44,786 bases of DNA. It comes from Verrucomicrobiota bacterium. Lineage in GTDB: Bacteria; Verrucomicrobiota; Verrucomicrobiae; Limisphaerales; UBA11358. This document shows, one piece after another, positions 1 to 44,786 of the stretch (within the stretch, counting starts at the first letter, position 1; the number at the start of each line of letters is the position of its first letter). The notes under the pieces are model-generated. The model made no database searches. It saw only the letters and a list, made by a program, of their open reading frames with translations, and was not told the origin of the DNA. Location of the stretch: NCBI GenBank assembly GCA_014860005.1, contig JACZKP010000010.1:1-44786 (forward strand). Direction: 5' to 3'. The position numbers and the translations under genes are program-made.

Positions 1-438
1 CTCAGTTCCGACGGCAGTTGCGACTTCACCAACGCCACAAGCCTGAACAACACCGATCCAAAACTCGGGCCACTCGCGAATAATTGTGGCCCGACGCTCA
101 CCATGGCCTTGCTGCCCGGTAGTCCCGCGATTGATGCCGGCGACACCGTGTCCGCCCCGGCGACCGACCAACGCGGCGTGCCACGTCCCTACGGACTGAC
201 AGCGGACATCGGCGCCTTTGAGTATTGGCTCAGTGCCCAGGCGACGAACCCACCCACTGGTGGGGTGGATATCGTGGCATGGGGAATCGCGGGCCAAACC
301 TGCTGCCTGTTGGTCAGTTCCGACCTGAAAACTTGGACGGCCATCGCCACCAACCAGATCGGCGCGGGCGGAACAACCCTGTTCCACGGTGACCGCAATG
401 GCGGATCGCTTCAGTTCTATCGCTTGATGCTGAGATGA
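1..438 (+). CDS. Choice-of-anchor Q domain secreted protein, C-terminal end (5' partial)
   Basis: The reading frame is open from the first base of the window and ends at 438, so only the last 145 or so residues are present. The stretch [21 protein letters not shown], here quoted in part as [11 protein letters not shown], followed by a TDQRG..RP motif and DIGAFEY, is the signature of the choice-of-anchor Q domain that ends parallel beta-helix (Pmp-like) surface proteins. It is followed by about 60 residues resembling the short C-terminal module (ending YRLMLR) common on verrucomicrobial secreted proteins. It probably acts outside the cytoplasmic membrane; the ligand is unknown. The family call is secure, the full architecture is not visible. 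Confidence 0.8.
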
Positions 439-530
439 CGCGCACAACTTGGTTTGGCATTTCGAGTTTCGATCGACCGGCGCCACGTGGTCGGTCGGTT
501 CAATCAAGTGCCCTGCCGAGAATGTGGGCC

Positions 531-554
531 GGAGCGCCGACCTGTGGTCGGCTT
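531..554 (+). repeat. 24-bp palindromic element, family A (solo copy)
   Basis: The copy has the family ends GGAGCGCCG and CGGCTT around a self-complementary core (GCCGACC-TGT-GGTCGGC). It is the same stem variant as the copy at 21988-22011. It lies between the secreted-protein end and the convergent parE gene. Confidence 0.75.
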
Positions 555-655
555 AAGCCCCACGAATTCGCTGGGCTGCGCCAACGGCAAAGAGCTCGGC
601 ATGGTTACGCCAGGCCAAAGCCGGGCACAGCCTCGGCTTGTAGGCCAACGCGCAA

Positions 656-2674
656 TCACTCCTCCACCGGCACGACCAGCTTGTCCATGATGTAATCCTT
701 CCGCTCGGGCGTGTTCTTGCCCATGTAGAAATTGAAGATCGGGCCGGACTCGGCGCGCGGCGCGTATTCGACTTTGCTCAAGCGCATTTCTTTGCCGATA
801 AATTGCGCAAACTCCTTCGGGCTGATTTCGCCCAGGCCTTTGAACCGCGTGATCTCCAATCTTCTAGTGGCACGGGCGTCCCGCCCGTGCGTTTCTGATG
901 CAGTTCCGTCGGCGATGTCCTTGAGCCGAACGGGCGGGACGCCCGTGCCACTAAGCTCCTTCACCGCGTTGTCGCGCTCGGTTTCGCTATAGCAGTAAAT
1001 CGTTTTCTCCTTGTTGCGCACCCGAAACAACGGCGTTTCGAGCACATAGACGTGGCCGTCGTGGACGAGTTGCTCGAAGAACCGGAAGAAATACGTGATC
1101 ATCAGATTGCGGATGTGCATGCCGTCCACGTCCGCGTCGGTGGCGAGGATGACCTTCTCGTAACGCAAGCCCTCGGTGTTGTCCTCGACGTTGAGCGACT
1201 GCATGAGGTTGTACATCTCGTCGTTCTTATACATCACGTCGCGCTTGAGATCCCAGACATTGAGCGGCTTGCCTTTGAGCACGAACACGGCCTGGTTGTT
1301 CACGTCGCGGCAACTCGTGATCGAGCCGGCGGCGGACTGACCTTCGCAAATGAACACCATCGTGCCCTTGCCCTTTTCCTTCTTTTTGTCGAAATGATTC
1401 TTGCAGTCCTTCAACTGCGGGATGCGCAACGTGATCGCCTTGGCGCGTTCGCGCGCGAGCTTCTTCACGTTCTGCAATTCCTTCCGCAACTCCTGCGTAT
1501 CCGCAACCTTCGCGAGGATTGTTTCGGCGATCTGCTTGTTGCGCTGAAAGAAGTGCAATAACTCCTCGCGCACGTTGTTGACCAGCTCGGTGCGGATTTC
1601 GGTGTTGCCCAACTTGTTTTTGGTTTGCGATTCGAAGATGGGATCCTTCAACCGGATGGACACGGCGCCAACCATCGCCTCACGGACATCATCGCCTTCA
1701 AACTTCTTGTTGCTGTATTCGTTGACGGCTTTCAATAGCCCTTCACGAAACGCGCTCAAGTGCGTGCCGCCGTCGCTCGTGTATTGGCCATTGACGAACG
1801 AATAAAACGTCTCGCCGTAACGTGAATTACTGTGCGTGAAGCAGAACTCGAGCGTCTTGCTCGCGTAATGCAACGGCGAATACAACGGCTCGCTGCCGTC
1901 GGACGATAAATCCTCCATCACCAGGTCCATCAGGCCGTGGCGCGATTGGAACACCTTCGTAGGACAGGCGTCGCGCCTGTCTCCATCTGAAGACTCTCCG
2001 CCTTGAGGTGCTTCGGCTTGGGATTTTGAGTTAGAGACAGGCGCGACGCCTGTCCTACCACCCCAGCGCAGCACCAGCTTCAAACCAGTGTTCAAATAGC
2101 TGTAATGCCGCAGGCGCTTCTCGACGTGCTCGGGCTTGAACACCGTTTCTTTGAAAATCTCCGGGTCCGGCTCGAACTCGATGAACGTCCCGTTCGGCTC
2201 TTTGGTTTTGCCGGTGTTTTCCTTCTTCAGCTTGCCCGTTTTGAACGCCGCCTCCGCATATTCGCCGTCGCGATGACTCCGCACGACGAACGCCTTCGAC
2301 AACGCATTGACCGCCTTCGTGCCGACGCCGTTGAGGCCGACGCTGAACTGGAACACGTCGTCGTTGTATTTCGCGCCGGTGTTGATCTTGGAAACGCAGT
2401 CCACGACCTTGCCCAGCGGGATGCCGCGCCCGAAATCGCGCACGCAGACGGACGTGCCATCAATGGTGATCTCGACCTCCTTGCCGTGGCCCATGATGTA
2501 TTCGTCCACCGCGTTGTCCACGACCTCCTTGAGCATGATGTAGCAGCCGTCGTCGTAATGATTGCCGTTGCCGATGCGCCCGATATACATGCCGGTGCGC
2601 AGCCGGATATGCTCCAGCGAACTCAGCGTCTTGATCTTGCTCTCGTCGTAATTGTGTTTGGTTTTTTCAGCCAT
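656..2674 (-). CDS. parE: Type II topoisomerase subunit B, ParE/GyrB type, with two palindrome-derived inserts
   Basis: This is the ATPase subunit of a type II topoisomerase, which would act with a ParC/GyrA-type partner in chromosome decatenation or supercoiling. Visible motifs are the GHKL ATPase elements (KEVVDNAVDE, DFGRGIPLG, GLNGVGTKAVNALS), the TOPRIM motifs EGQSAAGS and DADVDGMHIRNL, and the C-terminal EITRFKGLGEISPKEF. YCYSETERD and the CRDVNNQAVFVLKGKPLN segment favour the ParE-like group of Bacteroidota/Verrucomicrobiota over classical GyrB. I chose the ATG at 2674 (MAEKTKHNYDE) because conservation begins there; the frame is open 33 codons further upstream. Residues about 206-239 and 574-603 are extra and coincide with inverted repeats. 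No partner subunit gene lies next to it. Predicted length is 672 residues. Confidence 0.85.
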   Translation of the reverse strand: MAEKTKHNYDESKIKTLSSLEHIRLRTGMYIGRIGNGNHYDDGCYIMLKEVVDNAVDEYIMGHGKEVEITIDGTSVCVRDFGRGIPLGKVVDCVSKINTGAKYNDDVFQFSVGLNGVGTKAVNALSKAFVVRSHRDGEYAEAAFKTGKLKKENTGKTKEPNGTFIEFEPDPEIFKETVFKPEHVEKRLRHYSYLNTGLKLVLRWGGRTGVAPVSNSKSQAEAPQGGESSDGDRRDACPTKVFQSRHGLMDLVMEDLSSDGSEPLYSPLHYASKTLEFCFTHSNSRYGETFYSFVNGQYTSDGGTHLSAFREGLLKAVNEYSNKKFEGDDVREAMVGAVSIRLKDPIFESQTKNKLGNTEIRTELVNNVREELLHFFQRNKQIAETILAKVADTQELRKELQNVKKLARERAKAITLRIPQLKDCKNHFDKKKEKGKGTMVFICEGQSAAGSITSCRDVNNQAVFVLKGKPLNVWDLKRDVMYKNDEMYNLMQSLNVEDNTEGLRYEKVILATDADVDGMHIRNLMITYFFRFFEQLVHDGHVYVLETPLFRVRNKEKTIYCYSETERDNAVKELSGTGVPPVRLKDIADGTASETHGRDARATRRLEITRFKGLGEISPKEFAQFIGKEMRLSKVEYAPRAESGPIFNFYMGKNTPERKDYIMDKLVVPVEE
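865..953 (-). repeat. Palindromic element, family B, inserted in frame in parE
   Basis: Arms 865-888 and 930-953 are perfect 24-bp inverted repeats, and each arm also contains the smaller palindrome CACGGGCGTCCCGCCCGTG. In the parE frame the element reads GTGVPPV at one end and HGRDARAT at the other. It sits between the VKEL and RRLEITRFKG segments of ParE, in a variable position after the TOPRIM region. The sequence stays open, so it is translated rather than disrupting the gene. Confidence 0.85.
1959..2058 (-). repeat. Palindromic element, family C, inserted in frame in parE
   Basis: Arms 1959-1983 and 2034-2058 are perfect 25-bp inverted repeats built on GACAGGCG and CGCCTGTC, and each arm is itself partly palindromic (AGGCGTCGCGCCT). 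In the parE frame the ends read TGVAPV and GDRRDACPT. The element lies between the GHKL and transducer parts of the protein, at about residues 206-239. Its sequence differs from family B, so parE has been hit by two separate element families. Confidence 0.85.
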
Positions 2675-2864
2675 AGAAATTCTTGGCGCAGAAGATGAGA
2701 GAAAAATGGCCCGGAGGGAATGCGAAATTTGTGTAGCCGTGGACGTTAGTCCGCGCAAATTCAAAAAATCCACAACCCTCCTCGCCGGTTGCCTGACTCA
2801 ATTCGAGAGACGAGTTCCCGTGGCTTCGACGGATTGGGACGCCAACATCCCAGAGGTTCTGGAA

Positions 2865-3197
2865 TTACTGCGTGAAGCCGGGAATCTGGATTTGCAGGAT
2901 TTCTTCATCTTCGTTTTCGGCAACGCGACGAAAGATCTGGACGCCGCACCCGGTGGCGGGGCACGCTTTACCATCATCATCCCTGTGCGCGAAACGGCGA
3001 GGCAAGTCCGTAGTGATTTGCGGACGTGCATGATTTGCGCTGAGCGTCCTGGATTGCGGTGGCAGAGCAGTAGCGGCGACACCGCTTTCGGGGGGGTGAG
3101 CGTTGGGATTCCAAGGCGTCCTGTGCGTGCGAAAGCGGCGGCCGAGGTGGCTTGGATCTTCTTGCTCGCGTCGGCATTTTGGGCAAATGTTGCTCAT
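2865..3197 (-). CDS. Small hypothetical protein with a possible zinc ribbon
   Basis: A 110-codon frame opens with MSNICPKC, a CxxC knuckle, and near its end has ACPATGC followed by an acidic, hydrophobic tail ending QIPGFTQ. AGGA lies 4 bases before the ATG, a usable ribosome binding site. The middle is rich in Pro, Arg and His and looks less protein-like, so a frameshifted remnant cannot be ruled out. The start lies 6 bases after the stop of the displaced ilvD tail (3204-3359). I do not recognise the family. Confidence 0.35.
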   Translation of the reverse strand: MSNICPKCRREQEDPSHLGRRFRTHRTPWNPNAHPPESGVAATALPPQSRTLSANHARPQITTDLPRRFAHRDDDGKACPATGCGVQIFRRVAENEDEEILQIQIPGFTQ

Positions 3198-3203
3198 AAT
3201 GTC

Positions 3204-3359
3204 CTACAAGTTCAAATCCGCATCTGTCACCGCGCCGCGCGAGGCGCTCGTGACGGTGTGGGCGTATTTGGCGGGCACGCCGCGCGGGTAGCGGGGCGCG
3301 TCCCGCCTTGCGAGATTCCATTCTTTCTCGCGCTTCTTCAATTCGGCAGCGGTAATCAT
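3204..3359 (-). pseudogene. Displaced copy of the ilvD 3' end (51-codon open frame)
   Basis: The frame starts with ATG at 3359 and encodes 51 residues. From the AAELK motif to the end ([16 protein letters not shown]) it aligns with the C-terminus of the neighbouring IlvD (SAELK to [16 protein letters not shown]). The nucleotide similarity extends over about 140 bp but with many substitutions, so the copy is not recent or was acquired from a diverged source. It starts 6 bases after the toxin stop codon. The fragment has no dehydratase active site. It may be an inert remnant or a short translated peptide; sequence alone cannot say. Confidence 0.8.
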
Positions 3360-3365
3360 GTTGAG

Positions 3366-3704
3366 TTATTTGCCCGACTGAATCAAACGAACCACGGCGT
3401 CACGAACCACTGAAAAGCTTTTCGAGTGCAATTTCCCGATTTGTCCGGCTATCAGGCTCGTGTGCGCCGTGAAAAGCTTCCCGGGTCGCACATAGCTTGT
3501 GGCGCGCAAAGAGCCTTGGACAAAGTCGGCAGTGACGATTTGGATTGCGCGTGGATCGCCGTAAGACTTGCTGGTGATCTGACAGAGCAGCCAATCGCCG
3601 CGCCCGGCTTCGGCCAGCACCATGGCAGGGCGCAGTTTTGACTGGCTCAGGTCGGAGAAGGGAAAATGAACGATTACGACTTGCCCGGCTGCAAGTAAGC
3701 CCAT
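3366..3704 (-). CDS. PemK/MazF-family toxin of a type II toxin-antitoxin pair
   Basis: The 112-residue protein has the PemK/MazF layout: an N-terminal GQVVIVHFPFSDLSQSK strand-loop, RPAMVLA, then WLLCQITSK and a C-terminal helix region ending VVRLIQSGK. Family members are usually sequence-specific endoribonucleases that cleave mRNA and are held inactive by the antitoxin. Its start overlaps the end of the antitoxin gene by 31 bp, the usual arrangement for translational coupling. The pair lies between ilvD and the displaced ilvD tail. No obvious truncation is seen, so activity is plausible but unproven. Confidence 0.82.
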   Translation of the reverse strand: MGLLAAGQVVIVHFPFSDLSQSKLRPAMVLAEAGRGDWLLCQITSKSYGDPRAIQIVTADFVQGSLRATSYVRPGKLFTAHTSLIAGQIGKLHSKSFSVVRDAVVRLIQSGK

Positions 3705-3889
3705 GCGGCGTCCTCCTCGGCGCGATTCCAGTCTTCGGCCAGCGCGGCCTCACTCAACAGCGCGGCTTCGTGCGAATTCGGCGCTTCATCGAGGACGGTT
3801 ACCAATGCGCGCGTTTGTGATGTCACGTGCACCGGTTCGAGCAACCGTATCTCACCCGTCGGTTCAATGATTGCCTCGACTGTTTTCAT
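3674..3889 (-). CDS. Antitoxin partner of the PemK/MazF-type toxin
   Basis: This 71-residue protein begins MKTVEAIIEPTGEIRLLEPV, a swapped-hairpin-like antitoxin N-terminus, and ends with the motif LLSEAALAEDWNRAEEDAAW, which in relatives recurs in antitoxins paired with PemK-type toxins. It would bind and neutralise the toxin encoded by the overlapping downstream gene and probably repress the shared promoter. Its start lies 32 bp after the ilvD stop, so it may be co-transcribed with ilvD or use a promoter inside the ilvD tail. Confidence 0.78.
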   Translation of the reverse strand: MKTVEAIIEPTGEIRLLEPVHVTSQTRALVTVLDEAPNSHEAALLSEAALAEDWNRAEEDAAWAYLQPGKS

Positions 3890-3921
3890 CTTGGGCAGAC
3901 TCTAACCCGCTGAAACGGCGC

Positions 3922-5658
3922 TCACAACTTCAAATCCGCATCCGTCACTGCGCCGAGTGAGGCGCTCGTGACGTGAGCGGCGTATTTCGCCAATACGCCC
4001 CGGATGTAACGGGGCGCGGGTTGCTTCCACGACTTTTTGCGCTGCTTCAATTCGGCGGACGGGACTTCGAGCGTCACCACGCGTTTCTCGGCATCAATCG
4101 TGATCGTGTCGCCGTTCTTCACGAGCGCGATCGTTCCGCCCACGTAGGCTTCGGGCGTCACGTGGCCCACCACAAAACCGTGGCTGCCGCCGCTGAAGCG
4201 GCCGTCGGTGATGAGCGCGACTTCCTTGCCGAGGCCCTTGCCCATGATGGCGCTGGTGGGTGACAACATTTCTCTCATGCCCGGTCCACCTTTTGGTCCT
4301 TCACTGCGGATAACGATGACGTGACCTTTCTTTACCTTGCCGTTGAGGATCGCTTTGAGCGCCTTCTCCTCGGACTCGAACACGATGGCTTTGCCGGTGA
4401 AGCGCAAGCCTTCCTTGCCCGAGATTTTCGCGACCGCGCCTTCGGGAGCGAGGTTGCCGCGCAGGATGACGAGGTGGCTGTCCTTTTTGATCGGATCGGT
4501 GAGTGGCCGGATGATCGTCTGACTTGTCGGATAGGGTTCCACCGCTTCGAGAGTGCCAGCCATCGTTTGACCCGTCACAGTGAGCGCGTCGCCGTGGAGC
4601 AGGCCGGCGTCGAGCAGCGTTTTCATAAGCGGACGGATGCCGCCGATGGCGACGAGTTCGGACATCAAATGCTTTCCGCTGGGTTTGAGATCCGCGAGTA
4701 CGGGCACGCGTTTGCCGATGCGCGTGAAGTCGTCGAGCGTGAGCCTGACTTTCGCGGCGTGCGCGATGGCGAGGAGGTGCAACACGGCATTGGTCGAACC
4801 GCCGAGCGCGATGACGACGGTGATGGCGTTCTCGAAGGCCTTCTTCGTGAGAATGTCCAGCGGGCGCAAGCCGGTCTTGAGCATCTGGACGACACACGCA
4901 CCCGCGCGGCGGCAATCGTCTTTCTTGGCCGGCGAGATGGCGTTTTGCGCGGAACTGTTGGGCAGACTCATGCCGAGGGCTTCAATCGCACTGGCCATGG
5001 TATTGGCGGTGTACATGCCGCCACACGAACCCGGGCCGGGTATGGCGCAGGATTCGACGGCCAGGAGTCCGGCATCGTCGAGTTTGCCCGCCGCGTGCTG
5101 GCCGACGGCTTCGAAGACGGAGACAATGTCCACCTTGCGGTCGTTGTCCATCGTGAGGCAGCCGGGGAGAATCGTTCCGCCATAGACGAACACGGCCGCG
5201 CGGTTCAGCCGTGCGATGGCCATCATCGCGCCGGGCATGTTTTTGTCGCACCCGCCGATGGCGACGAAACCATCCATGCCTTCCGCGCCCACGACGGTTT
5301 CGATGGAGTCGGCAATGACCTCGCGCGAGACGAGCGAATACTTCATGCCTTCCGTGCCCATGGAAATGCCATCGGACACGGTGATGGTATTGAAGATGAT
5401 GGCCTTGCCGCCGGCTTCGTTTGCGCCTTTCTCGGATTCAAGCGCGAGCTGGTCAATGTGCATGTTGCACGGTGTGACCATGCCCCACGTGGAGGCGATG
5501 CCGATAATGGGTTTTTGGAAATCCTCCGGCTTGAAGCCGACGGGATAAAGCATGGCGCGAGACGGTGCGCGATCCGGGCCGTCAACGAGGATGCTGGAAT
5601 ACGGGCGTAATGCGGGATGCGCGATGCCTGCCGGCTTGGTGGGCTTTTGTTTGCTCAT
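3922..5658 (-). CDS. ilvD: Dihydroxy-acid dehydratase, short subfamily
   Basis: IlvD dehydrates 2,3-dihydroxy acids to 2-oxo acids, the third common step of valine, isoleucine and leucine synthesis, using an Fe-S cluster and Mg. The protein shows [13 protein letters not shown] near the N-terminus, [33 protein letters not shown], the [12 protein letters not shown] motif, and near the end [17 protein letters not shown] and [10 protein letters not shown]. At 578 residues it matches the usual length. I chose the ATG at 5658 (MSKQKPTKP) rather than the upstream start at 5694. It is transcribed divergently from a second ilvD of a different subfamily across a gap of about 160 bp. Its last 45 codons exist a second time downstream of the toxin gene. 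Confidence 0.93.
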
Positions 5659-5821
5659 AAGCAGGAGATTTACCAAAGACCGCCCACGGGGCAAGGCGCG
5701 AGATGATTCCCCTGTGAATCCTCATCCAAAGTCGTGACAAAGCGGGGGCGAGCGGGTTTACTGTGCCCGGCTTTTGTGCCTTTGAAATCGTCAACTGAAA
5801 ATCAAACATCGTAAATTCACC

Positions 5822-8086
5822 ATGCGCTCCGACATCATCAAGAAAGGCTTTGAACGCGCGCCGCACCGCTCGCTGCTTCGCGCCACCGGCTCCATCGAAT
5901 CCGAATCCGACTGGGACAAGCCGTTCATCGCCATCTGCAATTCCTACACCGATTGCATCCCCGGCCACGCCCACTTGAACGAGGTGGGCATGTTGGTAAA
6001 ACGCCTGGTGCGCGAGGCGGGTGGCGTGCCATTCATCTTCAACACCATCGGCGTGGACGACGGCATCGCCATGGGCCACTCGGGCATGTTGTATTCACTG
6101 CCATCGCGCGAACTGATCGCCGACTGCGTCGAAACCATGCTCAAGGCGCATTGTTTCGACGGCATGGTTTGTATTCCGAACTGCGACAAGATCGTGCCCG
6201 GCATGTTGATGGCCACGATGCGCTGCAACATTCCGACCGTGTTCGTCAGCGGCGGGCCGATGGCGGCGGGTATTGCCGAGCAAAAGGCCACACACGAAGA
6301 TCTCGCGTCCCACCTCCAACCCGCGGCGGGCAAATCGGATTTGATTTCCGTGTTCAAAGGCGTGGGTGAATTGCAGGCGGGCAAGATCACGGAGGAACAG
6401 TTGACGAAACTGGAACAAAGCGCGTGTCCAACCTGCGGCTCTTGTTCCGGGATGTTCACGGCCAACTCGATGAACTGCCTGTGCGAGGCGCTCGGCATGG
6501 CATTGCCCGGCAACGGCACGGTCCTGGCTGTGTCCAAGGAACGCGAAGCGCTCTACGACCGCGCCGCCCGCGCGATCATCGAACTCGTCAAGCACGACAT
6601 CAAACCGCGCGACATTGCCACGGTCGAAGCGTTCGACAACGCGCTGATGCTCGACGTTGCGATGGGCGGTTCGACCAACACGGTTCTGCACACGCTGGCG
6701 ATCGCGCGGGAGGCGGGCATCGCCTACGACATCAAGCGCATTGACGAGATTTCGCGCCGCATCCCGTGCTTGTGCAAGGTGTCGCCGTCGTCGAATTACC
6801 ACGTGCAGGACGTGCATCGCGCCGGCGGCATCCACACAATTCTCGGTGAATTGAAACGCATGGGCGCGTTGAACGTGAATTGCCGGACGGTGACCGGCAA
6901 GACGCTGGGCGAAAACATTGACGAGTGGGATGTGCGTTCCGAACAATGCACCGCGTGGGCGAAGATCACGCGCGTGTCCGGTGCGTCGGCGTTGGTAGTG
7001 GACCCGGAAGACAAAATGGGATCCGCGGCCCGCACCGCCAGCGGCAATCTCGCACCCAAGCCGATGCTCTTCCTGCCCGGCGATATTCGCGCGATCACGC
7101 TTTGGCGCCTCGCCGCAGCGTTGAACGTGGGTGACGCTGCTGCCGCCGCCTGCCTGTTCGCGGAGGGTGCGGAGTTGCAGGTGAGCGAGTCGCTGACCTG
7201 GAAAGGGCAGGCTGAGATTGAGGCGGGGTTGAAAGGCAAGTTCGCCGAGTTCAAAGGTCTCGTGCGCGCCGAACTGGGCAGTCTCAAAGGTTCGCCCGTG
7301 CTGATCATCTGGCAATACGCGGGTGGTGAGAAGAAGATGATCTGCCTGCTTCGCACGGGACGGTTGCGCGGGTGGACGTTCAGCAAGGTCTATCATGATT
7401 ACCGTGAGAACTCGCTCAAGGAAGTCGTGCCGGCCGGACTCATGCCTTACGATTCCTCGTTCATGTTCGACGCGAATGATTGCATTCGCACCAAGGAAAC
7501 GGCCTACACGCCCGACGGCGGATTGGCGATTCTCTACGGTCAACTGGCGCCCGAAGGCAGCGTGGTGAAAACCGCCGGCATCAGCGACGAATTCAAAAAG
7601 AACTGTGGCGAGGGATTCGTGTTTGAAGGGCCATGTGTGATCTTCGAGAGTCAGGACGAAGCCTGTGCGGGAATTCTTGCCGGCCAAGTGAAGGCGGGCG
7701 ACGTGGTCATCATCCGCAATGAAGGTCCGCGTGGCGGTCCTGGGATGCAGGAAATGCTCTCGCCCACGAGCTACATTGTCGGCATGGGTTTGGGCGACAA
7801 ATGCGCTCTCATCACCGACGGACGTTTCAGCGGTGGCACGGCGGGCGCGTGCATTGGCCATGTTTCACCCGAGGCTGCGGAAGGCGGTCCGATTGGCTTG
7901 CTCAAAGCCGGTGATCGCATCCGCATTGATTTCCCCAATCGCACCATGGACGTCCTGGTTGGCGAAGCCGAACTGGCTGAGCGCAAACAGACCTGGCAAC
8001 CCGTGAAGCGCGAATTAACCGGCTGGCTGGCGCGTTACCGAAAACTAGTTACCAACGCGAGTCAGGGTGGAATCCTGAGCGTGTAG
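5822..8086 (+). CDS. ilvD: Dihydroxy-acid dehydratase with internal NTF2/SnoaL-like domain
   Basis: The protein is 754 residues, about 140 longer than usual IlvD. Conserved dehydratase parts are [45 protein letters not shown], the [12 protein letters not shown] motif, then [37 protein letters not shown] and [10 protein letters not shown]. This matches the E. coli-like subfamily rather than the neighbouring short one. Residues about 420-525 are inserted between these halves and read like an NTF2/SnoaL alpha-beta domain: a first helix ([19 protein letters not shown]), a [13 protein letters not shown] segment, then strands with [13 protein letters not shown] and [11 protein letters not shown]. 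The frame is continuous, with no stop or shift. Enzyme activity is inferred; the role of the insert is unknown. Confidence 0.92.
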
Positions 8087-8132
8087 CAGCAGAGGTTGAT
8101 ACGGACTCGCGCGCGATCTGATCAAGTGTGTT

Positions 8133-8155
8133 CCCCCACATGTGGGGCTTTGCTT
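8133..8155 (+). terminator. Possible weak terminator after the long ilvD
   Basis: The palindrome CCCCACATGTGGGG is followed by CTTTGCTT, a poor U tract. It lies 47 bp past the stop codon of the long ilvD. A protein-binding palindrome is the alternative. Confidence 0.35.
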
Positions 8156-8255
8156 GACGTTGGCTTCGCTCTCGCGAGTCCGATGCCGAATTGAACGTTG
8201 CGTCAGTGTGCGGGTCTGCGTATATGTCGCCCATTCAAATGACGGCAAGGATTCC

Positions 8256-10424
8256 ATGCCACGGCGGTCAATAATTCATTCGCGTTACAGCCCGGATCGT
8301 TCACGACGATGCGTTTTGCTGGCTTGCCTTATGACGGCTTGGTTGGTCGGGCCGTTGCGGGCGGAGTTGCAGTTTGAAGTGTCCCTCGGCTATGACGGCA
8401 CCGTACGCGAGGCAAGCTGGTTTCCGGTGGTTTGCGAAATCCGAAATGACGGCGCGCCGTTTGCCGGAGTCATTGAGTTGTCGCCGGGAGATTATTCGCG
8501 GGGACAGATTCAGCAGTTGCCGGTGGAACTGCCGACCGGAACGCTCAAACGCGTCACCCTGCCGGCGTTTGCCCCGGGACGATATCCCTCGGTTTGGACG
8601 GTGCGATTGCTGGACGAACAGGGAAGGGTGCGGGCGGAAAAACCGACGATGCGCCCGCGACGACAGGTGGGCTGGGAAATCACGCTCCTGGGGGCGTTGT
8701 CGCGGACTTTGGCCGGGGTGCCAACCCTGCGACCGATCAAACGGGATCAAGCGGACGGACAGCCGGCGGCTGCACTGCTCAAGCCCGAATCGTTCCCGGA
8801 CAATCCCATTTTGCTGGAGGGATTGGATGGCATTTATCTGAACTCAGATGTGGCGATTAGTTTACGCGCATCACAGGTCGCGGCGCTGCTTCGATGGCTG
8901 GATGCTGGTGGCCACTTGATCGTGGCGGTGGAGCAAATCGGCGATCTGTCGGGATCCCCGTGGCTGCAAGAGTTGCTGCCGTGTCAACCGGAGGAAATGC
9001 GCCTGCTGCCACAACACTCGGAATTGCACGAATGGCTGCGAGGAGGGTGGACGACAAATGTGCTGGTGTCGCCACGGGGCCGGGGAAGTTATTCACCGGT
9101 CACGGCTGACCAGCCTTTTGCGGACTTGGTTCACGATACGACCTTCGAGTCAACAGCCTTGCCCGTGATTCGCGCCAACGTGCGCGAAGGCCGTGTGTTG
9201 CTGATGGCGGGTGAGCATCCACTGATTGTCGCAGCCAATCGCGGTTATGGCCGGGTGACGACGCTGTTATTCAGTCCGGAGCGCGAGCCACTGCGCTCGT
9301 GGGAGCATCTCCCGACGTTCTGGGCCAAGTTGGCCGGCGTGCCGGGTGCGCTGTACGCATCGTCGGATTTTAGTGGCGGCTACGGGCAGAGCGCCGATGG
9401 AATTTTTGGAGCGATGATTGACAGCCGGCAGGTTCACAAACTGCCGGTCGGCTGGCTGCTGATGTTGCTCGTGGTGTATCTCGTCGTCATCGGTCCACTG
9501 GATCAGTGGTGGCTCAAGCGCATCGGCAAACCCATGCTCACCTGGATCACGTTTCCCTGTTACGTGGGTTTGTTCGCGCTGATGATTTACTACCTTGGCT
9601 ACCGCTTGCGCGCGGGTGAAACGGAGTTCAACGAACTGCACGTGGTGGACGTTCTGGCAAATGGCCACCGCACCGAATTTCGCGGGCGCACTTACGCCTC
9701 GATCTATTCGCCGTCCAATCAAAGATATCCCGTGGCCGCCGCAGCGAGCGTGGCGACGTTGCGCGGCGAATTGGTCGGTGCGAGCGGCGGGCAGGGGATG
9801 GATCGAACAACCGTGCGCCTGGCGGGCGACCGGTTCGAGGCCGAACTGCTCGTGCCGGTCTGGACCAGTCAGCTCTACATCAGTGATTGGCGGCAATCCG
9901 GTTCGCTTCCTCTGGCGGCGAGCGTTGTGCCGCGGGAGGAGGGCTGGGAGTTGACCGTGCAAAACCAAACGGATCATGCGGTATCTGCCGCCCAACTGGT
10001 GCTGGGCAGCCAGATATTTCCGTTGGGCGAATTGCTGCCCCGTCAGACAAAAACTCTGACTCTCGCGGCGACGGACGGTTCGACCCTGCGGGAGTTCGTC
10101 ACGAAACATGCCCAGTCGTTCCGCAACGTGGTGCAACAACGGCAGTATGCCTTTGGGGAAAGCAAACGCGGACAGCTTGACGACCTGCCTAATGCCAGCA
10201 TTGCCGCGTCCTTCCTGGCGCAAGGCGGCGGCGGTCAGCAGCACATGAATTTCGTCCTGCCGCGCGGCTTGGACTTGTCGCGTGTGTTGGAACACGGCGA
10301 CGCGGTGTTGCTGGCGTGGGTGCCGGATTATGCGCCGGTCGAACCACTGAACCGTTTCAAGCCACGACGCAGTTATCGCCATACGCTGTGGCGGATGCCC
10401 GTTGCTGTGAATCGGGCTTCGTAA
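8256..10424 (+). CDS. Large membrane protein of an ABC-exporter cluster, GATase1-like fold suspected
   Basis: I chose the ATG at 8256 (MPRRSIIHS) because AAGG lies 5 bases upstream and a hydrophobic signal-anchor (VLLACLMTAWLVGPLRA) follows. The 722-residue protein has an N-terminal beta-rich domain, a central region with LRASQVAALLRWLDAGGHLIVA and RGYGRVTTLLFSPER typical of membrane-bound glutamine-amidotransferase-like proteins, then two transmembrane segments near residues 396-455 (LLMLLVVYLVVIGP and CYVGLFALMIYYLGY), and a C-terminal beta domain. No catalytic Cys was identified. It precedes an ABC ATPase and two permeases on the same strand, so a role in that exporter is likely. The substrate is unknown. 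Confidence 0.75.
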   Translation: MPRRSIIHSRYSPDRSRRCVLLACLMTAWLVGPLRAELQFEVSLGYDGTVREASWFPVVCEIRNDGAPFAGVIELSPGDYSRGQIQQLPVELPTGTLKRVTLPAFAPGRYPSVWTVRLLDEQGRVRAEKPTMRPRRQVGWEITLLGALSRTLAGVPTLRPIKRDQADGQPAAALLKPESFPDNPILLEGLDGIYLNSDVAISLRASQVAALLRWLDAGGHLIVAVEQIGDLSGSPWLQELLPCQPEEMRLLPQHSELHEWLRGGWTTNVLVSPRGRGSYSPVTADQPFADLVHDTTFESTALPVIRANVREGRVLLMAGEHPLIVAANRGYGRVTTLLFSPEREPLRSWEHLPTFWAKLAGVPGALYASSDFSGGYGQSADGIFGAMIDSRQVHKLPVGWLLMLLVVYLVVIGPLDQWWLKRIGKPMLTWITFPCYVGLFALMIYYLGYRLRAGETEFNELHVVDVLANGHRTEFRGRTYASIYSPSNQRYPVAAAASVATLRGELVGASGGQGMDRTTVRLAGDRFEAELLVPVWTSQLYISDWRQSGSLPLAASVVPREEGWELTVQNQTDHAVSAAQLVLGSQIFPLGELLPRQTKTLTLAATDGSTLREFVTKHAQSFRNVVQQRQYAFGESKRGQLDDLPNASIAASFLAQGGGGQQHMNFVLPRGLDLSRVLEHGDAVLLAWVPDYAPVEPLNRFKPRRSYRHTLWRMPVAVNRAS

Positions 10425-10520
10425 CTTGAACTTGAGTCAGCAATGCGAAACATCAGAAACCAAAACCTGAACCGCAAAGAAGCGCCATACGCCAGATCAC
10501 GGTTTTCAGCAGACAATGAA

Positions 10521-10590
10521 TTGGAACGCCGGTCTCCGACCCGGCTCGTTTCTTTCGCACGACGCGCCGGATCGGAGACCGGCGCTCCAA
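10521..10590. repeat. Inverted pair of palindromic elements, family A (stem variant TCTCCGA)
   Basis: Two inverted copies, about 10523-10546 and 10565-10588, share GGARCGCCGG ends and cores of the type GGTCTCCGACC. The pair fills the 250-bp gap between the membrane-protein gene and the ABC ATPase. Both arms face opposite to the pairs near 20-27 kb. The closest relative is the pair at 44024-44089. Confidence 0.75.
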
Positions 10591-10674
10591 CAGCGATTCA
10601 CGGAAACCGTGCAACGATGGAATTGAATATCGCTGACTGCTCCTGCTACTCGCTCATCAACCCTGTTGCAACCT

Positions 10675-11628
10675 ATGTCTGAACCTGCTCCTCCGCTCGC
10701 TGCCGTCCAAACCTTCGGCCTCACGCGTTTCTACGGCGCCATGGCGGCGCTGTCGGGCATGGATCTGACGGTCAACAAAGGCGATCTGTTTGGCTTCATC
10801 GGATCGAATGGCGCGGGCAAGACCACCACGCTGCGCATTCTCGCCACGTTCCTGGCGCCCACGTCGGGCCGCGCGGTGATCCTTGGCCACGATGTCGTCA
10901 AGGATGCCGATGCCGTGCGTCATGTGATCGGTTACATGCCGGATTGTTTTGGCGTGTATAAGGACATGGAAGTGACGGAGTATCTCGATTTCTTCGGGGC
11001 GTGCTACCGGATTCCCGCGGCGCAACGTGAGAAGACCGTGAGCGACGTGTTGGAACTGGTGGGCTTGAGCGAGAAGAAAGGTGTGCTCATCGGCGCGTTG
11101 AGCCGCGGCATGCAACAACGCCTGGGATTGGCGCGCGTGCTGATTCACGATCCGCAATTGCTGCTGCTCGACGAACCGGCCAGCGGACTCGATCCGCGGG
11201 CACGCATCGAGATGATGGAGATTCTGCGCGAACTTCAACGCCTGGGAAAGACCATCATCATTAGTTCACACATCCTCAGCGAATTGGAAACCATCTGCAA
11301 TCGCGTGGCGATTATCGAGAAGGGGCGGTTGATCTACGCCGGGCCGGTGCAGGGCGTGCGGGACCAGATGTCGCAGGGCCGCGTGGTGTTCGTGCGCGTG
11401 GCGAGTGATCCGGCTCAAGCAATGGAATTGCTCCAAGCCAGCCCAGAGGTGGCGGAGGTGAACGCGCTGGACGGAATGCTCAAAGTAACCCTGGCCAATC
11501 ACGACACCGATCACAGCCTCATTGCCGCTTTGTTGGTGCATGGCGGCGCGAAACTGGTGGAGTTGCGCGAGGAGGAACTCGGGCTGGAGGAAGTCTTCAT
11601 GCGCGTGACACAGGGGGAAACGCAGTAA
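10675..11628 (+). CDS. ABC transporter ATP-binding protein (ABC-2 / drug and polymer export type)
   Basis: The 317-residue protein has Walker A GSNGAGKTTT, a Q-loop region, the signature segment LSRGMQQRLGLARVL, Walker B LLLLDEPASGLDP, and the switch histidine in IISSHILSE. The C-terminal 90 residues form the extension typical of ATPases serving ABC-2 type permeases. I chose the ATG at 10675 (MSEPAPP) over a TTG three codons earlier. It would energise the two permeases encoded just downstream; the cargo is unknown. Confidence 0.92.
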   Translation: MSEPAPPLAAVQTFGLTRFYGAMAALSGMDLTVNKGDLFGFIGSNGAGKTTTLRILATFLAPTSGRAVILGHDVVKDADAVRHVIGYMPDCFGVYKDMEVTEYLDFFGACYRIPAAQREKTVSDVLELVGLSEKKGVLIGALSRGMQQRLGLARVLIHDPQLLLLDEPASGLDPRARIEMMEILRELQRLGKTIIISSHILSELETICNRVAIIEKGRLIYAGPVQGVRDQMSQGRVVFVRVASDPAQAMELLQASPEVAEVNALDGMLKVTLANHDTDHSLIAALLVHGGAKLVELREEELGLEEVFMRVTQGETQ

Positions 11629-11716
11629 ATGCGAGTGATGCGTGATCCGTGATGCGTAAAATGAAACGAACGGCCTGCCTGCCTTCACGTGCCACGCCTG
11701 TCGCCTCACGTTGCTC

Positions 11717-13450
11717 ATGACCTTCCTGCCCATTGTGGATCGGGAACTGCGCGTCGCGGCGCGGAAGCGGAACACCTTTTGGGTGCGAATCATCGCGGCG
11801 CTCGTGGCCCTGGTTATTGGCGCCGGCTTCCTGACGCTCAGTCATGTGCTGGAGTTTGGCACGGCGCAAATGGGCAGCGCGCTGTTCGCGGTGTTGACGT
11901 GGATGAGTCTGGCGGCGGCCCTGGCGGCCGGTCTGTTTTTCACCTCGGATTGTTTGAGCGAGGAGAAACGCGAAGGCACGCTGGGGTTCTTGTTTCTGAC
12001 GGACTTGCGCGGGTACGACGTGGTGCTGGGCAAACTGCTGGCCACGTCATTGCGCGGCTGCTTTGCGTTGCTCGCCATTTTTCCCATTCTGGCGCTTACC
12101 CTGTTGATGGGCGGCGTCACCGGGCCGCAGTTTTGGAAGACCCTGCTGGCGCTGGTGAACGCGTTGTTCTGCTCCCTGGCGGCGGGTTTATTTGTGTCGG
12201 CCCTGAGCCGAGATTCGCAAAAGGCCCTGGGCGCGACCCTGCTGGTGATGTTGTTGCTGCTGGTGGGTGGACCGATTGCCGATAACTCCCTGGGGTCCGC
12301 CACGGGGCGCGGCTATGAACCAATCCTGAGTCTGGCGAGTCCGGGTTACGTGTTTGTGCAGGCGGGGCGGTGGGCGGGCGGCAACTTCTGGCAAAGCCTG
12401 GCCGTCAGCCAGACCGTCGCGTGGGCGTTGCTGGGCCTGGCTTGCGTATTGATTCCGCACACCTGGCAACAACGACGCGAACGGCACAGCGGTTCGCCCG
12501 GTGGCTGGGCCTACGCGTGGCGCTTCGGCGGGACCAAACGGCGCGCGGCGTTGCGGCAAAAACTCATGAGCCGGCATCCGCTCCTGTGGCTCGCCTGTCG
12601 CGAACGCTGGCAGGCAGTCGTGGTCTGGACCGTGACCCTGCTGATGGCGGGCGGTTTCTTCGCCTTGCTGCTTTCGGATATGCCGTCCGAAATGTGGCTG
12701 TTTTGGAGTTACCTGGGCGGCGCGTTGACAATCTTGTTTTACCTGGCGGCGGCCTCACAGGCCTGCCGCTTTCTGGTGGAAGCGCGCCACAATGGTTTGA
12801 TGGAACTGCTGCTGGCCGCGCCGTTAAACGGGCGGGAAATCGTGCAGGGCCAATGGCGCGCCCTGGTGCGGATGTTCGCCGCGCCGGTGACGGTGTTTCT
12901 GGGCGTGCAATTCGCGGCCACTGCGTTGTCTTATCACGCCACTTGGGGACTCATGGCGGCGATGGGCGAAGCCGGGCCGCAGTTGGTGGTGGCGCTGTTG
13001 GCCCTGCTGGCCAAGACCGCTGTTATCGCGGCCAACCTCATCGCGCTGGGATGGTTTGGCATGTGGATGGCCATGACCTCGAAGAGCGCCAATTTTGCCA
13101 CGCTCAAGACGCTGTTGTTTGTGCAGGTCATTCCGTGGTTGGTGATTCAGTTCGCCTCGGCCATGATCATTCCGCTGCTGCTTATGCCGGCCCTGATGAA
13201 GAGCGCCTCCGGTTCCGCGAATCCGAACACCATCGCTGGCGGCGTGGCCTGGTTTCCGATTCTCTTTACGGCCGTCACCGTGCTGCTAACACTCGGAAAA
13301 GACGTGCTGTTCATTTTGCTCGCCCGCAAGCAACTGTTTGGGAACTTCCGCGAACTGGCCGTGCGCGCGGTGATGCCGGTCAAACTGGCCATTCCGCCGC
13401 CCATAACCCCGACCGCAGTTGCTCGGCCTGCTCCCACCACTTCGGCCTGA
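11717..13450 (+). CDS. ABC-2 type permease, first of two tandem paralogues
   Basis: The 577-residue membrane protein begins MTFLPIVDRELRVAARKRNTFW and has about a dozen hydrophobic segments in two sets separated by a soluble loop. The SEEKREGTLGFLFLTDLRGYDVVLGKL motif region (quoted in part: EEKREGTLG) is diagnostic of ABC-2 permeases linked to this ATPase type. The ATG at 11717 is preferred to the TTG at 11711. The gene ends 4 bases before the start of a paralogue with the same motifs, so the two may form a heterodimeric pore with the ATPase. Confidence 0.88.
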   Translation: MTFLPIVDRELRVAARKRNTFWVRIIAALVALVIGAGFLTLSHVLEFGTAQMGSALFAVLTWMSLAAALAAGLFFTSDCLSEEKREGTLGFLFLTDLRGYDVVLGKLLATSLRGCFALLAIFPILALTLLMGGVTGPQFWKTLLALVNALFCSLAAGLFVSALSRDSQKALGATLLVMLLLLVGGPIADNSLGSATGRGYEPILSLASPGYVFVQAGRWAGGNFWQSLAVSQTVAWALLGLACVLIPHTWQQRRERHSGSPGGWAYAWRFGGTKRRAALRQKLMSRHPLLWLACRERWQAVVVWTVTLLMAGGFFALLLSDMPSEMWLFWSYLGGALTILFYLAAASQACRFLVEARHNGLMELLLAAPLNGREIVQGQWRALVRMFAAPVTVFLGVQFAATALSYHATWGLMAAMGEAGPQLVVALLALLAKTAVIAANLIALGWFGMWMAMTSKSANFATLKTLLFVQVIPWLVIQFASAMIIPLLLMPALMKSASGSANPNTIAGGVAWFPILFTAVTVLLTLGKDVLFILLARKQLFGNFRELAVRAVMPVKLAIPPPITPTAVARPAPTTSA

Positions 13451-13454
13451 CGCG

Positions 13455-15128
13455 ATGAGATTCCTGCCCATCGTTGAACGTGAATTGCGGGTCGCGGCGC
13501 GGCGGCGCGGCACCTACTGGCTGCGGTCGGGCGTGGCGCTCGGCGTGATCGTGGCGGCGGCGTGGATCTTCCTGATGTCCTTGCGCGAACCACCGCGCGA
13601 GGTGGGGCAAATCCTCTTTCTCGTGCTGACCGCAGGGTTGTTGATCTATTGCTGGCTGGCGGGCGCGCGTTCGACCGCCGATTGTTTGAGCGAGGAGAAA
13701 CGCGAGGGCACGCTGGGGCTGTTGTTTCTCACCGACCTCAAAGGCTACGACGTGGTGATGGGGAAGCTCGTGGCGAATTCGCTCAATGCCTTTTACGGCG
13801 TGCTGGCCGTCGTGCCGGTCCTGGGGATTCCCTTGCTGCTGGGCGGCGTGACAGTGGGCGAGTTTGGGCGCGTGGCGGCGGTGCTGGTGAACACGCTGTT
13901 CTTCTCGCTGTGCGCCGGCATGTTCGCCTCGGCCGTGAGCCGGAAAACACCGCGCGCGGTTGGCGGCGCGCTGGGTATTCTGCTGCTTTTCACCGCCGGC
14001 GCACCGGCGCTGGGCGCGTGGTTCTCATGGATCGCCAAGGTGCCGGACCTCGCCCTGTGGTTTTTCCGGCTCTCCCCGGTGACGGCCTACCTCGGCGCGC
14101 TCGACCGGACGTTCTCCGTGAGGCCGGAGGCGTTCTACTGGTCTTTGGCTTCGATCCACGCAGTGGCGTGGCTGCTGTTGTTGCTGGCCAGTCTGGTGGC
14201 CCCGCGCGCCTGGCAGGATCGTCCCGCCGGGGCGCACGGCGTGCGCTGGCGCGAACACTGGCATTTGTGGTGGCACGGCGATGCCGCGGAACGAAGGGCT
14301 TTTCGCGATCAACTCCTGGACCGGAATCCCTTCTTGTGGCTGGCCGCGCGTCCGCGCCTCAAGCCTTTGTGGACTTGGGGCTTTCTGGGCCTCGTGGGCT
14401 GTGTGTGGACCTGGGGAATTCTCCGCTACCAATCGGACTGGTTCAACGAAGGCATCTTCGCCGCCACGGCGTTGCTGTTCAATACCGTGCTCAAAGGCAG
14501 CCTGGCTTCCGAGGCCGGCCGGCAGTTGACCGAAGACCGGCGCATGGGCGCGTTGGAACTGCTGCTCTCGACGCCGCTCCGCGTGCCGGAAATCCTGCGC
14601 GGCCAACGACTCGCCCTCCAGCGCCAGTTTCTGGGACCGGTGCTCGTGGTGCTTGGGGCGGAGTTCCTCATGGTGACGGCGGGAGCGAACCACTGGACCA
14701 CGGGGGGTGATCGTCCGTTGTGGCTTTGGCTGGGGCTGGCCGTGATGATCATGTTGGTGGCGGACTTGATCGCGCTCTACTGGGTGGGCATGTGGATGGG
14801 ACTGGCCTCCCAGAATCCGCGACGGGCGTTCAGCGGCGCGGCCACACGGATTCTCGTCCTGCCGTGGATCGCGTTTGCCCTGTTTCTCATGCTCGTGGCG
14901 CTCGCGCCGTCCGAACTGCAAACCAAACTTGACTGGGGCCATTTCATTGCCGTCTGGTTCGCCTTGGGACTGGCGGCGGACATCGGCTTCGGCGTCTGGG
15001 CGCGACACAAACTCCTCCACGACTTCCGGCTGGTGGCCACGCAACGATTCGAGCCGCAGCGGCCCTGGTGGAAAAGCCTGCTGGCCGGAGACAGCAAGTC
15101 TGGGGACGTAACAAGTGACATGGATTAG
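13455..15128 (+). CDS. ABC-2 type permease, second of two tandem paralogues
   Basis: The 557-residue protein begins MRFLPIVERELRVAARRRGTYW and repeats the layout of the upstream permease, including EEKREGTLGLLFLTDLKGYD and hydrophobic clusters on both sides of a cytoplasmic loop (residues about 255-305). The ATG at 13455 is 4 bases after the upstream stop, indicating translational coupling. The two paralogues are diverged at the protein level, so the duplication is old. Confidence 0.88.
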   Translation: MRFLPIVERELRVAARRRGTYWLRSGVALGVIVAAAWIFLMSLREPPREVGQILFLVLTAGLLIYCWLAGARSTADCLSEEKREGTLGLLFLTDLKGYDVVMGKLVANSLNAFYGVLAVVPVLGIPLLLGGVTVGEFGRVAAVLVNTLFFSLCAGMFASAVSRKTPRAVGGALGILLLFTAGAPALGAWFSWIAKVPDLALWFFRLSPVTAYLGALDRTFSVRPEAFYWSLASIHAVAWLLLLLASLVAPRAWQDRPAGAHGVRWREHWHLWWHGDAAERRAFRDQLLDRNPFLWLAARPRLKPLWTWGFLGLVGCVWTWGILRYQSDWFNEGIFAATALLFNTVLKGSLASEAGRQLTEDRRMGALELLLSTPLRVPEILRGQRLALQRQFLGPVLVVLGAEFLMVTAGANHWTTGGDRPLWLWLGLAVMIMLVADLIALYWVGMWMGLASQNPRRAFSGAATRILVLPWIAFALFLMLVALAPSELQTKLDWGHFIAVWFALGLAADIGFGVWARHKLLHDFRLVATQRFEPQRPWWKSLLAGDSKSGDVTSDMD

Positions 15129-15137
15129 AAACCTTCT

Positions 15138-15374
15138 GTGGCCCCGTCGAAGTGTCCGAGCTGCGGGCAGGTGATGCGCTGGCTCGGTGCGGTGGCTGTC
15201 ACCACGCCGCCACCAAAAGCAAAAGGCAAAGGGACGACGGGGCGCGGCGGCAGACTTCAGCAAGTTCGGGGCGGGTTCAACCACGGATGGAAAGGACGCT
15301 CGGCGCGATCACCCCACAGGTCAAAACGGACGACTCCCACGCGCCTCGGTCCTTTCCAATCCTTTGGCGATTAG
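15138..15374 (+). CDS. Questionable small ORF with a CxxC knuckle
   Basis: A GTG-initiated 78-codon frame begins MAPSKCPSCGQVMRWLGA, which resembles the start of a zinc-ribbon protein, but then becomes low-complexity, rich in Gly, Lys and Arg. An alternative frame encodes RCGGCHH, a second knuckle, so the region may hold a frameshifted zinc-ribbon remnant. It starts 9 bases after the second permease and could be a decayed last gene of that operon. Confidence 0.25.
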   Translation: MAPSKCPSCGQVMRWLGAVAVTTPPPKAKGKGTTGRGGRLQQVRGGFNHGWKGRSARSPHRSKRTTPTRLGPFQSFGD

Positions 15375-15386
15375 GCGGCATAGTGC

Positions 15387-15827
15387 TCATACTTGATCAA
15401 ACAACTGTCTTGAGGGTGCGTAATCAATCTTCCAGCCAGCGAAACAGCCAAGGATGCCACACTTGGCGCAACGACAACCGACGTAAAGCCAACGAATCTC
15501 ACCGTCCTTCTTTCGCAACGAAAAGCCAACTCCAATGTTCGTGACCTCCGAACCACACCCACAGCGCCAATGCTGAAGCTCGGCCTCCTCGGCGACCTCC
15601 TCGCTGTCACAAAGAAATTGCTGCCGCGAACACTTGGTGCATGTGCGCTTGGCCGCACCTTCGGTATCATCTGCATCAAGGTGGAAATCCACAGACCCGC
15701 ACGCGCACTTTGCCAAACGAAACTCATGCACCGCGTAGGAACTCTGAGATCCGTATCCCTCCACATAACCCTTGATGTCTTCGGGACTCGTCCCAACCCA
15801 CCACTTGCCTGATGTGTCAATGCTCAT
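15387..15827 (-). CDS. Hypothetical Cys-rich protein, likely zinc-binding
   Basis: The 146-residue protein begins MSIDTSGKWWVGTSPEDI and contains four Cys clusters (KCACGS, TCTKC, RCGCGS, CRCAKCG), spaced as two zinc ribbons separated by an acidic linker. Similar proteins occur singly in scattered bacterial genomes and some are annotated near contact-dependent toxin loci; that link is only an impression. No signal peptide or membrane segment is seen, so it is probably cytoplasmic. Confidence 0.7.
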   Translation of the reverse strand: MSIDTSGKWWVGTSPEDIKGYVEGYGSQSSYAVHEFRLAKCACGSVDFHLDADDTEGAAKRTCTKCSRQQFLCDSEEVAEEAELQHWRCGCGSEVTNIGVGFSLRKKDGEIRWLYVGCRCAKCGILGCFAGWKIDYAPSRQLFDQV

Positions 15828-15960
15828 AAACGTGCGATGCCGTCAACGACCAAGCTCAGCGACGTGCGCCGACAGCACGCGCCGAGCGGAAAGGAGACTC
15901 GTGAATTTCATAAAATGGTTGAGCGGAAAAGCGGGGCGCACGTTCGCTGCAGCGCCCTGG

Positions 15961-16248
15961 TTAGACCGCACAACTGCCTGGATGATCTCTTCTTTTTGGT
16001 GCATCTACTTTGGATGTCTCGATGACCCGTATCTCGACTTTGTCGCCGACATGCAACTGGCGATGATCCCAATGGTGAAACTCTTCGGGCTGTGTGATCA
16101 CTCCGCCAAGAGTCAAATACGTCCCTGCCTCGCGCTGTGCTGGCTGCTTGGGGCGACTGAACGTGATGCCGGTGGTGAGTGCGTCCAATCCGTCGCTGCC
16201 AGCGGTGCAAACCTTCTGACCGTTCACGTAAAGCTCAAATGCAATCAT
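15961..16248 (-). CDS. Hypothetical small protein (MIAFELYVNG family)
   Basis: The 95-residue protein opens MIAFELYVNGQKVCTAG and ends with a strand containing LHVGDKVEIRVIE, a pattern I have seen in a small family of unannotated bacterial proteins. It lies next to the Cys-rich protein on the same strand, about 130 bp away. The last 12 residues (KRRDHPGSCAV) look unlike the family and may reflect a changed stop. No function can be assigned. Confidence 0.6.
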   Translation of the reverse strand: MIAFELYVNGQKVCTAGSDGLDALTTGITFSRPKQPAQREAGTYLTLGGVITQPEEFHHWDHRQLHVGDKVEIRVIETSKVDAPKRRDHPGSCAV

Positions 16249-16628
16249 GCGCGTAGTGCGGTCTAACAGTATTGATTGTCCGGGACCCGTTGGCCATTGG
16301 TCAACTGACAGGTTCGACTCATGGGACGGGTTTACGCCTGAGCGGCTTGGTTGACAAGCCTTGTTTTGAGGATTTGTTCCGCGGGATTCTTGCAGGCGCA
16401 GGATGCGTTGGCCCAGATTTTAGGCTTGCGGTGCGGCAGCACGTTAAAGCGTGCTGCCGTCCGTCCCGGCGGCAGAACTGATTGGTGAGTTTGCGCTGCT
16501 GATGAATTTGCTCTGCCGGCGAAGACGCGTGGCTGCAAGTTCGAAGAAGGAGGTATGTACTGCCGGCCAGAGGCGCGGCAGCACGTTGGATGGGTAAACA
16601 AGCTCCCCAATGCCATTCCGCGACGCGG
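16249..16628. other. Non-coding 380-bp gap with a palindrome and repeat-like sequence
   Basis: No convincing gene is seen. A perfect 10-bp stem, CGGCAGCACG (16434-16443) pairing with CGTGCTGCCG (16450-16459), forms a hairpin with a 6-base loop, and GCGGCAGCACGTT recurs at 16571-16583 as a half copy. The sequence around 16500-16560 (GAAGACGCGTGGCTGCAAG) has the look of a dispersed repeat, but no second full copy occurs in this window. Confidence 0.45.
16434..16459. repeat. Palindromic hairpin, family D
   Basis: A 10-bp perfect stem (CGGCAGCACG) with a loop of TTAAAG; a half copy (GCGGCAGCACGTT) lies at 16571-16583. It is unrelated in sequence to families A, B and C. Confidence 0.6.
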
Positions 16629-18833
16629 TTATTTCTTCAGATAGTACTTCTCGGTGTATTCGCGGACCATGCGTTCGGTGTTGAATTGCGGGACGAGGGT
16701 GGCCATGGCATGGCGGATTTTCTGAATCCACTGGCGCGGCACGCCTTGGGCGTCGCGATTGAAGAAGCAGGGGATGACTTCTTCGGTGAGGGCCTTGTAA
16801 AGATTGGCGCTGTCGAGGCGGTCCTGTTCTTCGACGGATTCCGGGTGGGCGTCTTCGCCGATGGCGAAACCGTTCTCGCCGTCGTAGCCTTCACGCCACC
16901 AGCCATCGAGGATGCTGAGGTTGAGGCAGCCGTGGCAGCCGGCTTTCATGCCGCTGGTGCCGGAGGCTTCGAGTGGTCGGCGCGGATTGTTCAACCAGAC
17001 GTCGCAACCGGACACCATCTGGCGCGCGATGTGGACGTCATAATTTTCGATGAATACGAGATGGCCCTTGAGGTCGCTGTACTGACTCAGGTGAATAATG
17101 TGCTGGATGTACCGCTTGCCGTCGTCGTCGCGCGGATGGGCCTTGCCGGAGAAAACAAACTGCACGGGCTGGGCCTTGTCGCGCGCCAGGCGGACGATGT
17201 TTTCCATTTGTTGGAAGATGAGCGGGGCGCGTTTGTAGGTGGCAAAGCGCCGGGCAAAGCCGATGGTCAACGCGTCGTTGTTGAGCAGGTGATCGAAGGC
17301 AATGAAATCGCCGTGCGTGAGGCGGTGGTGCTGGAGGAGCAGGCGGCGGCGGGTGAATTCGAGCAGTTCGCGCCGCAGTTTGTAGCGGAGCGCCCAGATT
17401 TCCTCGTCGCTGATGAAATCGGGGTCGGTCATGCGCTGCCAGAATTCCGGGGAGTTCATTTCGCGGTCCCAGTCGCGCGCGGCGTGGATGCGCCAGAAGC
17501 GGGTGCTGTCGCCGGCGGGCACGGGCGCGGAGCGCACTTCGGGATCCTCGGTGAGTTTGCGCCGCCAGAAGCGCCGCACGGTGCCTTTCATCCAGCCGAG
17601 CAGATGAATGCCGTTGGTGACATGGCCGATGGGGACTTTCTCGACGGGCACGTCTGGATAAAGGCTGTGCCACATGAGACGGCTCACACGGCCATGCAGC
17701 TCGCTCACGCCGTTGGCGGCGCGGGAGAGCTTGAGGGCCAGGACGGTCATGCAGAAAGGTTCGTGTTTGTCATCCGGCTTCACGCGGCCCAGCGCCATCA
17801 ATTCCTCAAACGGCACGGTGGTATTCACCCGGAAGCGGTGCAGCGCGTAATCCATCAATTCCGGCGTGAACCGGTCGTGGCCGGCTTCCACGGGAGTGTG
17901 CGTGGTGAAAAAACATTCGGCCTTGGTCTCGGCAACGGCTTTCGGGAATTTCTTGCCGGCGGCCATGCGTTCGCGGATCAATTCGAGCGTGAGGAAGGCG
18001 GCGTGACCTTCATTCATGTGAAAGAGCGACGGTTGGATGCCCAGGGTGCGGAGCAGGCGCACGCCGCCCATGCCGAGCAGAACTTCCTGCATGATGCGCG
18101 TGGTGCTGTCGCCGCCGTAAACGCGTTGCGTCAGGTCGCGGTAGTGTTGCTCGTTCTCGGGGCGGTTAGCGTCCAGCAGGTACACCGGTACACGACCAAC
18201 GTTGACGCGCCACGCCTGAAAGAAAACCTGGTTCATGCCGATGTCCACGGAACAGACGAGCGGTTCGCCCTTGGAGTCGAGCACGGGTTCGACCGGCAGG
18301 TTTTTGGGATTCAAATGCGAGTAATACTCCGTCTGCCAGTTGTTCGCGTCGAAGGCCTGTTGAAAATAGCCTTCGCGATAGAACAGGCTGATGCCAACAA
18401 AGCCGAGGCCCAGATCGCTGGCGGACTTGGCGTGGTCGCCCGCCAGGATGCCCAGACCGCCGGCAGCAATGGGGAGGGTTTCGTGGAAGCCGAATTCGGC
18501 GGAGAAGTAGGCGACCGGATTTGCGGCGAGGTGGGGCGCGTGCTTCGCGGCCCACGTGTCCGGCTCGTTCATGTAATCGTCGAAATCGCGAAGGACCTGC
18601 CGGACGTGTTCGGCGAAATCCTGTTCCTGCAGGCGCGTGCGCAGTTCGTACTCGGAAACTTCATGCAGGATGGCGACGGCGTTGTGGTAGAGGTTCTGCC
18701 AGCCGCGCGGGGAGAGTTCCTGATACAATTCCTGCGCCTCCTGGTCCCAGGTCCACCACAAGTTCCGCGCGAGGCGGTTGAGGCCGTTGACCAGTTCCGT
18801 GATTTCTGCCGTTGATAACGGTTTCTTTGCCAT
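16629..18833 (-). CDS. glgP: Alpha-glucan phosphorylase (GT35, AgpA-like)
   Basis: The enzyme releases glucose-1-phosphate from glycogen or maltodextrin by phosphorolysis, using pyridoxal phosphate. The N-terminal 110 residues match the DUF3417-type domain of the short bacterial glucan phosphorylases (NLWWTWDQEAQELYQELSP). Further on are AYFSAEFGFHETLPIAAGGLG, quoted in part as SAEFGFHETLP, HMNEGHAAF, GHVTNGIH and the PLP-lysine motif SGTSGMKAG near residue 629. Length is 734 residues, within the range of this subfamily. The gene stands alone with no glg partners nearby. The start at 18833 is the only ATG before conservation begins. Confidence 0.93.
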   Translation of the reverse strand: MAKKPLSTAEITELVNGLNRLARNLWWTWDQEAQELYQELSPRGWQNLYHNAVAILHEVSEYELRTRLQEQDFAEHVRQVLRDFDDYMNEPDTWAAKHAPHLAANPVAYFSAEFGFHETLPIAAGGLGILAGDHAKSASDLGLGFVGISLFYREGYFQQAFDANNWQTEYYSHLNPKNLPVEPVLDSKGEPLVCSVDIGMNQVFFQAWRVNVGRVPVYLLDANRPENEQHYRDLTQRVYGGDSTTRIMQEVLLGMGGVRLLRTLGIQPSLFHMNEGHAAFLTLELIRERMAAGKKFPKAVAETKAECFFTTHTPVEAGHDRFTPELMDYALHRFRVNTTVPFEELMALGRVKPDDKHEPFCMTVLALKLSRAANGVSELHGRVSRLMWHSLYPDVPVEKVPIGHVTNGIHLLGWMKGTVRRFWRRKLTEDPEVRSAPVPAGDSTRFWRIHAARDWDREMNSPEFWQRMTDPDFISDEEIWALRYKLRRELLEFTRRRLLLQHHRLTHGDFIAFDHLLNNDALTIGFARRFATYKRAPLIFQQMENIVRLARDKAQPVQFVFSGKAHPRDDDGKRYIQHIIHLSQYSDLKGHLVFIENYDVHIARQMVSGCDVWLNNPRRPLEASGTSGMKAGCHGCLNLSILDGWWREGYDGENGFAIGEDAHPESVEEQDRLDSANLYKALTEEVIPCFFNRDAQGVPRQWIQKIRHAMATLVPQFNTERMVREYTEKYYLKK

Positions 18834-18989
18834 AGTTCAAAACATCTGATTCAGCTTTCCAATAGTGGGTTCGCACGGTAGTGGCGGAAGCCGTGTCTCG
18901 CAAACAAAAATCCTGAGTCCTCCCGCGCCCCGCGGCGTATCGCGGCCCTTCAACCTGGCTCCGGCGGTGGCAATGAATGAAAAGAAGGG

Positions 18990-19112
18990 AAACCACCGAT
19001 GGACGCGGATGCACACAGATTTTTGACGCATACGTGCTGCACCTGCCAGATGATCGCAGTTCTTGTTGCAACTCCTTTTTATCCGTGTCCATCTCCGTCC
19101 ATCGGTGGTTTC
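18990..19112. repeat. Inverted-repeat element, possibly MITE-like
   Basis: The left arm (AACCACCGATGGACGCGGAT from 18991) is inverted at the right end (CCGTCCATCGGTGGTTTC to 19112), giving arms of about 35 bp with a 50-bp centre. Similar GATGGACACGGAT repeats are familiar as dispersed intergenic sequence in many bacterial genomes. No transposase is encoded. It occupies the gap between glgP and the antiporter gene. Confidence 0.6.
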
Positions 19113-19230
19113 AACTCTGTTTCCAGGTTCAATCCATGCGCTGGGCGACGGTGAGTCGGCCAGCCGCTGCACAGTTCGGCCCGCCCGTTCCGCAACGCAG
19201 TCGCGCGTTACGCCGGGTTACCCTTCCGCC

Positions 19231-20292
19231 TCAGCGCAGCAGGCCCTGATAAATAAAGTAGCCGTAGGCGGCCATCATCACCCAGCCCATCACGCGGGGC
19301 AGCCCGCCGAACACCATCACACACACGAAATGCACCGCCGTGGCGCCGGCCAGCACGAACATTCCGGTTTGAAACATCGCGGGCACGGTCAGCGGGTGGA
19401 ACAGGGCAAAGATGCCAACACAGAGCGGAATGCAAATGTGTCCGTCGCCAACCTGCGAGGTATAGACCACCTCCGGATTACCGCGCCAGCCGTAGTATAG
19501 CGCCAGTAACGCGTTCGGCAGTACCATGAGCCAGCCGCTCAGCCAGCCCATGTTGTCCGCACTGATGAACCCTGTTGGAATCTTGGACAGCCATTCCACC
19601 AGCCATGCGATGCTGAGATACGTGCCCACGGCCCCGACAACCAGCAAGGCCAGGTCCAGTGGCAGCCGCCAGTTGAACGATTTGTTCTGGCGCACGTTGC
19701 TCTTGAGCACGTCAAAGACGTGAAAGCACTGCCAGAACAGGAACAGCCCCACCAACACCAGGCCGTCGCCGAAGTCGAGTTTCCCGTCCCGCGCCAGCGC
19801 CCAGACCGCGCCGGTGAAAAACAACACCGCCGTCAGCGTCAGCAGCAGCGAGAGGCGATTGATCTGATGTTCCTTTTGGTTGCCGCGCTTGCGGGACTTG
19901 CCTTTCGCGGCGGGCATCAGGCTCAAACCCCAGATCACCGCTGGCAGTCCGATCAGCAACGTCATGTTCGTGACGTTGTTGACCAGCGCATTGGTCATCA
20001 CCTCCGCGCCCGGACCGCCCTTGCGTCCCAGCACAAAGGCGAACACCAGATTCCCGATACCCGAACAGTACGGCATGATCAATGTGCCGAGCACCGTGCC
20101 CTCGAAACCGCGGTCGCTCATGGCCTCCAGCCGCCAGATCATCAGCGCCGAAGCGGCCACGAACAAACCCAGAAACAACCACGGCGCCCACGCGCCGGTG
20201 CCTTCAATGTCATGAACCAATGAATTCAACGCGCGGAGTAAACCAGTTGGCTTGGCGGCTGGCAAACGTTCGCCCGCGCAGTGCGCCTTCAT
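19231..20292 (-). CDS. CaCA-superfamily cation/proton exchanger-like membrane protein
   Basis: The 353-residue protein has about ten hydrophobic segments in two inverted sets, with an alpha-repeat-like stretch GTLIMPYCSGIGNLVFA followed by NALVNNVTNMTLLIGLPA, resembling the sodium/calcium exchanger fold (YrbG-like). The second repeat contains WLSGWLMVLPNALLALYYGWRGN. It probably exchanges Ca or Na against a counter-ion across the inner membrane; the ion is not deducible. I chose the ATG at 20292 (MKAHCAGE); the longer TTG-initiated frame to 20349 runs through a palindromic element. Confidence 0.75.
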   Translation of the reverse strand: MKAHCAGERLPAAKPTGLLRALNSLVHDIEGTGAWAPWLFLGLFVAASALMIWRLEAMSDRGFEGTVLGTLIMPYCSGIGNLVFAFVLGRKGGPGAEVMTNALVNNVTNMTLLIGLPAVIWGLSLMPAAKGKSRKRGNQKEHQINRLSLLLTLTAVLFFTGAVWALARDGKLDFGDGLVLVGLFLFWQCFHVFDVLKSNVRQNKSFNWRLPLDLALLVVGAVGTYLSIAWLVEWLSKIPTGFISADNMGWLSGWLMVLPNALLALYYGWRGNPEVVYTSQVGDGHICIPLCVGIFALFHPLTVPAMFQTGMFVLAGATAVHFVCVMVFGGLPRVMGWVMMAAYGYFIYQGLLR

Positions 20293-20460
20293 GGAGCGCC
20301 GGTAGCGGAACGCCGACGTGTCGTTGGCATTGGGGGTAACGATCGCCAATCATGCCCGAGTACGAACCAGAGAGTAACGCGAGCCGTGGGGGCGGGGCGT
20401 AAGCCGGTCACAGGCCGGCGCTCCAACGAAGACGAAGGAGCGCCGGCTTGCAGCCGGCTT
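20293..20460. repeat. Cluster of family A palindromic elements upstream of the antiporter
   Basis: A degenerate copy lies at 20307-20330 (stem GCCGACG-TGT-CGTTGGC), preceded by a half element at 20293-20300. Then comes an inverted pair, 20401-20424 and 20437-20460, with different stem variants (GGTCACAGGCC and GGCTTGCAGCC) separated by 12 bp. The pair is preceded by AGAGAGTAACGC, which also precedes the copy at 27636. Confidence 0.75.
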
Positions 20461-20524
20461 TGGGTGAGGAAAAGCCGTGAGGTTTTCCATGGATAGCCGT
20501 GGCAAACAGAAACCCGCACCCGCA

Positions 20525-20548
20525 AAGCCGACAGCCTGTCGGCGCTCC
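20525..20548 (+). repeat. Palindromic element, family A (stem GACAGGCTGTC)
   Basis: The core reads GCCGACAGCCTGTCGGC with family ends AAGCCG and GCGCTCC. This is the only copy in the window with the AGGCT-type core. It has no directly adjacent partner; the next copy is at 20675. Confidence 0.75.
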
Positions 20549-20674
20549 GTTCATGTTCACCCATTGCGGCCAGCGTTTGGCGGGGATACGGCTTGCTTTT
20601 CGATGCAAACCGGGCGTATAAGCGGGGCATGAAATCCTCTGGGGATTCCGGCTGGGACACGTTTTCCACGAGCT

Positions 20675-20698
20675 GGAGCGCCGACGTGTCGTCGGCTT
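20675..20698 (+). repeat. Palindromic element, family A (stem GACGTGTCGTC)
   Basis: It has GGAGCGCCG and CGGCTT ends around the core GCCGACGTGTCGTCGGC. The same stem variant occurs at 22104 and 22561. It lies about 70 bp upstream of the SUMF-family pseudogene start. Confidence 0.75.
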
Positions 20699-20745
20699 AT
20701 GGCGCAGGAAAACCCGCGACCTCCGAGTGCCAGGGCCCAAGCTGC

Positions 20746-21931
20746 ATGAACAGTAAAACCCACATCCAAAGCCGGTCGCAGACCGGCGCTCCGAGTTTGA
20801 GCGTCGCCCTCGTGGTGGCCTTGCTGGTCATGAGCTTTTCCATCGCCCACGCCGCGCCGCCGTTGGTTACCAATGTGCGCGCGGCGCAGCGGCCCGGGAC
20901 GCAACTGGTGGACGTTTACTACGACCTGGCGGACCCGGACAGCGCCACGCTTACGGTGAGCGTGACCGTGTAGCAACCGGAAGATCACCTGGAACGCCGG
21001 CGCGGATTGGCCGAACAAATTCTCCAGCAACGTCCGGTTCCGCATCACGGCCAGTGATGACACCGCTCCCTCCGGCATGGCGCTGATTCCCGCCGGGAGT
21101 TTCACGATGGGGGACACGTTCAACGAGGGTGAATCTCGGGAGTTGCCCTTGCACTCCGTCTATGTCTCCGCGTTTTACATGGACCGGACAGAGGTGACGA
21201 AGGCGTTGTGGGATGAGGTGTGTCAGTGGGCCACCAATCGTCCGGTGGAGTTACGTTACAACTTCGAGTATTGGGCGCTGGGGAAGGCGAACAATCATCC
21301 GGCGCACACGTTGACGTGGTATGACGCGGTGAAGTGGTGCAATGCGCGCAGCGAGAAGGAAGGGTGCGTGCCGGCTTATTACACCAGTGCGGCACAGACG
21401 ACGGCGTATCGGAGCGGGCGTGTAACTGTGCTGAATGATTGGGTGAAGTGGAATGCGGGTGGGTATCGGTTGCCGACGGAGGCGGAGTGGGAGAAGGCGG
21501 CGCGGGGCGGGAGCAGCGGGCAGCGGTTTCCGTCGGGGAACACGATTACGCACAGTCAGGCGAATTATTACAGTCGTACGAACTACGCCTACGATGTCAG
21601 CCCGACGCGAGAATACCACCCGGCCTACAATGATGGCGTTTATCCTTAAACGAGTCCGGTGGGTTCCTTCGCACCGAACGGGTATGGGTTGTATGACATG
21701 GAGGGGTATGTGATGGAGTGGTGCTGGGATTGGTGGTCGGGCAGTTATTACAGTTCGTCACCGCCAAGCGACCCGCGTGGTCCCACGTCTGGCACGGGCC
21801 TCGTGCTTCGCGGCGGCGGTTGGCTCAGCCAAGCGATAGTCTGCCGGTCGGCGGTCCGCTCTTTCTACGTCGGCCCGCTCAACCGGTACGAAACCCTCGG
21901 GTTCCGTTCGGTCCGGCCCGCAGGTCAGTGA
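20746..21931 (+). pseudogene. Secreted SUMF1/formylglycine-generating-enzyme-like protein, disrupted
   Basis: An ATG at 20746 opens a signal-peptide-like N-terminus (core LSVALVVALLVMSFSIAHA) followed by a verrucomicrobial N-terminal domain ending TLTVSVTV at a TAG (20971). The frame then shifts: the downstream frame reads KITWNAGADWPNKFSSNVRF, then the sulfatase-modifying-factor domain (MALIPAGSFTMGDTFNEGE, RLPTEAEWEKAARGG). It is stopped by TAA at 21647 and continues in the same frame with TSPVGSFAPNGYGLYDMEG and LRGGGW to 21931. So there is a deletion with frameshift plus one nonsense change (relatives read YPYTSP where this reads YP-stop-TSP). A palindromic element lies in the signal-peptide N-region. 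Confidence 0.8.
20769..20792 (+). repeat. Palindromic element, family A, inside the signal-peptide N-region
   Basis: In the frame of the SUMF-family gene it reads SRSQTGAP between the initiating MNSKTHIQ and the hydrophobic core. The core differs from the common variant by one change (GGTCGCAGACC). Confidence 0.8.
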
Positions 21932-21987
21932 GTTCCAGAACGGCTGGCCGGAGCAGGCGAGCCGGTGCGAGGGACGAGCGCAGTTTA

Positions 21988-22127
21988 GGAGCGCCGACCT
22001 GTGGTCGGCTTAAACGGTGGGCAAATGTGACGCGAACAAGAATGGAAAGTGGGTTGGCAAATCGCGCGCCCCAAGCCGGTCACAGACCGGAGCTCCGTCC
22101 GAGGGAGCGCCGACGTGTCGTCGGCTT
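21988..22127. repeat. Three family A palindromic elements upstream of the RAYT gene
   Basis: Copies are at 21988-22011 (stem GACCTGTGGTC), 22073-22096 (GGTCACAGACC, with GAGCTCC replacing GCGCTCC at one end) and 22104-22127 (GACGTGTCGTC). The last two form an inverted pair separated by 7 bp. The frame of the RAYT gene stays open across the pair, upstream of the chosen start. Confidence 0.8.
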
Positions 22128-22148
22128 TGGGCAAACGAGCAGGCTGCG

Positions 22149-23192
22149 ATGAACGAGATAAAACAAGAGCGTGGCGCGAGTCGTGAGGCGAAAAGTGTAA
22201 GCCGGTCACAGACCGGCGCTCCGGCAAAGTCGCGTCCGCAGCGGCAACGTTCGACGCCGCCGTACAATCCCGGCTTGCAGAAGCTCGTGGACGGCAAGCA
22301 GGCGTGGGCAATTCCGCTCGACGCCGAAGCCAGGGCGAAAGGTTTTCGCGGCTGGCATCAGCGCGGCTACCTGCCGCACTACGACGCGCCCGGCGTGACG
22401 CAGTTCGTGACGTTGCGTCTGGTGGATTCGCTGCCCGCATCGCGTCGTGGCGAGTGGGAACATCTGCTGAAAATCGAGACAGGAGCGCTGGTCTGTGGCC
22501 GGCATTCTCCTGCCGCGTACAGCAAAAGCCGGTCACAGACCGGCGCTCCACACCACGGCGGGAGCGCCGACGTGTCGTCGGCTTTTCGCGCGGCAAATCC
22601 CGACGGCACCAAAACGACGGCCGGCGGAGATGAGAACGCTCAAAGCCGTCCACAGGCCGGCGCTCCGGCGCGCGTTGCGGCGGGGCGGGAGCGTCGCCGG
22701 AAGCTGGAGGAATATCTGGATCGCGGTTTGGGCGAATGTTGGCTGCGGCAACCGACCATCGCGCAACTGACGGAAGATGCGCTGCGGTTTTTTGACGGCC
22801 AGCGCTACCAACTGGGCGCGTGGGTGGTCATGCCGAATCATGTGCATCTGCTGGTGGACGTGTGGGACACGCCGTTGTCGGAGTTGATCAAGAGTTGGAA
22901 GGGCTTCACGGCACGCGAAGCCAACAAGCTGCTGGGACGGAGCGGCGAGTTTTGGGAGCGGGAGTATTTGGACACGGTGATTGAGGATGAAGAACATCGG
23001 CAAACGGCGGTGCGCTATATCGAGAACAACCCGACGAAAGCAAAACTGGTGTTGGACCCGAAAGAATGGCCGTGGAGCAGCGCGCGATTTCGAGATGAGT
23101 ATGGGGTGCTGAAGTGTTCGGCGGAGCGCCGGCTTGCAGCCGGCTTAAATCGTGAGGAAACCCGCGAGGCGCGCAATTTCAAACGAGAATGA
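22149..23192 (+). CDS. REP-associated tyrosine transposase (RAYT, IS200-like Y1 family)
   Basis: RAYTs are single-strand HUH endonucleases related to TnpA of IS200 and are thought to mobilise REP palindromes. The 347-residue protein shows the RAYT N-terminal segment FRGWHQRGYLPHYDAPGVTQ, EEYLDRGLGECWLRQP, the HUH motif PNHVHLL with H231 and H233, then FWEREYLDTVIEDEEH (Y273) and RYIENNPTKA (Y290), either of which may be the catalytic tyrosine, and WPWSSARFRD at the end. Residues about 111-179, between KIET and RRRKLEEYL, are an extra segment made of four family A elements; further copies are at the N-terminus and at residues 325-333. I chose the ATG at 22149; the open frame starts earlier inside elements. 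Whether the inserted protein still cleaves DNA is unknown. Confidence 0.85.
   Translation: MNEIKQERGASREAKSVSRSQTGAPAKSRPQRQRSTPPYNPGLQKLVDGKQAWAIPLDAEARAKGFRGWHQRGYLPHYDAPGVTQFVTLRLVDSLPASRRGEWEHLLKIETGALVCGRHSPAAYSKSRSQTGAPHHGGSADVSSAFRAANPDGTKTTAGGDENAQSRPQAGAPARVAAGRERRRKLEEYLDRGLGECWLRQPTIAQLTEDALRFFDGQRYQLGAWVVMPNHVHLLVDVWDTPLSELIKSWKGFTAREANKLLGRSGEFWEREYLDTVIEDEEHRQTAVRYIENNPTKAKLVLDPKEWPWSSARFRDEYGVLKCSAERRLAAGLNREETREARNFKRE
22199..22222 (+). repeat. Palindromic element, family A, inside the RAYT N-terminus
   Basis: It is a consensus copy (AAGCCGGTCACAGACC plus GGCGCTCC) read in frame as SRSQTGAP near residue 20 of the RAYT protein. Confidence 0.85.
22482..22666. repeat. Four family A palindromic elements inside the RAYT coding sequence
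   Basis: Copies are at 22482-22505 (degenerate, GGTCTGTGGCC), 22526-22549 (GGTCACAGACC), 22561-22584 (GACGTGTCGTC) and 22643-22666 (GTCCACAGGCC). The middle two form an inverted pair 11 bp apart. Together they account for nearly all of the 70-residue insertion between conserved RAYT blocks, and all are translated without a stop (SRSQTGAP, SADVSSA, SRPQAGAP). Confidence 0.85.
23123..23146 (+). repeat. Palindromic element, family A, near the 3' end of the RAYT gene
   Basis: The stem is GGCTTGCAGCC, the same variant as at 20437. In frame it reads AERRLAAGL, close to the RAYT C-terminus after the conserved WPWSSARF block. Confidence 0.8.
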
Positions 23193-23217
23193 ACACGATT
23201 CGTATGGGGAGAGCGCA

Positions 23218-23366
23218 AAGCCGGTCACAGACCGGCGCTCCAACGAAGGAGCGCCGACATGTTGTCGGCTTAAGACTCTCGCGGGCCAGAGTCATTTGAA
23301 CGCCAAACAGAAAGCATGCATGAACCGTAATTCGCGCACTCGAAGCCGGTCACAGACCGGCGCTCC
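23218..23366. repeat. Three family A palindromic elements downstream of the RAYT gene
   Basis: An inverted pair, 23218-23241 (GGTCACAGACC) and 23248-23271 (GACATGTTGTC), is separated by 6 bp. A further consensus copy lies at 23343-23366, after a short MNRNSRTR-coding stretch that resembles the start of the pseudogene at 20746 (MNSK...SRSQTGAP). The stretch 23193-23405 is otherwise empty. Confidence 0.8.
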
Positions 23367-23405
23367 GTGCGGGGCAAGCGTCGAACGCCCAGTCAGGATC
23401 GAACT

Positions 23406-24380
23406 ATGAAGCCTAAACTTTCTTCACGGCACGGAAGCAGGATCGTTTCGTGGGTGACTTGGCAGGTGGCCGGGATGTTCCTTTGCGTGGCGTGTGCGAA
23501 CGCCGCCAGCAGCACGGCATTCTCACCCGTTATTACGGTGGATACACGCGTCGTAGCCATCGCGGTGTCCGGCCGGGTGCTGGACGCGGCCAGCCGCGCG
23601 CCGGTCAGCGGCGCAGCGGTGTCGCTGGCGGGGCAGAACACCAGTAGTTCCAGCGCGGGCTTGTTCAGTTTCGCGAACGTGGCTGCGAGCGGCAACACGC
23701 TGGCGGTGAGCAAAAGCGGTTACGCCACTTACACCGGCACCGTGCCCGTCCCGGCGGGGGCCAATGCGGTCATGCTGCCGGATGTTCTGCTACAGGCTGC
23801 GCCAGTGGGAAACAAGCCGGTGGTGACGGGAGTGCGCACCCGGCATGAAGGAATGTTCTTGGGCGGCATCGCCATGTTGAACGATTTCACGGCCACGGTG
23901 AACTGGCAGGGGCTTGCGCCCAATCAGGTGCGGTTTTATGTGAACGGCAATCTGGCGGCGACGCGGACCACCAGCGGGACCGAGGTAACAGTGACATTGG
24001 ACATGGGGCTGGGTTTCGCGCCGAGTTTTTCGCCCGGCGCGAACACGGTGCGGGTGGTGGCCGAAGCGGGGAACGGCGCAACCTCAGCGCCCTACGATAT
24101 GACGGTAAGGGTGATTCCCACGCCGTTCTGGTTGACCGGCCTGCCCGCGAGCATCTTGGGCGCGGAGGAAGCGACTTATTCATTCCACCTCACCTATCCC
24201 TCGGATAAGTATCCGGTGAAGGCGCTGCAGAACATTTCGTTCCTGGGCGATTTCGGCTGGGATTTGCAGTTCAAAGGCGGCTACGAATATGCGCTGGTTC
24301 CGGGGAATGGCTGCTATACGCCGGGGTGCAGCCCACAAAATCCAAGAAGCGGGTGGGAAAGCGTCCGCACAGTTCGCTGA
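23406..24380 (+). CDS. N-terminal part of a frameshifted large secreted protein (carboxypeptidase-regulatory-like domain)
   Basis: The ATG at 23406 starts a signal-peptide-like segment (QVAGMFLCVACANAAS). Residues about 55-125 form a carboxypeptidase-regulatory-like beta domain (VSGRVLDAASRAPVSGAAVS). After a beta-sandwich region the frame ends at 24380. The next frame (24326-27475) continues the same protein without a signal peptide, so one base was probably gained or lost between about 24310 and 24365. It may be a pseudogene, a sequencing error or a frameshifting site. The likely product is a surface or exported protein of unknown ligand. Confidence 0.65.
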   Translation: MKPKLSSRHGSRIVSWVTWQVAGMFLCVACANAASSTAFSPVITVDTRVVAIAVSGRVLDAASRAPVSGAAVSLAGQNTSSSSAGLFSFANVAASGNTLAVSKSGYATYTGTVPVPAGANAVMLPDVLLQAAPVGNKPVVTGVRTRHEGMFLGGIAMLNDFTATVNWQGLAPNQVRFYVNGNLAATRTTSGTEVTVTLDMGLGFAPSFSPGANTVRVVAEAGNGATSAPYDMTVRVIPTPFWLTGLPASILGAEEATYSFHLTYPSDKYPVKALQNISFLGDFGWDLQFKGGYEYALVPGNGCYTPGCSPQNPRSGWESVRTVR

Positions 24381-27300
24381 CGAATCCCAAGTTTTTCGCC
24401 GGTAGCACCGAGATCAAATTCGGGGTGAAGGCGCAGGCGGAAGGCACGGCCACGCTGTCCCAGGGCATCGTGCTGAACCAGGCCGGCGTGGTGGTGTTCG
24501 TGGACGTACAGCAGGAACTGCTGGCGTTCTACTTGTCGGATTATGTGCCGGGGGCGCAGTGGTTGCGAATTCTGGATCGGTTGAAATGGTTGGGCGTGGA
24601 TGTAAACAGCGTCCAGCGGGTGACGGTGTATGGACTGCTGAATGGGGAGGTTCAATTGATGCTCCAATTTCAGCCCGAGCCGGTCCACTTCAGCGGGGCG
24701 GACATCAATCTGGCCTTGGGATTGGAAGCCGCGTACGAACCGAACATCAAAGTGGCCAAGATGCGGATTTACGTGGGCGGAAAGGTGGACGGGGAGTTTC
24801 AGATTCCGTATCCGAATCCCGCGTTCCGGCTCAAGCGCATCACCGGGAGCGTCTATGGCGGGGTGAGCATTGAATCGTGGCTTTTCGATATGGAGGAGGA
24901 GTTCGTCATCTTGCAAGGAACCTTGTGGCAAGGTGCGAGCGGGGCGCTGGCCATGAGAGCGGTGGGGACGGTGGAGGAAGACGAAACGATCACGCTGATC
25001 CTGCCGGCGGGCAGCCGGGAATTTGGGGTGCGCAACCGGGATTACTTGCTGGCCGGCCCGGAGCGGTTCACGGCGGAACAGTCGGTTATGCAACGAGCAC
25101 GCGACGGCCACGTGGACACGCTCACGGATTTCCGGCGCATGGGTGTGCCGCCTGCCAGAGGCTCAGATGCGAAAAAGGAAGGCGATGTTTCTGCCGCTGG
25201 GGACCCGCCGCCCCCGGCGAATCAGGCGGACTTGACGTTGGTGGAGAATGTCTTTCCCGGCGCGGATCCGGCGATGGCCGGCAAGGAACAGGAGTTGATG
25301 CTGCTCTACGTGACCGACAACGGCAGCCCGGACGATCTTCAGTTCACGGACATCCGGTGGACACGCTTTGACGGAACGAACTGGAGCGCGCCCGCGACGA
25401 TTCATACAAACACGCAGGGGGAGTTCTCACCGCAAGTCGCTTTCGATGGCCACGGAGATGCCATCGCAGTATGGGAGCGCGTGGCGGACCCGAATTTCAA
25501 CACGCCCGACCTCATGGCGATGGCGGCGCAGATGGAGATTGTCTGGGCCAAGTGGAATCACGCCAGCGGTCTGTGGTCCACGCCCGTACCGCTGACCAGC
25601 AACGGCTATCTGGATCACGCGCCGTTGCTTTGCGGGCCGATGGCGGATGGCAGTGTGCTGGCCGTGTGGACGGCGAACACTTCAAATCTGCTCATGGGCA
25701 CAAACGGCGCGAGCAGTCAGGTGCAATGGGCGCAATGGAGTCCGGCGAGTCAGAATTGGTCGGTCCCGCAAACCTTGCTGGCGGATTTGCCGTATCGCCT
25801 GTCGCAATCGCTATCCGGCGTCAGCAATGTGGCGGTGTATGCGTGGACGCGGGATTTGGATGGGGATCAGAACACGGTGGCGGATCAGCAGGTGTTTTAT
25901 CGCGCGTGGAGCAACGGAGTATGGAGCGCAGCCACGCAGTTCACAACTAACACGGATGGCAATCGAAATGCGCGGGTTTCAGTCGGGCCGGCCGGACAGA
26001 GCTATCTGGTTTGGCAGAGTGGCACGAATCTGGTGTTGAGCCGGGATTTTTCGACCAATGCAGCTTTGGTTCGGTTGGACTCGCAGACTGCGGGCTTCGC
26101 CGATTACGCGCTGACCGTTGGTCCGGCGGGGAATCTGGCGTTGCTCTGGCAGGACATGGCCGAGACGGGATCAGACGCGCATTACCGGGTGCTCGATCCC
26201 GCGTCGGCGACATGGAGTCAGGACGCGCTGATGTTCAATGATTCGCCGTTGGAGCGGTCGTTTGCGCCGGTGTGGGATGACGTAGGAAATCTGACGGTGG
26301 CCTACAACAAGGTGGAGATCATTTACACGAACAAGACGGTGGAATTGGAAGGCGGGGGCACGGTGACGATTACCAACGTGCCGCAGCCGGGCCGCGTGGA
26401 TTTGTGCGTGACCAAGCGGGCGCTGGTGAAAGACCTCGCGCTGATGCCGGGCGATTTCACAGCGAGCGCGGACAATTATCTGCCAGGCGCGGCGGTCACG
26501 CTGTCGGCCACCGTGCGGAACATCGGCGACCTGGCGGTGAGCAATGCGGTGGTGGCGTTCTACCAGGGCAATCCGACCAACGGCGGCGTGTTGATTACGA
26601 ACATCACGATCTCAGGCTGGCTGGATGGCGCGGCGACGAACACCCTCAGCGCCTTGTGGGTTGTGCCCGAGCCGGCGACGAATCATGTCCTGTATGGCGT
26701 GGCCGATCCGACGGGGGTGATTGCGGAGTTTGATGAATCCAACAACGCGCTTTCCTTGAGCATCGGCGGAACAGACCTGGCGGTGTCGCTGATTTCTCAT
26801 GCTGCCGAGACGAATGGCGCGGTGCGGGTGATCGCGCAGGTACAGAATCTTGGTGCGCCTTCAGCCACGAGTTCGGTGCTGGCAATCCGGCGCGCGGGCG
26901 AAACGAGCACACCGCTGGCGACGGTCGCAGTGCCGTTGCTCGAACCGGGGCGGCTGGCGACGGTGGCGTTGGATTTGCCGCCGGGTACGCAACCCGAGGG
27001 TGAGGCGGTCTATCGGCTGTTCGCGGACGAAACGAAAGTGGTTTCCGACGTGGATACGAACAACAACACCACGGCGTTTGCCGTGAACTTGTGGGTGGAT
27101 TCGGATGGCGACGGGCTGCCGGACAGTTTCGAGAACCAATACACCTTCCTGGACCCGAACGATCCGGACGATGCCGTGCTGGATTACGACGAGGATGGGG
27201 TGAGCAATCTGGACGAGTATCGCGCTGGCACGTCACCGGACGATCCGCTTTCGTATCTGCGACTGACGGCGATCACTGTCGGCGGGAGCGAAGGGGTGGA

Positions 27301-27475
27301 GATTGCGTGGGGGTCGTCGCCGAACAAGCTCTACACCGTGCAGCGGTCAGCAGCATTGGGGGCTGGGTTCACCAACCTGGTGGAACATCTCCAGTCCACG
27401 CCGCCGGAAAATGTTTATCTCGACACCTCGGCTACCAATGCCGCTGCGTTCTTCTATCGCATCATGGTGGAGTGA
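24326..27475 (+). CDS. C-terminal part of the frameshifted large secreted protein (CARDB domains, Asp-rich calcium-binding-like segment)
   Basis: This 1049-codon frame overlaps the end of the preceding one and lacks a start with a signal peptide; conserved-looking sequence resumes at HSSLTNPKFFAG. It contains a long region of repeated beta-propeller-like strands (WSAPATIHTNTQGEFSPQ, WNHASGLWSTPV), two CARDB-like adhesion domains (about residues 705-905) and an Asp-rich stretch DSDGDGLPD and DYDEDGVSNLDEY like thrombospondin type 3 repeats that bind calcium. It ends with the short C-terminal module (FFYRIMVE) seen on other secreted proteins here. The intact protein would be about 1360 residues. 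Confidence 0.7.
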   Translation: MQPTKSKKRVGKRPHSSLTNPKFFAGSTEIKFGVKAQAEGTATLSQGIVLNQAGVVVFVDVQQELLAFYLSDYVPGAQWLRILDRLKWLGVDVNSVQRVTVYGLLNGEVQLMLQFQPEPVHFSGADINLALGLEAAYEPNIKVAKMRIYVGGKVDGEFQIPYPNPAFRLKRITGSVYGGVSIESWLFDMEEEFVILQGTLWQGASGALAMRAVGTVEEDETITLILPAGSREFGVRNRDYLLAGPERFTAEQSVMQRARDGHVDTLTDFRRMGVPPARGSDAKKEGDVSAAGDPPPPANQADLTLVENVFPGADPAMAGKEQELMLLYVTDNGSPDDLQFTDIRWTRFDGTNWSAPATIHTNTQGEFSPQVAFDGHGDAIAVWERVADPNFNTPDLMAMAAQMEIVWAKWNHASGLWSTPVPLTSNGYLDHAPLLCGPMADGSVLAVWTANTSNLLMGTNGASSQVQWAQWSPASQNWSVPQTLLADLPYRLSQSLSGVSNVAVYAWTRDLDGDQNTVADQQVFYRAWSNGVWSAATQFTTNTDGNRNARVSVGPAGQSYLVWQSGTNLVLSRDFSTNAALVRLDSQTAGFADYALTVGPAGNLALLWQDMAETGSDAHYRVLDPASATWSQDALMFNDSPLERSFAPVWDDVGNLTVAYNKVEIIYTNKTVELEGGGTVTITNVPQPGRVDLCVTKRALVKDLALMPGDFTASADNYLPGAAVTLSATVRNIGDLAVSNAVVAFYQGNPTNGGVLITNITISGWLDGAATNTLSALWVVPEPATNHVLYGVADPTGVIAEFDESNNALSLSIGGTDLAVSLISHAAETNGAVRVIAQVQNLGAPSATSSVLAIRRAGETSTPLATVAVPLLEPGRLATVALDLPPGTQPEGEAVYRLFADETKVVSDVDTNNNTTAFAVNLWVDSDGDGLPDSFENQYTFLDPNDPDDAVLDYDEDGVSNLDEYRAGTSPDDPLSYLRLTAITVGGSEGVEIAWGSSPNKLYTVQRSAALGAGFTNLVEHLQSTPPENVYLDTSATNAAAFFYRIMVE

Positions 27476-27507
27476 CCAGGTTTCGCCAACCTTGAGGCGG
27501 GGTGCGT

Positions 27508-27565
27508 AAGCCGGTCACAGGCCGGCGCTCCTTCCGCGCAAGGAGCGCCGACATGTTGTCGGCTT
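27508..27565. repeat. Inverted pair of family A palindromic elements
   Basis: Copies 27508-27531 (GGTCACAGGCC) and 27542-27565 (GACATGTTGTC) are 10 bp apart, the same variant combination as at 23218-23271 apart from one base. The pair follows the large secreted protein by 32 bp. Confidence 0.85.
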
Positions 27566-27635
27566 TAGGGGTAACGAAACCAGTTATGTCCGACCCCAAA
27601 GCAGAGAGTAACGCAGGCCGAGGAGCAGGGTGCGC

Positions 27636-27659
27636 AAGCCGGTCACAGACCGGCGCTCC
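27636..27659 (-). repeat. Palindromic element, family A, forming the 3' end of the DUF167 gene
   Basis: On the minus strand the element supplies the codons RSAGL and the TGA stop of the DUF167 gene. It is preceded on the plus strand by AGAGAGTAACGC (27604-27615), also found before the 20401 copy. Confidence 0.8.
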
Positions 27660-27984
27660 GGCGGGGCAACTTCGCCAGCACGGCCTTGGCGGAGAGGCCG
27701 TGGAGTTTGACCACCTTGTGCCGCGAGGTGTGGCCGCGCAGCAATTGCGCCGCACTGCGCGGGCAGTCGAACTGCTCCGCGAGAAGGCACAGCAATGCTT
27801 CGTTGGCTTTGGCGTCCACCGGTGGCGCGGTCACTTTGACGCGCAGTTCCGCGCCCAGTGGTTCGCCGATTTCATTGGCGGAAGCGCGCGGTTGCAGTTT
27901 GATGGCCAGCGAGACACCGTCAGTCTGAACCGACACAAATACCGGAAGCGGCGGCTTGCGCGTGGAATCGAGAGACGGCTTCAC
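27643..27984 (-). CDS. DUF167 (YggU-like) family protein
   Basis: The 113-residue protein has the DUF167 pattern: ISIKLQPRAS-like (here LAIKLQPRASANEI), LRVKVTAPPVDAKANEALL and the C-terminal GHTSRHKVVKLHG. The family is small, cytoplasmic and of unclear function. The start is a GTG that overlaps the TGA of leuA by two bases (GTGA), so it is likely translated by coupling with leuA. The last five codons and the stop lie inside a palindromic element, so its natural C-terminus has probably been replaced. Confidence 0.82.
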   Translation of the reverse strand: MKPSLDSTRKPPLPVFVSVQTDGVSLAIKLQPRASANEIGEPLGAELRVKVTAPPVDAKANEALLCLLAEQFDCPRSAAQLLRGHTSRHKVVKLHGLSAKAVLAKLPRRSAGL

Positions 27985-29636
27985 GACCGATTCAGCGCAC
28001 TCAACACGGCGCGCACGGAGGCGAGTTCGATGTTGGTGTCCACGCCGGCGCCCCAGCGCGTGCGGCCGTCGCTGTGCTTGATTTGAATGTAGGCGATGGC
28101 GGCGGCGGCCTCGCCACTGCTCAGGGCGTGTTCGCTGTAACTGGCGATTTCAAAGCGCGGCACGCCGACGGTGCTGAAGCCGTGAACGAGTGCGGCCAGC
28201 GGGCCATTGCCTTCGCCATTAAATTCCAGGGGTGACCCGTCGCGCAACATCCGCGCGTGGCAGCGCACGATGCCGTTGCGGCTTTCGGTTTCAAAACCTT
28301 GCAACTGCCACGGCTTGGCGCGCTCGACGTATTCACGCCAGAACATGGCGCGCAATTCCATGCCGCTGACCTCGCGGCCAAGCCGGTCCACTTCATCATT
28401 CGCCAGCGGGCCGAATTCACGTTGCATGTCCTTGGGCAAGACGATGCCGAATTCACTTTCGAGCAGATAGGCCACGCCGCCTTTGCCGGACTGGCTGTTC
28501 ACGCGGATGACTTCGCGGTATTCGCGCCCGATGTCATTTGGGTCAATGGTGAGATACGGCACGTCCCAGTTTTCGGAACGGCCATGCTGCCATTCCGCCA
28601 ACCCTTTGCGGATGGCGTCCTGATGCGAGCCGCTGAACGCCGTGAACACGAATTCGCCCGCGTAGGGCTGACGCGGGGGCACGCTCATACCGGTGCAACG
28701 CTCATAAACTTCAACCAACGCATTGAGGTTGGAGAAATCGAGCTGCGGGTCAATGCCGTGCTGGTAGAGGTTCAAGGCCACCGTGACGATGTCGAGATTG
28801 CCGGTGCGTTCACCGTTGCCGAACAGCGTGCCTTCAACTCGATCCGCGCCCGCGAGCAAGCCCAACTCGGTGGCTGCTACGCCGGTGTATCGGTCGTTGT
28901 GCGTATGGAGGCTGACGATGAGGGATTCGCGGCTGCGGAGGTTGCGGCACATCCACTCGATCTGATCCGCATAGACATTGGGCATGGCGACCTCGACGGT
29001 GTCGGGGAGGTTCAAGATCATCTTCCGCTCCGGCGTCGGCTGCCAGACGTCCATCACGGCCTCCGAAATTTCCCTGGCGAATTCCACTTCCGTGGCGCTG
29101 AAACTCTCCGGCGAATACTGGAGCATCACGTCCGTGCCTTTGAGGCGGGGCAATCGCTCTTGAATCCATTTCGCCCCCTGCACCGCGATGGCCTTGATCT
29201 CGTCTTTCGATTTGCCGAAAACGACGCGGCGTTGTGCGGGCGAAGTCGAGTTGTAGAGATGAATGATGGCTTTCTTGGCGCCGATGAGCGATTCCACGGT
29301 GCGCTCGATCAAATCTTCGCGGGCCTGCACAAGCACCTGCAACCACACATCGTCCGGCGCGCGTTTTTCTTCGATGAGCCGGCGATTGAACGTGAACTCG
29401 GTGTTGGAGGCGGAGGGAAAACCGACTTCGATTTCCTTGAAGCCACATTTCACGAGGGTGTGAAACAACTCCAGTTTCTGGCCGACGTTCATGGGGACGG
29501 CGAGCGCCTGATTGCCATCGCGGAGGTCCACGCTGCACCAGATCGGAGCGCGGGTGAGAGTACGATTCGGCCATTGGCGGTCGGGCAAATGAACGGGCGG
29601 GAAGGGCCGGTATTTTTGTGACGGTTGCTTGAGCAT
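27981..29636 (-). CDS. leuA: 2-isopropylmalate synthase
   Basis: This enzyme makes 2-isopropylmalate from acetyl-CoA and 2-oxoisovalerate, the committed step of leucine synthesis. Conserved features are CSVDLRDGNQAL near residue 38, EIEVGFPSAS, LHTHNDRYTG (metal-binding His pair), GTLFGNGERTGN, and a C-terminal LeuA dimer/allosteric domain with GLGPLAALV-like sequence (here NGPLAALVHGF). At 551 residues it belongs to the long (yeast/actinobacterial-type) LeuA. The ATG at 29636 is followed by MLKQPSQKYRPF, as usual for this group. Upstream are a leucine-rich leader peptide and a terminator, so expression is likely controlled by attenuation. Confidence 0.95.
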   Translation of the reverse strand: MLKQPSQKYRPFPPVHLPDRQWPNRTLTRAPIWCSVDLRDGNQALAVPMNVGQKLELFHTLVKCGFKEIEVGFPSASNTEFTFNRRLIEEKRAPDDVWLQVLVQAREDLIERTVESLIGAKKAIIHLYNSTSPAQRRVVFGKSKDEIKAIAVQGAKWIQERLPRLKGTDVMLQYSPESFSATEVEFAREISEAVMDVWQPTPERKMILNLPDTVEVAMPNVYADQIEWMCRNLRSRESLIVSLHTHNDRYTGVAATELGLLAGADRVEGTLFGNGERTGNLDIVTVALNLYQHGIDPQLDFSNLNALVEVYERCTGMSVPPRQPYAGEFVFTAFSGSHQDAIRKGLAEWQHGRSENWDVPYLTIDPNDIGREYREVIRVNSQSGKGGVAYLLESEFGIVLPKDMQREFGPLANDEVDRLGREVSGMELRAMFWREYVERAKPWQLQGFETESRNGIVRCHARMLRDGSPLEFNGEGNGPLAALVHGFSTVGVPRFEIASYSEHALSSGEAAAAIAYIQIKHSDGRTRWGAGVDTNIELASVRAVLSALNRS

Positions 29637-29677
29637 GGCGGTTTTAGTTTGCGGGTTTTATCCGGCGGCGGCGAGGC

Positions 29678-29714
29678 AAAACAAAAACCCCACCGCCAAT
29701 CCGGCAGTGGGGTC
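29678..29714 (-). terminator. Attenuator terminator before leuA
   Basis: On the minus strand CCCCACTGCC pairs with GGCGGTGGGG around the loop GGATT (one G-U pair), followed directly by TTTTTGTTTT. It lies about 40 bp upstream of leuA and 20 bp downstream of the leader peptide stop. Its 5' arm ACTGCC (plus-strand 29703-29708) can alternatively pair with GGCAGT in the leader (29745-29750). Confidence 0.9.
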
Positions 29715-29734
29715 CAGTAAGTTTCTTATCTGGC

Positions 29735-29803
29735 CTAGAACCCGACTGCCACGCTACACAGCAGCAGCGCGTTCGTAAGCAGCAGGTTCAGATTTCGATT
29801 CAC
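29735..29803 (-). CDS. Leucine-rich leader peptide of the leuA attenuator
   Basis: A 22-codon frame starting with GTG and ending TAG contains [11 protein letters not shown], seven leucines in all, five of them consecutive or near-consecutive CTG codons. Leucine codons CTGCTGC (29761-29767) can pair with downstream GTGGCAG, and the same GGCAGT can instead pair with the terminator arm. This is the 1:2, 2:3, 3:4 arrangement of classical amino-acid attenuation: ribosome stalling at Leu codons would release the antiterminator and allow leuA transcription. The ribosome binding site is weak (AGAGTGA), and no certain promoter was identified. It is too short to be found by ordinary gene calling. Confidence 0.85.
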
Positions 29804-29995
29804 GAGGTCACTCTAATGAGGAGGTCAGGGCGGGTCAAAGGATTTTTCTTCGGGCTTGCTGGCCCATCGGGCGAGGCATACTGTCAACTCCGTGAACCGG
29901 ACCACGGCCAATTTCCACGCGCCATGTCAGTGGCTCGCACTCCTGCCTTACAGTTCGGTTACTCGCCATTTGGCTGCGGAAACGAGAACGAGTTT

Positions 29996-30805
29996 ATGAA
30001 ACCACCTCTGCTGCACCCGCCTGATTGGTCACGAATCCGGCGGCGGGGCTTTACCCTCATTGAATTGCTCGTAGTGATTTCCATTATTGCCATTCTTGCC
30101 AGCATGTTGCTGCCGGCGTTGAGCAAGGCGAAAGACCGGGCCAAGTCCATCAACTGCATCAACAACCTGCGCCAGATGTCGCTGGGTTACACTTTGTATG
30201 CGGACGACAACAAAGATGATGTGGTGACGCTTTATCTGTTCCAGACGGCACCGCCCGGTGCCTTCTACGCGGGCTCCGTCACCTGGTGGGTGGATTTGCT
30301 GCGGCCGTACCTGCAAGGAACGAACATCATCACCTGCCCGAGTGTGTGGGGTAATCAGCAATTTGGCGTGGGCGGCCCGGGCGGGTTGGGTGTCGCGTTG
30401 AATCATCCGGAGCTCTCGGCGTGGGCGACCTCCTGGCGACCCAAGCTGGCTACGCTCAGAAGCCCGGCCCGAAAACTTCCCTTCGTTGACTCGGGTTTGA
30501 TTGGCAATCCGCGTGATCGCGATCCGGACGCGTGGGTCGAGGTGCGCAACCAACAGGCGCTCTATTGGCGGGTGCCCACAAACACTGGTTATTACGAGGA
30601 CGATCCGCAACGCCCCGTGGGCCGTCATCTCAAACGCTGCAACGCTGGATTCGCAGACGGTCATGCGGAGACGATGAAGGTCAGCGCCATCGGTTTGCAG
30701 TTCTATCCCAGTCGAACGGCCAGCGGCCAGATTGCCACGGGTATAAGCTGGCTCGGCGGCAATGGGATTTTCGATGAACGCTGGATGTGGTCGTGGGGAC
30801 CTTAA
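29996..30805 (+). CDS. Pseudopilin-like protein with prepilin N-terminal methylation motif
   Basis: The protein starts at 29996 ([11 protein letters not shown]) and has the type IV prepilin motif [27 protein letters not shown], quoted in part as [15 protein letters not shown], at residues about 15-40, to be cleaved by prepilin peptidase before Phe. The rest is a globular domain with [20 protein letters not shown] and a C-terminal [15 protein letters not shown] motif, the H-X9-DG-type signature common in Planctomycetes and Verrucomicrobia. It is probably a surface-exposed, pilus-like protein of 269 residues. There is no assembly machinery nearby. Confidence 0.85.
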
Positions 30806-30910
30806 CTTGACTCTCATCGTGGCGGCGGTGCTGGAACCAGTTGTTCGAATCTCTGCACACTTCCGCTTCCGGGCCGACGCTGTTTGATGGAGTTTATTTC
30901 CTGAACCAAC

Positions 30911-31555
30911 ATGAGCAAGCGAACCAGGGATACAATCGTGGCGGTCGTGGCCCTCGGAGCAGCGGCACTTGCAGTCTATCTGGCATTTGGCCGGACTGCG
31001 CCAGAGCTTGAACTCGATACCTACGAAGTGCTGGGCGCGGTGACGGCCGAGGAAACCGCAAAGCTGCTGAACGGCAACGGCCGCGTTCTGGTCATGGTGC
31101 GCGATACCGGCCCGGACAAGAATCCGTCCGTCGAAGCGGAATTGAAGGCATTCCAGCAAGCGATGAAGCAACATTCAGGCGTCAGCGTGGCCATTGACAA
31201 GATTCAGGTGACGCCGATGCTGATGATGTCCACCGGCGGCGGCGTGCCCCCGGACCAGCTTTTCAAGGCGCTCCAAACCCACGCGAACCCTGATGCCGTG
31301 GTGCTGTTCTTCGGTTTTCCACAATTGACCGATCTGCAATTGGAGGCGCTGAAGCAGACCGGCGTCAAGACCGTGGTGGTTTCCTCGTTTCGGCCTGCTT
31401 ACCAGCGGTTGCTGGAGCGAAAGGCCATCCAACTGGCCATCGTGCCCCGGCCAGAGTCGCCGGCACTGACGCCGGGAAAAACGCAGACCGTGCGCGAACG
31501 TTTTGATCAGGAATACATCGTCATGAGGGCGGCGAACCCTGTCGAGCAGCCTTGA
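30911..31555 (+). CDS. Hypothetical membrane-anchored protein
   Basis: The 214-residue protein begins MSKRTRDTIVAVVALGAAALAVYLAFG, a single N-terminal membrane anchor given here as VVALGAAALAVYLAFG. The rest is predicted alpha/beta (VLVMVRDTGPDKNPSVEAEL, VVLFFGFPQLTDLQLEALKQ, VKTVVVSSFRP), like a periplasmic-side Rossmann-like domain. I do not recognise the family. It follows the pseudopilin by 105 bp on the same strand and may be co-transcribed. Confidence 0.65.
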   Translation: MSKRTRDTIVAVVALGAAALAVYLAFGRTAPELELDTYEVLGAVTAEETAKLLNGNGRVLVMVRDTGPDKNPSVEAELKAFQQAMKQHSGVSVAIDKIQVTPMLMMSTGGGVPPDQLFKALQTHANPDAVVLFFGFPQLTDLQLEALKQTGVKTVVVSSFRPAYQRLLERKAIQLAIVPRPESPALTPGKTQTVRERFDQEYIVMRAANPVEQP

Positions 31556-31561
31556 TTTGTC

Positions 31562-32452
31562 TTACGGCGTGCGTGCGCGAAAGAAGCCTGCGCCACCGGA
31601 GACTGCGTTGGTGATGTGGATGACGGAGTCGGCGGGTTGAACGGGAATATTGGTCAAGGCAGTCCAGTCAACAGTGGTGAGCGACTCGCGGAACTCGACG
31701 GTGTAGGTGCGGTTGGATTGGGCATTAAACGAAAACCGAATTTGATCACCAACAAGCGCGGTGTCGAAAATTGTGGGCGGGGTGGCAGGTGGAGGTGGTT
31801 CAGACACGGTGTAGTCAATCGTGAGTACCGGACTTAACGAAGCATTTTCGCGCGAGGCCAGTTGCCGTCCAGAACTCGCCAGCCCGCCAGTGGCGAGAAG
31901 AATCCAGCCGAAATTGATGTCGGGATCGTCCAGCCACGTCTGCACGTCGGCGACCATGCCCGGGGAACTGAAGTCATTTGTGGTGGGCGAGGTAATGACG
32001 GGCTGCAATTGGGCTGTCACACTCGCACCTGCGACAAAATCCGTTCCCGCCTGACCGCCGGGAGCACCCCACGGCGTTGCCGGCAGACGCACATTCCACG
32101 TTGCGCCAAGCTCGGTCCAGTCACGAAGCACGCGGTTGAGATCGAAGTTGGAAGCTTCCCGTGGTCCTGCGGTCGCGATCAATTGCAGCTTGACGCCGGT
32201 GATGGTTGCGCCTGCCGGCAGGTCCGCCAGGGAGAACTTGAACAAGCAACGCTGAACCGGGGAGCCGGCGAGAGCCACTCCCGCCAGCAGTGGATTGGCC
32301 GTGCCGAAATTGACTCCCGGCATGGAGTCGCGGAGATAGGTGTCAGCGACGGGGAACAGGTTGGTGGTCACCGCAGAAGCAGCAGGGATGCCGTCCCCGA
32401 ATACAAATGCGGCAGCACAGGTCAGCGCCAAAGTTGCCTTCGCGATACTCAT
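31562..32452 (-). CDS. DNRLRE domain secreted protein
   Basis: The protein begins MSIAKATLALTCAAAFVFGDG, a signal peptide, and continues with a DNRLRE-type (disaggregatase-related) beta-sandwich: VADTYLRDSMPGVNFGTANPLLAG, RCLFKFSLADLPAGATITGVKLQL, and WTELGATWNVRLP. Such modules occur in exported carbohydrate-related proteins. The C-terminal 70 residues are the same short verrucomicrobial module found on other secreted proteins here (FFRARTP end). Length is 296 residues from the ATG at 32452; the upstream TTG start is less likely. It converges with the preceding gene, 6 bp apart. Confidence 0.8.
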   Translation of the reverse strand: MSIAKATLALTCAAAFVFGDGIPAASAVTTNLFPVADTYLRDSMPGVNFGTANPLLAGVALAGSPVQRCLFKFSLADLPAGATITGVKLQLIATAGPREASNFDLNRVLRDWTELGATWNVRLPATPWGAPGGQAGTDFVAGASVTAQLQPVITSPTTNDFSSPGMVADVQTWLDDPDINFGWILLATGGLASSGRQLASRENASLSPVLTIDYTVSEPPPPATPPTIFDTALVGDQIRFSFNAQSNRTYTVEFRESLTTVDWTALTNIPVQPADSVIHITNAVSGGAGFFRARTP

Positions 32453-32755
32453 AATGTCGTCAGGTTGCCGGGTCAATTAACGACCGGTTGGTTCGGAGTT
32501 ATGAGGCGCGGAGGCGGGGTTTGTTCCCGAAGGTTTGTGCCGGGTGCGTAGGTCGCACGAATTCATCCGGCTATGGAAGGTGAGCCGTGAACCCCGGCCG
32601 GGCAGACTGGTTGCCAGCAGATTGCGGACAACCACGTCCGGTTAATGCTGCGGCAAAGTTCAGCCAGACAAAGCCTTTCCGCGCTTTTGAAAGCCATCGC
32701 GTTGCGGGAGGTCTTGCGCGAATGACAGTATTGAATAGGCAGTAAACCCGCCCGG
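32453..32755. other. Intergenic region, no feature recognised
   Basis: Between the DNRLRE-protein start and the lysC stop I see no convincing ORF, RNA gene or repeat. The DNRLRE promoter would lie here, but no clear -35/-10 pair could be assigned. Confidence 0.5.
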
Positions 32756-33976
32756 TCAGTTGCCCAGAAACGCTGCGTGGACAGCCCTCATCGCCACCTC
32801 GCCCTTGTCGAGCCGCACGACGACGGAGATCTTGATTTCGCTCGTGGAGATCATTTCGATGTTCACCCCTTCGCGCGCGAGCGTGTCGAACATCTTGCCG
32901 GCAACACCAGTGTGGCTCTTCATGCCGACGCCCACGATGGAAAGCTTGCCGATCTTCTCATCGGCAATGGCCTCGCGATAACCGATTTCCTGCTTCAATT
33001 CCTCGATCACCTTGCGGGCCTTGGGCAGGTCCGGCTTGTCCACGGTGAAAGAAAGATCCGTGGCCGGAGTGCCGCTGCCGTGGCTGATGTTCTGCACAAT
33101 CATGTCCACGTTCACGTTCGCATCGCCCAGCGCCTTGAACACCCGCGCCGAGACGCCGGGCTTGTCGGGCACCGCCACCAGCGTGACCTTGGCTTGATTC
33201 TTGTCGAGGGACACGCCGCGTACGACGATGTCTTCCATACTTTTGGTTTCTTCCTTCACAATGGTTCCTGGGTTGTCGTTGAGGCTGGAGCGCACTTCAA
33301 ACACGACGCCAAATTTCTTGGCAAACTCTACCGAGCGCGACTGCATCACCTTCGCGCCGAGACTGGCGAGTTCGAGCATTTCGTCATAGGAAATCTCTTC
33401 GAGTTTGTTCGCGCCGGGCACGATGCGTGGATCGGCGGTGTAAACGCCATCCACATCCGTGTAAATCTGGCAAAGGTCGGCCTTGAGCGCGGCGGCCAGC
33501 GCGATGGCCGTCAAATCCGATCCCCCGCGACCCAGCGTGGTAATCTGGCCGTCCATGGTTTCACCCTGGAAACCGGCCACGATGACTACATTGCCTTGGT
33601 CCAACAATTCGTGCGTCCGCTTCGGCGTAATGTTGTGAATTCTGGCCTTGGTGTGAACGCCATCCGTCACAATGCCTGCCTGCGCCCCGGTCAGGGAAAC
33701 CGCCGGTACGTTCAGCGCCTGCAGGGCAATGGCGGCGAGCGCGATGGTTTGCTGCTCGCCGGTGGCCAGAAGCATGTCCATCTCGCGTTCGCTGGGCAGG
33801 GGGGCAATGGCCTTGGCCAGTTTGATCAATCCGTCCGTCACCCCGCTCATGGCGGACACCACCACGACGACTTGGTCGCCCTGCGCGCGGTACCTGGCCA
33901 CGCGCGCGGCGACGTTCTTAATGCGATCCGTGTTGGCGACCGAGGTGCCGCCGTACTTCTGAACAATCAAAGCCAT
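32756..33976 (-). CDS. lysC: Aspartate kinase
   Basis: The enzyme phosphorylates aspartate, the first step toward lysine, threonine and methionine. The N-terminus MALIVQKYGGTSVAN is typical; further on are VVVVSAMSGVTDGL, the GRGGSDLTAIALAAAL motif and RSVEFAKKFGVVFEVRSS. Two ACT domains follow (KVTLVAVPDKPGVSARVF and LSIVGVGMKSHTGVAGKMF), the usual feedback-regulatory module. At 406 residues it is the standard single-function form. I chose the ATG at 33976 over the upstream start at 34018. It is the last gene of the hom-thrC-lysC set; the 131-bp gap to thrC allows a separate promoter. Confidence 0.95.
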   Translation of the reverse strand: MALIVQKYGGTSVANTDRIKNVAARVARYRAQGDQVVVVVSAMSGVTDGLIKLAKAIAPLPSEREMDMLLATGEQQTIALAAIALQALNVPAVSLTGAQAGIVTDGVHTKARIHNITPKRTHELLDQGNVVIVAGFQGETMDGQITTLGRGGSDLTAIALAAALKADLCQIYTDVDGVYTADPRIVPGANKLEEISYDEMLELASLGAKVMQSRSVEFAKKFGVVFEVRSSLNDNPGTIVKEETKSMEDIVVRGVSLDKNQAKVTLVAVPDKPGVSARVFKALGDANVNVDMIVQNISHGSGTPATDLSFTVDKPDLPKARKVIEELKQEIGYREAIADEKIGKLSIVGVGMKSHTGVAGKMFDTLAREGVNIEMISTSEIKISVVVRLDKGEVAMRAVHAAFLGN

Positions 33977-34107
33977 ACGTTTGTTGGGGGAAGGATAGCC
34001 TCTTCTGCGTTGGGTCAATCCCCATTGGCGGCGGAGGGTAAAGCGACGGTCGGCACTTGAAAAGTCTGTAGTTTACCCTGTGAAAATCCATTTTTGGATT
34101 TCCTCAC

Positions 34108-35469
34108 TCAAAAACACCCGGGCGTCGCCAGCAAATACTCACGAAGTTTCTCATAGTCGGCCGTCATGCGGTCGTAGTCCTCCGGCATCTGGATGGCCAC
34201 TGCCATGGCCGGCGGCACGTCGGGCGACCAGCCCATGTTCTTCTCGATCTCCTCGGGGAACTTCGCAGGGTCCGCCGTTTCGAGAATCACGGCGGGCAGG
34301 CCTTCGAGGGTCTCCGTGGCCAGCCAGTCTTCAAACCCGCGCCATGCCACGGCGCCATGAGGTTCCAGAAGCAACTGATACTTGTCCCAAACCGCTTTGA
34401 TCGTCAGGCGGGTGCGTTCGTCGGAAATTGAACTCGAGAACAAATCGCGCCGCAACGCAGCGAGGTCGGGCATCTGATGAATCTTGCCGGTTTCATCCAT
34501 GCACCCGCCATACAGCGCCACAAGCCGCGCCAGGTTGCTTGGGTGGCCCACGTTCATCGCGTTGGAAAGCGAGTTGCGCGAGGGCACAACTTTTTTGTAA
34601 TGGCCGCTGGCGAGGAAGCGCGGGAAAGCGTCGTTCTCGTTCACCGGGACGATCAGCTTGCGCATGGGCAAGCCCATCTGCTTCGCCACCACGGCGCCCA
34701 TCATGTCGCCGAAGTTTCCACTAGGCACGGAGAATACCAGCGGCTCACCGGCTTTAGCCACTCGCGACGCGGCGTAGAAATAATAAACGCACTGCGGCAG
34801 CAGGCGGCCGATGTTGATCGAGTTGGCGGACGACAGCGGAATGTGGTTCAACTCTGGATCGGCGAACGCGCGCTTCACCATCGCCTGGCAGTCGTCGAAT
34901 TTGCCGTCAACCGCGACGGTGCGGACGTTGTCGCGCAGGGTGGTCATCAGCTTGCGTTGACTCATGCTGACCTCGCCAAACGGAAACAGCACGATGACGC
35001 GGATGCCGGGCACGTTGTGAAAGGCGTGAGCGACCGCGGATCCGGTATCACCGCTGGTGGCCGTAAGGATGGTGAGTTGCTTGCCGTCTTCGCGTAAAAA
35101 ATGCCCCATCATGCGGGCCATCATGCGGGCCGCAAAATCCTTGAACGAAGCCGTCGGGCCGCGATCCAGCCGCATGACGTGAACGCGGTCGTAAACCTTT
35201 TCCAACGGCACCTCGAAGTTATAGGCGTCACGGCACATTGCCGCCAAAACATCAGCCGCCAGGACGCCTTCCGTGTAACGCGACAGCACGCGAAATGCGA
35301 TTTCGCTGTAGGGCAGCCTGGCGAACGTGGCGATTTCCTCAAGCGTCAGGCGCGGAAATTCCGTGGGCAGATAAAGTCCGCGATCGGGTGCCTGACCAGT
35401 AAGCAAGGCCGCGCGCAGAGTGACAGCCGGAGATTGGCCGTTGGTGGAGTGAAAAAGAAGCATGCCCAT
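34108..35469 (-). CDS. thrC: Threonine synthase
   Basis: This PLP enzyme converts O-phosphohomoserine to threonine. The PLP lysine lies in GPTASFKDFAARMM near residue 107, followed by the glycine loop TATSGDTGSAVAHAF. The N-terminal FHSTNGQSPAVTLRAALLTG and DRGLYLPTEFP match the long (class I) threonine synthases. Length is 453 residues from the ATG at 35469 (MGMLLFHS), which has AGGG about 7 bases upstream. Its start lies 13 bp after the hom stop, so the two genes are probably one transcript. Confidence 0.94.
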   Translation of the reverse strand: MGMLLFHSTNGQSPAVTLRAALLTGQAPDRGLYLPTEFPRLTLEEIATFARLPYSEIAFRVLSRYTEGVLAADVLAAMCRDAYNFEVPLEKVYDRVHVMRLDRGPTASFKDFAARMMARMMGHFLREDGKQLTILTATSGDTGSAVAHAFHNVPGIRVIVLFPFGEVSMSQRKLMTTLRDNVRTVAVDGKFDDCQAMVKRAFADPELNHIPLSSANSINIGRLLPQCVYYFYAASRVAKAGEPLVFSVPSGNFGDMMGAVVAKQMGLPMRKLIVPVNENDAFPRFLASGHYKKVVPSRNSLSNAMNVGHPSNLARLVALYGGCMDETGKIHQMPDLAALRRDLFSSSISDERTRLTIKAVWDKYQLLLEPHGAVAWRGFEDWLATETLEGLPAVILETADPAKFPEEIEKNMGWSPDVPPAMAVAIQMPEDYDRMTADYEKLREYLLATPGCF

Positions 35470-35482
35470 GAGAACCCTGGAT

Positions 35483-36799
35483 TCACTCAAAAGTTTCCAC
35501 CCGGAACATGACGGGCCGGGACTTGACGGCGGGCAGTTTTCCAATCCTGGTCAGCGCCTTGCGCACCGCTCCGTTCGGCGCGTCGTGCAGCATCAGGATC
35601 AACGGCACGCTTTCACCTTCGTGCCCCTCGGGTTGCATGACTGAAGAGATTCCGATCTTCGCCGCCGCGAGAATGGCGGAGATTTTCGCGAGCACACCGG
35701 GCTTGTCCACGACGCTCAAGCGCACGTAGTAGCGCGAAATGATTTCGTCCATCGGCAGGACGCGACAATTCTGCGCGTGCGGGACGAAGGGCGGCACGCG
35801 GGTTTTTGTCCCATGCTTCAAGTCAAGCGCGGCATCCGCCACGTCGCTCAACACGGCGCTGGCGGTGGCATCCTTGCCGGCACCGCGACCGTAAAACAAG
35901 GTGTCGCCCACCACGTCGCCGCGCACAAAACACGCATTGAACACACCGTTGACACTGGCGAGAACATGGGCGTTTGGTATCAGCGTCGGGTAAACCGAAA
36001 CCTGCACCCCACCCTTCGCGCCGCGCGTCTGACTTCTTTTCACGATGCCGAGCAATTTGATGGTGTAACCGAGCTGCTCTGCGAACTGCATGTCCATCTT
36101 CGAAACGGCGCGGATTCCCTCAGTGTGAATGTTCCGATGATCCACCCAGAAACCGTGCGCCAGCGAAGCCAGGATGCCAGTCTTGTGCTGCGCGTCAAAA
36201 CCGTCAATGTCGAGGTCCGGCGGAGTTTCGGCGTAACCCTGCTTTTGCGCCTCGGCCAACACGTCGGCAAACTCCGCACCCTCCAGCGCCATGCGTGAAA
36301 GGATGTAATTGCAGGTCCCGTTCACAATGCCGTAGATGGCGGAAAACTGATTCGCGACGAATCCCTCGCGCAGTGATTTGATGATGGGAATGCCGCCACA
36401 CACGCTGGCTTCGTAGTAAAGATTTGCTCCACTTCGGGCGGCGGCAGCAAATAATGCCGGACCGTGCGCTGAGAGCAGCGCCTTGTTTGCAGTCACGACG
36501 GTTTTGCCCTGGGCCAGCGCGGCCAACACCATGGTCCTGGCGATGCCGGTGCCACCCACCAGTTCGATCACCACCGAAATCTTTGGATCATTGACCACCT
36601 CCTGCCAGTCGGTGGTCATCAGTGCCTGTGGAATGGGATAGGGGCGCGGTTCGTCGAACGCCTTCACGGCGATCTTGCGGAAGCCGAGTTGCACGCCAAG
36701 GCGGGCGGCCATGAGTTTGCCGTTGCGTTGCCACGCATGAAACACGCCGCTGCCCACCGTGCCGCCACCGATCATTCCGAGATTGATCTTCTGCATCAT
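35483..36799 (-). CDS. hom: Homoserine dehydrogenase with C-terminal ACT domain
   Basis: The enzyme reduces aspartate semialdehyde to homoserine. Visible features are the NAD(P)-binding GMIGGGTVGSGVF, ANKALLSAHGPALF, the catalytic-domain stretch YEASVCGGIPIIKSLREG (quoted in part: CGGIPIIKSLREG), GIVNGTCNYILSRM, and EAQKQGYAETPPDLDIDG with the catalytic Lys-region. The C-terminus has an ACT domain (RLSVVDKPGVLAKISAILA) for feedback by threonine. Length is 438 residues. It is first in a cluster with thrC and lysC. Confidence 0.95.
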   Translation of the reverse strand: MMQKINLGMIGGGTVGSGVFHAWQRNGKLMAARLGVQLGFRKIAVKAFDEPRPYPIPQALMTTDWQEVVNDPKISVVIELVGGTGIARTMVLAALAQGKTVVTANKALLSAHGPALFAAAARSGANLYYEASVCGGIPIIKSLREGFVANQFSAIYGIVNGTCNYILSRMALEGAEFADVLAEAQKQGYAETPPDLDIDGFDAQHKTGILASLAHGFWVDHRNIHTEGIRAVSKMDMQFAEQLGYTIKLLGIVKRSQTRGAKGGVQVSVYPTLIPNAHVLASVNGVFNACFVRGDVVGDTLFYGRGAGKDATASAVLSDVADAALDLKHGTKTRVPPFVPHAQNCRVLPMDEIISRYYVRLSVVDKPGVLAKISAILAAAKIGISSVMQPEGHEGESVPLILMLHDAPNGAVRKALTRIGKLPAVKSRPVMFRVETFE

Positions 36800-36891
36800 T
36801 GGCCGGTCAGGTTGCCGGGAAGCGCCATGCCGGACAATTCAATTCTCACCGCCAGTCGGGTTGCTGGGGTTAAGGGGCGCGGCGTAGCTCA

Positions 36892-36939
36892 CTTCACGTT
36901 CTGTAATTCCTTCCGCAACTCCTGCGTGTCCTTGACCTT
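36892..36939 (-). pseudogene. Short parE-like fragment
   Basis: About 43 of 48 bases agree with parE 1463-1510. The frame reads KVKDTQELRKELQNVK and stops, where ParE has KVADTQELRKELQNVKK and continues. The preceding SFFQISIT resembles an ACT-domain strand, so it could also be the tail of another lost gene with a shared segment. Confidence 0.45.
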
Positions 36940-37107
36940 GGTGATGCTGATTTGGAAAAAACTGTTTTCCGCTCACGCAACCGTTACAATTGTGCGCGCC
37001 ACCACGTTCGATGAAAAACCGGTTCGTGAGTCCAGCTTGCAGGCGGACGTCACGCGGACAACGTGAGCGGGCCGAGTAAAGCTCAATAAAGGATAAAGTC
37101 ACCCGCT

Positions 37108-37154
37108 AAAAAACAGCCACGTCAAAGCACGCACACCGAGTGTGTGTGCTGTTT
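37108..37154 (-). terminator. Intrinsic terminator of the FN3/PKD gene
   Basis: On the minus strand GCACACACAC and GTGTGCGTGC (37127-37149) form a hairpin with loop TCG. An outer AAACAGC pairs with GCTGTTT and is followed by a run of T. It starts 17 bp after the stop codon of the large gene. Confidence 0.75.
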
Positions 37155-37170
37155 GCTCAATGCCAAAGCC

Positions 37171-40100
37171 TCACTGGATCTTAATACCACGGTAGAACCG
37201 GACGGAGTTAGTTTGTGCCGCTGGGTCTTGGAAATTCAGAATGCCCTGAGCATTGGTGGATGAACCAACTGTTTCCCATGTCGAGAAGTTCTTGGTTGCC
37301 TCGACCCGATAAGCCCCGGGGATGAAAGCGTGCAGCGCAACACCGAAAGCTCCACCCGAAAAACCCAACGCCTGGACTTGCGGTGGTGGCAGGTTCGTAA
37401 TCTGCAACAAACTCGGCGTCGCATTAAACTGCAGCCAACTGGCATTGACAGTGTCGTATGCTGCTGTCGTTGTGTCTGGTAGTGGCGGGTTGCCGGGCAG
37501 CGATGGCAAATTAAGCGTTACTTGAAGGACGCGAGCCTCTCCCGGTTGCAAGTTGAATTCCCACGACACTTGATTGTTGTTTGCTGTCCCACCCGCAGCG
37601 TCAATGACGCTTGTGCCAACCGGTATCGGCTGTTGAAGATTCACAAGAAGCGGCGACTCGACGGGATTATCAACGTAGATGCTGAGGTTGCAGATTTTCG
37701 ACGTGCCATACTGCAGGAGGGCAGACCGCAAGGGTGTGTCAGCCAGCAACAACCCACTTGGCAACTGGCTGGGATCAACGACCTGTCCGTTCTCATCCAA
37801 GTAGATTGTTCCGAAACGTCCCGTTTCAACATCCTGCAAATAATGGCCATTGGCAGTTTTTGCGGTCAGCGTGTAGTTAATCAACCCCCTTGGGATTTGG
37901 CCGCCGTCTGCGGTTTTGTAGTAGAGCCTAATCGTTGTTTGCACTCCAGGATTCACTTGAACCCAGTTCGCAACGGACAGGACATTGATGTCGTAATTGC
38001 GTTCTCCGATGCCGTATGTCCTGAATGGCAAAAGTTGAGTAGTTGTGAAGCTCTTCGGGTAAACTGCCTCAAGGTGGTATTGGGCAGGCACTGTCCCCGT
38101 GTTGTGTATCGTGACATCGGCGTAGGCAGTTGTCGTGAACCAGCGGGGTGAAAATCCAAATTGTTCCAACGCTCCTTGGGCGACATGTTCCACGGACAAC
38201 TGCCCTGCGGGCGTCGCGGGTACTTGTACGCTGATGACCGCCTCCAACCCGCGCTTGGCATTATCTGCCATCTCTCTGGCGGTGAATGTAGATTGACCGA
38301 GAACGTTCACGGAAAGTCCGAGCATTTGTGCGTCCATGCTTTGTCCCGAAAGAATATTGAGCTTGTCGAATGTTCCGACGGCCGTTGTGCCGGAAACTGA
38401 GAGCATCACTGCAAGCGTTCCGTGGGCTGCACCGCCTGTCAGGATCATGCCCAATCCAACGCTTGCGCCGAAGAGCTTTTCGCCAACCAGATATGTCCAG
38501 CTATTCTCATCGTAAGATTTCAAATCTGCGAAGGTTGTTGGGAGCAATGCCTTGCTGCTGTAATTGTTCGCAAGAGCGATATTTCCAGCTGAGCGCGCCT
38601 GAATATTTCTCGCCAATTGTTCAGCCTGCGAAGGCGAAAGTGAACCCGAGGCTGCGATTGCTTGCTGTCGCAATTGTTCAATTTCAGCTTTACGCTGGGA
38701 AATGAACGTCTGAATGTTCGGCATGAAAATTACCGAGTGCGATTGGCTGGCTTTCTTTGTAATGACTCGCTCGGTCGCAGTCCGCTCCAAATCCAAAACG
38801 GTTTGCTCAAGGATATCTTCGCCGATTGAAGACTCAAGCCAGCCCTTGAACGTAGCTGCGTCAATGCCCAAGCTGATTGCATCAAACGCCGCGCTTATCG
38901 CAATGCGACTTTGTGCGCTGTCCACGCCTTGCTGAAAATAGTCGGCAGCATTGGCGCACTGTTGCGCCTCGGCGAGCATTGTGTCGTAGAGGTTAGCGGT
39001 GCGCTGGGCGAGCAGATTGATTGCATCCGGCAATTGGCTGCTGGCAATCGTCAGTGTCTCGGCACGGGTAGCTTGGCGGCTCTGTGAATCCGTCACCGTC
39101 AGTATCACCGTTCTTTGGCCCGCCTGAGCGAACGTATGATTTGGCGTCGGGCCTGTGGCTGTTCCTCCGTCCCCAAAATTCCACGCGAAAGTTAAACCCG
39201 CTATTCCAGCCGCACTCGCGGTGAACTGGACCGTGTTGTTTACAAATGGTTGTGTTGGCGACCAGCTAAACAACGCCGATGGCAGCGCAGGCGTGCTGAC
39301 CACAAAATCAGGCGAACTCGCACTAAACTGCGTCCAGGAACTTGCCTGTCCGTTCGCGTCCAGCACTCGCGCCCGCCAATCATAGCCTTGGTTTGCCAGC
39401 CCGCTTGCCGTAATGCGCGCCTCTGTGCCACCCGGGACAAATGCGCTTTCGTGCGTTGGTGATGAAAAACTGCCACCGGCGGTCCTCACCTCAAATTGAA
39501 TCTTCATTTGCTGCCCACTCGTTCCGCTCGTTCTGGCTGCCAAGACCACGGACGAGGCATTTGCAGTGCCGCCGCCTGAAATCGAAGTCGTTCCATTCGC
39601 TTGGAATTGTTGGAGTAATGTGGCGATGGATGGCGGCGTGGGAGGTGTTCCGGTTGAAGTTAGGGCGAGGAAATCACTCACAGCCCACCCATCTTGGGCG
39701 AGATAGCGGACCCGCCACCACACATACCCATCTGCGCTTTGAGTGTTTCCGAGCGTGATGACGATTGACCCATCGGGTATGACCGCCAATACCGTTGAGG
39801 ATAGATTCGGATTTAAGCGAAGGCGCAATCCAAGACCGCCCGTGCCGACAACTGTGGCAGTCCGCCCGAAGTTGGCGACGAGTGAGCGGCTTGCTGTCAC
39901 CGTAAAAGGGTAGCTCGCCGATATGCTGACTTGATTTCCGCCTTCAGTCCAGTTCACGAATCCATATCCGGTATTCGCGGTCACTGTGGCAGTTGCTGTC
40001 TGACCGCTCTGAAAATCTCCGCCCCCACTTGTTGTGCCTCCCGCTGGAGGTGATGCTGAGGTCGTGATCGTATAGGTGGGGAGATCCAGCGTGGCAGAGG

Positions 40101-40989
40101 CTTCGTTGGAGAGGGGCGAATTGCCCGCCGCATTGTAAGCATAAACCCGGTAATAATACGTGTTCCCCGCCGACACGCCGTTGTCCGTATAACCAAGAAA
40201 ATTTCCGACCAGCGTCGTATACAACCCCCACGTTCCGCCCGCGCCCACCTTCCGCTCAACCTTGAAACCTTGCACATTGCTTAGGTTATGCTGCCAGTTC
40301 AGTACGATGGAACTTGTGCCCCCGGAAGCTGTCAACGATGTGGGCGCAGCCGGGACTGGTATTTGCAGTGCAGCAGAGGCTTCGTTGGAGAGGGGCGAAT
40401 TGCCCGCCGCATTGTAAGCATAAACCCGGTAATAATACGTGTTCCCCGCCGACACGCCGTTGTCCGTGTAACCAAGAAAATTGCCAACCAACGTCGTATA
40501 CAACCCCCACGTTCCGCCCGCGCCCACCTTCCGCTCAACCTTGAAACCTTGCACATTGTTTAGGTTGTGCGACCAACTCAGTCCAATGGAACTTGTGCCC
40601 CCAGAAGCTGTCAGCGATGTGGGCGCAGCCGGGACCGTGCCTGTCAGAGCGGCAGACGCTTCGTTGGAATAGAATTGTGAAGGTCCGGTCGCATTGTAGG
40701 CATAGACCCGGTAATAATACGTGTTCCCCGCCGACACGCCGGTGTCCGTGTAACCAAGAAAATTACCAACCAATGTCGCATACAACCCCCACGCTCCGCC
40801 CGCTCCCACCTTCCGCTCAACCCTGAAACCCTGAACATTGCTGAGGTTGTGCTGCCAGTTCAGTACGATAGAACTTGTACCCCCAGAAGCCGTCAGCGAT
40901 GTGGGCGAGGCGGGGACGGTTTGGGCTACTGCCGAAAGATGTGAAAGCGAAAATAACACCGTCGCTATAAGTCCCTTCAAGTTTTTCAT
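37171..40989 (-). CDS. Large secreted multidomain protein (three FN3, InlB-like, SH3-like, PKD)
   Basis: The ATG at 40989 (MKNLKGLIATVLFSLSHLSAVAQ) has AAGGA 7 bases upstream and opens a signal peptide. Three fibronectin type III domains follow at residues about 25-118, 119-211 and 212-304, then an InlB-B2-like repeat (302-370, TGYGFVNWTEGG), a bacterial SH3-like domain (375-445, LRLRLNPNLSSTVLAVIPDG), a further FN3-like segment and a PKD domain (572-650, FAWNFGDGG). The C-terminal half has a helical region, a DUF11-like or CARDB-like part and the short YRVEATKNFSTWETVG module seen in Verrucomicrobia. It is 1272 residues and probably attached to or released from the outer membrane. Its leader carries a structured RNA and terminator (41021-41153). 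Confidence 0.85.
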   Translation of the reverse strand: MKNLKGLIATVLFSLSHLSAVAQTVPASPTSLTASGGTSSIVLNWQHNLSNVQGFRVERKVGAGGAWGLYATLVGNFLGYTDTGVSAGNTYYYRVYAYNATGPSQFYSNEASAALTGTVPAAPTSLTASGGTSSIGLSWSHNLNNVQGFKVERKVGAGGTWGLYTTLVGNFLGYTDNGVSAGNTYYYRVYAYNAAGNSPLSNEASAALQIPVPAAPTSLTASGGTSSIVLNWQHNLSNVQGFKVERKVGAGGTWGLYTTLVGNFLGYTDNGVSAGNTYYYRVYAYNAAGNSPLSNEASATLDLPTYTITTSASPPAGGTTSGGGDFQSGQTATATVTANTGYGFVNWTEGGNQVSISASYPFTVTASRSLVANFGRTATVVGTGGLGLRLRLNPNLSSTVLAVIPDGSIVITLGNTQSADGYVWWRVRYLAQDGWAVSDFLALTSTGTPPTPPSIATLLQQFQANGTTSISGGGTANASSVVLAARTSGTSGQQMKIQFEVRTAGGSFSSPTHESAFVPGGTEARITASGLANQGYDWRARVLDANGQASSWTQFSASSPDFVVSTPALPSALFSWSPTQPFVNNTVQFTASAAGIAGLTFAWNFGDGGTATGPTPNHTFAQAGQRTVILTVTDSQSRQATRAETLTIASSQLPDAINLLAQRTANLYDTMLAEAQQCANAADYFQQGVDSAQSRIAISAAFDAISLGIDAATFKGWLESSIGEDILEQTVLDLERTATERVITKKASQSHSVIFMPNIQTFISQRKAEIEQLRQQAIAASGSLSPSQAEQLARNIQARSAGNIALANNYSSKALLPTTFADLKSYDENSWTYLVGEKLFGASVGLGMILTGGAAHGTLAVMLSVSGTTAVGTFDKLNILSGQSMDAQMLGLSVNVLGQSTFTAREMADNAKRGLEAVISVQVPATPAGQLSVEHVAQGALEQFGFSPRWFTTTAYADVTIHNTGTVPAQYHLEAVYPKSFTTTQLLPFRTYGIGERNYDINVLSVANWVQVNPGVQTTIRLYYKTADGGQIPRGLINYTLTAKTANGHYLQDVETGRFGTIYLDENGQVVDPSQLPSGLLLADTPLRSALLQYGTSKICNLSIYVDNPVESPLLVNLQQPIPVGTSVIDAAGGTANNNQVSWEFNLQPGEARVLQVTLNLPSLPGNPPLPDTTTAAYDTVNASWLQFNATPSLLQITNLPPPQVQALGFSGGAFGVALHAFIPGAYRVEATKNFSTWETVGSSTNAQGILNFQDPAAQTNSVRFYRGIKIQ
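40078..40917 (-). repeat. Three tandem FN3-coding repeats of about 280 bp
   Basis: Units start near 40917, 40635 and 40356 on the minus strand and encode 94, 93 and 93 residues. Units 2 and 3 are nearly identical over most of their length, including silent positions; unit 1 is more diverged near its end (PSQFYSNEAS against NSPLSNEAS). The pattern indicates recent duplication or gene conversion. Confidence 0.85.
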
Positions 40990-41020
40990 GATTTTTCCTT
41001 TTTTTGCCCTCGCTGTGCCT

Positions 41021-41050
41021 AACAAAAGGGGCGTGACCTACTCACGCCCC
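41021..41050 (-). terminator. Terminator in the leader of the FN3/PKD gene
   Basis: On the minus strand GGGGCGTGA and TCACGCCCC form a perfect 9-bp stem with loop GTAGG, followed by TTTTGTT. It lies 32 bp upstream of the start codon, so by default it would stop transcription before the gene. Its first two bases are shared with the closing stem of the upstream structured region. Confidence 0.8.
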
Positions 41051-41153
41051 AGAACGGGCACGGGAATGCCCTCACAGGAACGCTTTGGGGCACGCCCGAT
41101 GTGGGCGTGCCTCGTTGCGTGTCCTGTGAGTGAAATTTCCCGTTTCGTTCTGG
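41049..41153 (-). ncRNA. Structured 5'-leader RNA, riboswitch-like, class not recognised
   Basis: Minus-strand pairings, from outside in, are CCAGAACG with CGTTCTGG (41146-41153 with 41049-41056), CGGG with CCCG (41139-41142, 41061-41064), CTCACAGGA with TCCTGTGAG (9 bp, perfect), ACGC with GCGT across a single bulged C, an internal loop AACGA/CCAAA, and GGCACGCCC with GGGCGTGCC closed by ACATC. The outer stem overlaps the following terminator by two bases, as in transcription-terminating riboswitches. It does not match the c-di-GMP-I consensus or others I know. A transposon-end palindrome is the alternative. Confidence 0.65.
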
Positions 41154-41408
41154 ACAGCAGCCGAAGCCGCAAATTGTGATTGTTTTTGTGGTTACATAGG
41201 TCGTCTTTCCGAACAGTGAAGATTGAACGCCTCTCACCGTGCGGCGGCAAGCGCGAATTTTCAGGTTTTTTACGGAGCGGTGGGAAGCCTGATTTTGCTC
41301 CAATCCAAGGCAAGATTGAGTCAGGCCAGCGTCAATAAGGGGTTAAGCTTTCGACACCTCATCCGGCCTGAGGCCACCTTCTCCCCGGTCGAGGCAAAGA
41401 AGGAATGT

Positions 41409-41582
41409 TCACTCCTCCACCGGCACGACCAGCTTGTCCATGATGTAGTCTTTCCGCGCGGGCGTGTTCTTGCCCATGTAGAAGTTCAGGATCGGCGGGC
41501 GCGCGGCGCGCATTCCACTTTGCTCAGGCGCATTTCCTTGGCGATGAATTGCGCGAATTCCTTCGGGCTGATTTCGCCCAGA
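41409..41582 (-). pseudogene. Decayed copy of the parE 3' end
   Basis: The sequence matches parE 656-836 from the stop codon to the GLGEISPKEFAQF region, with many substitutions and a small deletion where ParE encodes the YAPRAESG segment. It stops abruptly at the motif GEISPKEF, and the sequence beyond is unrelated. It lies about 40 kb from parE in the same orientation and has no start. Confidence 0.85.
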
Positions 41583-41666
41583 CTATCTCCTGGTTCCCCG
41601 CTGGATGTGCAGCGTGAGGGCCGGCCGTTACAACTCCGGCTCGCCTTGCGCGACCAGGAAATGCGA

Positions 41667-42365
41667 TTACTCGGCACGCCCGGGCACCGTGAGCACCTTG
41701 CCATTGTCGTCGGGGCCGAGAGCCAGCAGGAAGGGGACGGCGACCTTCGCCCAATCGCCCGGTTTGGGATACGAGGAAGTTCCGCTTTCAAAACAACTGC
41801 GCAACATGTCGGTGTCAATGATGCCGGGATTGAGGGGGATGGCCGCCATGCCGGAGGGCAATTCCTGCGCGAGCGATTGGGTCAATCCCTCAATGGCCCA
41901 CTTGCTGGCGCAGTATGGCGCGACTTCCGCGTCCGTAGCGCGGCCCCAGCCGGAACTGAAGTTCACAATCACTCCGCGCTTGCGCCGGACCATTTCCGGG
42001 GCGAAATGCCGGATGACATTCGCCACGCCCTTGACGTTCACGTCAATCACCTCCGCGAATTCGCGCGCTTCCAGTTCCCACAATCGCGCGTTGCGATTGA
42101 TGACGCCCGCGTTGTTGATCAACAAGTCCGGCGGTCCGTGCGAGGTCAACACCACGCTGGCCCAGGACTTCACCGCTTCATCGTCCGCCACATCCACGGG
42201 GTAGAAGTCGTGGGGCTGGCCGAGCGAGCGCCGCAGTTTCTCGATTTCCCTGACGTTGCGGCCACAGCCGAGGACAGTGTGTTCCAATCGCGCAAACTCC
42301 TCCGCCATCGCCCGGCCGAGACCGCGCGTGACACCGGTAATCAAGACGAGTTTACCACGGGGCAT
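41667..42365 (-). CDS. Short-chain dehydrogenase/reductase
   Basis: The 232-residue protein has the SDR nucleotide-binding TGVTRGLGR, the NNAG motif (LLINNAGVINRNARL), the catalytic serine region NFSSGWGR and YCASK with the catalytic Tyr and Lys. It is probably a cytoplasmic NAD(P)-dependent oxidoreductase; the substrate cannot be inferred. The ATG at 42365 begins MPRGKLVLITGV. It is divergent from the SAM hydrolase gene, 58 bp away. Confidence 0.9.
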   Translation of the reverse strand: MPRGKLVLITGVTRGLGRAMAEEFARLEHTVLGCGRNVREIEKLRRSLGQPHDFYPVDVADDEAVKSWASVVLTSHGPPDLLINNAGVINRNARLWELEAREFAEVIDVNVKGVANVIRHFAPEMVRRKRGVIVNFSSGWGRATDAEVAPYCASKWAIEGLTQSLAQELPSGMAAIPLNPGIIDTDMLRSCFESGTSSYPKPGDWAKVAVPFLLALGPDDNGKVLTVPGRAE

Positions 42366-42423
42366 GCAGACGGATTCTGGATTTTAACCGGGGCCGGTTT
42401 CAATGTATTTTTTCGCCGTGAAC

Positions 42424-43212
42424 ATGATTTCGCTGACCACCGATTTTGGTACGCGCGACTGGTTTGTCGGCACGATGAAAGGCGTCATCCTTGGCATTGC
42501 GCCACAGGCCATCGTCGTGGACCTCACGCATGAGGTGTCACCTGGAGATATTCGCGGCGGCGCGTTTGCGCTCGCGGCGGGCTGTGCATTCTTTCCAAAA
42601 CGCACGGTGCATCTGGCGGTGGTTGATCCCGGGGTGGGCGGTGCGCGGAAGGCCATCGCGGTGCAGACGGCCGATTACTTTTTTGTCGGCCCGGACAATG
42701 GGGTGCTCACATTTGCGCTCGCGCGGGAGCGAATCAAAGCCATTCACCAACTCGCCAACGATGAGTTCTTCCGGGCATCCGTCAGCCGGACCTTTCACGG
42801 GCGCGATGTGTTTGCGCCGGTGGCGGCGCGTTTGAGCCGGGGCGTTGCCATCGAAAAACTGGGGCCGGCGCTCACGGATTTTGTTCGCCTCAACTGGCCG
42901 CAACCGGAGGTGCGCCCGGGAGTGGTCAGGGGCGAAGTCGTTTATGTGGATCGGTTCGGCAATGTAATCACGAATCTTGACGCGACGAGTCTGGCTGGCT
43001 TCGGCGACAAGCCTTGTGAAGTTTTTGCCCGGAGGAAACGGCTTTGTCCGGTGGCACAGTATTATGGTGCGGTGGACGTTGGCCGGCCACTGGCGGTCGT
43101 GGGTTCAACCGGATTTCTGGAGATCGCAGTGAATGGTGCGTCCGCCGCAGACAAGTTCGGGATGGGGATGGGGGCGCAAGTCAGCGTCCGGCTCTGCGTC
43201 AATTCTCGATGA
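42424..43212 (+). CDS. S-adenosyl-L-methionine hydrolase (adenosine-forming; DUF62 family)
   Basis: The 262-residue protein has the family pattern: LTTDFGTRDWFVGTMKG at the N-terminus, LAVVDPGVGGARKAIA, FFVGPDNGVLTFAL and HGRDVFAPVAARLS, and in the second domain VYVDRFGNVITNL. Characterised members use a water or hydroxide with SAM to yield adenosine and methionine. I chose the ATG at 42424 (MISLTTDFG) over 42403. The last 14 bp overlap the end of the convergent rhomboid gene. Confidence 0.9.
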   Translation: MISLTTDFGTRDWFVGTMKGVILGIAPQAIVVDLTHEVSPGDIRGGAFALAAGCAFFPKRTVHLAVVDPGVGGARKAIAVQTADYFFVGPDNGVLTFALARERIKAIHQLANDEFFRASVSRTFHGRDVFAPVAARLSRGVAIEKLGPALTDFVRLNWPQPEVRPGVVRGEVVYVDRFGNVITNLDATSLAGFGDKPCEVFARRKRLCPVAQYYGAVDVGRPLAVVGSTGFLEIAVNGASAADKFGMGMGAQVSVRLCVNSR

Positions 43213-43915
43213 TCCTTCGCGGAGGTCGTCGTCCGCGCCGGGCGAACAGACACACCAGCAGCCCGAAGACAAAACCGCCCACGTGCGCCCACCAGGCGAT
43301 ACCGCCAAATTGTTTATCCCCGGAAACCAGGCTGAACGCGCCACTGAAGAACTGAAGCAAGAACCACCAGCCAAGGAACACCACCGCCGGCAGCACAAAA
43401 ATCGGTCCCAGAAAAAATGGAGGAATGACTGCCTCAATCCGTGCGCTCGGGAAGAACCGGAAATAAGCGCCCATCACGCCGGCCACGGCGCCACTGGCGC
43501 CAATGGTCGGCACGCCGGAATTGGGATTGGTGACCACGTGAACCAGACCGGCGGCCAATCCGCTGCCCAGATAAAACGCCAGATAGCGCCCCTTGCCCAG
43601 ACGATCTTCCACGTTGTCGCCAAAAATCCAGAGCGTCCACATGTTGCCGAGGAGATGCATCCAACCGCCGTGCAGAAACATCGAACTGAAAAACGGCAGC
43701 ACCGCCGCGCCCGGGTGCGCGAACCCGCCAAACACTTCCGCCGCTTCGACGGGATGCGTGTAACGCGCCGGGATGATCGCGTATTGAAGAAACGCCTCTG
43801 ACAACTGCCGACCCAGGCTCAGTTCCCACAGGAACGCCACGAGATTGGCCAAAATCAGGGCCTTGGTGACGATGGGGAACGAACGTGAACGAATACTGTC
43901 ACGCAACGGAATCAT
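43199..43915 (-). CDS. Rhomboid-family intramembrane serine protease
   Basis: The 238-residue protein has six to seven transmembrane segments, the HLLGNMWTLWIFGDNVED motif in the second helix region, the catalytic GASGAVAGVMGAYF with serine near residue 143, and AHVGGFVFG with the catalytic histidine near residue 208. Rhomboids cut membrane proteins within the bilayer. The ATG at 43915 (MIPLRDSIRSRSFP) is preferred to the upstream start at 43954. No partner is suggested by the neighbours. Confidence 0.92.
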   Translation of the reverse strand: MIPLRDSIRSRSFPIVTKALILANLVAFLWELSLGRQLSEAFLQYAIIPARYTHPVEAAEVFGGFAHPGAAVLPFFSSMFLHGGWMHLLGNMWTLWIFGDNVEDRLGKGRYLAFYLGSGLAAGLVHVVTNPNSGVPTIGASGAVAGVMGAYFRFFPSARIEAVIPPFFLGPIFVLPAVVFLGWWFLLQFFSGAFSLVSGDKQFGGIAWWAHVGGFVFGLLVCLFARRGRRPPRRIIEN

Positions 43916-44023
43916 GCGCGGGACAGGAACACTTGCTGGGCAAGGCCTTGGCAACTCAACGATGTCCGAATCAAGTTCATCGTCTCATCGCGGCGTGAGT
44001 CTGGGTGTGTCTTTCCCCGCACC

Positions 44024-44089
44024 GGAGCGCCGATCTCCGATCCGGCGCGTAGAAATCAAGGGGTGAGCCGGGTCGGAGACCGGCGCTCC
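44024..44089. repeat. Inverted pair of palindromic elements, family A (stem TCTCCGA)
   Basis: Copies 44024-44046 (GCCGATCTCCGATCCGGC core) and 44066-44089 (GGTCGGAGACC) are 19 bp apart and face outward like the pair at 10521-10590. They lie between the rhomboid and dnaJ genes, and could form a strong hairpin in the rhomboid leader. Confidence 0.75.
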
Positions 44090-44143
44090 TTTGACATCGC
44101 GGATTCGTGAATTGAACGCGCAATATCACTGGTCGGACGATCT

Positions 44144-44786
44144 TCACTCCCGAGGATTGAATCGCGATTCCTGCGCGAGTTGTTCCCACAACTTGCGCTC
44201 CGCGTCCGTGACTTTGCCCGGCACCTCGATTCGGGTGACGACAATCAAATCGCCCTTTTCGCCGTCGCGCTTCGGCAGGCCGCGCCCGCGCACGCGCAGC
44301 TTCTGCCCCGCCTGCGTGCCGGGCGGAATCTTGATGTTCACGTGTTCGGCCAGAGTGGGCACGGAAATGTTCACCCCTAGCACCGCCTCCCAAGGCGTCA
44401 GTTCCAGTTCGTAAATCAAATTGTGTTCCGCCACCTCGAAGTCCGGGTGTTTGGCCAGCCGCACGCGCAAAAACAAATCCCCCGCTACGCCGCCGCCCGT
44501 GCCGGATTCGCCACGGCCTGCCAGCCGCAAGCGCTGGCCTTCCGTCACGCCGGCCGGAACTTTGACCTGATAAGATTCAGTCTTCTCCTGGTGGCCCTTG
44601 CCCTCACAATCGCTGCACGCGCGCACTCCACGCCGGCCCGTGCCGCTACAACGACTGCACGCCACGGAGCGGCGCACGCTCACGGAACGCAACGAGCCGT
44701 GGATGGCCTCCTCCAGCGTGACCAGAATATCGCCCTGGATGTCCCGTCCCCGTTCGCTGAAATCCTCGTCGGCAAACGCGGTAGAG
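44144..44786 (-). CDS. dnaJ: DnaJ-type chaperone, C-terminal part (5' partial)
   Basis: The frame is open to the window edge, so the J-domain lies outside. What remains begins in the first C-terminal domain (RDIQGDILVTLEEAIHGS) and has two zinc-finger motifs of the CxxCxGxG type (CSRCSGTG and CSDCEGKG), then VKVPAGVTEGQRLRLAGRGE, DLFLRVRLAKHPDF and YELELTPWEAVLG. Canonical DnaJ has four such motifs, so this is a DnaJ/CbpA-like form with a half-size zinc region. It would act as a DnaK co-chaperone. The symbol is provisional. Confidence 0.85.
   Translation of the reverse strand, partial: STAFADEDFSERGRDIQGDILVTLEEAIHGSLRSVSVRRSVACSRCSGTGRRGVRACSDCEGKGHQEKTESYQVKVPAGVTEGQRLRLAGRGESGTGGGVAGDLFLRVRLAKHPDFEVAEHNLIYELELTPWEAVLGVNISVPTLAEHVNIKIPPGTQAGQKLRVRGRGLPKRDGEKGDLIVVTRIEVPGKVTDAERKLWEQLAQESRFNPRE

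Follow-up and report, generated by a model that had tools for sequence, protein, structure and literature searches.

REP hairpins with interchangeable stems form head-to-head, mostly different-armed units around and inside a RAYT gene of a Verrucomicrobiota bacterium

REP hairpins arranged in head-to-head units of preferred lengths cluster around and inside a RAYT gene in a Verrucomicrobiota bacterium (Limisphaerales; UBA11358), and they do so in some of its relatives. The three distal pairs of the hairpin stems vary yet stay complementary, and the two arms of most units with a long spacer carry different stems. The RAYT probably mobilizes these hairpins. REP/RAYT is a known kind of system, found here in a little-studied bacterial lineage. 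The window, as we call the whole stretch of DNA that was analyzed, is 44,786 nt long (GCA_014860005.1, contig JACZKP010000010.1, positions 1 to 44,786, forward strand).

What kind of gene lies within the cluster? Judged from its sequence and predicted structure, the gene at 22149–23192 is an intact RAYT, a "domesticated" transposase. Its product matches Pfam Y1_Tnp (PF01797; E 2.6e-09) and the NCBIfam RAYT model NF047646 (82.1 bits, above the cut-off of 80), which confirms the transposase that a first-pass annotation had placed at this position. The E. coli RAYT–hairpin complex (PDB 4er8) is the top match both by sequence (A2 profile, E 2.5e-09) and by fold of the predicted structure (E 1.2e-05). 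The HuH motif reads NHVH and the Y motif YIENNP, so that the protein fits two of the three subclass 2.4 motifs (NH[IFV]H, WQ, YIxNNP); its W motif is WE, against WQ in the proteins P0071 and P0105. The repeats are REPs, and the RAYT system to which they belong appears close to the published subclass 2.4 (group 4). One scan found no relatives in viral contigs.

The repeat frame, GGAGCGCCG-N9-CGGCTT, occurs in the window 19 times exactly and 21 times with at most two mismatches; 30 dinucleotide shuffles yielded no exact copy and, with mismatches, a mean of 0.53 and a maximum of 2. Twenty of the 21 copies fall in 20.2–27.7 kb, ~16% of the window, in line with the ~20 copies first counted at 20.3–27.7 kb around the RAYT. 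The total of about 26 given at that time exceeds the frame search and is reached only by adding four bulged 25-mers (10523, 10564, 44024, and 44065) and one degenerate copy at ~20307, read by eye. All six stem types then named are present, GATC/GATC solely in the bulged copy at 44024. All seven stem pairs are intact in 16 of the 20 tabulated copies and six in the other four (20401, 22073, 22643, and 27508), while the 21st copy, at 22482, is decayed. Each REP has a fixed foot (GGAGC) and a basal stem, GCCG/CGGC, whose constancy follows from the search design; T is usually the first base of the loop (470 of the 533 copies listed). The foot is GGAG, not of the GTAG type; a GTAG foot is used by more distant RAYTs (~43% identical; loci L150–L152).

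Table 1. REP copies, head-to-head units, and the RAYT gene in the window (positions in nt)
Feature	Position	Strand	Description
Single REP, outside cluster	531..554	+	stem GACC/GGTC
Unit 1, head-to-head	20307..20424	+	left arm degenerate (by eye); right 20401-20424, GGCC/GACC, one mismatch
Unit 2	20437..20548	+	left GGCT/AGCC (20437-20460), right GACA/TGTC (20525-20548)
Unit 3	20675..20792	+	left GACG/CGTC, right GGTC/GACC (20769-20792)
Unit 4	21988..22096	+	left GACC/GGTC, right GGTC/GACC (22073-22096, one frame mismatch)
Unit 5	22104..22222	+	left GACG/CGTC, right GGTC/GACC (22199-22222), in frame as SRSQTGAP near RAYT N-terminus
RAYT / TnpA-REP	22149..23192	+	347 aa, start ATG 22149; frame open from 22017
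REP-coded RAYT insert	22479..22670	+	~residues 111-174, upstream of HuH motif; predicted disordered
Unit 6, within RAYT frame	22482..22549	+	left decayed (22482-22505), right GGTC/GACC (22526-22549); gap 20 bp
Unit 7, within RAYT frame	22561..22666	+	left GACG/CGTC, right GGCC/GGAC (one mismatch)
Unit 8	23123..23241	+	left GGCT/AGCC, in frame near RAYT C-terminus; right GGTC/GACC (23218-23241)
Unit 9	23248..23366	+	left GACA/TGTC, right GGTC/GACC
Single REP	27508..27531	-	stem GGCC/GACC, one mismatch
Unit 10	27542..27659	+	left GACA/TGTC, right GGTC/GACC

The typical unit consists of two REPs placed head to head, with GGAG outside and a spacer of 58–71 bp (8/8 window pairs), the exception being the shorter pair with the decayed arm. 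Gaps in 119 head-to-head pairs were 17–20 bp in 29, 58–75 bp in 70, 29–49 bp in 18, and 11 and 106 bp in one each; the pairs are thus inverted REP doublets of preferred length, as in REPINs. Inverted pairs with differing stems were described at first as lying 6–19 bp apart; the tail-to-tail neighbors at 6–12 bp are junctions between adjacent units. Spacers within a genome resemble one another (77% and 61%, vs. 58% and 54% when shuffled), and because of this shared descent the units are not independent copies.

Do the stems covary? The compensation noted at the outset holds: 452 of the 533 listed copies have fully paired stems, whereas shuffling the arms leaves 95.9 on average and 122 at most. 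Among distinct 9-mers, 77 of 144 are fully paired, compared with 10.1 after shuffling. The paired stems follow a purine–pyrimidine–N pattern in 439 of 452 cases; 11 departing copies read AGC and come from four genomes (G021, G054, G096, and G151).

Two different stems were carried by 82 of 89 long-spacer pairs in the listed relatives and the window, where 56.8 were expected and none of 5,000 shuffles reached as high. The excess remains among long-gap pairs with two perfect arms (66 of 73 heterotypic; 43.9 expected) and is slight among short-gap pairs (19 of 30; 16.1 expected). Counted as distinct genome-and-stem-pair families, 28 of the 32 with long gaps and 14 of the 20 with short gaps are heterotypic. 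Heterotypic pairs occur at 24 of the 33 RAYT loci that have head-to-head pairs (solely such pairs at 21), and nine loci have identical arms only; by record title, these loci come from several phyla. Different stems weaken the predicted pairing of arm with arm: in 39 long units, its energy relative to two separate hairpins averages -3.6 kcal/mol as found and would be -16.9 kcal/mol with identical arms. Two hairpins are predicted to be favored outright in 12 of these 39 units; the other 27, and all four short units folded, still favor a single long hairpin. Constancy of the arms against drift of the spacer was also considered as a sign that different arms are maintained and was given little weight, because the exact frame and, for the most part, the stem pair had served to select the units, which makes arm identity largely a matter of construction.

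Several REP copies sit within the RAYT reading frame itself, which the first-pass annotation had missed. Predicted confidence is low there (pLDDT <50 at residues 113–162 and 164–173). An insert of 17–122 aa occupies the same site in 43 of 118 homologs, and in-frame REPs also occur in RAYT genes of two other RAYT groups. The idea of a single origin of the insert was set aside: a quick tree of the 118 homologs needs 16 changes, but its starred branches force only 3, so gains versus losses are unsure.

How does this system compare with published ones? Interchangeable stems and unexplained heterodimers are already in print for the GTAG REP super-family (Di Nocera et al. 2013, PMC3733652), and in-frame REPs for subclass 2.4 (Quentin et al. 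2018, PMC6006769). We therefore dropped both free stems in a fixed frame as a new principle, a combination that had at first been thought unusual, and in-frame REPs as a novelty. With the GTAG super-family the window shares alternative complementary stems, head-to-head dimers, heterodimers, and intragenic REPs. Most GTAG families split into subfamilies with alternative complementary stem residues, heterodimers are common by a preference that "has no obvious explanation," and Opitutus terrae (Verrucomicrobia) is named as rich in such REPs; the feet given are GTAG, GYAG, GYRG, GTRG, GTMG, or GTGG, whereas the window has GGAG (PMC3733652). Subclass 2.4 TnpA-REP (Bertels group 4) shares NH[IFV]H, YIxNNP, REPs flanking the gene, and in-frame REPs, but its double-foot REPs have the foot GT[AG]G and its inserts generally lie between HuH and Y, not upstream of HuH as here; neither "Verrucomicrob" nor "GGAG" occurs in the main text (PMC6006769). 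Neither a GGAG foot nor inserts upstream of HuH were found in the portions of the REP/RAYT literature compared. REPINs, too, consist of two inverted REPs at a preferred spacer length that replicate together and are associated with a RAYT (Bertels and Rainey 2011, PMC3116915); their arms are predicted to pair with each other as one long hairpin, a pairing that the differing stems weaken here.

We lean, by a small measure, toward an explanation in which the RAYT reads the foot, the basal stem, and the loop but recognizes the distal stem mostly by its shape, the arms are kept separate, and in-frame REPs are tolerated. By analogy with its IS200/IS605 relatives, the enzyme would cut single-stranded DNA at the units. 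Were the distal stem read mainly by shape, compensated changes in it would be tolerated. Identical arms would fuse into one long hairpin and mask the two small hairpins that the enzyme must bind, which may be why the arms differ. REPs within the gene would be insertions that persisted because disordered loops accommodate them and the reading frame stays intact. The E. coli system, with its y/z BIMEs, likewise pairs different REP types and has a structural, nonspecific upper stem: TnpA-REP still works when the upper stem is exchanged for its complement, whereas alterations at two positions of the lower stem are not tolerated; unlike the REPs of the window, those of E. coli are bulged in the stem and carry a GTAG foot (PMC8266576). 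REPs of S. maltophilia have perfect stems like the window's; there, activity was lost on mismatching the middle of the stem, but letter swaps in the central and upper stem lost some cleavage and swaps at the three bottom positions gained it, the reverse of the picture proposed here (PMC8266576).

It is possible, if somewhat doubtful, that the host rather than the transposase favors heterotypic arms, long hairpins of identical arms being removed by SbcCD-type nucleases or blocking replication. This idea, which Di Nocera et al. 2013 (PMC3733652) put forward, fits the predicted energy cost equally well; identical-armed short pairs, which would form long hairpins too, nevertheless make up 11 of 30 short pairs and are spread over six genomes, a point that is not decisive. 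A founder effect, in which one different-armed unit chanced to spread in each genome, deserves similarly limited credence: it agrees with related spacers within genomes and with the one or two dominant stem pairs of several genomes, but stem pairs vary among genomes and yet are again different-armed in most long-gap families, and most of the RAYT loci with head-to-head pairs, from several phyla, contain heterotypic ones.

Could pairing of the stems persist in the absence of selection, with one arm templating correction of the other? Such template switching occurs in quasi-palindromes, and just 63 of the 533 copies have exactly one non-Watson–Crick inner pair; alone, however, the process leaves unexplained both the purine–pyrimidine–N bias and the differing arm types within a unit, and we think it unlikely. 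That the repeats are RNA elements (terminators or mRNA stabilizers) with an incidental RAYT link is very improbable: their stems would form in RNA too, and such roles are ascribed to REPs elsewhere (PMC3733652), but G[GT]AG hairpins are 19-fold denser next to RAYTs (208 in the 115 kb adjoining, vs. 76 in 803 kb >2 kb off; 80 loci, a few overlapping). This density, the cluster in the window, and the RAYT-model and 4er8 matches together uphold the initial reading of the repeats as REPs grouped around a RAYT.

We also raise, as an improbable reading, that the mobile unit in this RAYT group could be a two-ended element whose distinct left and right hairpins are held apart by orthogonal stems, like IS200/IS605 ends, and not a single REPIN hairpin. 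The RAYT gene would also have captured its own ends in frame on repeated occasions, as many as three units at a time; the substrate would thereby be part of both gene and protein, and the enzyme could work on the gene that encodes it. Because units with a fixed frame and free stems are numerous in these genomes, whether the RAYT needs two separate hairpins can be tested, and the units form a natural alignment for the hairpin bases such an enzyme may recognize.

Across genomes, having a RAYT is only a loose predictor of the repeats. Among same-order genomes with at least three exact copies, 30 of 45 have an A1-type RAYT (E <= 1e-15), compared with 80 of 200 others (odds ratio 3; p = 0.0015 by Fisher test, kinship and genome size ignored). 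The check on whether RAYT-less genomes lack the family gave a mixed outcome, and a plain presence–absence rule was rejected: G150 has 91 copies and no A1-type RAYT, although A1-negative genomes are not firm because at most nine candidates were scored in each. RAYT-model matches (E <= 0.001) were found in 12 of the 15 genomes with at least three copies and no A1 match, and above the cut-off in 2, but also in 6 of 14 control genomes; ten such loci in A1-less genomes (L181–L190, 2.2–3.5 kb) held no frame REP. The frame REP is also absent from the single RAYT locus examined in each of the repeat-rich genomes G124, G226, G231, G150, and G007; the loci of the first three hold a different REP. Inverted REPs flank the RAYT in the window and at most, not all, of the 80 loci; the exact frame is present at 4 of these and at 6 of 20 further loci, and many other RAYT loci of the group carry a different REP frame. 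In G001, 10 of the 17 exact copies genome-wide lie within 2.8 kb at the RAYT, and in G185, 10 of 33 copies sit on the 4.3-kb contig that bears it.

Does the window carry a genuine REP/RAYT system? In 44.8 kb of DNA with 60% G+C, the frame GGAGCGCCG-N9-CGGCTT occurs 21 times with two or fewer mismatches (19 exact), against a mean of 0.53 in shuffled window sequence. Each short hairpin repeat (REP) consists of a foot (GGAGC), a 7-bp stem starting GCCG, a 3-base loop, and TT. Read by orientation, the REPs form head-to-head pairs with GGAG outermost and spacers of 58–71 bp in eight pairs and 20 bp in one pair with a decayed arm; adjacent units abut tail to tail, with 6–12 bp between them. Seven of the eight pairs have GGTC or its variant GGCC as the right arm and GACN or GGCT as the left. 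At three other loci of the REP-associated tyrosine transposase, RAYT (L141, L143, and L146), most units, though not all, show this window-like polarity. Two genes beside the REP arrays look frame-split, through either decay or sequencing error.

Features of the window by position
Feature	Position	Remark
GTAG-/GTGG-tagged inverted hairpin pairs	1959-2058; 867-951	sequence differs from the frame REPs; perhaps a separate REP family
Second, shorter REP pair type	10523-10588; 44024-44089	25-mers, one additional stem base, ~16 bp between
REP cluster	20.2–27.7 kb	20 of 21 copies
Odd pair among the eight	20437-20548	left GGCT, right GACA
FGE-sulfatase-like gene	21077-22152	appears frame-split
RAYT gene	22149-23192 (+)	family-model matches
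CARDB/CarboxypepD_reg gene	23367-27475	appears frame-split

We asked whether the interchangeable inner stems covary, using 533 listed copies from 31 genomes and the window, with the richest genomes represented in part only. All three inner pairs were Watson-Crick in 452 of the 533, compared with 95.9 (maximum 122) when the 3' arms were shuffled; among 144 distinct cores, 77 were fully paired versus 10.1 (maximum 22). Constancy of the outer frame is by construction, because the search fixed it. Sixteen paired stem types were seen, and 13 of them, accounting for 439 of the 452 paired copies, fit the purine-pyrimidine-N pattern, which allows 16 kinds; AGC, with 11 listed copies in genomes G021, G054, G096, and G151, is the chief exception.

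Why do the two hairpins of a unit differ? We assembled 119 head-to-head pairs from 16 genomes and the window, 89 with spacers >25 bp and 30 short (11–20 bp). Stems differed in 82 of the 89 long-spacer pairs, versus 56.8 expected when arms were shuffled within genomes (0 of 5,000 shuffles as high), and in 66 of the 73 with both arms perfectly paired (43.9 expected). Counted by distinct families, 28 of 32 long-spacer families were different-armed; for short pairs the figure was 19 of 30 versus 16.1 expected. Head-to-head GGAG pairs were present at 33 RAYT loci, with only different arms at 21, only identical ones at 9, and both at 3. In predicted single-strand folding of 39 long units, 12 favor two hairpins; on average, arm-to-arm pairing is ahead by 3.6 kcal/mol with arms as found and would be ahead by 16.9 kcal/mol with identical arms. 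Weaker pairing follows trivially from any difference between arms; the surplus of different-armed units does not. Units of one genome also resemble one another: spacers were 77% alike versus 58% shuffled in genome G124 (14 of 18 listed GCA/GCT units) and 61% versus 54% in G226 (12 of 13 listed pairs), with arms 96–99% alike. Because these units were picked by frame and stem, the arm-versus-spacer contrast shows mainly common ancestry with drifted spacers.

How far does the family extend? Of 245 genomes from the order to which genome G001 belongs, 78 contain the exact frame, at up to 138 copies per genome, versus 0, rarely 1, per strand for a reversed control pattern; G001 itself has 17, 10 of them clustered at its RAYT inside 2.8 kb. 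The window probably comes from a Verrucomicrobiota bacterium: the few organism-named database matches are records of that phylum, and most of the nearest genome loci are from Verrucomicrobia. A RAYT matching the window-type profile (A1-type; E ≤ 1e-15) was found in 30 of 45 genomes with at least three frame copies versus 80 of 200 others (Fisher p = 0.0015, ignoring kinship and genome size). Three of the 15 repeat genomes lacking it (G027, G192, and G210) gave no match to the RAYT model NF047646 at E ≤ 0.001. Among the genomes identified by title, most are assembled from metagenomes, and such assemblies are prone to break at repeats; thus RAYT absence is weak evidence.

Each RAYT lineage tends to own a distinct hairpin, and few loci carry the exact frame: 4 among the 80 best RAYT loci and 6 among another 20. 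Across those 80 loci, a few overlapping and some without any hairpin, G[GT]AG-tagged perfect hairpins number 1.81/kb within 700 bp of the gene (n = 208) versus 0.095/kb beyond 2 kb (n = 76). In 60 of these loci, the majority start GGAGCGC. More distant RAYTs (L150–L152, ~43% identical to the query core) have GTAGCGC instead, so the second foot base switches within the wider group. At locus L186 (genome G017), a GTAG-tagged array adjoins another RAYT, and stem types alternate there too.

That the window holds a real REP/RAYT system is well supported; the lineage has received little study, and the system is ordinary in kind. Interchangeable complementary stems, heterodimers without explanation, and intragenic REPs are already described in the text of PMC3733652, the only paper relevant by title among those found for Verrucomicrobia together with REP-associated tyrosine transposases or repetitive extragenic palindromes; in-frame REPs in subclass 2.4 RAYTs appear in that of PMC6006769. 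The GGAG-foot family was not found in the main-text passages covered of PMC3733652, PMC6006769, PMC8266576, PMC2817692, PMC3116915, and PMC8049555, and we do not claim it to be undescribed. The system is useful for a precise test of which features a RAYT recognizes and of the reason for the difference between its two hairpins.

REPs also lie inside the RAYT gene itself, coding in frame for stretches near the N terminus, in a loop preceding the HuH motif, and near the C terminus. Among the best 120 of 3,562 matches, 118 had readable anchors, and 43 of these carry a pre-HuH insert of 17–122 residues, the longest comprising up to three REP pairs; the REP-peptide motif is in the loop in 40 of 119 rows (the window protein counted twice). 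A second RAYT group (L013, L019, L030, and L039) has its own, different REP at the same loop. L009 and L027 carry their own REPs in another loop, which is absent from L010, L024, L034, and L012; the L027 reading frame stops early, 3' of its insert. The predicted structure of the window RAYT (mean pLDDT 68, pTM 0.60) has a confident core, with 105 residues at 90 or above; pLDDT is below 50 in the loop insert and mostly near or below 50 in the two REP-coded ends.
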